This document shows, in pieces, positions 1-64,000 of a stretch of 64,000 nt of DNA. The stretch is taken from the NCBI GenBank assembly GCA_916610825.1, contig OU744453.1:9691826-9755825 (forward strand), given 5' to 3'. The notes beneath the pieces are model-generated. The model was given only the letters and a program-made list of their open reading frames with translations, searched no databases and was not told the DNA's origin. The position numbers and the translations under genes are program-made. The DNA comes from Haliclystus octoradiatus. Taxonomy: Eukaryota; Cnidaria; Staurozoa; Stauromedusae; Haliclystidae. Positions within the stretch are counted from its first letter, which is position 1, and the number at the start of each line of letters is the position of its first letter.

Positions 1-400
1 AAGGTGTTGTTTATCATTTTCAACTAAGCAAACAACATCCAGTCCTCAAGTAATAGTATGCCTAATGTTGATCTCTTATTTTATATCTTTTACAGAAGGA
101 TTCTTTACTTGTCAAGGTTGTTATGGTTGTTATAAAATCTGTAACGCACTGGGTCAAAAGAAACAGAAAGCAGATGATCTATGAGAAGCTTTGAATGGAA
201 ATAGTTTGAAAGGGATTTGTAGAGAGGAAAGAGCACGGTGGCATACTCCATCAACAACTCCTACAAGCTGCGAAAGGAGCAGGCCCTCTAGCCAATCAGA
301 GAAAAGGTGTTGTTTATCATTTTCAACTAAACAAACGACATCCAGTCCTCAAATAACAGTAAGTCTAATGTTGATCTCTTATTTTATATTTTATGTAGGG
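1..400 (+). repeat. partial tandem duplication of about 95 bp
   Basis: The stretch 1-95 recurs at about 305-400 with few differences. Each copy ends in a pyrimidine-rich tract followed by AG, and the second copy also has a donor-like GTAAGT, so the unit looks like an exon edge plus a short intron. I cannot assign a protein family to the intervening sequence. The first copy is cut by the window start, so the repeat may continue to the left. Confidence 0.6.
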
Positions 401-460
401 TACAAGAACGGTTTAGAGAGCTGTTACCCTATAGTCAGAAACGAGAATAACTAACACTAA

Positions 461-2240
461 TAAATACTACATGCTTAAAGTACTGTATTATCAAAACAGA
501 TAAGTAAATACAATAGAACATTGTTCTAATCTAACATACCAAGAACGTATCACATTAGGCATCTTTGCAAATCTGATTGTTAGTCGATCGTTATCCAAGT
601 TTGTCTTTATGGAGAAAAGTTTAACGCCGAAAAATCCGCCGCGTTCGAAAAATGTTTTATAGAGAAAAGCGGAAAAATATCGTAAAAATGCGATTTTTTT
701 TCAAAATGTGTGAAATAATATAAAGTCAATGCAGTTTATTATAACATCAATTCAAAAACATAGTTAAAAGAGAATTTAAATTTATTCGTCGAATTAATAA
801 ATATGAACTTTATGAACAAATTCTTATCTATTATATTGAATCTACGAAGTTTGTAACGAATATAATTAACGTGTGAAACGAATATAGTTAACGTCTGAAC
901 ACGTTTAATTTACCCCAATTAAGTTCATGGTTTTTGCTACTTATCCTTATTGGGAAAATCTGTGGGTTCTTTTGATGTAGATTATCCTTGGTTACTGTCA
1001 ATTAACGTTGCAAATTTTTAATTTTAAGGAGATGTCAACTGCGCAACTTCCAGATGTCGCTATTGGTGTATTCTAAATTAAAAAATTGGTTAAGCGTGTC
1101 ATTACTTAGGTTTGTTTTCATTTATGTTACGGTATATAAATGTTAATTAATTATTAATTATACCATATTACTGGTTAAATTTGATCATCATCAGTTGAAA
1201 CATGTCACATTTCAAATGTATTACTCGATACAAACTAACAACTAAGAAATCTATATTTTGTTCATATTCATTTGTATTTGAAATCATAATAATATAATAG
1301 TGGAATTGAAAGTTATAAAATAATTGAACTGAAATTCCGTGTTTTTTGTTGTCGTTAGTTTTAATATATAAGATATTGCGTATTTCTTGTTAAAGGTCAT
1401 TGTAATTTGAAATTTTTTTTGACTGTAGATAGATTGAATTGGATAAGTATAGAAACAAAAATTCGAAAACATAGTTGATCGATAATTGAAATTGATTCAT
1501 CGAATTACTAAATATACTCACTTTCTGAACAGGTTGTTATCAATTATCTGAACCTATCAAGTTTGTAACAAATATGATTCAGATGTGAAAAAGTGAGGAT
1601 CGGAGAGTTTCACAATTCTAGAAATGAGTATATGTCACAAGTGATTAACCATAACTATAATTGGTAGCTAATACTTCACACAAATGTGTATCAGTATCAT
1701 ACCTTGCTATAGTGCACCAAAGTTCGTTTCTAAACAAGCTTTTTCGCCAACTTATTCATTTTCCTCATTAAACTTATCGGTTGCCTATCAGGATTTTTTA
1801 CTACTGAACACGTTTAATTTACCCCGATTTTAATCAAAACAAGCCATTTTGGAATAACTCCAATTGGTAGCTAATATTTCACACAAAGGTGTATCAGCTC
1901 TGATTGGCTATATTCCAGCTTAATCCATGACGTGCATATCAATATCCTCTCCATTAACCCAAGTATCTTTTATCAGGATCGCAACTTTTATCGGACCCTG
2001 TCGACTAACTTCCAAATACAGTCGATTCCCTTGAGATATTCTTTGTCGCCACAACCAGACTGATGCATTGTATACATAGCAAAGAAATAATGGTGAGGAT
2101 TTACCATCTTCTCGTTAGCTCTTTGTAGCCAACCAACAGTGGCACGGTCGTTATATCTCAATGTTCAGAATTGGGGATCAACTTTTGAATACTGATGCTC
2201 TGATAAAATTATTACTAATCAATATTTAATTATGTATTAA
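461..2240. other. no gene recognised
   Basis: AT-rich sequence. The motif 'acgtttaatttacccc' recurs near 901 and 1809, and 'tggtagctaat' with 'cacacaaa' recurs near 1662 and 1863, so this looks like old dispersed repeat. No reading frame resembles a known protein. Confidence 0.5.
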
Positions 2241-2246
2241 GCTAGG

Positions 2247-2318
2247 GCCAAACGGACGAACATTTTCATAGAATATCCACCGAACATGAATGTTCGGTGT
2301 CATGTTCGTTCGTTTGGC
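2247..2318. repeat. 17-bp inverted repeat, possible Harbinger end
   Basis: 2247-2263 is the reverse complement of 2302-2318 with one mismatch, and a second palindrome (2280-2296) sits inside, so the segment can fold into a hairpin. The left arm is preceded by CTA and starts GGGCC, which resembles a PIF/Harbinger terminus and its 3-bp target duplication. A MADF gene of the kind found in such elements follows. No matching far end was found, so the element assignment is inference. Confidence 0.45.
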
Positions 2319-2622
2319 AGGTTTACCGCACAGAACATTGTGTTCTGTCCAATGTTCGTCGGACAAATTTGTTTTCGACTAAAACATTTGGATGTTCTGC
2401 GGAAGAAGTGGCATATCGAAGACCATGACGTTTCACGCTATTCTCGTTTCTGCTCTGTGATTGGTTGTTGCCTAGTAGCGGATTGAAGCTCATAATGTCA
2501 GAAATTTAATACGTTAACTTGTGGTCAACCACTTAAACTCACATAAAAACTATCAAGGTTATAGCGGAGTTTTCTGTTTATTAGTATTTCATTTTTAGTA
2601 AATTTTAATAAAAAACGTTATA

Positions 2623-3491
2623 ATGTCAAACGAATACACTGATGAATTTTTGTCAGATGGTAGCTCTGATCTCGACGGCAGGGAAGAATGGGGGAAGCTG
2701 ATAAATGCGTTGAAAGACCTAGATAAAAGAAAGTCGAGTAAAAGAGAAATGGTGTTGTTAATTTGGAAAGGCCGGAGATCACTGATCTAGATCTTCAACC
2801 TACGCCTATTAAGAAGAGTAACAAGCGAAAAAAGGCTACAGCGGCAAAGTGGAAAAGCCCCAAAAGAAAATCCGAATTGGAAGAAGAAAGCTGTATTTTA
2901 ACGTTAATATCATTACTCGAAGATAGGAAATGCCTTTGCGACGTACAAGACGAACGCTATCATTTGAGAGATATTAAAGCCAAAGCCATTGAGGAAATCT
3001 CAAAGAAAATGGAAATAGATGTGAATGAAATTAAATTGAAAATTCAGTCACTAAGATCACAGCTAGGCAGAGAGACTGCAAAAGTAAAACAAACTAAGTC
3101 TGGCCAAGGAACTGATGAGCATTACGAGCCAACTTGGCAATACTACCAGCCACTGAAATTTTTGATTCCTGTGATGCAGGCGGGTAAAAGTAGGGACAAT
3201 ACTCAATCCGGCATCACGATTGATTCAGATAGCAGCGATAATTGTGAAGATAGTTTTGACTCAGCATCAACAACTAAAACCAAGAAGCAAGCGAAAAAAG
3301 ATGTTAAAAAAGATAAAGATTCTCAAAAAAATTCAATGCTCAAGGAATGCATTAATGCCTTGATTAAGCCTGTGATAATGCCAAGCAATACAGCATTAAA
3401 CGGACCAGTAGATCACTATTTGTATTTAATAATGATACATCTTATGCTTTATGTTACACCTTTTTCACATATTTTGTCTTTTCTTGTATAA
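2623..3491 (+). pseudogene. MADF-domain (Myb/SANT-like) protein, one frameshift
   Basis: The ATG at 2623 opens about 55 codons of acidic N-terminal sequence. The frame then has to shift near 2742-2780 into a second frame running to 3491. The second part holds a MADF-type DNA-binding domain (roughly residues 40-135 of that frame): the LISLLEDRKCLCD start, the YHLRDIKAKAIEEI helix and a closing YYQPLKFLIPVM. Acidic/Ser-rich and Lys-rich segments follow. MADF proteins are a common second gene of PIF/Harbinger transposons and also occur as host factors. A short unspliced intron across the junction is possible, but I see no clear donor/acceptor pair. Confidence 0.6.
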
Positions 3492-4180
3492 AATTATGAT
3501 AATTCACGAAGCGCAGACACACAATCTAAATGTTAATCAAAGATTGACACATGCGGCAAGTACTCAATCGGTTCCGTACATATTTAAATTATATTCTTGC
3601 CCGATTGACATGCTTTTTAAGTAAGAAAAGTTTGACAGCAACTACCGAAGCCTTCTAGTCTGCTTCAAGCTGTGATCCCACTTTCAATGTAGGCCTACTT
3701 ATAAAACAGGGAGACCAATAGCAGCACAATTACTGAATTCAACTACAATCATGTTGTTGCCAGGAACTTCATTGTTAACAGCAGAGTGCCCATCGAATAT
3801 TCACAATTAATTAATGATGTCACAACATAAACTTTTGTATAGCTCCTTGAAGCCTTCCAAAAATATCACTAAGTACATGAACATTGAACAGCTCATGAAC
3901 TTTGCTTTGTATGGATATATTATATTGCAGGCAGGGTTTATAGCAGATTTTTATAAGTTTGCAATGCAGCAGTGTGGACAGCAATTATTTCCAAATTTTT
4001 TCATTCACTGCAGTGTGGAAATCAATTTTTGACAAATTTTGCAGTGGAAATGTGAAGCGGGCAGCGGGCAGAAAAATGCTGTCCACGCCACCTTTAATGC
4101 TTGTTCCATTATGATCAGTCACTGCAGAAGAAAATTGGGAAATTAAGGTTGAAGAGAGCATACCAAAAACATCAGGCTCT
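3492..4180. other. no gene recognised; lead-in to tandem array
   Basis: Contains open stretches (3814-4032) with no family resemblance. The last 100 bp run into the first unit of the tandem array. Confidence 0.4.
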
Positions 4181-7100
4181 TGGTAAGCTTTAAAGTCGGC
4201 ACATGCGTTGCCATTGCTCCCGGAAGGGTTGATGCAAAGGGGCTTAAATAGTATCAAGTCATCACTGAGGGAGCTTGGCGGCGTAAGTCTAAGTGAAAAG
4301 AGGTCAGCGTGGAAATTCATAGCACACATCGAACGGTATTGGTTCAATGATATTGGAATCAATAACATGTCTGATTTCGGTCAAACAAGAAGAACGAACA
4401 ATAATGCCTAAGGGCTAAATTCTGCCTTACGGCAAACATTTGGCTGCAGAACATTGGGTTGAAAACACTATACATTGATGGTACTATATATTGTGTCTTG
4501 AACCTTGAGTCTTGAGTCTTGCCATTGCTCCCGGAAAGGTTGATGCAAAGGGGATTAAATAGCATCAAGTCATCACTGAAGGAGCTTGGCGGCGTAAGTC
4601 TAAGTGAAAAGAGGTCAGCGTGGAAATTCATAGCACACATCGAACAGTACTGATTCAATGATATTGGAATCAATAACATGTCTGATTTCGGTCAAACAAG
4701 AAGAACGAACAATAATGCCTAAGGGCTAAATTCTGCCTTACGACAAACATTTGGCTGCAGAACATTGGGTTGAAAAACACTATACATTGATGGTACTATA
4801 TATTGTGTATGTAACAGCAGCCTTGCAATCTTTATTGTAACCACTGTAGGCAATAGCTGTATAATTGGTTTGAAATATATTATTTCCACCTATTTATAGG
4901 TAAGGTTGTCTTATCGCAGTTCAGTTGGAACATTAGAGTATTCAATTGTCTTATAGAGAAGATAGGCTTCTTTATCCTGTTTTAACAAACGTTGTGACTT
5001 CCCTTTGGAATAATAAACGCAGGTATGAGACTGAAAGAAAGAAAAGTCTTGAATCTTGAGTCTTGAGTCTTGCCATTTCTCCCGGAAAGGTTGATGCAAA
5101 GGGGATTAAATAGTATCAAGTCTTCACTGAGGGAGCTTGGCGGCGTAAGTCGAAGTGAAAAGAGGTCAGCGTGGAAATTCATAGCACACATCGAACGGTA
5201 TTGGTTCAATGATATTGGAATCAATAACATGTCTGATTTCGGTCAAACAAGAAGAACGAACAATAATGCCTAAGGGCTAAATTCTGCCTTACGGCAAACA
5301 TTTGGCTGCAGAACATTGGGTTGAAAACACTATACATTGATGGTACTATATATTGTGTCTTGAATCTTGAGTCTTGAGTCTTGCCATTGCTCCCGGAAAG
5401 GTTGATGCAAAGGGGATTAAATAGCATCAAGTCATCACTGAAGGAGCTTGGCGGTGTAAGTCTAAGTGAAAAGAGGTCAGCGTGGAAATTCATAGCACAC
5501 ATCGAACAGTATTGGTTCAATGATATTGGAATCAATAACATGTCTGATTTCGGTCAAACAAGAAGAACGAACAATAATGCCTAAGGGCTAAATTCTGCCT
5601 TACGGCAAACATTTGGCTGCAGAACATTGGGTTGAAAAACACTATACATTGATGGTACTATATATTGTGTCTTGAATCTTGAGTCTTGAGTCTTGCCATT
5701 GCTCCCGGAAAGGTTGATGCAAAGGGGATTAAATAGTATCAAGTCATCACTGAGGGAGCTTGGCGGCGTAAGTCAAAGTGAAAAGAGGTCAGCGTGGAAA
5801 TTCATAGCACACATGGAACAGTATTCGGTCAAACATGAAGAACGAACAATAATGCCTAAGGGCTAAATTCTGCCTTATGGCAAACATTTGGCTGCAGAAC
5901 ATTGGGTTGAAAAACACTATACATTGATGGTACTATATATTGTGTATGTAACAGCAGTCTTGCAATCTTTATTGTAACCACTGTAGGCAATAGCTGTATA
6001 ATTGGTTTGAAATATATTATTTCCACCTATTTATAGGTTAGGTTGTCTTATCGCAGTTCAGTTGGAACATTAGAGTATTCAATTGTCTTATAGAGAAGAT
6101 AGGCTTCTTTATCATGTTTTAACAAACGTTGTGACTTCCCTTTGGAATAATAAACGCAGGTATGAGACTGAAAGAAAAAAAAGTCTTGAATCTTGAGTCT
6201 TGAGTCTTGCCATTGCTCCCGGAAAGGTTGATGCAAAGGGGATTAAATAGTATCAAGTCATCACTGAGGGAGCTTGGCGGCGTAAGTCGAAGTGAAAAGA
6301 GGTCAGCGTGGAAATTCATAGCACACATCGAACGGTATTGGTTCAATGATATTGGAATCAATAACATGTCTGATTTCGGTCAAACAAGAAGAACGAACAA
6401 TAATGCCTAAGGGCTAAATTCTGCCTTACGGCAAACATTTGGCTGCAGAACATTGGGTTGAAAACACTATACATTGATGGTACTATATATTGTGTCTTGA
6501 ACCTTGAGTCTTGAGTCTTGCCATTGCTCCCGGAAAGGTTGATGCAAAGGGGATTAAATAGTTTCAAGTCATCACTGAGGGAGCTTGGCGGCGTAAGTCG
6601 AAGTGAAAAGAGGTCAGCGTGGAAATTCATAGCACACATCGAACGGTATTCGGTCAAACAAGAAGAACGAACAATAATGCCTAAGGGCTAAATTCTGCCT
6701 TATGGCAAACATTTGGCTGCAGAACATTGGGTTGAAAAACACTATACATTGATGGTACTATATATTGTGTATGTAACAGCAGCCTTGCAATCTTTATTGT
6801 AACCACTGTAGGCAATAGCTGTATAATTGGTTTGAAATATATTATTTCCACCTATTTATAGGTTAGGTTGTCTTATCGCAGTTCAGTTGGAACATTAGAG
6901 TATGCAATTGTCTTATAGAGAAGATAGGCTTCTTTATCATGTTTTAACAAACGTTGTGACTTCCCTTTGGAATAATAAACGCAGGTATGAGACTGAAAGA
7001 AAGAAAAGTCTTGAATCTTGAGTCTTGCCATTTCTCCGGGAAAGGTTGATGCAAAGGGGATTAAATAGTATCAAGTCATCACCGAGGGAGCTTGGCGGCG

Positions 7101-7540
7101 TAAGTCGAAGTGAAAAGAGGTCAGCGTGGAAATTCATAGCACACATCGAACGGTATTGGTTCAATGATATTGGAATCAATAAGATGTCTGATTTCGGTCA
7201 AACAAGAAGAACGAACAATACTGCCTACATTTGGCTGCAGAACATTGGGTTGAAAAACACTATACATTGATGGTACTATATATTGTGTATGTAACAGCAG
7301 TCTTGCAATCTTTATTGTAACCACTGTAGGCAATAGCTGTATAATTGGTTTGAAATATATTATTTCCACCTATTTATAGGTTAGGTTGTCTTATCGCAGT
7401 TCAGTTGGAACATTAGAGTATTCAATTGTCTTATAGAGAAGATAGGCTTCTTTATCCTGTTTTAACAAACGTTGTAACTTCCCTTTGGAATGCTAAACGC
7501 AGGTATGAGACTGAAAGAAAGAAAAGTCTTGAATCGCTCC
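4181..7540 (+). repeat. two-level tandem array (8 core units, 4 spacers)
   Basis: A core unit of about 310 bp starts with its GGTTGATGCAAAGG marker at 4227, 4538, 5089, 5400, 5712, 6226, 6537 and 7044. A second module of about 200 bp starts at GTAACAGCAG near 4811, 5947, 6772 and 7291. The order is core x2, spacer, core x3, spacer, core x2, spacer, core x1, spacer. Core units are joined by short TCTTGAGTCTTG heptad repeats. Seven of the cores keep a 62-67 codon plus-strand frame ending in TRRTNN; the units at 5712 and 6537 share an internal deletion near the WFNDIG part. Copies are nearly identical, which points to recent unequal exchange. Confidence 0.9.
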
Positions 7541-7695
7541 AAAAGAAAGTGATCAATTTGATGTATTACCTGAAACACCCTGCACTCACAAAAATGTTCA
7601 GCAAAGATCTGCAGAAAAAGAGCAACATGCCAGAAAGGCATTATTACATAGACCAAATAATGTGGCATCATCACCATCAAATAGTTATAAAATAA
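7414..7695 (+). other. exon-like open segment at the array end
   Basis: After a possible acceptor (CATTAG at 7408-7413) a frame of about 94 codons runs to a stop at 7695. It contains SYREDRLLYPVLTNVVTSLW, a charged region and LMYYLKHPALTKMF. Its first part is the sequence repeated in the spacer modules, where it is cut off at the heptad repeats; only here does it continue. This suggests the array grew from an exon of a gene that ends here. No family recognised. Confidence 0.35.
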
Positions 7696-7899
7696 CCGGT
7701 GCACATCTGCTTGAGCCTCCACCAGCAAAACATATAACTTTATTACAATTACAATTCAATTTTTTTGTATTTATAGTATATTATATTAATTTGTTCTTCT
7801 TGATCTTGTTGACCTATTACGATGAGAACACCCAAGCAGATAACTTTTGCAAGTTGATGAGAAACAGATGAATAGGCTTATTAAACTGCTAGAATGTAT

Positions 7900-8500
7900 T
7901 GGGTAGAATTCATATCTACTGTACAAATGCATGTCAGGGCAGTATGTGAAGAACGAAAAATTCCCAGAGGAGTAGCCCCCTTTCAACCTACTTTTTACCC
8001 CTGGGATCAAATCTGCTACATGCTTTGAATAATTATGCTAGGCTTTTTAATATTTCGAAGTTGGAAAGCGAATCGTAAGAATACGAGGGGCAGAGAAAAA
8101 CATTATCAGAGAAAGAAGAGACTTCATTAACTTGCTAATTTATTATTCCGGTAATGGAACTGATCTGATAAAGTTGAAGTGAATTTTCATGATTGTACAG
8201 TATATTATTAGGTGTTCTTGCTGATGAAAGTATCCATTTTATTGTAGTTTTCAAATTCTATTATTTGAGAATCAAATGTTGAAATAATAAATCAAATCAA
8301 AATTTGAAGTAATAATAAAGCAACTCAAAAATAATAAGGAACGTGCTTTATTGCCAACAGCCAACATGTATCTCTCTTCTTTAGGTTTAAAAAAGGATGT
8401 TTTGTAAAATCTTGCTATAAAATAAAGAAACATATACAAATGTGTCTGTTAGAAGAGCATCCGCAGACAGTAGCCTCCTTGCATGAGTAATTGAGATAAG
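7900..8500. other. no gene recognised
   Basis: AT-rich spacer with no coding similarity that I can see. Confidence 0.4.
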
Positions 8501-8505
8501 TGATG

Positions 8506-10440
8506 ATATAATTAATTGCTTAGGAAGATTGAAGCTTTTCATAACGCAATACTCTCAATATTTTGTGATCATATACTTTACATGACAATTCCATGTTTGG
8601 ACAGTTGCAGGAAAAGAGTGAAACTGTCTGGAAGAATCAAAGTGTTATCTGAAACACAGGTAGCATCAGCTTCTCAGCCTAATCATATATACACTGTTGA
8701 TGCATTGTGAGGCATGTGCACATGTTTGAGTGGTAATACAGGAGAAGTATGTAAACACCAGCTTGCTGTAATAGATAAATATAAATAAGTTACAAAAATA
8801 CTACAATAATACGTAGGCATATTATTTGTAGACATTTATTAAGATAACTACAGTGAGGGGGAGTAACAGATGCTTGGCTAAGTAGTAATGCAAATGATGT
8901 ACGCTGTTTCAACACTTTCTGACACATCCGATATCAAGAAGTTACAATAGATGATTCAGATGTTGTTTATAATGTTTGCGTACTCAACTTCTCGAAAAAT
9001 GGTAGACAATTGTTTTTCTCTTTCAATACAGACAAAAAGAGGAAGCCCTTAGATATATTGCAGGTTCTATTGCTAAAACTTCTAGGCTAACTCATTCTCA
9101 ACTGAATCTTGGCTTGCCACCTTTGAAGGTATCAAAACTGAGCCACCAGAAAGCAGAAAGGTTATCTGGGATACAATGGTTGAAAAGTATTTTGAGAGGT
9201 TGACTGACAGTCAAAGCCAAAAAAATCTCTGCAGATTTGGGAAAATGAATTCTATAGTAAACATGGTAGCAACATTGATCGTGGTAGAGATTTGAGAAAA
9301 CCGTTGTTTCCAGTTTGGAGCCCGAGCTAAAACTTATAAATTGATTGAAAAAGACATTCACATTTCTATAACAAAAGCTTCCATCAAACCTGCAAAGTAC
9401 ATACCTGTCATTAAAAAAATAGATAGCCCTGTGATAATGAGAAAGCTAACCAATGATGTTTACATGAAAAGAGCAATAAACTAACAGAGGAGGTAGTTAT
9501 TATCAAACACTGTACCATTACTAACATTATCTGACATTATATATCAATAGCGAGAAATAGTTTTGATAAGTTAGGAAAATATGTGCACATAATTTTGATG
9601 GATTCACAATTCAGATTTACTTCAACGAAGCAACTGTGAAAGTTATGAAACATATTAAAGATATGCAGGATGCACTCCTTGGTAAAGAAACCAATTATCA
9701 AGCATCAAACAGAAATTAATAAAATCTATCAATCTGATCAATGTTCGAGATACAAATAAATATCTTTGTCAATTATTTACATACTGAAGTGCAGCTTATT
9801 TGTCAACATATAGATTCTGGTGTAATTCCTGATACATAATAATTAAAATAAATCCCATCAATAGCTTTCTGCACGTTGACCGATAATTACAGCATCCAAA
9901 TGCAAGAAGCTGCATTATTAGGTGATGATGTCACCAGTGATCCAAACTGACTACATCAATGGAAGGCTGGACTACGCATCTTGCACAAGTTTTCTGAAAA
10001 TACCAACTTTCAATGCTATGATATGAAGTTCAGCAAAAAGTGAGGAACCTGCAGCTAGGAAGGCCTATTCATTGCAATCTGGCAATCTTTTTTCAGATAT
10101 TGGTCTTTGGATCAGTAAAAATATGTTCATCTATGTGCTAGTCCTGATGGTTTGATTTTTGATACTGATACTTGGTATTGTCACTGGATTGATAGAAGTT
10201 AAATGCCTAAAAATTCTACGCTATCAATCTATTGAGGATTTGATAAAAACCGAGTCTACTACCCTGTTAAGATGCTTCTTCGGTCAAAATATTTTAGTAT
10301 TTTAAGCAATAACAAATTGCCATTAAAACGCACATGCGTTTATTATCACCAGATACAGTTGCAATTTTCAAATAAATCCATGGTGGGATTCTTTACCAGC
10401 CGAAATTATAAATTCAAAAACGTTGTCATTGTCTCATAAT
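8506..10440 (+). pseudogene. SWIM zinc finger / YqaJ nuclease relic, copy 1
   Basis: About 8640-8790 encodes a SWIM zinc finger (CTCLSGNTGEVCKH, the CxC...CxH pattern) interrupted by a stop. About 9020-9480 keeps conserved linker sequence such as KYIPVIKKI. About 9960-10260 holds a YqaJ-type exonuclease core, with LCASPDGLIF followed downstream by an EVKCLK-like strand; these supply the catalytic Asp and Glu-x-Lys of that fold. Frames change several times and stops are common, so this is a dead copy. The same domain combination reappears at 18.5 kb and 30.5 kb. Confidence 0.6.
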
Positions 10441-10929
10441 ATATTAGATGACACTAACCTAACTTACTGTTGTAAACTAGACAAGTAGAGACAAATATTT
10501 ATCATATATTTTTCCTTGGTCTTGGTATAACGGTTGTATATATACCTTTAATTTTATCTTATCTTATTTCATTTTATTTTTATTTTTTATCACTCTTAAT
10601 AGTTTATTTTTATATTGTAATGGCTTTACATAAAAGAATCCTGTATTTTCCTGTCACCATTATTAACAAAATAAACAACAACAACAACTGCTAGTAACTG
10701 ATGCTGAATGATGTGATTTTGTTCTACATAGCACTAGATGTGAGCCGAGTGTAGAGAGAATTTATCCCAATTCAAATCTTTAAAAAAACATTGCTGAATC
10801 AAGTAAAATCTTTTGGTTAAGACTGATGGTTCCAGAGTATTTTTTAAAGAAGATCCCTTGTCGATTACTGCCTGAAATATTGGGTCATTAGACTGAATGG
10901 TGTTGGTGCTTGATATATTTTGTACATTG

Positions 10930-11290
10930 TACAAGTTTTATTAAAATACAAACTTTCAAAGCTATGATATGAGTTTGGCATTAGTGAAGAAGTTGCAGCT
11001 AGGAAGGCCTATTCATTGCAATCTGGAGATATTGATTCAGATATTGGTCTGTGGATCAGTAAAAATATGTTCATCTATGTGCTAGTCCTGATGGTTTGAT
11101 TCTTGATACTGATTCTGGTATTGTCACTGGATTGATAGAAGTTAAATGCCTAAAATTATATGCTATCAATATATTGAGGACTTGATAAAAACCAAGGCTA
11201 CATACCCTGTTAAACTGCTTCTTTGTTCAAAGGCTTTAGTATTTTAAGCAATATCAACGTTTCATTAGGTAAAAGGCACACACATATACT
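10930..11290 (+). pseudogene. duplicated YqaJ segment, copy 2
   Basis: This stretch repeats about 10000-10330 at high identity: the AAGGCCTATTCATTGCAATCTGG block, then the YqaJ SPDG and EVK motifs. Here GLIEVKCLKL reads cleanly, while copy 1 is more decayed at that point. About 490 bp of unrelated AT-rich sequence with an AACAACAAC run separates the copies. It is a partial tandem duplication of the YqaJ exon only. Confidence 0.65.
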
Positions 11291-11384
11291 TCTACCAAAT
11301 ACACTTATAGCCTCTCAAAATTCGAACATTATAACTTGTCATAACTTGTATTTTAGCTTGAAGGAGTGCAAGCTAAAATAATGT

Positions 11385-12052
11385 AAGAGAAATAAAGTGG
11401 GAAGGACGTGGTTCACTTGATTACAAATCAGACTTGAACTCTGGTATTATGATTGCAAAATGGTATGACAATAATGCAGTACATATCGGGTCCAATTTTG
11501 TCGGTGTCAATCTGAAATTGAGCGGTGGTGCCCGAAGGAGAAAAGTAGAAAAACATAAAATGCCCACAAATTATCAAAATGTATAATGCTGGAACAAAGA
11601 GATGGAAATTCAAATCAAAGAGATGGTACATGAAGACTTTCTGGCATTGCATGGACATGGCAAAAGTCAATGCTTGGATTCTATACAGACGTCATGCCAC
11701 TAAGAATGGAATACCAAAAAAAGACCAGTTGCCCTTGCTTAAATTCTCTATGGCAATAGCAAATTCCCTAATCTTAGAAAACAAAGAAGCACAACTGCCA
11801 ATTTCTGCAGGGAGGCCAACAAAAAGAAGAAGTATGGAAACATCAGAGAAAAGTGGTAGAAACCATTAATTTTAAAACCTGAACACTTGTGAACGCTACG
11901 ATGGTGTTGGGCATTGGCCTGAAATTCTAAGTGAATTAATAAGAAGATGCAGGCTTTGCAAAGGCTACAGTAGACTGTACTGCACAAAATGTAACATTTG
12001 TCTTTGCCTTACTGGAATTGAAAACTGCATTGTTGAGTTTCACTCAAAATAG
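11385..12052 (+). pseudogene. piggyBac transposase C-terminal relic
   Basis: The frame reads GRGSLDYKS, then NSGIMIAKWYDNNAVHIGSN, the piggyBac strand that precedes the catalytic core end. It continues with KRWYMKTFWHCMDMAKVNAW and ILYRRH (11579 on), typical of the family, and closes with a Cys-rich zinc domain at 11880-12052 (CRLC, CTKCNICLCL and a final EFHSK). The usual MGGVD segment is missing and the frame shifts at about 11575 and 11868, so this copy is inactive. Confidence 0.75.
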
Positions 12053-12497
12053 GTGCTGTAACGCTACAGTTGGTCAAGAAAAATTTGTGTAATTTTTATG
12101 AGGATCAGTAACGTTCAGATGAAACAATGAATGAAATTTTGCACACTGAATCATGAAAGCGAACTTCGTCGTCCAGCTTCTTGGATGAACGATTACTTTC
12201 AATAAATGTTGATACTTGTTTACTTCTTTATTACAGCTAAAATAGAGATTATAAAATCTGGGAGGGATGTATGATTAGCCTCTTAACAATGTATTTTAGA
12301 CATAAAATTGAGGATGTGAACAAAGAATAAAAAGATATAAGACAGATTTCTTAGGGTGTGACAGAAGGATGTAAAAAGTTGTAAAAATAGTTGATTAATT
12401 TATTAATGATTTGTTGAAGGTATTTGACATTGTTATCTTACATCATTATTATCTGGTTATTGTTTAACCTGTTCTTGTGTTGAAATTGTTTCATTTG

Positions 12498-12665
12498 TGT
12501 GCAGTGCTGCACTCCTATCTCACAAATGTGTTTAGGCATTGCTCTAAGTTTGTTGTGCAGGGCTGCACCTATTTTCAGGTGTTTTGTGGTCTAAGGTTAC
12601 TCTGCAGTGTTGAACCTAGTTACAGCTGTTAGGCTGGCTGTAGGTTGTTGTGTGCAGCGCTGCAC
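12498..12665. repeat. three copies of a 15-bp palindrome
   Basis: TGTGCAG-N-GCTGCAC occurs at 12498-12512, 12554-12568 and 12651-12665. The last copy is followed by a G-run and a TTAA. Subterminal palindromes close to a TTAA fit the 3' end of the piggyBac relic just upstream (family knowledge). The element boundary itself is inference. Confidence 0.6.
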
Positions 12666-12669
12666 GGGG

Positions 12670-13850
12670 GATTTAAGTAAATTTCTTATCCCTTACTAAC
12701 CTCTAACGAATAAACATATTAGGTAGTCCAATGACTTAGCAGTGTGATTAGTACTTGGTATTGATGGTGACAGGTATGCCTTTCTCAGTTTCCTAGTTTC
12801 CGCCAGTTATTGTTGGCTGCTGACTTACCACCAACCAACAACCAAAATGCCAAAAAATGTATTTATATATATAGAATGGATTTAATGTTGTGTGATGCAG
12901 ACAATGATTTTAATCAATGATAATCAGTTAGTTTTTAGTATTGATCAGGTAGGTACTACTGTCCAACAAACCAAGTGCTTACTGCAGATAGGAGAAAATC
13001 AATTGTGTCTGTTTGGAAACAACATGCATTGAAAGTCATAATTGGTCACAAGAGTGAAATTTTGCACAGAAGCTCTTAATAATGATAAGCACTGAATTGG
13101 ATATTGGTCTATCAAAAATTTGAACCGAACTAGCATGTGGGTGAAATTAACCATGCCACATTCTCAAGAAAAGAGTATGAATAGAGAATGCATAAGAGAA
13201 TTAATACTTGTGATTTACCATCAAGAGATCTTCAAATAGGTCTTTTATGGTAGAAATGTTATCAAAATGTGTAATATTCCAAACTAATTTTTTCAATCAT
13301 CATTCTAAAATATCACGAAGGTTTTCTGCGATCTGATTGGTCGAAAGAGCGTGCATGAAATCCTAGGGTAAAACATGGCTCCGAAAACCGGGAAAAACCG
13401 CAAGCTTCAAAAAGTATGATCTGTGATAAAATACAGAATTTATAACTTTTTGATACCAATCTAATAAATATCTCAATAATGGCTACGATTTACAAAACGA
13501 CATTTAGCTCAAGATGTTTTTATTTATCGAAAAGCGTGGTAAATGAGTTATTGGTCGTGTAACCATAGTGTAACATGCAAAACAAAAACATAGAATGAAA
13601 GACAATTATAGGCTATGCTGTTTCAAGGTAAACCTAAAATTTAAATAACAATTACTGCATTAATTTGCTTAAGAACTATTGTACCACTTATATTACAGAC
13701 GTTCTTGTATATGTCTTTCTTTATTCGACAAAATCTATCTTGTTGTGGGATTCTCTTCATGCTTGGTTTATGAATTGAAATTGAATTTTAAATTGTGAAT
13801 TCATGAATTGAAAATTCGCCGTCGAATAAGATTCCGACATTTGTTTTATT
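12670..13850. other. no gene recognised
   Basis: Non-coding AT-rich sequence. I see no protein similarity or strong repeat. Confidence 0.4.
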
Positions 13851-13854
13851 TTAG

Positions 13855-13928
13855 AAAAGGGTTACCACATGCTTGCAAATGTTTGTATTCATATTTACAA
13901 ACATGGCAAGTATGTGGTAACCCTTTAA
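13855..13928. repeat. long hairpin (about 30-bp arms)
   Basis: The left arm AAAGGGTTACCACATGC and on is mirrored by GTATGTGGTAACCCTTTAA around a loop of about 8 bases near 13890. Mismatches are few. It may be a foldback MITE remnant or an RNA hairpin. Confidence 0.6.
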
Positions 13929-14348
13929 TGAAGACCATCATATCTTAATTGATGACATACGCCGATGATCAATGAAAACTGAATTGTGAAAACCTATCTA
14001 TAATGACTTAAAAGATATATCTATTTATAATAGGGCATCGTGCGGCTATGAGCATTAAAGGCGAAAATCATTGGCCGCTGTGGCTAGTGAATTTCAAATA
14101 ATGCCTTTGTTCTGTTTTCACTGAGCTGGTGTAATCATCGGGCTGTAACCCCATTCACCATTTAAAAAGTAATGTAGACGGTGTCGCCCTACCGAAGGCA
14201 CACGTACCACTCTTCTATTTCGAGATAAGTGGCTTTTTTCGCCGAGAACAATAATTTTAAACGCTCTTTGTTGATCTCAGCCGCGACACTGCAGATCAAT
14301 GTCAACAGATTTCATGGCAGATACGTCTTGATTGTCAATGCGCAACGA

Positions 14349-14532
14349 TGCGCCGCAGCTAATCACAATGCAATTCGCTCTGGACCATTCCATCCGCCTT
14401 CCTCAGATGGTACTCATTTGATGTTTCAGATAAAGTCAAGGCTGAGTTGACCTTAGGGGGATTTGAACAACAGTCGATCAGATATGATCCGACCTGAAGT
14501 TCGGTTGCTCTGCCATCTGAGCTAACCCTCCT
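14349..14532 (-). mobile_element. tRNA-derived SINE, copy 1
   Basis: Read on the minus strand, the element starts with a tRNA-like head. The pol III A box (TAGCTCAGATGG) is at 14513-14524 and the B box (GTTCAAATCCC) at 14458-14468. A unique body follows, ending at GCGGCGCA. The same 184-bp unit recurs at 25251-25432 in the same orientation. The head does not fold into a proper cloverleaf (anticodon arm mismatched, extra bases before the T arm), so it is a SINE rather than a tRNA gene. Confidence 0.8.
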
Positions 14533-14825
14533 ATCTAATTCTCCTATCTACCATTTGATAAATTATACATAGCTTACCCTCTCTTCTGATACGAGGTGAA
14601 TCCGTTAGTAGAGATATATCGCTTGGTTTTGATGATATATTTGATTGTGTCAGTGAAACATCTTGGATTGGGGATGATTGAGGATGACTGTCTACTGATG
14701 GTTCCCTATCAAATACATGCATAACATTATGAAATGCATCCTTAATATCAAATTACTTCATGTGCGGTAGAGATCCTGCTTTCTATTTACAATCATATTT
14801 ACTAAATGTTGGAATCTCTTTGATT

Positions 14826-14853
14826 AAATTAAATTAAATTAAATTAAATTAAT
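14826..14853. repeat. (ATTAA)n microsatellite
   Basis: About five head-to-tail copies of the pentamer. Confidence 0.8.
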
Positions 14854-15321
14854 CACCTTTTATTTTATGTAAAGCCCATGAGATTTTGATACTTAGTAAA
14901 TATGGTTGTGAATAGAATACCGGTACAGGGGATATTTCATACTTGAAAGAGTACAAATTATTTTCTCAGTGTTTCAACTTTTTTGCCAGACAAGAGGGAA
15001 ATTGTGATTGGAAGCAACAATTTACTCACAAATGAGAAAAATAATGTGGGGCATTTGATTGGGTGTATTGTTTTCTTCGTGTGTAAGATAGTGATATGCG
15101 TCACTGATTAGCTTAATTATAAAACAAATGAAAAATATTGCGGCAAGCAAAAATGGGAAATCTTGCTGGGTAATAAATCAAATTCCAACATGCCTGTATT
15201 AGGGTATATTGGTAAAATAACAATTGCTAAATCAATTATCATCATAATCGTCATAATATACAATCAACATGAGTGCTTCTCAAGGATACATTATAAAGTC
15301 GGACAGCTTTGGACATCCTTA

Positions 15322-15903
15322 AAGTGTTGTGAGAATTACTTGAAAAGGTAATTAATTTGATTACAAATTACCTTTGATGAAAATTCAAAAAATTACATTG
15401 CTAATTACTTTTCCTCCGGAAAAAGTAATTAATTACAAATTACTAACTACTTCCAAGAAAAAGTAATTAATTACTAATTACTTTGCTACTTTTTGAATAT
15501 TTATCAAAAGATTTCTGTACTTAAAGCTTCAAAACTATATATATATTTTAGGCTGGACAGGAAGCGTTTATTATGATATGTTTACTGTCTGTAACTGAAC
15601 CATAGTTAAACAACATTGCAGTAAGAAAGAATCACTAGCTTGAACTAAAAATACATTCGTAAGTCAAAAATACTTGCGTGTTTTTCTCATCAACTTTAAA
15701 TGTGTTGACATTTTCATATTCGAACAATAGAAGTGTCAAATGGCATGATGAATTGTTTGGTAAAGTAAACGGAAAGTAATGTCAATTACCTTATTGCTGC
15801 AAATACTCGTTACTTAAAAGAGTAATAATTACTATAAAAGTTACTTCAAAAGTAACGAGTACCAAGTAACGTGTTAATTTTGTAACGAGTACCCACAACA
15901 CTG
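15322..15903. mobile_element. hAT-type MITE with 8-bp target duplication
   Basis: The right end, read inward, is CAGTGTTGTGGGTAC; the left end is AAGTGTTGTGAGAAT, so the termini are inverted repeats of hAT type. Flanks are CATCCTTA (15314-15321) and CCTCCTTA (15904-15911), an 8-bp duplication with one mismatch. The interior is made of repeated AGTAATTA / AGTAACGAG motifs near both ends, as expected for transposase binding sites. It has no coding capacity. Confidence 0.8.
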
Positions 15904-16358
15904 CCTCCTTAATTATAAACAGTAGATTGGTCCAATTGTGCACACCAGCATTTTGAAATGATTGGCGATATATTGTAGGAAAGAGATATTGTGAGGGAGG
16001 ACATAAGTAGTTGTTAGAAAACTTTGGAAGAAAAGTAGCTAAATTGAATGTAATTCTACAGTGTAAATCACTTGAGTGCAAGACAAAATTGTCAACGATT
16101 TTCATTGCAGTTATCAGAAATTGTTTAACAAAGACATGACTACAAAAATATATAGTCAATCGAGTTTTAAAGACAGGTTGCATTTAAGTGGGAATCTTAC
16201 TTATTCGAATGGCAATTAAGAGGGTTCCACTCTATGAGTAAATATTAGTTGATGCAATGATATTTTGTCTAAACAGAAACCCACCAAGCTGATTTTGCAT
16301 ATGAGAGATAAAAGTGCGATAGTTACAATGAAGCTCTGTCTTCATTCCTCTGTTCTGC

Positions 16359-16361
<3 letters not shown>

Positions 16362-16394
<33 letters not shown>
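16362..16394. repeat. (ATC)n microsatellite
   Basis: About eleven triplets in a row. Confidence 0.85.
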
Positions 16395-18500
16395 TTATTC
16401 AGGACATGATAAGTTCACATAGAGCTTTTTCACAGGAGATTTCTTCTATGGAGGTGATCTAGAGGTGCAGTTTTACTGTTATAACAGCACGGTACAACAG
16501 CACAGTAGTCAAAGCGTTGCAAAACAATGATGTTATCAATAATTCCAGCTGCTTTTTGGGGTGTAAAGTACCTCACACATCTCAATATGCCCAAGCTTAT
16601 CTTTATACATTTACTTGTTCATTTCTACAATGTGTTTTTCCAAAGATAATGTATTGGTTCTTTCTTAGTTTGTATTCACACAGCCATGCAAGTATTTTCA
16701 TTCAGATCTGATAGCAAAGTTCCATCCCCGTCTTTCAAATCATTACAGGCTACGCATACACAAGAGAATCGTCTGCATATACATTTATCTTATAGTTATT
16801 TACACAGTCGCAAATACCACACTATATAAACATAGAACAAATGTGTATAACATGACACTCATAATGTTGAAAATACACATTTAAATACTGTGTTAGAAAA
16901 TACCTTTTTTGAATGGCCAAGATAACAGGAGGCGTAGCTGAATTGCTATCTTCATTCTAAAATTGAAAGAAAAATTAATGAGACGAATGCTGAAATGCTT
17001 TGATTTTTAAACAATCGCTGATGTTCAGATAAAATCAATACCACTTGACATATGGGGTTTTTGTGAAAAGCTACCTGAGATATTCACATGTAACCGTGAA
17101 GTGTGTGTATGAAATGTGCGAGGGCATCTTCAAAAGCTTCATTGCGCCGACACTTAGCATGTATATATAGCATTGAGTCCAGCTATTTGGGACATTGATG
17201 AGGTAGTAGTTCAGAAATAAAGGACTTATATCAAACAATATAACTCCTCGGTGACAACAATTTGATATATTTTTGTCATGATGAAAATAGCCACTGTGAC
17301 AAAGAGTTCATTAGTTCATGAATCACATAAACATTTCATGAACAATTGATCATATCGGACTTTTCATGAAATGTTTGAAGAAATGGTAACTTAACATTAA
17401 TGAATTAACTAACTGTCTTCCACAGGGGGTAGATTATATTGGAAGGCTAATCTATAATTTGATCTGCAAATTCATTCTTGATATAATTGCTATCATATGG
17501 ATGCTTTTGGTCAGGGTCCGTGAAAAAGGTTCTACCATCCGGAATATCAAGATATTCCTAACATTTTCTTCTGAACCTTGCCTCATGGCCCCGGCTTCAT
17601 TAAATTACTTTTTGTGGAATCCAAGGGGGACATCACTGGGCAGATACTTCAACTTTTGCTTCATAAACCAAATTTGAAATAGATAGAAATACGGAATTAC
17701 CATGGAATTGTTCATTTCCAGTTCCAAAGTCTTACAATTGACAAAAGATAGTAAAATCCAATTTACATTACAAGCAAAATATTGGGATTTAGCTTTGGAA
17801 TCGAAAGAGTTTTGTCAACGTCAGTATGTCTATAGAAATCCTACTTAACTTGTTTTAAAAAAATTGCAAACTTCTGATTTTTAGTAAATTTAGCTCAGAC
17901 TTCTGGGATCCTAGATCCAGGAATCCGACTTATCTCGTACACTGCTTTTGGTTGAATATTGAGGGAAGCAAGGATTTGGATCTTCCCAAAGTGTCTTCCG
18001 GTTTAAAAATGTAGCTGATTTGCAGAAAGTGTTAGTGTGGAGTATTCACGCTTTACACCAGAGCATCAACACCCAGGACCAATTATAACAAACACAAAGA
18101 GATGTTGGCTTCTACATGTAGAGTATTCCATCCTCAATTTAATTAGCTACCTTCTCAGCTCCTTGTTTGGTAAGTATAAACGGCGTTTTAGAAAGGGTTT
18201 GACCACTAACAACAGACGTGGATGGTGAATACATTCTGTCCTGGAAATATAAACAAACAAATTAAAGGTGGTGCAAGGAAATGAGATGTCTTTTAATTTG
18301 GATAATGAAACATAAAGTGTCTCTAAACATTTTATGTTGAAAAAAGATAAACTGTAGATTACAGTCAATGCCAATAACAATAGACACTTTCAAGGTTTCT
18401 TCAGCCATGTCATAGGGGGTGGGAAAGCATTGGGTTCTAGTGCGCGGTCAGACATATGCATGCTGCTAGTTTATTGCTATTTGTTCTTTGATTTTCACAT
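16395..18500. other. no gene recognised
   Basis: AT-rich sequence with short open stretches only. No domain or splice pattern that I can support. Confidence 0.4.
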
Positions 18501-18515
18501 TTTATTTTAATTATT

Positions 18516-19198
18516 ATGGAGAGTAAGCAGTCCAAAGAAATTTTGAGCTATGATGATATTGTTAGCTGGACAGTTTTCTCGTTAGAAGATTTTCTAGCTC
18601 TGAGTGGATTAAACCAAACGGGTAAAATGGCAGAACTTATAGCGAAAGCCTTTGTTGCTTACGGATTCGACGCATCTATAAAATTCACTCAGGAGCAAAT
18701 ATACATCAAGGTGATGGAAGAATATCAAAGAACATTCGTTAAATATGATATTAAAACTGATCCAAACACAATTGTAGATAATTTATGGATTGATAACGTG
18801 ACTCAACGGCCAGACATTGATGATTGAAAGTGAAGGCTGTTGACGTCGAAAATATAGGCAAATATAAAGACCAAAAGGCATATTTATATTTGATGAGCAA
18901 ATTTGTAGATTGTTTATATTTATCTAAATGCATTGCAAATTCTTCCATTCTTTTCATTAAGGGGAAAGTATGTGCTTTACAGCGAATAGGAGATGACCCT
19001 CATAATGCTTGGATTTGTATGAAAGGCAAAGAAAACTGCTCCATATTAACGTCATGGTGTACTTGTATTGCTTGCACCGGTGAAGTATGCAATCATGTTA
19101 TTACCCTTCTCTACAAAATTAATATTGTAAAAAATGTATTTTCCCAGCCTGCACAAGCATTCCTCAAGGCTGGAATCAAGGAACCAGGAAAGAGTTAA
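18516..19198 (+). pseudogene. SAP + SWIM zinc-finger protein, N-terminal part, one frameshift
   Basis: The ATG at 18516 opens a 103-codon frame with a SAP-like DNA-binding helix pair (about residues 18-50: WTVFSLEDFLALSGLNQTGK). A single-base shift at about 18824 continues the same protein: NIGKYKDQKAYLYL, then a SWIM finger CTCIACTGEVCNHVITLLYK at about 19057-19120. It ends at 19198 without the YqaJ nuclease that normally follows in this family. Apart from the one shift it is well preserved, so it is younger than the copy at 8.5 kb. The cellular role of the family is unknown to me; a link to mobile elements is suspected. Confidence 0.7.
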
Positions 19199-20900
19199 AT
19201 AACCAGGAGGAACAAACAAAGGCTGAACATTTTAGAGGCTATTTCAGTTTATCTATGTACTGTGAATGTTTTACAAAAGGCATCATCTGAGTGCTGTTAT
19301 TTACAGCCGTAATACTGCCAAATTAATTTCATCAACATGAATTAAATTCACAAATAAAACATTATCTATTGAGTTTTTCTTCTGGCTCTGTGTATTTTTT
19401 ATGTAATAAACATGTACAAACTCCAACAGCATATCGTCCAATAGCCTCTTCTTGATTTAAATTTTCATAAATTTTAACGCTCAATTTTTATCATTGATAC
19501 TAACCATTTTCACTTATCTCTTTCCTAAAAATCTATATTTATTGTGTAATACTTTTGCTAACTATATACCAAAGAACATTATATATTCATAATATTCCAT
19601 TTGTACTTACAAAGACTGCTACGTGTGTTGTTAATTATATTACCTTTTATTTAACTAATCAATGCTGTTAGCCGGTATATATTTTTATCATGTAGCTGGA
19701 ATAAACTTCTATTCTATTCTAATCTAACCTTTGTACCAAATTGAATAACTCATCTGAAGTTATTTGTAACAAAATTGTTGGCAGCAATTACCACAGCAGA
19801 TTTCAAATAATGCTTTTATCTTGCTTTCAAATTGTTCCTATTTTGAACCAATTCTTAATCTGAACGATTACAAAAACATGCAATGAAATTCAGAATTGCA
19901 GTATACAGTCATTAACCATGAATATAGCTTCATTGATATTAGCTTTAAAAACAGGTGACTCTGCTTGACCTGACAAACATAATTGAATTTTGAAGTCTTT
20001 AGAGTGCTACTATATTGGAAATGCAAACTGAATATTTTCAAATTTTAGTTCCTTGATACACTGAATAAAATTGAGTCGCAATATAAATTCAATTAAATAG
20101 TCAATCAGATTGAGATAATTTTTAAAAGAAATTGACTGATCTGATTCTTTTCTTTTATGTTGTATTTACGTAAACATTAAAATGCTACTGATGAGGACAG
20201 CAGTGACGAGAATGAACCAGGAGCTACCGTCACTTTGGTGAGTTAAGTGGAAGTACATGACCTTGAGAAATGCCCAATTCAAGTAAAGCTAGACTTGGGC
20301 GAGGACGCAACACAAAGGATTCTGAGGATAGTTTGGGATATCAAAAACGATACTTTAACATTTGAAATCCCATCTTAATGCAAATTTGCAAAAAAAAAGG
20401 GAAATTTTATCTTTTATCAGCTTCATGTTTTTGCCTGATGGTTTTTTTGCATCAATTTATTTAGTACCAAAATTAATTATGCGATCTTAATTACAAGGAG
20501 CATTTTGGATCTCCTTTTAGAAAACACACCAGAATCATTAGGCTTTACTGACTGCTGAAATGCAAAGGCAGTGGTCTATCAGGATTCATATTGAAAATAT
20601 AACAAGGGATATGAAGAACGTCAGCGATTCAATGAAAAAAAACTTAACTACCACCCTTTTCTAATTTATTTCGAAATTAAACTACCAATCTTTAAAGACA
20701 CAAAATGATTACTTAAATACTTAAAATTTCTTTACTCAATTTCATTTTTACTTTAATTTCGTATAATTATATTATAATTTGATTAGAAGCTTCTTCTTGA
20801 AACATTTTAAAGCAAAAAGTCCATGGCAACAGTTTCTCATTTTATTAGTAATCTCATTAGTATTCGTCATCTTCTGCCATTGGACGACATGTAAAAGAGC
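19199..20900. other. no gene recognised
   Basis: Very AT-rich with polyA/T runs. No supported feature. Confidence 0.4.
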
Positions 20901-20911
20901 ATCAGCAAACA

Positions 20912-21240
20912 ATGGACGATGTTATTAATCAATTTAGCGTTTTAAGACACTGCAATTCAAAATGGGATTGTTTAATTTATGAAATGCTGTTTATTGAGGA
21001 CCTAAAACTAAACTTAAACTCCCAAGCGGATTCAATCCGCTCAATGTTGTTTCAATTGGTAAAATATAAATTCTTAATATGCAAATTACTAAATCTATTT
21101 CATTTTAAAATTTATATACTATGTAAATTACAAAATCTATTGAATTAAACCTATATATTTATTTACAATTTAAAATTTTATTCTCTTGAAAATGGCTAGA
21201 GACATTAGCCGAAACGATGTTGAGATTACTAATAAAATTG
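20912..21240 (+). mobile_element. Penelope-like element, GIY-YIG tail fragment
   Basis: The frame starts with FSVLRHCNSKWDCLIYEM followed by LNLNSQADSIRSMLF. From memory this matches the end of the GIY-YIG nuclease that closes Penelope-type polyproteins. Downstream (21185-21215) lies TTGAAAA, a 6-bp stem built on GGCTA/TAGCC, and CGAAAC, resembling the hammerhead-like motif at Penelope ends with the first core base changed. Only the 3' end is present. Confidence 0.5.
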
Positions 21241-21798
21241 AGAAACTGTTGCCATTGACTTTTGCTTTAAAATAGATTATTATTATTCTTTGTATATTCT
21301 CAATACCCTAATTGAAGTTGTCTATTCAAAATCCTTTGCCATTTTCAAGAGCAAATTATCAAACACAGATTTAAATTTTTTGTAGATATACATCGAACAT
21401 ACACTGAATATTAATTTAGCATATTTCTTAATATTCCGGTTATATACATACTGGTATATACATATAGGCAGTACATTAGAGTTACTGGTAACTGATGTAA
21501 TCAACAACGGACATTAACCAACAACTAAGCTTTATATTCAATCAATCCAAGACAAATTAATGATAAAAGAGTAAGAAAGTTATGTATTGAACATGAAAAT
21601 GAAGTATATGAGCTGATCAACAATCAATACTTAGAACTGAAGGTCACAAACACTCCATTAGAGAATCTAGTAGAACAGATAAGTGAAAAACATCAACATA
21701 AAAATCTACAAATAAATTAGAAATTCAATTAAATTGCATTAAAGTGATTACACTTTGACAAGAAATTCTCATACGCCTTTTGAAAGTCAATAAAAATT

Positions 21799-24262
21799 TG
21801 TATTGATTGAGAGGTACTTAATTTCGACTTCATTATACTGAGTAGCGACAAAAAAAACACACGATAATCTGAAAAGGTTTCGATTTATTCCAAAATCATT
21901 GTCAGGTAAGTAAAATATTGATCATGTTAATTACTTTTTAACTATAAATACCTGTTCTCTCTCTCTCTCTCTTTTACTTGCCTGACAATGATTTTGGAAT
22001 AAATCGAAACCGTTGCAGATTATTGTGTGTTTTATTCGTCGCTATTCAGTATAATGAAGTCGAAATTAAGTACCTCTCAATCAATACAATCATCAACCGT
22101 GACTACAAGTTCCGCCATTCCAATTGATTTGGAATGCAAACTAATTTTAATTCACTACCTTGGAGAGATATGAACCTTATTGTTATGTGTTGCTTAAGTT
22201 TAATGGGATTTTGTATCAAAAAGCTAAAGGGAGAGCGAGATTTGCAAAATAGACATTTACATGGCAATACTAATATAAGCAATTTATGATGTTGTTTTCA
22301 TGCTTTAAAGTTGGTAACAATACGTGTGATTGCTGGATTGCAGTTATGTCGGCCATGCAGGTCGGCAATTTTCTGTTATCGCCCTGCTGAACAGCAAAGA
22401 AATTTCAAATAATCAAGATAGCCGTGGTAATGTCCTCTGTATAACTCTGGATTGTCTGTTGTCAATCTTGATCAATGTTCCATTAGTATTTGTAATTATG
22501 TTTTGTATTGCATCAATGGAATATATAATATGGTACAATAAGTAGATACAAGAATGAACTTAAAGATTGAGAGTGAGACCAAGTTTACTTGTTTTCATGC
22601 CTTAACGTTGATAATATTTTGTGTGACTGTTGGATTTCAGTTATGTCGGCCACTCAGGTCGGCAATATTTTCATTATCAACACCTGCTGGAAAAAAATTA
22701 AAATATCTGTGACTATTCTGATGAGCATTTTACTTTCTATGCTTTGTTTCATTGTTTTCATTGTTTCATAGTATAACAGTAATTATTATTTCATATTTGT
22801 GTTGTTTTAAAGCAGGGGTTCCTCAGGGTAGCGTCCTTGGGCCTCTTCTCTTCCTCATTTATATGTCACCCTTGGGAGAGATCATAAGAAAGCATGGAAT
22901 AAGCTACCATATGTATGCTGATGATATACAATTGTATGTAAACTTCAAGTCATCATCGCTAACTGAAATGAATGCTGCACGCTTGCGTATTGAAAATTGT
23001 GTGCAGGATATTGATGCCTGGATGTCGTGGAATGATCTAAAGCTTAACATGAAAAAAACGGAATTACTTGTGATAAATGCACAAAATCGCTGCAAGCACA
23101 ACTCACAAGCTATACACAGCATAACCTTGCAAGACAATATTATTCATACGAAGCCCAATGCAAAGAATATTGGTGTTATTTTTGACTCGTCGATGTCAAT
23201 GGAAAACCATATTATTAAAACCTGTAAAACGTGTTATTATCATCTACGAAATATAGGTAAAATAAAGAGATATCTTACAAAGAAGGCAACAGAAACAATT
23301 GTACATTCATTAATAACATAACGACTGGATTTCTGTAATGCTTTGTTATATGGCATTAACAAAAGATATATTGAGAAGCTGCAAAGAGTGCAAAATACAG
23401 CAGCCAGAATTATAACTCAAACACTTCGAAATATGAACATATAACATCAATACTATTCGCTCTGCATTGGTTGCCGATCGAGCAAAGAATAATTTTTAAA
23501 ATATTACTTTTAGTTCACAAGTCATTAAATGGCTTTTCACCTTGTTATTTATCTGACCTTTTAACATTATATCAGCCAAACAGAATCCTGAGATCAATGG
23601 ACAAAAAACAACTAAGAAAATATGTTTATAGACTAGAAAGATGTGGAGGTAGGGCGTTCAGACATGCTGCCCCTATGCTATGGAACACGTATGTAGATAC
23701 AACAATATCTGATGCTTCCACAGACATTTTTAAAACATCAATGAAAACTATTTTATTTAAGGCAGCTTTCAAATGCTAAGTTTTTAACAGCTTATACGAA
23801 AAAATTTTATCTGCTTTTAATCATTAATTTATACATAAATTTATTGCTTTTAATTTAATTCTTATTATGCGTCAATCACATTTATATATATTATACAATT
23901 TTATTATATTTTATACAATTTTATCGCAAGTGTAAAGCTATTGAGCAATTATGGAAATAGCGCTTAATAAATAAATAAATTATTATTATTATTATTATTA
24001 TATTTGTGTTGTATTGTAACCGTAATTAGTTCTGCTATAGACCATCTTTTCCGTCATAATGTTTCATGTATTGTTTAGCGTGTTATAGTCGTACAGAGCC
24101 CCCAATTTCAATAGATTAGGTAAATTACTTTTTAATTATAAATATGATGTAAAACCTGTTCTCTCTCTTTTATTTGCCTGACAATGATTTTGGAATAAAT
24201 CAAAACCGTTGCAAATTATTGTGCGTTTTATTTGTCGCTACTCAGTATAATGAAATAAAAAT
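21799..24262. mobile_element. long-inverted-repeat element with nested LINE, copy A
   Basis: 21799-21915 and about 21974-22088 are inverted repeats of about 115 bp around a CT-rich loop. A third copy of this end (GCCTGACAATGATTTTGG through GTCGCTACTCAGTATAATG) sits at about 24170-24252. In between, two tandem blocks about 296 bp apart carry ATGTCGGCCA(t/c)(g/t)CAGGTCGGCAAT (22346 and 22642), the motif also found in the element at 41-42.5 kb. A LINE is inserted at 22806. Together these define one family with long terminal inverted repeats. Confidence 0.6.
22806..23999 (+). mobile_element. 5'-truncated CR1/L2-type LINE with 13-bp target duplication
   Basis: ATATTTGTGTTGT flanks both sides (22793-22805 and 24000-24012). 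The insert starts inside the reverse transcriptase: [18 protein letters not shown], then [12 protein letters not shown], the catalytic YADD, then the C-terminal thumb (LHWLPIEQRIIFKILLLVHK, GGRAFRHAAPMLWN) ending at 23779. One stop at about 23320 and a frame change near 23440 break it. The 3' end has the family's AAAGC...GCGCT stem and an ATT-repeat tail (23980-23999). It is inserted into the long-inverted-repeat element. Confidence 0.85.
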
Positions 24263-25250
24263 TTGGGAGCATTAAATAATTACAAAAAAAAGAGAACAAG
24301 TGAGAAAGATGAATCGGAGGTTGATCTACTAGAAATAAACCACACATCTACATCATCAAAATCATCTTCCTTCGCTTATTCCCAACATCTTACATAGAAA
24401 TGCCATCACGCAATTCAGAACCAGCTGTCAGCTGTCACACATTTTGCTCAAAAGAGAATATTGCTTGGTGAGAATATTGCTTAACGGGACGGATTACACT
24501 AAAGTTGGTGGCTTTTTTCTAAACTGCAGGACGACCCAGAAATTTCGAAGATATCAACTGATATCAAAATCAAAGAGAAGAAAAGAAAAGACCCTTAGCT
24601 TTCGTTACCAGAGCTGTGATGTCAAAATTGTTTAAATGTGTAATGTTTGGAAAAGGTAGACCGTGTAAGCATTATTTCCTGAAACTATTACAGATACATG
24701 ATGGCCCAAAAGGCTCAGTACAGACAAAAACTATTTTCACAAAATAAAAAGACATGCCCCGCAAACAAACAAAAAGCTAACAAAAATATTGAACAGTTCC
24801 AAACAAAATAAAAATTAATTGTCAACAGCAACTGAACAACATTAACACAAACCAAAAAGCATCAGCAAGCAAAAAGAGGAAGATTAAGGACTAGTTCTTA
24901 TTAACCAGCGTTCAGTGCCAAAGTCCTGCATCATGTTTTCATTTTACTGTGTTGTTCGCCGTGTTTTGTTGCCAGTCCAGAGTTAAAGTTATAAATGTAT
25001 TAGCAAAAGAAAGTTCTGCTTCAAATGCAGATTAGTACTTAATTAAGCAGAAGCGATGATTAGAATTCCGATACTTATTGATTTACGGATTTTAATGTCA
25101 GAAACAACTTGAAAGACTATCAAAAATTGATCCAAAAGGAAAGAAGATGATATTTCTTGAGTATAAAACAAATAGGATGATATATATTAATGCTAATTTT
25201 ACAATAAAATCATATTTATAAATTCAGTACTATCAAATTTTCTAAAATTG
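24263..25250. other. no gene recognised
   Basis: A-rich non-coding DNA. No supported feature. Confidence 0.4.
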
Positions 25251-25432
25251 TGCGCCGCAGCTAATCACATTGCAATTCACTCTGGACCATTCCACCCCCA
25301 TCCTTGGATGGCACTCAATGATGTTTTAGATAAAGTCAAGGCTGAGTTGACCTTCGTGGGATTTGGATCACAGTCGATCAGATAGGTATGATCAGATCTG
25401 AAGTTCGGTTGCTCTGCCATCTGACCTAATCC
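25251..25432 (-). mobile_element. tRNA-derived SINE, copy 2
   Basis: Same unit and orientation as 14349-14532, about 85-90% identical by eye. The A box side is decayed (ACCTAATCC at the head) and the B box has changed bases, so it is an older or faster-decayed copy. Confidence 0.75.
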
Positions 25433-25778
25433 ACACACTAAAAGAGGCACGGGCAATCATTGATGTAGTAATAATACTTCAAAGAATTGATGATGCTTTA
25501 ATAACAGAATTTTGGAAAATCAGATAGATTGACAGGGATGAAGGAGAAACAAATTAAACTTTTCTAAACACCATAAGGATCTATATCCAATATTTAAAAC
25601 ATTTGGGAACCGCAAGTAAAGTAGATGATAAGAATTACATAAGAGACATTCACAAGAAAACTATTATATTAGAATAGGCTATTACAAATAGACTCAATGA
25701 ATACACTATTTACTAATTGTAAATAGTTAACAGTTGATCGTTCTATTAACAGGCACATTTCTGAATTTACAGTTCTAT

Positions 25779-27853
25779 TTATTTATTACATTTTCTGTAG
25801 CTATTCAAAAACACAATAGCATCGAACGATTCAGAGCTTAGAGAACTGCGCCTCTCTTCAAAAGCCCGTCCTGAACAAGAAAAGCTACGTTCGGATGAAG
25901 CTGATGAACATGGTATTGATAAAATAAATCTTGCCAGTTTTGCTAGACCTGGTAATAGGTCGTTTTGATGCTTCCAGAAAGAAATTATATCCATACCACC
26001 AGTGTGATGTGCATTGTTTGTTTCAAATAGTTTTAAGTCGAAAGAAGTTCTCAAGTACAAGCTGACTTCATCTTCACTTGCATCAATTGTTGTATCGTCA
26101 GCAATTTCATCGAAATTTACCGCATAATCTTTTTTTGGCTTTGCTGATGTAGGATTACTGTCATCTTCTTCACTTATTGCTGCTATATTGCCATGTTGTG
26201 TGGGTTTTGTAGGTTGAAATCTTGTTTCAGCTAGAAATTCTCGAACTGAGTAATGAATGGCACTAACTCGAGCTACTGGTAAGATTGTAAGACTTTTAAA
26301 ATTTGGCGATAAGAACAGTGCAACTTCATAAATTAAGTTTGATGGAAACTTCACATCAAATAGGACCAGTGAGGATTCTTTTAGCTGCTCAACCTCTTGG
26401 GAGTCTCCAAGTGATGGCTGACAGTGTTTGATAAGTTTCTTACTCCATAATAGTACTCCTTGCATAGTAGGATATCTGTCACCCTCCATCTCATCAGATA
26501 TGGCTTTGAAAGGCTCAAGGAAGTTGATGATGTCCTTCATTAGTGAAACATCAATACCATCAATCCAATGGGATTCCCCTTTATCTTTGACAAGATCACA
26601 AATTTCTGGCCAGACTTTAACCATGCTCATCAACAGTGCCAATTTAGTGTTCCATCTGGTTTCACAGTCTTGTAGTACCATTGTTGGCAACTTGGCTGCA
26701 AGGCCAATTCTTTTTAGGTAGGTGACAAGCAGTTTCGTCTTTGTTAATAAGTCATTGATGCTTTCTGACACCTCTCTCTCTCTTCCATTAAAGCGAACAA
26801 CTCATCATAGTCCTCATCTTCGTCTCCATCAATCTCTTCAGGTTCAGGCTTTAGTTTGAAGGCATGAAAAAGGATAATATTTAAAATATGACAACAGCAT
26901 GGAAGCCATTGGTAACCTCGTAATGCCTTCTTCACGTTTGCTCCTCTATCTGTCACAAAGTAGAAACATTGTTTTGCTGCTAACAAATCAACGCCCTGAT
27001 TAAGCAATGCCTTGAACAGTTCATTGCAATGCCTTGAACAGTTCATTGCGTATGTTGACCCCTGACTTAAGGTTGGGTATAAAAGGTAAGCAAAACATGG
27101 TGCATTTTTTCAAGCAATCATCAGCCAGCCACTGCACTGTGCAAGCCATGTATGATTCTTTGCGATGGTTGTCTGTCCACATATCGGTTGTCATACCAAC
27201 TCCCCCATTTTCTTTTATTGCTTTAGTTACAACCATGGCCAGATAGTTCTTCTCTTTTGATGCTATGTCTTTCACTTTCATGCTTACTTGACGACGGCTT
27301 GGCAAAACATCAGATGCCTCAATATTATCAAACATAGCACCAACGTTGATTAAAGATTGAGCTAATTTCAACATACCACTTCCTTCAATTGACATGAATG
27401 ATCTCATATCTTGAACAACAAAACTGACAGCACTGTCTAAAACTTTCTCTTTGCTTTGCTTGGTACAGATTATTTTGCAAATAATAGCTTACGTTGGGTA
27501 TTCTTTGGCTGTCCAACACAATTTGAAATGTGCCTTGTTAGATGAGTTGTTCCTGTGTTATGTGACTCAAATTTAAAGCAGATGTAACAGTTCTTACAAG
27601 CAACGACTGGAATGGCTTTCTTGGTAGCATCTAAAACATTTCTGAAATGTTGCCACACAGCTGACTTTATCTTGCCAGTTTTCTCTTTCAGGGAAAAATC
27701 TCCATCCTTGAGTTTTTGCTGAACCAATTTCAAGTCTAACTTATCTTGACTAGCTGATGTAGCAGATGAACTTGATGGGGTGACAAAAGCCATGATAATG
27801 TAAATAAAAAAATGTTTCGAAAAGCTGCGATGGCGAAAGACAAGCAAAGTCAA
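25779..27853 (-). pseudogene. hAT transposase, ZBED type, three frameshifts
   Basis: Reading from 27853 down: a BED zinc finger (AVWQHFRNV, CKNCYICFKF, HLTRHI), the first catalytic Asp in TTDMWTDNHRKESYM (about 27190), the second in FVTDRGANVKKAL with the CCCH motif (about 26920), and the C-terminal hAT dimerisation block FILSIPCSSASSERSFS with the catalytic Glu (about 25900). The stop is at 25779. Frame breaks occur at about 27470 (one base lost after LLFAK), at 27005-27048 (22-bp tandem duplication) and at about 26770 (CT-repeat slippage). Otherwise the order and spacing are complete, so inactivation is fairly recent. Confidence 0.85.
27005..27048. repeat. 22-bp tandem duplication inside hAT gene
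   Basis: The 22-bp block beginning CAATGCCTTGAACAG is repeated once, head to tail. Because 22 is not a multiple of 3, it shifts the transposase frame exactly where ELFKAL meets LLNQGVD. Confidence 0.9.
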
Positions 27854-27876
27854 ACTAGCAAGTGATTTATAATATG

Positions 27877-28773
27877 CAGGGATGTTAATAACGATTACAA
27901 AAGTAACGACGTTACTTGTAATCGTTACTTTTTAGTAACTTCTACTTGTAACTAGGTACTTTTCTGTAAAAGTAACTTCTACTTGTAACTAGTTACATTT
28001 AGGATTAAAAATGAAGTAATGATTACTCGTTACTTCTTCACTACATTTTCGCTTTTTTCCGTTACTTTTTTCACAATAGAGTGCTGAAAGTTAGCAGCTT
28101 CTCGATCGCAATTGTGTTTCAAGTAGTCAAACTCTTTTGTTCTCATTGTTACCATCCAAGAACAATAAAAACACAGACAAAAAGTTCCCAACAACTGCAG
28201 GAAATCCTGTTACAGATTTGGAAGTCAAGAAAATTACATTCAGGGAAGTAACATTCAGTTATAGAATCTGTTCTTCCGAGTTTATGATATTCTAGTGATT
28301 CAACGAGCGTTTCATGTCTAATATGTCTGTTCGATCAATTAATTGTCATAGCAACCAAGCTTGAAATAGAACTAATGGCGCATAACTTGAGATTTTTTTT
28401 GTTATGGAAATTAGGGGGATCGCCTAGACCATTCAAACACGCAAAAGACGTCGCTGTGAAATAGTCGTCGGGTGTCTGTTTTCATATTTATATTGTCAAC
28501 AAGAACATTTGATTAATTAACAAATTATAATACAGAAATATTATTTGAATACTTCATATATGTGTCATTGCTTCTGTCGGATATTTTTGGACTTATTTAG
28601 AAAAAGTAACGGGAAAAGTAACTGTAACTAGTTACTTTCGAATTAAAAGTAACCTGTAACTTGTAATCGTTACTTTTTCTGAAAAGTAACGTCTGATAGT
28701 AGCTAGTTACTTTCTCGCCCAAGTAACGGTAACTGTAACTAGATACTTTTAAAAAGTAACTTTAACATCCCTG
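27877..28773. mobile_element. hAT MITE with perfect 8-bp target duplication
   Basis: Termini CAGGGATGTTAA and TTAACATCCCTG are inverted repeats, and ATAATATG flanks both ends (27869-27876, 28774-28781). The first and last 120 bp are rich in GTAAC/GTTAC motifs in both orientations, the expected binding sites. The 897-bp body has no coding frame. It lies just upstream of the hAT transposase relic but has its own duplication, so it is a separate insertion. Confidence 0.92.
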
Positions 28774-28781
28774 ATAATATG

Positions 28782-30480
28782 AAATACGTAGTGACGTCTT
28801 TTTATACGTTCTGCAGTAGGAATAGAAGCACAATAAATTTAAAACAAACAGGATGCAATTACAGGGAATTTATTAAGTTCAAAATTAAAATTATATGTTA
28901 ACAGGAAGTTTATGCCTAAAACTTTGTCCTGCGTAGGATTGAAAGTAGGTTTATTACGCCTTCCATCCTTCCTCTTGGGGCAAGTGTCTACGACTACATA
29001 AACGGTAAACAATCAAAAATGAATGGGCAGTAATTAAATCAAGTTTTCCTATTCAAATTACAAGAGAGGTAGTTAGACAGTAAATAGTAGATCTAGATAC
29101 CTTCATACCCGTGCTGAAGCCAAAGAACAAAAATAAAAAACTTTTCTAGTATCATAATATCTTTATCATTTCGATAAACATTGCTAATAAGCGTAAACTA
29201 AAAATAAACACACCATTTTGAGCGTAGAAAAGAGATTGAATACCAAAAAAGAGAGAGGCTGCCTTTTCCAAAATGGTAGCATTCTAACTATTTGCTTCGA
29301 AAAACAAACACATTTCTAAACTTTTGAAATTGAGGTATTAATCTCATAGAATTACAAACTCTCTAGACTAGACAGTAGACAGATGGTTCGATATTAGGTA
29401 TATCAAAAAAGATTGACTCAATAAGGTTTGAATCTTGAAAGGATGGAGCAATTAACTGGTAATCTAAAAATTTTTTAATAATTTTTTGCACTGAGCGGGC
29501 AGTAAGTGGGCGGTCATAATCATATAACTATGCGGACAAGCGGAGTCCGCGCGGTGACAACTGAGAACAGCGTTTGCTGCCGCTCAAGCTGCGCGGTTGC
29601 CACCTCTAGTGTATGTATATTTTATTGTATGTATATTTGAATCATTAATCTCAGTCTATCAGACAGTCCTTCTCATGTTTGTAGTTATTCCGAACAAATT
29701 CAATCACTGGCACCAATCGGTGAAAAGTCGATCGATCATGGACAGAAGATTAAATTTGCGATAGAAGATACCGTATGAAAGACAAATCTGTAAAGATGGC
29801 GACGAACGAACAAACTCAACAACTCATACAGAAAGAGAAAGAAATAGTGCAAAATGCAGAGCAACAAGATGCATGAGAATGTTACAAACCCTAGTCGAAG
29901 ATGATTCTGAAGACGCAGAAAAAAGTCTAAAAAGTTATAGAAAGTCTTCAACAACTCCAAAACTACTACGATAAGTCGATAAAGCCGAAATAGCCAATGA
30001 AGAATATGTTCTTGGAATAGAAATAGATGACAACGAAGACATACTCGACGAATGGATCAACAATTCCACCATATTGTGAGCCAAGCGAGAAAGATGGAGA
30101 GAGAACAAATAATGAAACAAAAATTGCAATGAAAAATAAAGTAAAAGAAATACAATAGAAAATTTGAACGCCTCAAAACAGCACAAAAAACTTCACAACA
30201 GAAAGTACAGTTAATGGCGGGGCGATAGACATTCAACAAGAGGCAAACAAGGAGACGGAAGCAAGAACAGAGAATGAAGTCATTTATAACGAGAGTGTCC
30301 CACAGGGAATTGTGGTCCTGCATGAAAATGCAGAAGCCACAGTAATAGAAGTGATGTCAAACATAGCCGGGGTAGTGTTACCAAAGATGAGGCTTCACTG
30401 ATTGAAAAAGACACCCAAAACAATCTAAAAGTAATATCTTTTCCATCATAGGACAGGTCGTATCGGAGCTTCTCTCAGTA
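28782..30480. other. no gene recognised; possible transposon end near 29610
   Basis: Mostly AT-rich. Near 29595-29610, GGTTGCCACCTCTAG read on the minus strand is CTAGAGGTGGC, like a hAT terminus, but no partner end was found. A charged plus-strand stretch (29790-30350) with several stops may be a retroelement remnant. Confidence 0.3.
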
Positions 30481-30521
30481 GATCTGCTTCCCATTCAAAT
30501 CTTTCACAGCCATCAAAGAGT

Positions 30522-31990
30522 TTGATAAATCCAAAACTGTGCAATGTTACTACTATTGCTACAGAATATGGCTGTTTACATGAGTCAAGTGCTATTGATC
30601 ATTTTGAAAATCATATCAATTATAAAACTGAAAAGTGTGGCATGTTTTTATCTTTAGATTATTCTTTGCCAAATGGTACTCCTGATTTTATCAGTCATTT
30701 TGGCTGCTGTGGTTATGGTTATGGGGAAGTGAAATGCCATACTGTATTGACGATGTGGATTCCATTGGGTACACTGCCAAATTGCTACACTGCTACACAA
30801 TCTCTCTGTGATTTTGTTGTGTTTGGTTTTGGTGAGACAGAAGTTACATATGTCTGGGAGAAAATATATCCCGACGAAAAGCATTGAGATGATACTAATT
30901 CAAAACTTAATATATTCTGGAGATATTACGTTTTACCAGGGACTTCGACTTTGAGTCGCTGGTTTACTTGCAAAATTACCAATAGAGAGGGAAAGATAGT
31001 GCCCCATGTCTTTGTCAGATTAACACTGATGAACTGTTGGCATCGTGTTGCAATTCAACATGTTCTATATCAAAATTTCACTCAACGTTTCTAAGATTAA
31101 AAGATTTTCCCACTAATTGGATGTGCATGTATTGCAATAAGATTGAAAAAACACCTAAGCCTAAACAAAATTTACTTGTTACTGCTGCATTAGAATTAGA
31201 TATTATTTGCATTTGCAAAAAAAGGTTGAAGAAACTGATAATATTATCAAATGTCAAAATGATGAGTGCAGGAATGGCCAATACGTGCACATTTTATGCC
31301 TGGGTTATCGTCGAAAGACCGTAAGACCATCTGGCAATGTTATGTGTGGAGGTGTAGCAATCAAAATATCATTCAAACCTGACACTACTACAAAATCTGT
31401 TGAAATTGCTTCAGTATAAAGTGGTAGTGATAGTCCTGGCTTTCTTGACAAGTTTGCACCTTATTGCTATTTAAATTAAACACACTATAATTTTACCAAG
31501 TCAGCCAATGGCTGGCTTGATTCTGATATTATTCATTACACTCAGCACATTTTACGTACTGCTTATCGTTTAATTAGTGGTTCCAGAAGCTATCACTGGG
31601 ATCTTTACAAAATTACGATGTAGCTGTAAGCCAAATTATTCAAATATTACACATTGGGTTTTCACAGTGAGTGTGCATCAGTTCTATTGCTTGTGACAAG
31701 GGTATTGTTAATTTATATGACAGTTTGTACTCTAGTATTATGCATGATGAAAACATAGAATAGGCAAAGAATTAGGTGAGTGCACAACTTAACTTAAAAA
31801 GCAATTACATTACAATTCAGCAACAATTAAACGGCAGTGACTGAGGTCTTTTTGCTATAGCATATGCGACATTTCTAATTTATGGAGTAAAACCAGAAAC
31901 TGTGGAATTTGTTATTAAAGACATGAGAATGCATTTACTTGATTCATTGAAAAACAATTATTTGCTGTTATTCCCTGTCAGAGTATTATT
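30522..31990 (+). pseudogene. YqaJ nuclease + PHD finger + Ulp1-like protease relic
   Basis: 30522-30887 encodes a YqaJ-type nuclease core (ATEYGCLHESSAIDHFE, NGTPDF with the catalytic Asp, GEVKC). 31100-31330 holds a PHD-like zinc finger (LDIICICKK, then KCQNDECRNGQYVHILCLGY), split by a shift at the A-run 31217-31223. 31500-31990 resembles a Ulp1/C48-type protease domain: SANGWLDSDIIHYTQHIL, DKGIVNLYDSLYSS, then GSD-stop-GLFAIAYA and KDMRMHLLDSLKN. Residues and order fit a fusion family seen in invertebrates (memory). Several stops and shifts; not functional. Confidence 0.6.
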
Positions 31991-32030
31991 TAGTACTGAT
32001 TAATTATAATCACTAAATCATTTATGTTAC

Positions 32031-33600
32031 AGTGAAACCCTATTAATATCACCTCGGTTAATATCACAACCCACCTATTATCACGATTTTCCAGAAACCA
32101 GTGATCGTTCTCTATGAAATTCAATTAATTTTATCTGCTTAATATCACTCTCGATAATATCACGATTCCGCTTTATATAACAATTTCTAGGCAACTTTTT
32201 GATTTGCGTCACAATTGCTTTGAATTTGATCACACACTGCAAGTTGCTGAGTTATTCAAACAAAGAAGTGATATTTCAAAGTTGACTTGTTGACGTGAAT
32301 TCTTGTGAAACACTTCGGTAAGTAATGATCACACAGTTTGTTGTTATTTAGAAATTCGACACAAGAATTGTTCAAAGAACATTAAATAATGAAAACAGAA
32401 AACAATTTATTGTTATTTTTAATAAGTCTTGATCAGCAACGGAACACATGTCATATTATTGTACAGTATTATTTCATCTAATCTGCAAAATGGCTTGCAA
32501 ACGCTTGGAACTCAGTTATGAAAGAAAGATGGAAACATTGAAACTGTATGACGGACTTCCAAAAACACCATTATATGCTGAAGTTGCCAGAAAATTTGAC
32601 TGCATCAACAGTCTGTAAACTGTTGAAGAATAGTGAGCAACTGTCAAAACCTTTGAACAAGGCTTGTAAGGCTTGTAAACGGCAACGCTGCTGACGTTGA
32701 CCAAGCATTATTTTGTTGGTTGAAAAACGATAATACATCCAGGATACCAGTAAGTGGACCAATTTTACAAGCTAAAGTCCTTTAGTCTGCTATTAATTTT
32801 GACATACAGGATAGCTTCAAGACAAGTAATGGTTGGCTTGATCGCTGGGAAAAACGACATAATGTTTGTTTCAAACTGCACACGGGGAGAAAGCAGACGT
32901 CGATGTACCAGCTGCAAAATCTTGGGTAGGAAATGAGCTGAAGGATATCATGAATCGTTACACTCCTGATTGTATTTATAATACTGATGAAACAGGCCTA
33001 TATTTTAGAGCACTTCCAAGTGGCACTTACACAGAATTAAGACAGTGACAAAAGTGGTGGTAAAATACCAAAATAATTTCCAACTGTGTTTGCTTGTGCA
33101 AGTATGGCAGGAGAGAAACGGCCACTGTTAGTTATCAGTAAATCTAAAAAGCCATGCTGTTTCAGAGAAGGCATTAAACTACCTTGTCCGTATACAAATA
33201 ACAAATCTGCATGGATGACAAGTCTTATATTCGAGAAATGGATGAAGGATTGGAATAATGGTTCAAATAATTACGGAGAAAAAATATCGCTCTTATTGTT
33301 GATAACTGTTCTGCAAATCCTGACATCAGCTTTAGTAACATTTATGTAATATTTTTACCTCCCAATGTTACCTCACTAATTCAACCTTGTGATCAAGGCA
33401 TAATCAGATGTCTGAAAGCCCACTACAGGAGAGGTATTGTAGAAAAGCTGGTTACAGAAATTGATTTGCGTATTGCTACTTCTGCTTCTGCCTTGGAGAA
33501 AACAATCAACCTACTGGATAATATGCTACGACTTGAAGAAGCCTGGTCAAATGTTACAAAACACAACAATAAAGAACTGCTTTCAGCATTCAGGATTTAA
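32031..33600 (+). pseudogene. Tigger/Jerky (pogo) transposase with left terminus
   Basis: The 5' end CAGTGAAACCCTATTAATATC follows a TA, as in Tigger elements. Coding starts at about 32490 (MACKRLELSYERK, helix-turn-helix region). After a CENP-B-like region (SNGWLDRWEKRHNV) comes the DDE core: IYNTDETGLYFRALPSGTY (first Asp), ASMAGEKRPLLVISKSKKPC, then, one frame over, LIVDNCSANPDI (second Asp) and SLIQPCDQGIIR (third acid). At least four frame breaks. The 3' terminus was not found. Confidence 0.8.
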
Positions 33601-35050
33601 GACAGATTGTCAAATGACAACAGAAGATAGATAACATGAAATTGAAACTGTTGAAGATCCTAATGACATTTCACAATCGGAATTTGAACAATTTGTTGGA
33701 TTACGTGGCGAAACTCTGACACAACTAAGCATTTTATCTAAGATTTACAGAAAATTGATTATGGGTACGAATGCGATAGTGATCCGAATCCGATCCACAG
33801 AAATAATCATAAATATATTCCGATCTGATCACAAACTAAAATTTTTAACTAATCCAAACTTTTTTTGCATGAAACCTGAAAAAATCCGAGCTCCACAAGG
33901 CATCAAAGAGATCATGTAAACATCCAATAGACATACATAGTCAACATAATTTGAAACAGTGGAAATTATAAATTATGACGATTTATCTTTATTACACATA
34001 TTCTGTCAAGTATTTTGCACCCCTTCACTATTTAACCACCTACACATGACAAAAAACACTGATAAAACAAAAACGCCGATAAGTTCACTGCTAAGACCCG
34101 ATGTTATATGTATGAACTTGTTTTTTATACAAAGAAACGTAAATTGTGAGTCCTGCAGAAAATGAAGTATAATGCATAGATGTTATCATGACAGCGTGTC
34201 GTTTATTTTTGAAGTTATCCCAGTAACTATTACGGAGCTCGATGAGGTATCGGAGCTGTCTGGGGTCATGGATGTTGGGTCTGACTATTTACCTGCCAAT
34301 GTCAGAGCTGAATGTGAACGAATTGTACCAGTTATTGACGATGTGGAACCCTCCGAGGCAGCAGATTGTTATTTATTTTTGAAAAGTAGATATACTAATT
34401 AATAGATGTAAAACAAACAGTAATTATTAATTTATGCATTATGCATGAATTATTAAACAAACATATTTTCAAAGATAGTTATAATTAGAGTGTAATAGTT
34501 GAACAATGATAATTCTAGTTTTAATTAAAGTTTGTTCATTGTATATTAATTGTATTGGTCACGAAAATTAACTTGCTGATCAAGCATCTTTGATAAAACA
34601 TCAAGCTACGTTAATGTGCAAAATTTATTACATGAGTGGTTTTGAACGAAGTTATCAATTGCGTAGGTGGAATAATTTCCACAGCAGAATAACATTTCAC
34701 CATTATCTGAATAGGCGGCAGTTGTACACATTTCTGGATCATAAAGGTTATATCCAGATCCTTGGACATCCATAACTATCATAGACTTTTTAGTTGTAAT
34801 ATAGCTGTAATTCATGGATTCATTCTCTCTACGCGCCTTGGGCGACGGACGCATTTCCTGCGCTCTTGGAAAGATTGTTTGCTTTTACGTTGTTTCATAA
34901 TATTTTTATCTCTATTTTATCATTGATTTTAATATCTTGCTATTTACTGCAAGGATCTTTATCGTTTTATTAAGTTTATTTTATTTATTTTATTTTTACG
35001 ACCTCCGCGTCTGTGGTTTTATTTATTGGTTGGTCACGTAAACAAAATAT
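33601..35050. other. mostly non-coding
   Basis: 34172-34402 is an open frame (ITELDEVSELSGVMDVG and on) with no known family. 34970-35050 looks like the 5' leader of the LINE that follows. Confidence 0.35.
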
Positions 35051-35056
35051 GCCCCG

Positions 35057-38130
<3,074 letters not shown>

Positions 38131-38622
38131 ATGCTCTAAGCATTCTGCCTTTTGAAACAAAGTTTTTCAAATGTATTATCCTCTAACGCCGGAGATTGAA
38201 CATTTCCATCATTATTTATGCACTGCACAAATTCTCCATTCACGTATTATTCGATTGTGACCAGCAATCCTTCGTAGTTGGTAAAAAAACACATATTATA
38301 CGAGAAGCCTTTTCGGAAATGTGGTGGTGCTTTCCGTTTAAAATTTGTTGCTATTTGCCTTGTAACACCGTGCATTTGCACCTGCTTACGGCAATGCTCC
38401 TCGTGCCACTTTGTATGTTGTGCTGAATCTATCTTCGCCTTGTCCTCTAATCCTTCTCTCTGTAAAGCTTTGTCTTCGATAGATTTGTAGAAGGGTTGTA
38501 AATTTTATAACGAATTTTGTGCAGCTCAATTTTGAATTGGGTTCACAGATGGTAGCAGGGAAGGCATCTCTGAAAGCACCACTGTCAAATCTTTCTTTCT
38601 CCAAAAGAAACTCAGATTCCGT

Positions 38623-38907
38623 TCAATATGACCACTCCTGGGTATCGATCTGAAAGCTTTCTAATTTGAGGGTCACTCTTCTTTTTCCCTTTGGCCTTAT
38701 TAATTTACCAGCTTTAAGTAGTGCATCAATTGACACCGAGACAGGATAGTTTGTTTTGGATGATGAAGGAAGCACCTGTTCAGGCAAATCTTTAGGCAAA
38801 CGAAACTGCACCAATTCACCCGAGGAAGATGATGAATTGTCTTTTGGGGTTTCTCTTGCTGCTTCCTCTTCCTCTTCAGGGCCAACAATAAATCTAATCA
38901 GGTAGAT
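38623..38907 (-). CDS. last coding exon of a small host gene (hypothetical)
   Basis: The exon starts after a strong acceptor (TTTTGTTTTCTCAG, 38908 up) and is open for 94 codons to a TGA at 38623. It encodes a short hydrophobic start (IYLIRFIVG), an acidic run, a Ser-rich linker and a basic C-terminus (KAGKLIRPKGKRRVTLKLES). It begins in phase 0, which matches the phase-0 end of the first exon at 45506-45616. A two-exon gene of about 131 residues with a 6.6-kb, transposon-filled intron is therefore possible. I do not recognise the protein. Confidence 0.4.
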   Translation of the reverse strand: MYLIRFIVGPEEEEEAARETPKDNSSSSSGELVQFRLPKDLPEQVLPSSSKTNYPVSVSIDALLKAGKLIRPKGKRRVTLKLESFQIDTQEWSY

Positions 38908-39817
38908 CTGAGAAAACAAAAAACCACAATGACTTATTAGCTTTTATTAGGCTACAATATATATATTTATATTTCAATTGCACTGATTAGCGATACTGTC
39001 TTGCGCTTGCCTTGCCTTCTGAAGCATCGCACGGAAAGGAGGACTGAAATGGAATGAGGCTAGGCTTGATCTATCGCTCAACTTGCCATGGTTAATTTCA
39101 TGACAATCAGTTGAAAAAAGTACTGCTTTCTATTGAAAAAAGATATTGTATCTAGCTTTAAATGTTGTCCGGTTTGCCTAGCAGCTTCAAACTGATATGA
39201 TCACGCGATATTACGTTGAACCTACTCAACACGAAAACAATTTCCATTCGGTATATCAGAACTTTGTTAAAATAAATTTAAACGAATTAAAGAAAATTAA
39301 ACGAAAGCCAATAAAGATCTTCAAAAGGGTTAAGGATTAGTAACGTAGCATGTAGCCTCATACAATAACGGACCTCGCTTCCATCTGTCTTTTTTTCCGG
39401 TGTAAACTATATTAAATAAAATGAGACACAAAACCGCTACGTTGACAGTAATTTTGTAGGAGAAAGAGCCACGATATGCAAAAACAGGAGAAGAACATGT
39501 ATGGATTAAAAATAAGTTTGACATGTAGACATTTAGTCGTGGGGGGCTAGGGAGACCATCAAATTCAACTTTGTATGTGTTTATGAAATACACACTTTTA
39601 AACAGGCATCCAATTCACTAGATTTCTTAGTATGTGATACTCAGACATGTATTGAAGTGAATTAGAAAAACTAGAAGAATAAATATCAAGTCTCTATTTA
39701 GATACAGTCATTGAAGTTGACCTAAGGGGTATTTGGGAGGTTTTGAAGAAGTCGTTTTTTGTTATTTTTCAACTATAAGGTCCCTCGAGTAAAAATGAGT
39801 CACACAGATCACAAAAT

Positions 39818-40092
39818 ATCGATAGATGTTACTCATTACAAAAGTATTGAATTGAATTTAAGAAATAGATCAAGAAATATCAAGTCTATATTTAGATACA
39901 GTCGTTTAAGTTGACCTAGGGGGTATTTGAGGGATTTTCTGAAGTCGTTTTTTTAATATCTGCAACTATAAGGTCCCTCAAGTAAAAACTTGATAAATTT
40001 TTTTGTAAATCAAGAAATGGTAGACTTGATATTTTCTGATCTAGTTTTTTTATTCAGTTTGATTCATGTGTTAGAGTAACATCTATGGATCA
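39818..40092. repeat. foldback with about 70-bp arms
   Basis: About 39820-39890 (GATAGATGTTACTC to ATATCAAGTCT) is mirrored by 40018-40090 (AGACTTGATATTTTCTGATC to GAGTAACATCTATGG). A block of about 110 bp (AGGTCCCTCAAGTAAAAA) lies inside and recurs as a direct repeat just upstream at about 39686-39795. It looks like a short transposon with a partial duplicate. Confidence 0.6.
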
Positions 40093-40147
40093 AATTAAAA
40101 TCAAAGATCTAATCAAGTTTAAAAAAATACGGTAAACCTTACTAACC

Positions 40148-40324
40148 TTATTCTTCGCTTTCCAATTCGACGTATGCGCGGGGCTCAACCGCTTTGTAAA
40201 TCTGCTTGTGGTCCGGCTCTGATGCAGGACGCTGCACCGTTATCAAGTTTGGCGCTTTCGTGTATTTTCCCTTATTTGCCGGGTTAAATCTTTTTATCTT
40301 CTCACTGACGTCTTGATTTGCCGG
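40148..40324 (-). other. GC-richer open segment, possible exon
   Basis: On the minus strand about 58 codons are open (KRFNPANKGKYTKAPNLITV, EPRAYVELESEE, then TAA). Base composition is clearly richer in CpG than the flanks. GTTAGTAAGG after the stop could be a donor in another frame. Phases do not connect cleanly to the exons at 38.9 or 45.5 kb, so this is only a candidate. Confidence 0.25.
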
Positions 40325-41007
40325 TTACCAGTCGTATCGTCCATTTCCGAGAAAGTCCTACCGAATACCATAACGTCCAGTTTCGAAAAGGTCCAGGTTT
40401 ACTAACAGCTATAGATAATTCACTTCGTTATTTAATAAATCAAAAACGACAGTTTATATTGATATAAATATTAATTATAAAACATGAATAACTCTCAAGG
40501 GCAATAATATTAATGTTTTGTTTTGGTCCATTTCTGAAATTTTAAGCGTTCATTCCAATAAAGGCCAATTAAAGTTTGCTCAACTTACAATAAGTAAATG
40601 ATATAAACTGTCTGTTTAATATTAGGTCTTGTGAAATCTCTTCTATTAAATCTCTAAAACATTTGTTCAAGTTTGTAATACATTGGTCTAATTAGCGTTG
40701 TAGTTTTATTGGCTTGTTTTCGAATTTTCACGCGATCGACATTCAGCGCGTATTTTGGTCAAGTTATAATTCTTATGATTAATATCTGATTTGATGCAAT
40801 CACCTCCACCAGTATTCAATTCAAGAATAAATAATAAATTTTTGAATTAATTAATTAATCCAGCTAGAAATAAAGAAAGAACATTTTTGTGACTGGACGT
40901 TATTGTAAACAAAGAACTGGACGTTATGACCGGACACTGATTTGCCTTATCCCAGGTATCACCTCATCGTTTATTCATTTTTCAGAATAGTATAAACAAG
41001 AACAATA

Positions 41008-42191
41008 AATTTCATGATGGTATTTGCGATAAAAAACACACAATAATTGGCGCAACAGTTTCGATTTAATCTAAAATCATCTTCAGGCAATGTGAAAAGA
41101 GAGAGTTAAAAAGTTACATGAATATTTATATAAAAATCTAATTAATTTATCTATTGAATTTATCGGAACGGTATTATACTTTTTAACAATGGCAAACAAT
41201 AATTACAGGAGAGATATTTTAGCACAAGAACTAATTACGAATATACGATACAAACACGGTGAAATAACAGTTACAATCAAAAATAGTTTAACAGCGGCAA
41301 AATGCTCTTTGGTATTGTTCTTCCATTTTCTGTATTTCTTCTGGTCGTTGTTTAATATATTGCCGACCTGAGTGGTCGACATGACAGCATCGCGCATGTC
41401 ACACAAGATAACAACAGTTAGATTTAGCGTAACTATGAATATGGAATAGTAATAGTTTAGAACAAATTGACAAACAGAAAAACTAAGTACGGATATACTA
41501 TAAGACAGATACAATGAAATAATTATTACAACCAAAAACAAATAATCCAAAATCCATTCATCAATGGCAAAATGTTCTATCAGATTGATTACCAACTTTC
41601 TGTATTTCCTCTGGTCGTTGTTGAAAAAATTGCCGACCTGATTGGCCGACATGACAGCATCGCGCATGTCACACAAGATAACAACAGTTAGATATAACGT
41701 AACTATGAAAGTTAATTCAAAATCTTTTAGGCCACATTGACACCAAATAAATCGATGAGGTATTCCCTCCGGTCTGTAAATATACCATATCATTGAAACT
41801 CCAAATAAAAACAACAAAATAATCTTCGTACAACATCCAAAAAATAAGTAAATTATATACGACGACAACATTTATATCTCCAGATGTAATTGATAATGAA
41901 TTGCCACACCTCCCAAGTCACTTAGAAAAGTGTTATTTCACCGTGTTTGTATCGTATATTCGTAATTAGTTCTTGTGCTAAAATATCTCTCCTGTAATTA
42001 TTGTTTGCCATTGTTAAAAAGTATAATACCGTTCCGATAAATTCAATAGATAAATTAATTAGATTTTTATATAAATATTCATGTAACTTTTTAACTCTCT
42101 CTTTTCACATTGCCTGAAGATGATTTTAGATTAAATCGAAACTGTTGCGCCAATTATTGTGTGTTTTTATCGCAAATACCATCATGAAATT
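41008..42191. mobile_element. long-inverted-repeat element, copy B
   Basis: 41008-41269 and 41931-42191 are near-perfect inverted repeats of about 261 bp. Each arm carries CTGAAGA, a 5-bp stem (GATTT/AAATC) and CGAAAC (42114-42142 plus; 41058-41086 minus), which resembles a hammerhead ribozyme core. The 661-bp interior encodes the hydrophobic protein described below. The same family forms copy A at 21.8-24.3 kb. Confidence 0.75.
41203..41871 (-). CDS. 222-aa hydrophobic protein with internal duplication, unknown
   Basis: From the ATG at 41871 the protein begins with a likely membrane segment (IIYLFFGCCTKIILLFLFGV). Two repeats follow, about 90 residues apart, each made of a membrane helix (IVTLYLTVVILCDM), a polar loop with RDAVMSANQVGNFFNNDQ and KYRK, and EHFA. 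A helix (LDYLFLVVIIISLYL) lies between them. The last 22 codons run into the left terminal repeat. The family is unknown to me. Five DNA copies of the VMSxxQVGN motif exist in this window. An alternative is that the conserved DNA, not the protein, is what is kept. Confidence 0.4.
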   Translation of the reverse strand: MLSSYIIYLFFGCCTKIILLFLFGVSMIWYIYRPEGIPHRFIWCQCGLKDFELTFIVTLYLTVVILCDMRDAVMSANQVGNFFNNDQRKYRKLVINLIEHFAIDEWILDYLFLVVIIISLYLSYSISVLSFSVCQFVLNYYYSIFIVTLNLTVVILCDMRDAVMSTTQVGNILNNDQKKYRKWKNNTKEHFAAVKLFLIVTVISPCLYRIFVISSCAKISLL

Positions 42192-42244
42192 CATGTCAAG
42201 TAAACCTTTACGAAGACATTTATTAATCGCGATAGCCAGCTACA

Positions 42245-42633
42245 CTTTTCTAAGTGACTTGGGAGGTGTGGCAATTCATTATCAATTACATCTGGAGATA
42301 TAAATGTTGTCGTCGTATATAATTTACTTATTTTTTGGATGTTGTACGAAGATTATTTTGTTGTTTTTATTTGGAGTTTCAATGATATGGTATATTTACA
42401 GACCGGAGGGAATACCTCATCGATTTATTTGGTGTCAATGTGGCCTAAAAGATTTTGAATTAACTTTCATAGTTACGTTATATCTAACTGTTGTTATCTT
42501 GTGTGACATGCGCGATGCTGTCATGTCGGCCAATCAGGTCGGCAATTTTTTCAACAACGACCAGTGTACAATAAACAATGTAAAAACAAGAACTGCTCCT
42601 TTGCAAGCCAGTGTCAAATTGAATTGTATCTAG
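42245..42633 (+). pseudogene. inverted partial copy of the hydrophobic gene
   Basis: 42245-42564 is the near-identical reverse complement of about 41612-41931. Its frame (ATG 42304) repeats the first 89 residues of the minus-strand protein, through ANQVGNFFNND, and then diverges to a stop at 42633. It lies just outside the right terminal repeat of copy B, so two inverted pairs interlock here. Confidence 0.7.
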
Positions 42634-43555
42634 TCATACATCCTTCATTAAGTCTGAGTTGTGAAGTTTGTAATGTTGTGTTTAGGATGTAATTAATTGT
42701 GCTTAATTGTATGATATTGTGTGATATATTACGCTACCAGTTAGCACAATACAATACAATACCAGGACAATACCAGTTAGCACTTGTGCTACCGCACTGT
42801 GAAAGAACCGGGGCACGCCATAGGCTACGCAAGTTGAGCTCAGCAAGCGGGGAAAAAATGCAACGATTATATTTCTCATTTTGGGAATGTTAGAGATTGT
42901 TTAATTTGACATACGAAAAATATGACATACTCAAGAAGAAATTTCATTTACAAGTCGTTTTCTCAGTTATTGTTTTCGTAAAGAATAAAAGCAAAACAAC
43001 AGCTGCGGCGCCATCAAACAGTTTAAAAATCTGACGGGTGCGCTTGCCCTGGATCCGCCCCTGCCTCTAAATTCGCAGAGTTTTGCAACTATGACTTTGT
43101 GATTGGAAATTTGACCTTTTCTGCGTGTTTCCGTTACAGGTGTAAAATCATTTACTGGCAATTCAATTTAATACATATATCATTTTTTATTAGATGAGCC
43201 AATAGATCTTATTGAGATCTTTAAAATGAACGTCGATTTTCCAGAAAAAGTAGCGTCACTATTTAATTTGAAGTGAAAAGTCTTTCTGAATCGTATTTCC
43301 GAGATTATGTAACTGTCCTTGTGTAGAATAATTTTGATTGATTTGACCTTTGAAAATACAGGCCTTGTAACATTTAATATTTATTGTCATTAGTTTATAT
43401 TCCACATTCCCTTTGAGATCATATTCTACGTGCATTTCAAGATTTCTGAATACATGATTATCTATAGATGAGTTCTGGGATGTCAATTAACACTAAATTG
43501 CAAAACACAGTTCAAGTAGAAGATTCAGAGAATATTGAATCAAAGCTGTGTATAG

Positions 43556-44898
43556 GATGTGGATAGAGTCCCGGTAGCCGGGTCTTTGGCTGAAAAAAGC
43601 AAGAGTCCCGGTAGTCAAATACTCGTGCGCAGAGCGCTTTTCTGTCTTGAAAATATGTAAATAAAACTTTCAATTTTCTTAAACTTTAAAATTACATCAT
43701 TTTATAAGTTTTAAAAGAAATCAAATTCATTTGATAATGACAGTGTGGCAAATAGGATATCTTGTGAAAGCGATTCGACATTTGTGGAAGTATAGTAAAT
43801 GCACTGTAAATGCTTGATTTAGCAGAAATGGGAAATAATTTAAACCGACGTCGCGTTTATAACAAACGATGGCCGACGAAAACATTCAAGACATTCAACA
43901 AGTTAAAAATCAAATCTCACAATTTTAGTAGGCCTAGGGATGCACCGAATCAGGTATTCGGCCGTCGGCCGAATAGGATATATTCGGCCAGGAAAGTCTA
44001 GTATTCGGCCGAATATTTGGCAAATATTCGACCAATTTTTGAGTCAATTCCTGGTCTGTTATGGTCATTCAAGATTGATTTGTTTGGTTTATTAAGCATG
44101 CTGGAAATATCAGAATATTATCTGCCAGTTAGATGTGCTTTTCTTCATTGGATGATATTGTATTTTCGCCTCATTTAACATTTTGGAAAATGTTTATGAA
44201 AGTGTGATCTTCTGTTGTCATGGCAGCACGATTTTCCTTTGAAATAGCGAACAAACCATTTTGGACAATAGGGAGAAAGTTCTTTGAATATCAAAAGTTA
44301 AGATTTTACAGTTCTTGCATTGGTTTGAATGTTATAATGTCAAGTGAAATATCATTCAAAACTGTCTGTTTGACATCAGATATTTGTTAACTTCGTTGAT
44401 GTTCAAAATCAATCGAACGAGAACCGAATTCGGCGCATCCCTAATTTTTAAACTGAAATTTTTATACTATATATTGCCTAAACACCATTGATCAACCGTT
44501 TGTAATTGTTTTCTGTCAATAACATCAACAACAACATAGTTTCATGACCATGATAGCGACGAGACTAGCCCTATACCAAAGCAGCGCTGTTTTAATTTTG
44601 TTCCTCAAATAATAATGTAGATGACTTCGAAGAAAACAGCCAAAATAGTGCTTCTTCATATTTATCGAATACATATATAAGTGTATATCAGTATATCATT
44701 ATTATAAATTGATCAATGTCGTTTAAATTTCACGAAAGAATGTTCAATCCCATTACACCGAGAAGCCGTGACAGAAATGAAAATACGATATTGATGTTTC
44801 ACGCTTTGACGCTTGGCGTTGTGTGCGTGCGCATTTGACTGCCGGGCGTAGAAGTTTTTTTCAACCAAAGACCCGGTTATTTAGACTATATTCACTTC
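43556..44898. mobile_element. Mutator-like MITE, 11-bp target duplication
   Basis: The left end starts GATGTGGATAGAGTC; the right end, read inward, starts GAAGTGAATATAGTC. Both continue in register through CCGGGTCTTTGG, TGAAAAAA and AGTCAAAT, giving terminal repeats of about 65 bp. GCTGTGTATAG flanks the element on both sides (43545-43555 and 44899-44909). Long terminal repeats with a 9-11-bp duplication are the Mutator signature. No transposase inside. Confidence 0.75.
43935..44443. mobile_element. hAT-type MITE nested in the Mutator-like element
   Basis: Termini TAGGGATGCACCGAAT and (reverse complement) TTAGGGATGCGCCGAATTC match a widespread hAT end. TATTCGGCCGAATA-type palindromes near the left end are repeated. 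I do not see a clean 8-bp duplication, so one flank may have changed. Confidence 0.7.
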
Positions 44899-44909
44899 GC
44901 TGTGTATAG

Positions 44910-45499
44910 TAATTGTATACATAGTGGAGGCGGTGTCAACCATCAAAGTACGTATGCGATACTTATCCTGGCTCACTATGCAGTTCCAACGTAAAGCTTT
45001 TGTTTCACCAACGTAGGAACAATATTAATTTCAACCTTAGACCAACCTTGATCCAACATCGGTGTGTCCAGTGGGATGCGTCATAGCGCAGCATAGTTAT
45101 TTTTCACTGAATTTTCATTTTTAGCGCTTTAAAGTGTCTTTACTGCAACATGCACTAACGAAACATTAAAAAGTAGCCGTTTATGATAATCGATGAAAAC
45201 TAGAGGTAATTACATTAAGAATTTTCCCTATTCATAAAACTGGAAATTTATTGAAAATTCAGAAATTACGCGTCCAAATGGAAATGCGCGTTCTACTTGT
45301 CTAAGACAAAACGTACGAAAAATTGGTTTGCGCCAAATATATTGGGCGCGCGTGCACGACTACTATTTTAAATTAAACTAAACACCCGATGATATGATTC
45401 TGATTTTTACAGAAGCTGCAGCTTGAGGTTTCGGGTTCAGGGGCTTCCATCACATTAATACAGTTGAATAACATAGATTGAGATTTATTTGTTAAGTTG
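44910..45499. other. no gene recognised (intron of host gene?)
   Basis: Lies 3' of the donor at 45505 and would be intronic in the two-exon model. No repeat or coding similarity seen. Confidence 0.35.
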
Positions 45500-45505
45500 A
45501 CTTAC

Positions 45506-45616
45506 TTTGAGAGGACGCTCCGTCCTAGGTCGGATAGCTTTATCTCGTCTCTTCTCTTTCCGTTTTGGTTGTAATCGTTCTCCGATTCTTCCTCTGTCTT
45601 TCGAAGACTCGTCCAT
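45506..45616 (-). CDS. first coding exon of a host gene (basic N-terminus)
   Basis: ATG at 45616 has a good start context (A at -3, G at +4). The exon encodes 37 residues, strongly basic (MDESSKDRGRIGERLQPKRK and on), and ends in phase 0 at a consensus donor, AAA|GTAAGT, at 45505. Upstream sequence to 46236, about 620 bp, is presumably 5' UTR and promoter. This block is duplicated at 60018-60707. The next exon is uncertain; 38623-38907 is the best phase match. Confidence 0.55.
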
Positions 45617-46236
45617 ACTTTCCGAGGTCGCAATTTATGTAGTCTTTCCAGTTGCTAAATTATTGATATCAGTGGTCAGGCGTCAGTTAGTCGATTCAGT
45701 CAATTCGGTTACTGTTCACAGATTTCGTGTTTTGTCAAAGATTTGAGCCATGTCGAAAAAGTCTCTCCATTTAATAGCCTCGTCTAAAAGAGTTCGATCC
45801 GATTAAATTATTAAAAAGATTATAGATTACAACAATGCACAAAGAGGAAAGAAAACGTAACAGTACACATAACAATGCAATTGTTACAAATTAGAAAGCG
45901 GGTTTTGTAGTTCTGAGAGCTCAATCGCTAAATTGAAACTGATATAAAGTGATAATAGTTAATAGGTCAAATGTCGATAGCATGTCCAAAATGTATGAAT
46001 ATATGAAATGCCTATATGATATGAGCCAAAGATGGTCCAAACGTTTTCAAACAAATTAATACATAAATATTAACCTTTTGGTTGATCTTTTCTTTGGTTT
46101 GTTTGCTGTAAATAAACACAGATCATACGCTTATATTTTATAGTTCTGGTGTTACTGTACCACTTACCATAGTGTTACCAATGGCACGTGCTCTGCTCAC
46201 TGTCCTCGTAGCTTTGGGCGTTTAATAGAAGACGGT
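45547..46236 (-). repeat. 690-bp direct repeat, copy 1 (promoter plus exon 1 part)
   Basis: Identical in length to 60018-60707 and differing at only about five to seven positions by eye (for example near 45720, 45758 and 45854). It spans the 5' region and the first 70 coding bases of the exon at 45506-45616. Here the exon continues to a good donor, so this is probably the source copy. Confidence 0.9.
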
Positions 46237-47230
46237 TGATTTACGCCCTATAAGGTTAATCTCCCTTTTCTCTTACTACTACTGATCTCCTCCTAATTTG
46301 GTGAAATGTTGGCTGTTGTTGTGGGGGCCATGGATGCAGCGAGGGGACGTTTGGGTCGGCAGGGGGCGCAGTGTGAAAGGAGTGGGGCCGCAGGATTTGC
46401 CCGGTGGAGGGCGGATTATTTTTGTTACTCTCTTCATCCTTGCCATCTTTCTTGTGATTATCATTAGTTATTTTACTTCCATAAATACATTTGTTTCAAC
46501 TAATTACATCATAATCGTACAACAGTACATACAACAAGGTGGGACAGACCTCCATACCACGCAACCTACACCACCCGAAACCGGAGGAATCGGTAGCCGA
46601 CGACTGGCAGTCCAAACGAGCGGAGGGACAGTACTGCTGCTGATGATCCAACAAGTACTTACCCTGATCGGTGTATTCGGTGTGAGAAGTTAAGTTAAAA
46701 TAATTTATCTCATTGATTGTGGTAGCAAGCCACACGACCTACGGAACATAAATCCATATGTACCTTTTTCATCTAAAATTCAATGACACGCGCACGGGTC
46801 GGCCTTTCAAATAAATTGTTGGAGCAATAGATTTTGTTCGGGGATCTATAGCAGTAGTTTTTCATTAGCGAAGTTTGACTGACATGGAATCTTTTTTATC
46901 GCGTTATGTACACTACAAAGTCCTTACACGTAATAGAGGCTGCTTTGTAAATGCCAAGTCAGCAAGAAGGTTTGTGTGAACGAGGCTAATATGGCTACCA
47001 AAAAATGTTCAGAATTTTTGTTGAAGTACAACGAAACGAGCAATGTTATTTTGTAAATGGTTCTAATTTATTTCTTTATTTCTAACTTGACCTTTATTTC
47101 TGGACTAAGGTGAGTTGGTAAAGTGAATGACGCTTTTATTGTCATTTCATCAAGCTTTCATTATTTTTAATATTCTACCACAGTGAAGTTTTGAGATGAA
47201 TAAGAATGAATAAGAATAAAATATTCGAAG
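46237..47230. other. no gene recognised
   Basis: GC-richer patch at 46310-46420, then mixed sequence. Open frames on both strands at 46298-46735 overlap each other and show no family, codon or splice evidence. Confidence 0.35.
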
Positions 47231-47237
47231 TATCTAT

Positions 47238-47752
47238 TTGACCGGCAGTCGCAGCCATTATGGATTCAAACGCGCGTGCGCCGACAATCAATTACGTCAT
47301 TCACTCGATCACGTGTTTCACTCGTCCCAGTATTAGGGTTAGGTTTAGGGTCCGATCACGTGATCCACCCGTTTAGGGTTAGGGTTAGGGTCAAGTCACG
47401 TGATAACCACTCGGTCGAGTATAAATTCATTTCTGTTTCATAAGTTGTCGTTGGTTGGCGTAGCTCATTCGGATAGAGTCTGACTAGAGTGCAGGGTATG
47501 CTGGTTCGAGTCCTGGTCGAGACGAAGTTTTAATTTATTTTCATTATTTATATCCCGAAATGTTTACAAGTTACTGTTCGTTCATTATACGCATGCGTTG
47601 GTATCCATAATGGCTGCGACTGCCGGTCAAATTGGTAATAGTCACAGCAAATATCGAACATAGATAGTGTGACGTATACATCTTTGCGCATGCGCTGATG
47701 ACTGCCGGTCAAATAGCCTTGGCGCTAAATGACCGGCTGCCGGTCAAATAGT
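47238..47752. repeat. inverted-repeat block with telomere-like and CACGTG motifs
   Basis: TTTGACCGGCAGTCGCAGCC at about 47240 is mirrored by GGCTGCGACTGCCGGTCAAA at about 47612. Two shorter copies of CTGCCGGTCAAATAG follow, at about 47702 and 47738. Inside lie TTAGGG-type runs (47334-47351 and 47371-47390), three CACGTG boxes (about 47311, 47355, 47396) and a tRNA-like promoter. It looks like a composite MITE. Confidence 0.6.
47456..47527 (+). other. tRNA-like pol III promoter (SINE head or degenerate tRNA)
   Basis: The A box TGGCGTAGCTCATTCGG (47456-47472) and a perfect B box GGTTCGAGTCC (47503-47513) are spaced as in a tRNA. The D arm pairs, but the acceptor stem has several mismatches, so I do not call a functional tRNA. 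Confidence 0.5.
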
Positions 47753-47759
47753 CACAGCG

Positions 47760-48640
47760 TAAAATATTACAATGGTATTTTGCGTGAATGATGCATTTAT
47801 TGTAATCTCATCAAAGTTATATAACAATATTATATGGTCACAGCAATAAGTACATGATTTCAACGTAGTGAACACCGGCTTTGTTGCGCAATATGCCTTG
47901 ATAGTTGTGTTAAACCGATGCACATCCATTTCTGGGATGAACAACTCCGTGTATATCCATGAGGTGTTCCATGCACAACAAAGTAATGTTCACTTTTACT
48001 TCAGTAGTGCCTTTATAAGATAATATTGGTCTATATTTACATGTTGCCATGAAGTACCTTTGAGGTATTTGTTTTCGTAGCGTATGGAATGTGCCAAGGT
48101 TCTGAAATAAAAGAGGAGAAAGTTGTTGAAGTGGAGTTTGTTTAAATTGCAACAGTTTAATGAATTTAGTAGACAAAACACAATTGAAGCAATATCATGC
48201 TGCCTAAATGGTAATGTTGTGACTTGATAGCGAGATACGTAAACATAATTGGCTCATTTTTTATTCTTACACATCCATTCACTTTCATTAGATTGCATTA
48301 GCACTGGGTAAGCTTATAAAGTATTGATTAATGTTGTGTTACTTACATTGCACTGTTAATTCTTGAGTAGGCTACTTTTGAAGTACGTGTTTGAATATAA
48401 TATGTTCTCAGCGAGTTTTTGTCTGTTCATGACATCCAATTGGTATCCAATAAATTAAATTTAATAAATAAGTATATGTACATATATATAATATCACATG
48501 GAATGTGTCAATTGAAATTCTGAAAGGAAAGAAAAAAATGTATTAATTTGGATTGACAACTTATAGCTACCAATTGCATCATTACAGTTGTATAACACTA
48601 TCCACGCTGAATGCTCAACAATGATATAAATTTATTTTAC
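47760..48640. other. 3' flank of the RepHel gene; possible extra terminal exon
   Basis: A strong acceptor (TCTTTTATTTCAG) sits just above 48101 on the minus strand and opens a short frame, so an alternative 3' exon of the large gene may lie at 48101 and below. Otherwise AT-rich and non-coding. Confidence 0.3.
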
Positions 48641-48644
48641 TAAC

Positions 48645-50474
48645 CTTGTTCCTTGTTGTTTCCATCAATTTGCCATGATGGTAGGTCGGTCAATGGTTTG
48701 TTTTGCCTAAGAAAAAATAAAGTAATCAACAATCACAATTTAGTCATATAAATTTTTAATTAATGGTTATAGGGATTATAGTTGTATGGAACATACCGTA
48801 TTCAGCATTTGCAGGTGCAGCTTTGCTGGGGTAACAATAGCAACAAGTGTCTTGATGATGATGTCTGAAGACATTTTCACTGACAGAACTGATTTTAATT
48901 TTGTCAAGAAAGTAGTTGCTGTCTGATTTTTAGTGATGTCACCGTGTTCCCAGTTTGTCACAATAGCATGGACATGCCAAGGGCGGAACATTTGATTGTT
49001 AACTGTTGCATTGGTGTTGAGGTGGTTGAGTTTGGCGTAAATATTGTTAGTAATTCCAACCTGATATACTCTTGAGGATACTGCACTGCCCAATACGTAG
49101 ACAGCAGGACAATCTGGCACGATGATGTTATCCTTCAAGAATATTCCATGATGGTGGTGTTTGAAAGATAATTTGTACAGCATCTCGGAGGAGGCTGTGA
49201 ATACTGAAGAGGCCATCTGAGATATCTGAATAAAAGAAAAAAAATTTATTTATATGATTGATCGCCTTGTCGCTCTTCACTATTTCAAGAAGGGATTAAC
49301 AAGTTTGCTATTTTTCATCGTCATTGGCATTATCGACATATACCTGTAGAATAGCTGCAGCATTGTCACTCTTGTCTCCAACAAAGTAAATGTGTTTTAA
49401 CTGTTGTACACGTGATAGCAACACTAACAACTGCTCTCTCTCCCAAAGATGGTAGGATGGGTCTGTAATAGAGAGTCTTGTTGCAACAGCAGGTAGTGTG
49501 TCACCAATGACCTTGTGTATGGTGGCGCATATGTGGTATCTGTTAAAAAGTTACAAGTTTATTAAAATATGAAAAATATGCCAACTTTAATAAAATAGTG
49601 TGTGGTATTATGCTGGTGGTTACCTCAATGGCAGCTGCTTTCGACGTGCTTGTGTTTTTCCACTCAAAATGAGTGTGGACTGGCATTGTCTTTTTGATAC
49701 TTTGACAATAACCAGCGGGCTTTTCACTAATTTCACTGTGACAGTTTCATCCACAGCAGAGTATGAAACTACTTCAACAACATCACCTTGGATAAATGGA
49801 TAGATAAATTTATGTTTGATAAATTGAACATCAACTCATCAATATCTGTGATAACAGCATTTTATTTTATAAATACCTTGTGTAAATGTGATGCCATGTC
49901 TTGATGTTTTGTTGTAAGTCAACCGAAGGTGTTGACCCACATAGATGAACAGTTCATTGGGTTCTTGGCAAGCATAATCAATAGATTTAACAATGTCCTT
50001 TCGATCAGTTGGTTGCCAGTTGCCTGGTGACACCTCAATTTCATCGAGTGCTTTGAAGGTGGTTCCGACATTGTTAGCTTTCGCCGCAGTCATGACTGAA
50101 GATGTTATTTCAGCTTCTGCTTTTTTTGTTGAAATCACCCTCAAAATTTGAGGTGGCACGTCGTCCCATGTTGGCACAAATGTGCAATTAGCAAGAATTA
50201 GGTTTGTAAGTTGTTGACATTCAATTGGATTGAGGTGGGACCTTAGCATGTTGTTGACTTTCTGAAGTTGTAGGTCTTGTGCACTTCGTACCTTTAGAGA
50301 TTGAAATATTTCAAGGATTAATGTTTATTACAAAACATGCATGTCAGGTAACACTCTAAAAGATGGCATGGAAGCTGTCATGTTGATTTTATTACCTGTT
50401 CTTTGAGTGGCAGAATTGCAAAGTTTAAAAATACATGGAAGTCAAGCCATACATTGTGACCCTATTTGGAGAAC

Positions 50475-50534
<60 letters not shown>

Positions 50535-53500
50535 TAGCTGTTTAATATGTCTTAATAGGGCAAAATAGGTGAACTGGGTATATTATTTACCTGGATTGGC
50601 TGAAGTTGACAATGATCTCCACTGGCCACAATGTAGACTCCGCCGAAGGGTTGGGCATTTCCTCTAACCATTTTCAATGTTGTGTCCATGATTGTCAGTA
50701 ATTCTGTAGAAAACATTCCCAGCTCTTCAACAAACAGGACTTGAATGTTTTTCAAGGCATGATACCTGACAGGATTGTTGATCAGCATTTGGTATGCTTT
50801 TTGTGTCAAATTAGGCACACTTGAAACGTGAGTGTCAGGCACTGGTATGCTGAACAGAAAGTGGGCGTGTTCCCCGCCAAGGTTACGTGCACGGCTAGCT
50901 GTTGATGAAGTCAGCATGCATTTCACCCCACGGCTCAACGCATATGCCAAGGTTGTCAACAGCAGTCTGGTCTTTCCACTTCCAGGAGGGCCACAGAAAA
51001 CATGTGCTGACTGTGTGGACACTCTGTTTGGTGCAGCCAAGTGGTCACGTAGAAGCTTGATTGATCTGTAATAGCAAAATGAGGATGATGAATGTATTTA
51101 ATTTAACCCATATTGCATGTGAAATTAACTATTGTTTAATTGTTTTACTTTGCTACTGCATCTTCCTGCTCAAATTTTGAAGTAAACGTTTGATTGGGAT
51201 GTGATCCAGGTGTTGGATGGTAAGCCACAGGATTTCTTTGCATTAACACGTTTAATGGTGGTAAATTGGGCAAATTTTCCGTTTCAAGATGGTTTACCAT
51301 AGCAACAAACCTGTTGTTCTCGACTTCTTTGATTTGATTGTTCAGTTGTTCAGCGATTTCATCACTGTCGATTGACGGGACTGGCAGGTCCATATCTCCA
51401 GTGATAAAATGAAATCTCAGCTCTGATAAAAAACAATTATGAATGTTAGTTATAGCTGCGTTGTATGGTGTTGAAATGAATGGTTGGTTAACTTACGTTT
51501 ATCGGCCAAAGCAATGAATTTCTGGAACGCCTTTGTTGCCAGCGGATGGAAATCCAGATCACGTAACAAATACTTTTTCAGAATTACATCGATTTCAGCT
51601 TGAGTGACAAGTAAATCATCAGGTAGAAGGCCACAACGATAGAATAACTATAAAATCAAAGATTAACGAGGAATGATGCATTGATTTCAAGAACATGCAA
51701 ATAGTGATAGTAATGGATGGATCATCCTTCTTACCTCTGTCATATCTCGAGCTGAGTAAAAGAGATCCCATTCATTGTCAAATCGTCCTAACGTTATTAC
51801 AAGATGATTGAGAAACGACGGAAGGTCTTCTGGTGTAATAGCTGTGAATACCACCACTGATTTTCGGTCGGTACTCGTATCAACAAACATTTCAAAGAAT
51901 GGCGTCCATTCGCTTTCATCAAATTCGTTATCATTATTGTTTTTTTCTTCCAGGAGAGACGTGACAATGTCCAACAGTTCTGTTCTTCCTGGAATGGCAT
52001 GCATTGGAAAATGAATGTAAATAGATCAAAATGGTATGTTGTCAGTGACATGATTTAAAATGATAACCTTACCCTCTCTGTTAATGTTAACATCGTCTGT
52101 GATGAACTTGTGGAGCTCATCTATGTGAGCATATCGAATTTGTACCTATCGAGAATGCAATAGTACTTTAGCTACTTTGTTTGCAAATATGATGTAATGT
52201 ACAATGGTATCTGTAAGAACTTACTTTAGAGCAATAGACATCAACCCAGGGTGTATCATCATGAGAGCCAATCGTTGGATATTTATTTAACTTGACTTTA
52301 CTAAAACATTTAGTGTAGGTTTCGACATGGTCAACAAGTCTCAGTTCAGGTGGCCTGATTGAGAACCTTGTTGTTTCGTCCATACAAAAACTGCTTTTTA
52401 ATTGATCTTTCATGATTTTGATCTGTGATGGTAAAGAAAACATGTTTGTAATTAAACAAATGTTGAATTGTCATTAAAACCCTGACATTGCTATTGGAAT
52501 ATAGTACTGACCTGTCCATCGCTGTGCTGACGCAAAGTTGGTAAAAGTGATCGTTTTGACACAGCATACAATACATCATTAGCATCAGCTACTGCCGCTG
52601 GGGTGACATTACTGAAGCGCTTGATGTAGCTGCGTCGATCCCTTGGCAAAGTTGACAGATGGACAAAGTCAACTGTGGACTGAACAAAATCAAGATCTAG
52701 CATATACCACAGCATTTCTGTCACACATATCTCTCTTTGCAGAGATTTATGCTGCTTTTCAGCGAAGTACCTGCAATTAGGAATACATTATTACAAAACA
52801 AGATTAATTGTGTCATTGTTGATTGGCAGAGATTGATTATGTTTGAAATTCTTGCCTGTGAGAATCAATTTTGTTATGGTCAATTGGTCGACGTTCGATG
52901 TCGGCAGCAAGCTGATTTTTTTGTGCTGTTATGGTGATGGATGACATGTCATTTTTACCACTGCAATATTTTGTTACATATGATGATAAAATGCGGTCAT
53001 CCATCACCTGAACATTGCTTGATGAGCGTAACGCACAAAAATTTAATGGTTCCATTGGGCTGAAGTGCTCATCCACAGCTGCTGGATAGAGATATTTCAC
53101 TCCCAAGAAGTGTTCTATCGGGACAATAGGTTGATCAGCTGATGATTGGGTTGCTAACCCGAGACGAAGGAAGATGTTCAAAACGTCATCAGAATATTTG
53201 TGAGGGCGGACTCTCTTCTTGTACTCTTCCGAAACAGGATATTTCATTACTCTACATTTCGTTCTTCCGTTTTCATCAACCAACTTTTGGCATCTGCCTC
53301 CAGCTGAAATTATGACAGTGACATTAAATTTAATACATTTGAAATAATGATAATGAAGTTGAAGACCAAATGTTTGTTGTTTGTGTAATACCTTTGTTGA
53401 AGTCGTGCATTTGGAGCTTTTGTGCTAGGTTTATCACATCATGAAGGTCTGATTCGCTTTCGATGAGACCCAAGTCTTTGAGAAATTCAGTTTCATAGCG

Positions 53501-56500
53501 GGCGATGTCATACGCACGACAGACAATCCTTTGATGTGTGATGTCGAATGATTCTGAATTGTCTGTCGTGATCCCGCCATGAATGTGTGGTTTTCCTCCT
53601 TGAGCACCTTCCGACTGGAATTCATAACGGTACCATGCTCCTTCAAATTAAAAATAATTGACATTATGAAAAACAATTTGACAAAGCAGTAAATCAACGT
53701 AAGCAGCACAACTTCTCACCGATCGCTTTTCCAAAACTTTGTTCTTCACTATTCACCCTCCATTTCCAATGCCAATATGACACCCGTTCACAACATTTAC
53801 ACATCAAATTATTGAAAGAATTCATTATTTGTTTCAATTCGTTTGCTGATTTGTGGCTGTAATAATATATAAAGGTTAAATAAACGGCGGCACTACAGTC
53901 AAACATGATCAATGGAAAGGTAACATGAAACACTTACCCATGGTGTTTTAGAATGGCAAGGCGAATTGGCTTTAGACCGTACGTTTCCATATCGTTGGAT
54001 GTATCGGTTAAAAAATACGTCCAACCACCTTCGTCTCGTTGTTGTGAACAGAGGTTTCGTGCTTGCTTTTTGGCATCAAGCTCGCCGAATGGTAAACGCT
54101 CGGAATCAATTGTTTCGACTGTTATTCCAGAGGTTTTGCTTAACGTTTCCATTCCTGTAGAAACAAAACGTAACACAGTGTGTTAATTTTATTGCACGTT
54201 ATGATACATCACACAAAAACATGTTGAAAATAAATAGGTACCTCTTTTGATGATGAGTGTTGAACTGCTGTGATTCAGCTCTCTGTTGGTGAGCACAGAA
54301 AATGCCCAACTGTGGTATTGTTGATCAGAGCTGGTCAGTAAGGAAAGATCGTTCAACCTTACTGCCAGATGATCTTCCAGGGACCCAAACGTTTTTTTTA
54401 ATCCATATGATGAGTTATACATAAATGATGGCAATGCACCAACGACAGACTCATTTACCTATTCAAAATTCATAATAAAGATGAACAATTTGAGAACACT
54501 GAAAACATCTGTAGGGGATGTAGATATTTTAAAACGTTTTTTGTATTATTACCTGTCTGTGGAATATGCGTGGAGCAATCATCGCTTCTGGAAACAGTAA
54601 CGGTACAGATTTGTTTTGTACAGTGGAACTCAAATGTTGCATAATTTGTGCTGTTTCTGTCCTCTGTTTGTTAAATCCATTGAATGGTATATGACATTGC
54701 AATGTGGCATTCAAAATAAAATGTCCTGACGTTGTGACGGTAGAAGAATCTGTGAACAATGAAAACAGTGATACAAGGTTGCAAAGAAACTATGATTGAA
54801 TCCATTAGGATTATATGAATGAATCATTGTTTTTACCATGTTGATAATAATGTGCGTTTGCAGATGTCATCTGAGGCTGAGCAGCATTTACTCTTAAAGT
54901 GCCATGAAAAGGGTCATGATGTTGCTGCAGCCCTGCATTGTGTTGATGGTTTAGATTTTGAGCTGATGGTGGCTGTGGTGGTACTAGTTGTGGTTGATTT
55001 GGTTGCTGTTGAAGTTGCTTCAGCACAGTATCACCAGCTGCTAGAATAGAACTTGCCACATGATCTTTGCAAATTGAAACCTGTAAAATTGAAATACAAA
55101 TAGATGTATTGATTGGTATTGACTGTGTGATACTATGATGCGGGCCTACTAATATCTGCAATTGATGGTAAGAATACAAAGTTTCTAAAATTTGTAAATA
55201 AAAACTTACCTGGCATTGAGATGTAAATGGAAAATCATGTGGACAACGGTACACAACGTTACACAGCTGACCATTATTAACATGCATCGGGTGGCAGCAT
55301 ACTAACTCGGAATCTAACTTTTCTAGAGGGATGCAAAAAACAATAATTTTTTTAGGGAACTTGCACTATTGCCGAATGAATTTTTAATTGTGTATGCAAT
55401 ATATACCTTTGATCAAATACGTTTTATGAATTTCGCACATAATTTTATCTTGGCCATCTGACCTCTTCATTGCCTCTTTGTAGGTGTCAAGAGGAAGTGG
55501 TGCTAATAAATAAATGCCAACGAAGTACGGTGGCCGTGAGGTTGTTTGTTGCCATGGCATTTTGATGTTCCAACCGAAACCAACACGAATGGCGTGATCA
55601 TTGTCGACCGTTGAACTTTGGACACCTGCTGCCCATAATCGAATGTACCTGATGGAAATAAATTTATTTAAAATCAGTACAATAACGCATGGTTTGGCAT
55701 TGTTATAGTTCATCATTGGATTACACTCATTTTTTTCCATGATGTGTTATTTGATCGGGAAAATCATCATCGCTTCTGCCACGACATGGAATAGACGACC
55801 TTGGAGAAAATATGAGAAATTGAGTGTTATCAATAAGTTTGATGATATTTTCAGAGATTATTAAATACTGTATGATTGTCGATAAATACCTGTCAACAAA
55901 TAACAGGTCTTTTGTATTGGCATCAATGCCGGTTCTGATGTCCGTTACAATTGATGATTGATTAACGGTCAATTTTCTTAAAATTGACAAAAATGCCTGC
56001 ATTACTTTGCAGCTCAGCTGGTTTTCTTGCAAATAGTCTATCACATCGCAGTCTAAACGATATATATCATTTATTAAGTGATTGGATATTCGATATTGTG
56101 CCCCAATGGCTCTTTCACTGAGCAATAAAACCTTCTTGACAATTGCCTGCAAGTCGTCACTATTGTTTATGGCTATCACCTCTCTCAGTTTCGAATTGTG
56201 AGCGACAGCATCAATTAACAGACGTGCAGTAACATTTCTTGCAACATCCCTGTCAAACAATCCAAGATTTCCATAATTCAGAGCCTTTCAAGAAAAGGAG
56301 AAGATAATGGTTGATTACTTAATTGTGCATTAACTTATTTTGTGCAGAGAACCTCTGACGCTGGAATTTGATTATGGACAAGAGCAGTAGTTGACCAGCT
56401 CTTGCAATAGTTTTTAGTGAATAATACACATGTTTTTGATTGATATACTAACCTGTGGTATGTCGGTATGTGGATTTCCATCAGGATGCTTGATGGAATG

Positions 56501-58883
56501 AATGACAGGAACATAATGTTTCAGTTGAATTGCAGAATCTTTACTTTTGCTTTTGTTATCAATCAGTTGTTGTAGATGAAGGGCATCATATGGTGTCATG
56601 TAAGATCCATCTGTTTTGGTAATGTTTTTATCTTTGTAGATTTGAAGGTGTTCTTCTACAAAATCTGATGATAGATGGTGTTGATTTGCCAAATACCTGT
56701 AAGAATCAGTTGAAAAGTGAAAGTTAGAAAATGATGCTGCACAAATACATGAATCACATAGCAGTAAAACATCACACATAATTTCATCACACAGGTACAT
56801 ACCGACGTATATCATCTCTTTAATCTAATACCATTCCATATGTAATGCGATCTGTTCTGTTGGATTTTCATTTTGTTTGTTTTGTGTAACTTTAAACGTA
56901 CTGAGACCTATATAATTGAAACATGAAATTGAAAATCAAACAAAAAAAATAATTAAACTTGTAAATGTTAATGTTTTGGTATAAATACAAACCTTTGCCA
57001 TTGCCTCTCATTGTCAAGACATCGTATGTAGTATTTTGAGGATTTGCCTTCCCTAACCGTACCAAGCTAGATGAAATGGTTAGTGGTGCCAAGTCATCGT
57101 TAGAATCTGGAGGGGAACTGCCGTAGATTGGATGTTCATTTAAATGAATGATAGTTTTTTCCGATGAGTGATATCTCTCATTACACACAATGACGCTTAG
57201 TCCATTTTTGTCTATTATCAGACTGGGGCTTGATGTCCAGTCAAGCTGAGACACCGACGATGGAAAGTCTGTTCTAGAACAGGCCAGTCTGTTGATGTTT
57301 GGCTGAAGTTGAGTGTTGAGTTCTGCCAAATGCTTGAAGTAGTGATTGGCAGGAATACTGCGTGTTCTTTTTCGAAAAATGTCATCTACGAAACGACAGC
57401 AACCTGCTGGACATCTCACTTCAGGATAGGGATTTTTTTTTAAAAATTTTATCATGTTACCAATTTTTAAACTACCTGATAATTGTTTTTTGGACTCGAT
57501 GACGTCCAAGGTGACGTTCTTAAATTTTGGTAGCACTGGCCAGTGCTGAATGATATTTGGTGATATCAAATGGTAGGAATTTGTCCAAGCATGTCGCAGA
57601 TCCTGTGGAATAGCTTCCATGAATTGTTTGGGCTGGCGACATGCTGTGGTACCACTCAGCACTGACCACATCTGTGCTGGCCATGAATGATGCCAATTTA
57701 ACTTGTTGTTGTTCAACATTGCTGTGCAATGGTGGCATGCCACGTTCCCCTCGCGTTGGCCATTAAAATCTCCAATTTTGTGTTTTTTGAGGTTTGCTGT
57801 CAGGTTTTGAAAATTCAGGGGATGTGATGGTGTTGTTGTCATGTGACACACGCTGCACATGATGGGTGGTGTGTCACCATCAGATGAATCTTGCGAACTG
57901 GTTTCATCACTGCCTTCACTATCTGAGGAGTCCATCTAAAAATTGATAAAATCAGAATGAATCAAACGGCTGTGTTGTATTGTAACTGTAATGTTATGCT
58001 TTATTGTTGACTGCTTACATAAATGTAGCTTTTTGTAAAATGCTAATTCAATATGATGCATGAAAAGTGCAATCTACTTACATCTGATGATGATGATGAT
58101 GATGATGACATGTCAATGTCAGACGAAATTAAATCATGATTTTGTGAACTTGACTAGTTGACGTCCTAAATGAAGAAGTAGTGTATATAATTAACGAATG
58201 CATAAAGAAGAGAAACCTGCTATACAATGATACGTTAGGTGGGATGTACTACAATTCTTATGTTGGTTCTTTATCCACTCCCTAGGAACACATTTGGAAA
58301 TCAATCATGAGTAACTGTCAATTTCAGGTTTGTGTTTTGGAGTAGATTATTTATGAAATTGAATTTGTTTCAAAGTTGTTTGAATCATTTTTGATATGTT
58401 AACTGTAACAATTATCATTTGCATAAATAATCATGTAATTGACAAGAACAGAAAATACTCACTGAATTGTGATGCTGCTGGAATGGTATACCATTGTTAA
58501 TGTTGCCATTATGGGGAGAATGCTGAACCTGTTACACAAGTTATGAAAAGACAACATGAGTTAATTTGTGTATATAAAGCGCCATAAATTCACCTACTCA
58601 TTAGATTATGTAGAAGCAGTAAATTGTTCTCTACTTACATTAGTTGATATATTTATATTTGCATCGCTGTTGTCTTCGTCATCACTTGAATCGACCTGCA
58701 AGTGAATAAATGTTTCCGTATATAATGACAATGCTATAATATGTATCCTATTTTGTAGATACGACAAATGTCATTTAATGTGACATTGTGCTGACATTCA
58801 AGAAGAAAGACAGTAACTATAGATGTAGATTTTGTAAAATGCTAATTTAATGTGATAGGTGAAAAGTGCAATCTACTTACAAT

Positions 58884-58928
<45 letters not shown>

Positions 58929-59612
58929 CATGTCAATGTCAGACGAAATTGAATCATCATTAGTTGACTATGTGACGTCCTATGTAAAATAAAACATGAA
59001 TAATAAATCAAATGTGATTAACCATTTGTATTCAATTTGTTTCAGGGAAGCCCATTTTGACCAATGTGGGAGTGTGGACCCACAGAACTATCTACATGTT
59101 TTGACAGGCTGTACATAGAACATCAGTACTGATAGTTTCAATATTTATAAATTCTGATAGTTGATATGTATGTTAATATGTATATATGTGTACAAATGTG
59201 GTAATAACTTAATAAATGAGCTGTGAACAACAAAAATAAAATCTTACTGGAGGCTGTTGTTGCTGTTGTTGAGACTGAGATTCATCAATGTTGTCGATCT
59301 GAGGTGATAAACACAGGTCATTAAGTAATGCTTACAACTTGATGATTTCTTGATATATGATCAATTTATCTGAATCACAATTTACCTCCATAGACATGTC
59401 TTCATCATTGTCTTGATCTGGCACTGGCAGTGGCGGAACAGTTCGAAGGGGACACGCATTTGACCTATGCCCACGTTGCTGCAATATCAGTAACAATTGT
59501 ATCAGTATCCATGGTGATAATTATGAATACAAAAAAGCAAATATTGTTTTTCATCATAAATACTTACATTACAACGTGAACATGTATATTGTTGTTTTAT
59601 GTGTTTTCGACC
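48645..59612 (-). CDS. Helitron-type RepHel protein with C-terminal GIY-YIG-like domain, 33 exons
   Basis: Chained by splice sites and phase, 5' to 3': 59568-59612, 59386-59478, 59248-59298, 58881-58967, 58639-58695, 58463-58528, 58082-58153, 56993-57935, 56832-56907, 56453-56696, 55890-56284, 55407-55648, 55210-55322, 54837-55080, 54553-54749, 54242-54458, 53938-54154, 53720-53856, 53392-53640, 52856-53303, 52512-52770, 52225-52422, 52073-52145, 51735-51988, 51497-51647, 51149-51422, 50591-51065, 50396-50461, 49877-50291, 49624-49786, 49344-49539, 48797-49225, 48645-48706 (stop 48665-48667). Every junction keeps frame: about 2,395 codons without a break. Known Helitron proteins nick and unwind DNA for rolling-circle transposition. 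The start exon is not identified (the first listed exon has no ATG), and the helicase-family match is from motifs only. Confidence 0.8.
48797..49225 (-). CDS. RepHel C-terminal GIY-YIG-like domain
   Basis: This 143-codon exon follows the helicase in frame. PAVYVLGSAVSSRVYQVGIT fits the GIY...YIG strand pair (Y-V-L, then Y-x-VGIT), followed by NNIYAKLNHLN, the helix that normally holds Arg and ends in H-N, and FRPWHVHAIV, a strand seen in related domains. The catalytic Arg appears replaced (A-K), and I cannot place the catalytic Glu, so nuclease activity is doubtful. The last codons run into the 48645-48706 exon. Confidence 0.5.
49344..51065 (-). CDS. RepHel: Pif1-type SF1 helicase domain
   Basis: Exon 50591-51065: Walker A GPPGSGKT (about residues 1826-1833), Ala/Thr-rich motif Ia (TSSTASRA), Walker B VLFVEELGM (an E in place of the usual first D) and motif III GDHCQLQP. 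Exon 49877-50291: ITFTQGD just before the C-terminal lobe. Exons 49624-49786 and 49344-49539: RRKQLPLRYHICATIHKVIG, motif V with TIHK, and motif VI WEREQLLVLLSRVQQL. These are in the order and spacing of Pif1/Helitron helicases. ATP-driven unwinding is the expected role. The variant Walker B is the only unusual residue. Confidence 0.8.
50479..50530. repeat. (TA)n microsatellite in a RepHel intron
   Basis: About 26 TA dinucleotides in the short intron between exons 50591-51065 and 50396-50461. Confidence 0.95.
52856..54749 (-). CDS. RepHel: Helitron N-terminal and HUH Rep nuclease domain
   Basis: Exon 54553-54749 carries VPLLFPEAM, like the Helitron 'PLLFP' motif. Exon 53938-54154 has GGWTYFLTDTSND, the family's motif with the FLT core. 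Exon 53392-53640 has YEFQSEGAQGGKPHIHGGI: PHIH is the metal-binding His-hydrophobic-His of HUH nucleases (about residue 1184). Exon 52856-53303 has LSSYVTKYCSGK (about residues 1355-1366), two tyrosines four apart, the arrangement of the nicking tyrosines of Helitron Rep. This would cut one strand and bind its 5' end. All key residues are present. The intron after 52856 begins GC, not GT. Confidence 0.75.
55210..57935 (-). CDS. RepHel N-terminal region with Cys-rich segments
   Basis: The large exon 56993-57935 starts DSSDSEGSDETSS, then has zinc-binding Cys pairs (MCSVCHMTT, ACHHCTAML) and a second Cys cluster (VRCPAGCCRFVDDIF). The following exons give HMEWYLANQHHLSSDF, a helical segment, DLLFVDRYIRLWAAGVQ and another Cys-rich exon (CCHPMHVNNGQLC, CPHDF). 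This resembles the long, poorly conserved N-terminal region that precedes the Helitron-like N-terminal domain. Functions are unknown. Confidence 0.55.
58082..58967 (-). repeat. duplicated exon with flanking intron
   Basis: 58010-58160 and 58810-58985 match: the GTAAAATGCTAA block and GAAAAGTGCAATCTACTTAC of the intron, the TGA-repeat, and the exon through ATTTCGTCTGACATTGACATG. The copies differ in repeat number (8 versus about 14 triplets) and in the residues before it. Confidence 0.8.
58082..59612 (-). CDS. RepHel N-terminus: zinc knuckle and Ser/Gln-rich exons
   Basis: Seven short exons, all phase 0. The junction of the first two builds CSRCNQRGHRSNAC, an exact CX2CX4HX4C zinc knuckle of the nucleic-acid-binding type. 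Then come an acidic segment, a Gln run (QSQQQQQQPP) and two Ser-run exons (58881-58967 and 58082-58153) that are duplicates of each other, including about 60 bp of the following intron. The Ser runs are encoded by TCA repeats, so their length should vary. This part is probably a flexible linker. Confidence 0.65.
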
Positions 59613-60017
59613 CTGAAATAAAATATGTAGAGTGATTAAATTAATATGCTTCCATTATAAAGTTATATGTTGTTCATGTAACAGCACCATCTATTATGTA
59701 AGAGAATGCATTCGATTTATCTTGCTAGCAATTAAGATTTGTTAAATCTCCTGTGTCTCCTCATTTGTTTGGTCAATCTAAAATAATTTTCTTAATTTTT
59801 CTTATATTTGTACCTCTTATATTTTACAATAAAAATGTTTTTTTAAAGTAACTTGAATTATAGGATTATAGCCCCTTATATTGAACTAAATTCTACTGAA
59901 TTAACAAAGGAAAAGGGGTGCCCAAATAAAGTTTGGGTTTGTGAATGACACCAGAAAAAGAACTATTTTGTCTGGGATAAGGCACTAGGATAAGGATACA
60001 GTCAATATGGTAAAATT

Positions 60018-60707
60018 GTCTCTTCTCTTTCCGTTTTGGTTGTAATCGTTCTCCGATTCTTCCTCTGTCTTTCGAAGACTCGTCCATACTTTCCGAGGTC
60101 GCAATTTATGTAGTCTTTCCAGTTGCTAAATTATTGATATCAGTGGTCAGGCGTCAGTTAGTCGATTCAGTCAATTCGGTTACTGTTCAGGGATTTCGTG
60201 TTTTGTCAAAGATTTGAGCCATGTCGAATAAGTCTCTCCATTTAATAGCCTCGTCTAAAAGAGTTCGATCCGATTAAATTATTAAAAAGATTATAGATTA
60301 CAACAATGCACAAAGAGGAAAAAAAACGTAACAGTACACATAACAATGCAATTGTTACAAATTAGAAAGCGGGTTTTGTAGTTCTGAGAGCTCAATCGCT
60401 AAATTGAAACTGATATAAAGTGATAATAGTTAATAGGTCAAATGTCGATAGCATGTCCAAAATGTATGAATATATGAAATGCCTATATGATATGAGCCAA
60501 AGATGATCCAAACGTTTTCAAACAAATTAATACATAAATATTAACCTTTTGGTTGATCTTTTCTTTGGTTTGTTTGCTGTAAATAAACACAGATCATACG
60601 TTTATATTTTATAGTTCTGGTGTTACTGTACCACTTACCATAGTGTTACCAATGGCACGTGCTCTGCTCACTGTCCTCGTAGCTTTGGGCGTTTAATAGA
60701 AGACGGT
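60018..60707 (-). repeat. 690-bp direct repeat, copy 2 (captured promoter/exon fragment)
   Basis: Same 690 bp as 45547-46236, about 99% identical, same orientation. It includes the start codon and first 23 codons (MDESSKDRGRIGERLQPKRK), but the exon is cut before its donor and runs into unrelated sequence with a stop. It sits directly upstream of the RepHel gene and could supply its promoter. The boundaries GTCTCTTC and AGACGGT show no clear target duplication. Confidence 0.85.
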
Positions 60708-61092
60708 CTAGAGGAATTGTCTATTGATGAATGAAGCCTGCCTGAAAGCCTGACAGGAAATTTAATTTCAATGCGATGACGCTGTTTGGTCATGGTTCCT
60801 CAAAGCAGAATGAACAATTTGAACATTGGAACAATTACACACAGCCCTCGCAGTCAGTCGATCAGAAAGTAATAAAGTTTCGTCTCTGTTGGTGTGAGTA
60901 TTTAGTCGTTCACTAGGAGATTTTATTATTCGTCGATAAACAACAACAGTGAAAATCGCTATGAGTGCAGAGGTGTAAGTTATCACAACCGCTCGCACAG
61001 TTTTCGTTGGTTTTAGCAAAACATTAGATTCATTACTTACTGTTTGATTAAAGAATATTATTATCAACCGTTAGATGACGAAATAAGCTGTT
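60708..61092. promoter_or_regulatory. likely 5' region of the PDZ gene
   Basis: Lies between the 690-bp repeat and the first ATG of the PDZ gene. It contains a minus-strand open frame (60768-61067) with one hydrophobic stretch, which I regard as chance. The in-frame TAA at 61084 supports 61093 as the first methionine. Confidence 0.35.
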
Positions 61093-61464
61093 ATGGTTTG
61101 GAAATTCACCTTGCCGTCCCGTTTTCGACGAACAGACGATAACGGCAATCGTCAAGAAGAGAAACGAACTGATTTAAACCAATCCAAATTAGGAAATAGA
61201 TTATTTAGGAGGAGCAGACGGACTACAAATCCAATTCAAATTGATGTTGAATACCATGAAGAAAAGCCTGCAAATTCACGTAATGAAATGCTTGATGACG
61301 ATGAATGCCAATGTCAATCGCCTACTATCGTTTCGTCTTGTGGTTTACAGTCAAGATCGTGCTCATTTGATTTCAATGACCAAGATTCTGGTGTGATATT
61401 ACGAAGTTCTTGTGGGGATTTTCATCAACAAGAAAAAAGCCTTTACAGCGAAATCTCTGTTGAG
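61093..61464 (+). CDS. PDZ-domain protein, exon 1
   Basis: ATG at 61093, preceded by an in-frame stop, opens 124 codons that end in phase 0 at GAG|GTAAGC. The sequence is basic and polar (MVWKFTLPSRFRRTDDNGNR), then acidic with a Cys pair (DDDECQCQS) and Ser-rich. No domain is visible in this exon. It joins 62951 in frame. Confidence 0.75.
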
Positions 61465-62950
61465 GTAAGCTTTACTAGCGAAATTTCAATTCAATGCTCT
61501 GTTAAATTGCTGTCATATAAGATATAGTAAAGACACACTTCTTTCAGCTGTCCAGATATTATCTAGCTATTATCAGATTGTTTACTGTTTGCTATAGGGC
61601 CACAACTAGGAAAACAACTATAATGTTTACTGTTGTTTAGAATATAGACACACATTATTTGAATTGGAATAACCTTTCTCTGTGACATTTATTAAGAATA
61701 GTTCGTATATTATTTCAGAATTCGGAAACTTTATTTGAGCACACTCTCTAGTGGGCGTCTAGCAGTATTTGCCGTCTGCTTGTTGAATTATTCAAAATAT
61801 TTTTGACCCGAACTTTCCACCTCAATTTTATCGTTAGCAACATTTGTCCTTGTTTACATAATAATAAATTGCCTACAGTAATCCAATCACCCGTATAATA
61901 TGTTTCATAAGCTTGTTTTTACGTATTTTGCTGTTGAAAACTGCATCTGTTTAATTAATATCTACGTGCTGGCTGTTCTCCCTAGGTAAAATGCGATTTC
62001 TCGCACCTATTTATACTGTATATTGTACAATATCATATGCGTCTTTTCAAGACAATTTGCAAAATATCCAAACTTAAATTTGAGCTTTATTACTTTATTA
62101 GACTTTGGAAGTTTCCAATATCAATTTTTGTTTGGAATTGTTCCCATTCCTTTGTTGCTAGAGTATTTTGTTGCAATCATATAAATGTTTTTGTATTCGA
62201 AAATATCGATGCAAACATACGCACATTGAGAAATGTTAATCTACTCCAGCTGGGAGAGACGACATAGTGTTTCCGTTTTTGCTGAATAAACATGTTTATT
62301 GTCGTTAATTTATTGTTAATTATTTTTTGTGCCTCGGTAAAGTGCATCATTAAATAATAATATCTCCAATTTGCTCTTGTTCAATTGATCGTTTATATTT
62401 CTAGTCTATTCCCCATTACAGACTATAGCACTTTGATTTGATCAGGGTTTGATAGGATAACTATAACTAATAATTGATCCCGTTCCTCGCGGGCATACGA
62501 ATGTGGAGATTAAATCGTCGCTGTTTTAATTACTCTAAATTACATCCCAAATGTTACCAAAAATAGAACTTAAATTACAGATTTACAGCATGATTACAGC
62601 ATGTGAATCAGTAATTTTTCTGCTTCCAAATGAGAAATGAGATATGTTTTTATAAATGTTGGAGACTTCAGTAAATGATGTGTTGGTTGATAAATTTAGT
62701 TTCAATTCGTTCCTCAAAGAAAGAAAAGTTAGCAGAACACTTCGATAGGCCAAATTAAGACGCATCCCCTCCCCATGTGAGATATGTCTATCCATTCGTA
62801 AACCGCAACTTCATAACCATAACCAAAATAGTAGAAAATCCCCATACTTTATAATCTTGATAATTATTCATTTGCGCATTTTCAACGCGTCGCAGTGACG
62901 TCATATTATTGTGTAGGCCTACTGTAATTTTGATTTTTCCTGTTTTGTAG
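61465..62950 (+). other. intron of the PDZ gene
   Basis: Donor GTAAGC at 61465, acceptor TTCCTGTTTTGTAG ending at 62950. No features inside beyond AT-rich sequence. Confidence 0.75.
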
Positions 62951-63697
62951 CTACCGAAATCTAGCGCTGGTACTATTGATATTGTGATTGGTGGAGGTGC
63001 CGACCAGATATTGAAGACTCCAGTTGTGCAACGCATTGTTCCAGCATCTGAGACTACACGGACTAAATCTGTTGCTATTGGCGACCAAGTCATAAGTATC
63101 AATGGTCATCATGTTGAAAAAATGAAACTGGCAAAAATTCAGCAAATTATAAAGCAAAGTAAAAGTCCTGTAAAGTTTTTACTTCACCGACAATTTGCTG
63201 ATCAGAATGATGGCGGAAATTTCACATCAGACACTCAAGTAGTTCGTAAACAATTTGAGGAAATGTCTATATCTTTACCTAACGATAACCAATCTGTTGT
63301 CAGCGAAGAACAACCTCAGTCCCCGACTCAACCTCTTTCCAGAAGCGCAACAGTTGGACATCGACGTCCTGCAAAACCATTCACGCGTAACGAACCAGGA
63401 CGATACTCATTACGGACATACAGTCACACATTCTCTACGTTTGGTTCCCCTTCCTCACCTAATACTACACCAACTGTTAAATCCTCGTTTTTTCCTAATA
63501 ACAACAGTTCTGCAACCGAATCCAGTACGAAAACACCTTCGTGTTCAACATCTTCTAATGATACAGAGACTGTAGCAATCTTTCGCGGACGTTCCTATTC
63601 TGAACCGCTTAATCGTCATTCCAGCGTTGCGTTTGTCGATGACGTCTTGCAGCTCAGTCCCGGTACATTGTCAAGAAGAGAAAAGAAAGGCACACAG
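62951..63697 (+). CDS. PDZ-domain protein, exon 2 (gene continues past the window)
   Basis: 249 codons, phase 0 at both ends. It starts LPKSSAGTIDIVIGGGADQI and carries a PDZ domain of about 75 residues: VVQRIVPAS, then SVAIGDQVISINGHHVEKM and the helix KIQQIIKQSKSPVKFLLHR. This fold binds C-terminal peptides and usually scaffolds membrane or junction proteins. The carboxylate-binding loop is not the classic GLGF, so specificity is open. A Ser/Thr/Pro-rich tail with basic SRSATVGHRRPAK-type sites follows. The donor ACACAG|GTACAA at 63698 means more exons lie to the right. Confidence 0.8.
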
Positions 63698-64000
63698 GTA
63701 CAACCTATGATAATTTGATATCTCAAATCTTTCAATTAAATGGAAAACCTTTAGTTTCCATGCTGGTACTGTAGTAAGAATTATCAAATATTGATTACAC
63801 TCTATTCCATAAGAGAACAGATAATAGATTGAGGCTAAACTTGCTACAAATTCAGGAACAAATTAATATGTTATCCTCATTCCATAACGGACCTCAGCTG
63901 CACTCGTGTTACTCATCGAAGCCTTTGCGTGGAGTATAGTAAATATATGAAAGATTTAAAAGGGGATTTGGAATTAAATACAGGTTAAGAAAATTGTGAT
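63698..64000 (+). other. start of the next PDZ-gene intron
   Basis: Sequence after the donor is AT-rich with no coding signal to the window end. Confidence 0.6.

Follow-up and report, generated by a model that had tools for sequence, protein, structure and literature searches.

A probable decayed copy of a divergent Helitron-like element in Haliclystus octoradiatus, with a RepHel protein ending in an SLX1-like GIY-YIG domain

Additions to the Helitron protein include RPA, OTU, AP endonuclease and zinc fingers, according to the available parts of the articles concerned (PMC3627910, PMC6431247, PMC5753468, PMC5718144, PMC12910113, PMC4067079, PMC10294476, PMC4289320, PMC5148889, PMC6213432), and canonical Helitrons have the ends TC...CTRR (PMC5148889, available in part). 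For Helentrons, partial texts place the endonuclease at the C-terminus (PMC4067079) and describe a satellite-like array of Helentron-type elements in oyster (PMC7492417). In the source excerpts, a GIY-YIG domain is encoded by transposons of another type, the Penelope-like elements; these have a reverse transcriptase instead of HUH and helicase domains. No description of a RepHel-GIY-YIG fusion was found in the accessible portions of the PMC literature (subscription journals, bioRxiv and Repbase lay outside this scope); the fusion appears to be undescribed, with priority not certain.

We analyzed a window of 64,000 nucleotides from Haliclystus octoradiatus (GenBank assembly GCA_916610825.1, contig OU744453.1, positions 9,691,826 to 9,755,825), together with sister copies from the same 262-Mb assembly of 33 contigs. 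Family A of these copies lies on C6 and C8, and family B on C2 and C6. The window very probably contains a decayed copy, truncated on its 5' side, of a rolling-circle element from a divergent Helitron-like lineage, encoding a RepHel protein that ends in an SLX1-like GIY-YIG domain. The features were as follows.

46237..60020, minus strand, whole element remnant in the window, by BLAST against the C6 and C8 copies (3' end at about 46237 by hand count; 5' truncated at 60020)
48665..59612, minus strand, RepHel-GIY gene of 33 exons and 7,400 coding nt, by gene finder and sister-copy mapping
58082..59612, minus strand, seven short N-terminal exons, by exon-by-exon comparison with sister copies
56993..57935, minus strand, large N-terminal exon with Cys/His motifs seen by eye, possibly zinc binding
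56803..56907, minus strand, exon in which the window copy, relative to three sister copies, has lost 1 nt and shows a stop
55731..56284, minus strand, exon whose splice donor, GT in three sister copies, reads AT in the window
52856..54154, minus strand, HUH Rep in four exons (motifs YFLTDT, PHIHGG and YVTKY; PF14214 below cut-off)
49344..51422, minus strand, Pif1-like SF1 helicase in six exons (Pfam PIF1 match)
48797..49225, minus strand, penultimate, GIY-YIG-like exon, by profile matches (aligned catalytic Arg and His lost)
48665..48706, minus strand, last exon of 42 nt including the stop, by gene models

Similarly to Helentrons, the element combines an HUH Rep with a Pif1-like helicase, has an extra endonuclease-type domain after the helicase, and displays non-canonical ends and satellite-like arrays. 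By contrast to Helentrons, its extra domain is of the SLX1-like GIY-YIG type rather than an AP endonuclease, its Rep is very divergent, about 32 introns are present in this host, and no OTU match was found in the pieces scanned. With canonical Helitrons (Helitron1) it has in common the Rep-Hel domain order and the HUH and Y..KY motifs; it differs in its Rep score, in inferred ends that do not read TC...CTRR, and in that DUF6570 and Pif1_2B were unmatched in the pieces and proteins scanned.

The two-His and Y-x-x-K-Y motifs (PHIHGG and YVTKY), which we take to be HUH Rep motifs, are present in the window as the first-pass annotation had reported, and PH[IV]H together with Y..KY was found in all 12 lineage proteins described below. 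That annotation had proposed a check against the Pfam models Helitron_like_N, PIF1 and GIY-YIG, of which only PIF1 was matched above its cut-off. The Pfam scans covered 10 pieces in one run and 6 in another. The helicase, which is placed after Rep within one predicted protein, matched PIF1 (PF05970) with 51.4 bits (cut-off 25.9, E = 1.4e-13), whereas the Rep piece reached 18.8 bits against Helitron_like_N (PF14214; cut-off 28.9, E = 0.002). The Rep piece of family B had no Pfam match at E ≤ 1, four relatives scanned (P0001, P0005, P0009 and P0012) were just above the PF14214 cut-off at 29.1 to 39.2 bits, and the canonical-type protein P0013 scored 99.7 bits. Genome-wide, PF14214 gave 54 matches (52 above cut-off) with canonical-type Helitrons at the top of the list, their open frames extending up to 1,195 aa; the coordinates of the window, family-A and family-B copies were absent from the 54. 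Annotation that is based on PF14214 can overlook entire Helitron-like families. Against the PDB, the window Rep piece matched no Rep, just Kunitz inhibitors at E ≥ 0.048.

The element could belong to a known Helitron-like group, Helentron or Helitron2, and look different through divergence alone. This is possible but doubtful: the RepHel core and the non-canonical inferred termini agree with it, as do, in the parts of the sources available, the satellite-like array of the oyster elements (PMC7492417) and the Helentron endonuclease at the same C-terminal place (PMC4067079), but neither AP endonuclease nor OTU was matched by Pfam in the window pieces scanned or in full-length P0001, P0005, P0009 and P0012, and a GIY-YIG domain stands there instead.

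A GIY-YIG-like last exon had been proposed for the gene; the domain was recovered, but in the penultimate exon (48797-49225), with a 42-nt exon after it. As a single sequence, this exon matched T5orf172 (E = 0.043) and GIY-YIG (E = 0.1), both below the Pfam cut-off. When eight host representatives were scanned at E ≤ 10, five matched T5orf172 (best E = 0.01) and one matched GIY-YIG. A profile of eight host GIY-exon representatives (A2) was then compared to the PDB, where the top match was SLX1 (4xlg, E = 7.8e-4). Four of the six matches were to SLX1, aligned near its N-terminus, which is presumably the site of its GIY-YIG domain; the other two were nanobodies, scoring close to the weaker SLX1 matches. 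The host domain resembles SLX1 in the pattern Y-x-LQS, F-x-IG-T-x-N, L...N and RPW, and is unlike it in being fused to RepHel and in the absence of the aligned catalytic Arg and His. With A2, matches in PHROGs were scattered, none below E = 0.04, and A2 alone found no homologue at E ≤ 0.001 among 5.8 billion proteins (2,180 candidates scored). Searches of viral contigs with A2, P0001 and A3, and of genome contigs with A3, were without yield.

Relatives of the element were found with longer queries. Residues 900-2200 of the 2,209-aa family-B protein, searched against the 5.8-billion-protein database, gave one match among 7,994 candidates listed (E = 3e-168, 31% identity, 96% coverage), namely P0001, a 2,363-aa protein from JGI with PF14214, PF05970 and PF01541. 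With P0001 as query, 12 others were found among 6,108 candidates: 11 further lineage members (P0002-P0012) and P0013, with a coverage of 13%. Each of the 12 lineage proteins is recorded as one protein, between 1,441 and 2,583 aa long, which suggests that their genes are without introns. By alignment, 10 of the 12 have the GIY-YIG domain at the C-terminus (precomputed PF01541 in nine), while P0010, from hagfish, and P0011 stop short of it. In an unrooted tree built without P0013 and P0011, three host proteins grouped in a single clade (100/100), which a long stem separates from the 10 catalytic rows; P0012 had a long branch and odd composition. When P0013 was included, the branch was too long for placing the lineage relative to canonical Helitrons.

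A profile of the GIY-YIG domain from 10 of these long RepHel proteins, which have the same layout and come from other assemblies, was aligned to the host profile by hhalign with a probability of 91.8% (E = 7e-7), compared to at most 2.0% for 50 column shuffles. The joint alignment of host and relatives extends across helicase motif VI and on into the GIY-YIG domain. In the alignment with relatives (A4), residues 1-37 were scattered over the relatives. Catalysis by GIY-YIG domains depends on Arg, His and Glu. The aligned Arg and His were present in all 10 relatives and in none of the eight host representatives, and at the Glu position, compared in the family-A and family-B copies only, these copies carry a different amino acid. 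In the window copy, a His lies one residue off the aligned catalytic position, so that a misplacement by one residue is conceivable. GIY-YIG domains are catalytic by origin, and the loss of catalysis would therefore be derived. For the GIY exon alone, dN/dS was 0.18-0.39 over five family-A copy pairs (142 or 143 codons). Judged from these alignments, the host C-terminal domain is homologous to GIY-YIG nucleases and appears to have lost its catalytic residues, yet the exon is still under purifying selection by this measure. Neither the loss of the aligned Arg and His nor a Rep below the reach of the Pfam Helitron model had figured in the first-pass annotation.

It could be argued that the exon encodes an unrelated domain with a chance resemblance, the host lineage having replaced the nuclease or never had it. 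The missing Arg and His, the Pfam scores under cut-off, the copies L050-L054, in which the GIY-YIG signature is barely present, and an AlphaFold2 prediction that was uninformative (window exon, single sequence as input, pLDDT 29.8) would be in keeping with this. However, the exon has the position behind helicase motif VI that the domain has in the relatives, its LQS..F.IG.T.N....L...N and RPW residues were matched to SLX1, the hhalign probability far exceeds that of the shuffles, and BLASTP of the window exon against full-length P0009 ranks the GIY domain first, if weakly (E = 0.061). We thus consider a chance resemblance improbable and retain homology to GIY-YIG nucleases.

The final steps of Helitron transposition (second-strand and target cutting, and branch resolution) are poorly understood. 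In the mechanism that we propose, the HUH Rep would nick the strand of the element and the Pif1-like helicase would then peel the nicked strand off. The C-terminal GIY-YIG nuclease, which occupies the place where Helentrons have the AP endonuclease, may cut the target strand or an intermediate with a branch or flap; this step and its presumed substrate draw on the substrate preference of SLX1 and on the analogy to Helentron. In the host, the non-catalytic domain is probably kept to bind branched DNA, a putative role, or for protein structure. A flap- or junction-type nuclease on RepHel at the Helentron endonuclease place points to a missing nuclease step that was solved twice, and the catalytic and decayed forms of the domain provide a natural contrast for testing this step. 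We lean, with some reserve, towards regarding these elements as a third deep lineage among the Helitron-like rolling-circle elements, represented so far by this host, by other assemblies and, through the hagfish record, which stops short of the domain, by a vertebrate. The hallmark of such a lineage would be an SLX1-like, structure-specific nuclease at the C-terminus that acts on branched intermediates of transposition, and the lineage would have been overlooked because its Rep is near or below the Pfam Helitron cut-off. In one host lineage it would have become rich in introns, and its nuclease would have changed into a DNA-binding module that is conserved but no longer catalytic.

The gene was modelled by a self-trained gene finder, and the C6a model was then mapped onto the window and sister copies. 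The predicted minus-strand gene runs from 59612 to 48665, with a median intron of 89 nt; donors were GT in 30 of 32 introns, with one GC and one AT, and all 32 acceptors were AG. In exon number, coordinates and motifs this agrees essentially with the first-pass annotation, which had given 33 exons and about 2,395 codons. No Pfam match was obtained for the large N-terminal exon (56993..57935), and exons 58881-58979 and 58082-58165 have in common a duplicated 53-nt stretch (98%). The many introns of the gene, which had been remarked upon at the outset, recur in position and phase between the families. The C8a2 model of family A, with 32 introns, and the B3 model of family B, with 27, are about 50% identical in protein (1089 of 2182 aligned residues) and have 20 distinct family-A introns in common in 21 pairs, compared to a mean of 0.5 and a maximum of 4 matches in 1,000 runs of random intron placement. 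Because retraining of the gene finder used all seven models jointly, the models are not fully independent, although the positions were picked on different sequences. Over the model, exon 10 and the last 42-nt exon excluded, dN/dS was 0.14-0.23 for five pairs of family-A copies. The family-A gene is thus under purifying selection, and chance open frames are ruled out by the common intron positions and phases and by dN/dS. Common introns of the introner type were also considered and rejected, with just one similar intron pair found, beside the duplicated exon stretch. This transposon gene has about 32 introns, most of them retained across diverged families, while the relatives are listed as single long proteins.

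The window copy itself is decayed and 5'-truncated. Compared to C6a, C8a2 and C8b, it has one stop in exon 58881-58979 and another in exon 58082-58165, the conserved frame is lost downstream of the 1-nt deletion in exon 56803..56907, and the AT donor of exon 55731..56284 replaces GT. The gene had initially been called intact and open over 33 exons, which these lesions contradict, and recent activity or use by the host, which had been deduced from the open frame, is not inferable from a broken copy. An open path of 29 exons and 2,309 codons including the stop can be threaded through the window copy, skirting the lesions via splice sites unused in the sister models. Between C6a and C8a2 there was no stop in the exons compared; C8a2 is without two short N-terminal exons, and C8b has five stops of its own when compared to the window copy. 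On the 5' side the window copy stops at 60020, where C6a and C8a2 run on into arrays built from a 119-bp unit and into additional sequence that they have in common; one such unit had no match in the window.

A genome-wide search for copies, another check suggested in the first-pass annotation, recovered the copies of both families as well as at least 25 GIY-exon loci and at least 44 helicase-exon loci (lower bounds, counted after merging neighbouring matches). A helicase exon lies 1.1-3.2 kb upstream on the same strand at 20 of the 25 GIY-exon loci and is absent at five; conversely, a GIY exon lies downstream within 6 kb at 20 of the 44 helicase loci and is missing at 24. The fusion of RepHel to a GIY-YIG-like C-terminal domain that was claimed for the window thus recurs, in the host as in the lineage proteins.

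In a comparison of eight loci, the 3' side terminated in GGGCGTAAATCA or a close variant of it, with one copy ending a few bases earlier; beyond this common end the eight loci have seven different flanks, two loci having one in common. The 5' start GGCCCGCGCGG was found twice each on C6 and C8, at four places in all. These ends, inferred from few copies, do not show TC...CTRR; no clear inverted repeat was seen by eye, and neither end folded better than shuffles, including two 3' ends. A tRNA origin of the 3' flank was rejected, as ARAGORN found no tRNA in the window. On C8, the 3' end of one copy abuts the 5' start of the next, a head-to-tail arrangement that fits the rolling-circle movement proposed for the lineage. 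The arrays on C6 and C8, however, share 99.85% identity across 6.6 kb and may have arisen by segmental duplication, so that the evidence of movement rests on few independent sites.

The copies also bear on whether the gene was domesticated by the host from a Helitron, having gained its introns as a normal host gene. Its 33 exons and purifying selection would suit this origin, as would the canonical-type Helitrons of the same genome that keep long open frames. By contrast, copies are carried by several chromosomes and some are broken, the family-A copies have a common 3' end with different flanks, and most family-B introns also occur in family A, which is about 50% identical in protein, so that these introns are older than any single domestication. 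Domestication is thus highly improbable, and a transposon fits the multi-copy gene better than a host gene does, despite the purifying selection. Identity among the family-B copies at four places is 98.7-99.8% along 10-26 kb, which reflects either recent transposition or duplication. In the family-B copy on C2, a tandem array interrupts the Rep exon.

Synonymous divergence between the Helitron-like RepHel-GIY gene of the window and its sister copies C6a or C8a2 was found to be 0.28-0.31 in the Rep exons (window 53392-54154 and 52856-53303, minus strand) compared to 0.03-0.16 in the other exon groups. Based on this raised divergence of the Rep exons, the copies of this family (family A) look mosaic, by recombination or conversion. 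The 3' non-coding part of the window element (47333-47404) carries two 32-nt repeats, mostly of TTAGGG-like units. Tandem arrays with units of ~1-2 kb flank or interrupt copies of the related family B (C6:10975949-10982710 and C2:31632497-31642579). Canonical-type Helitrons, several copies of which score equally, are also present in the genome (C2:2694648, C4:33231242, C8:6571468 and others; open frames of 985-1,195 aa).

Pfam scanning and open frames revealed further features in the window:

25779-26801 and 27470-27931, minus strand: hAT transposase remnant
22725-23321 and 35265-35891, plus strand: non-LTR retrotransposon pieces
2742-3491 and 62951-63718, plus strand: MADF DNA-binding and PDZ pieces

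Dimer_Tnp_hAT was detected at 64.6 bits in the 25779-26801 frame of the hAT remnant, and the Pfam scan of the 27470-27931 frame gave no match. Among the non-LTR pieces, RVT_1 matched at 65.3 bits and Exo_endo_phos_2 under the cut-off. The MADF DNA-binding match scored 59.8 bits and the PDZ match 38.4 bits; both are likely pieces of genes.
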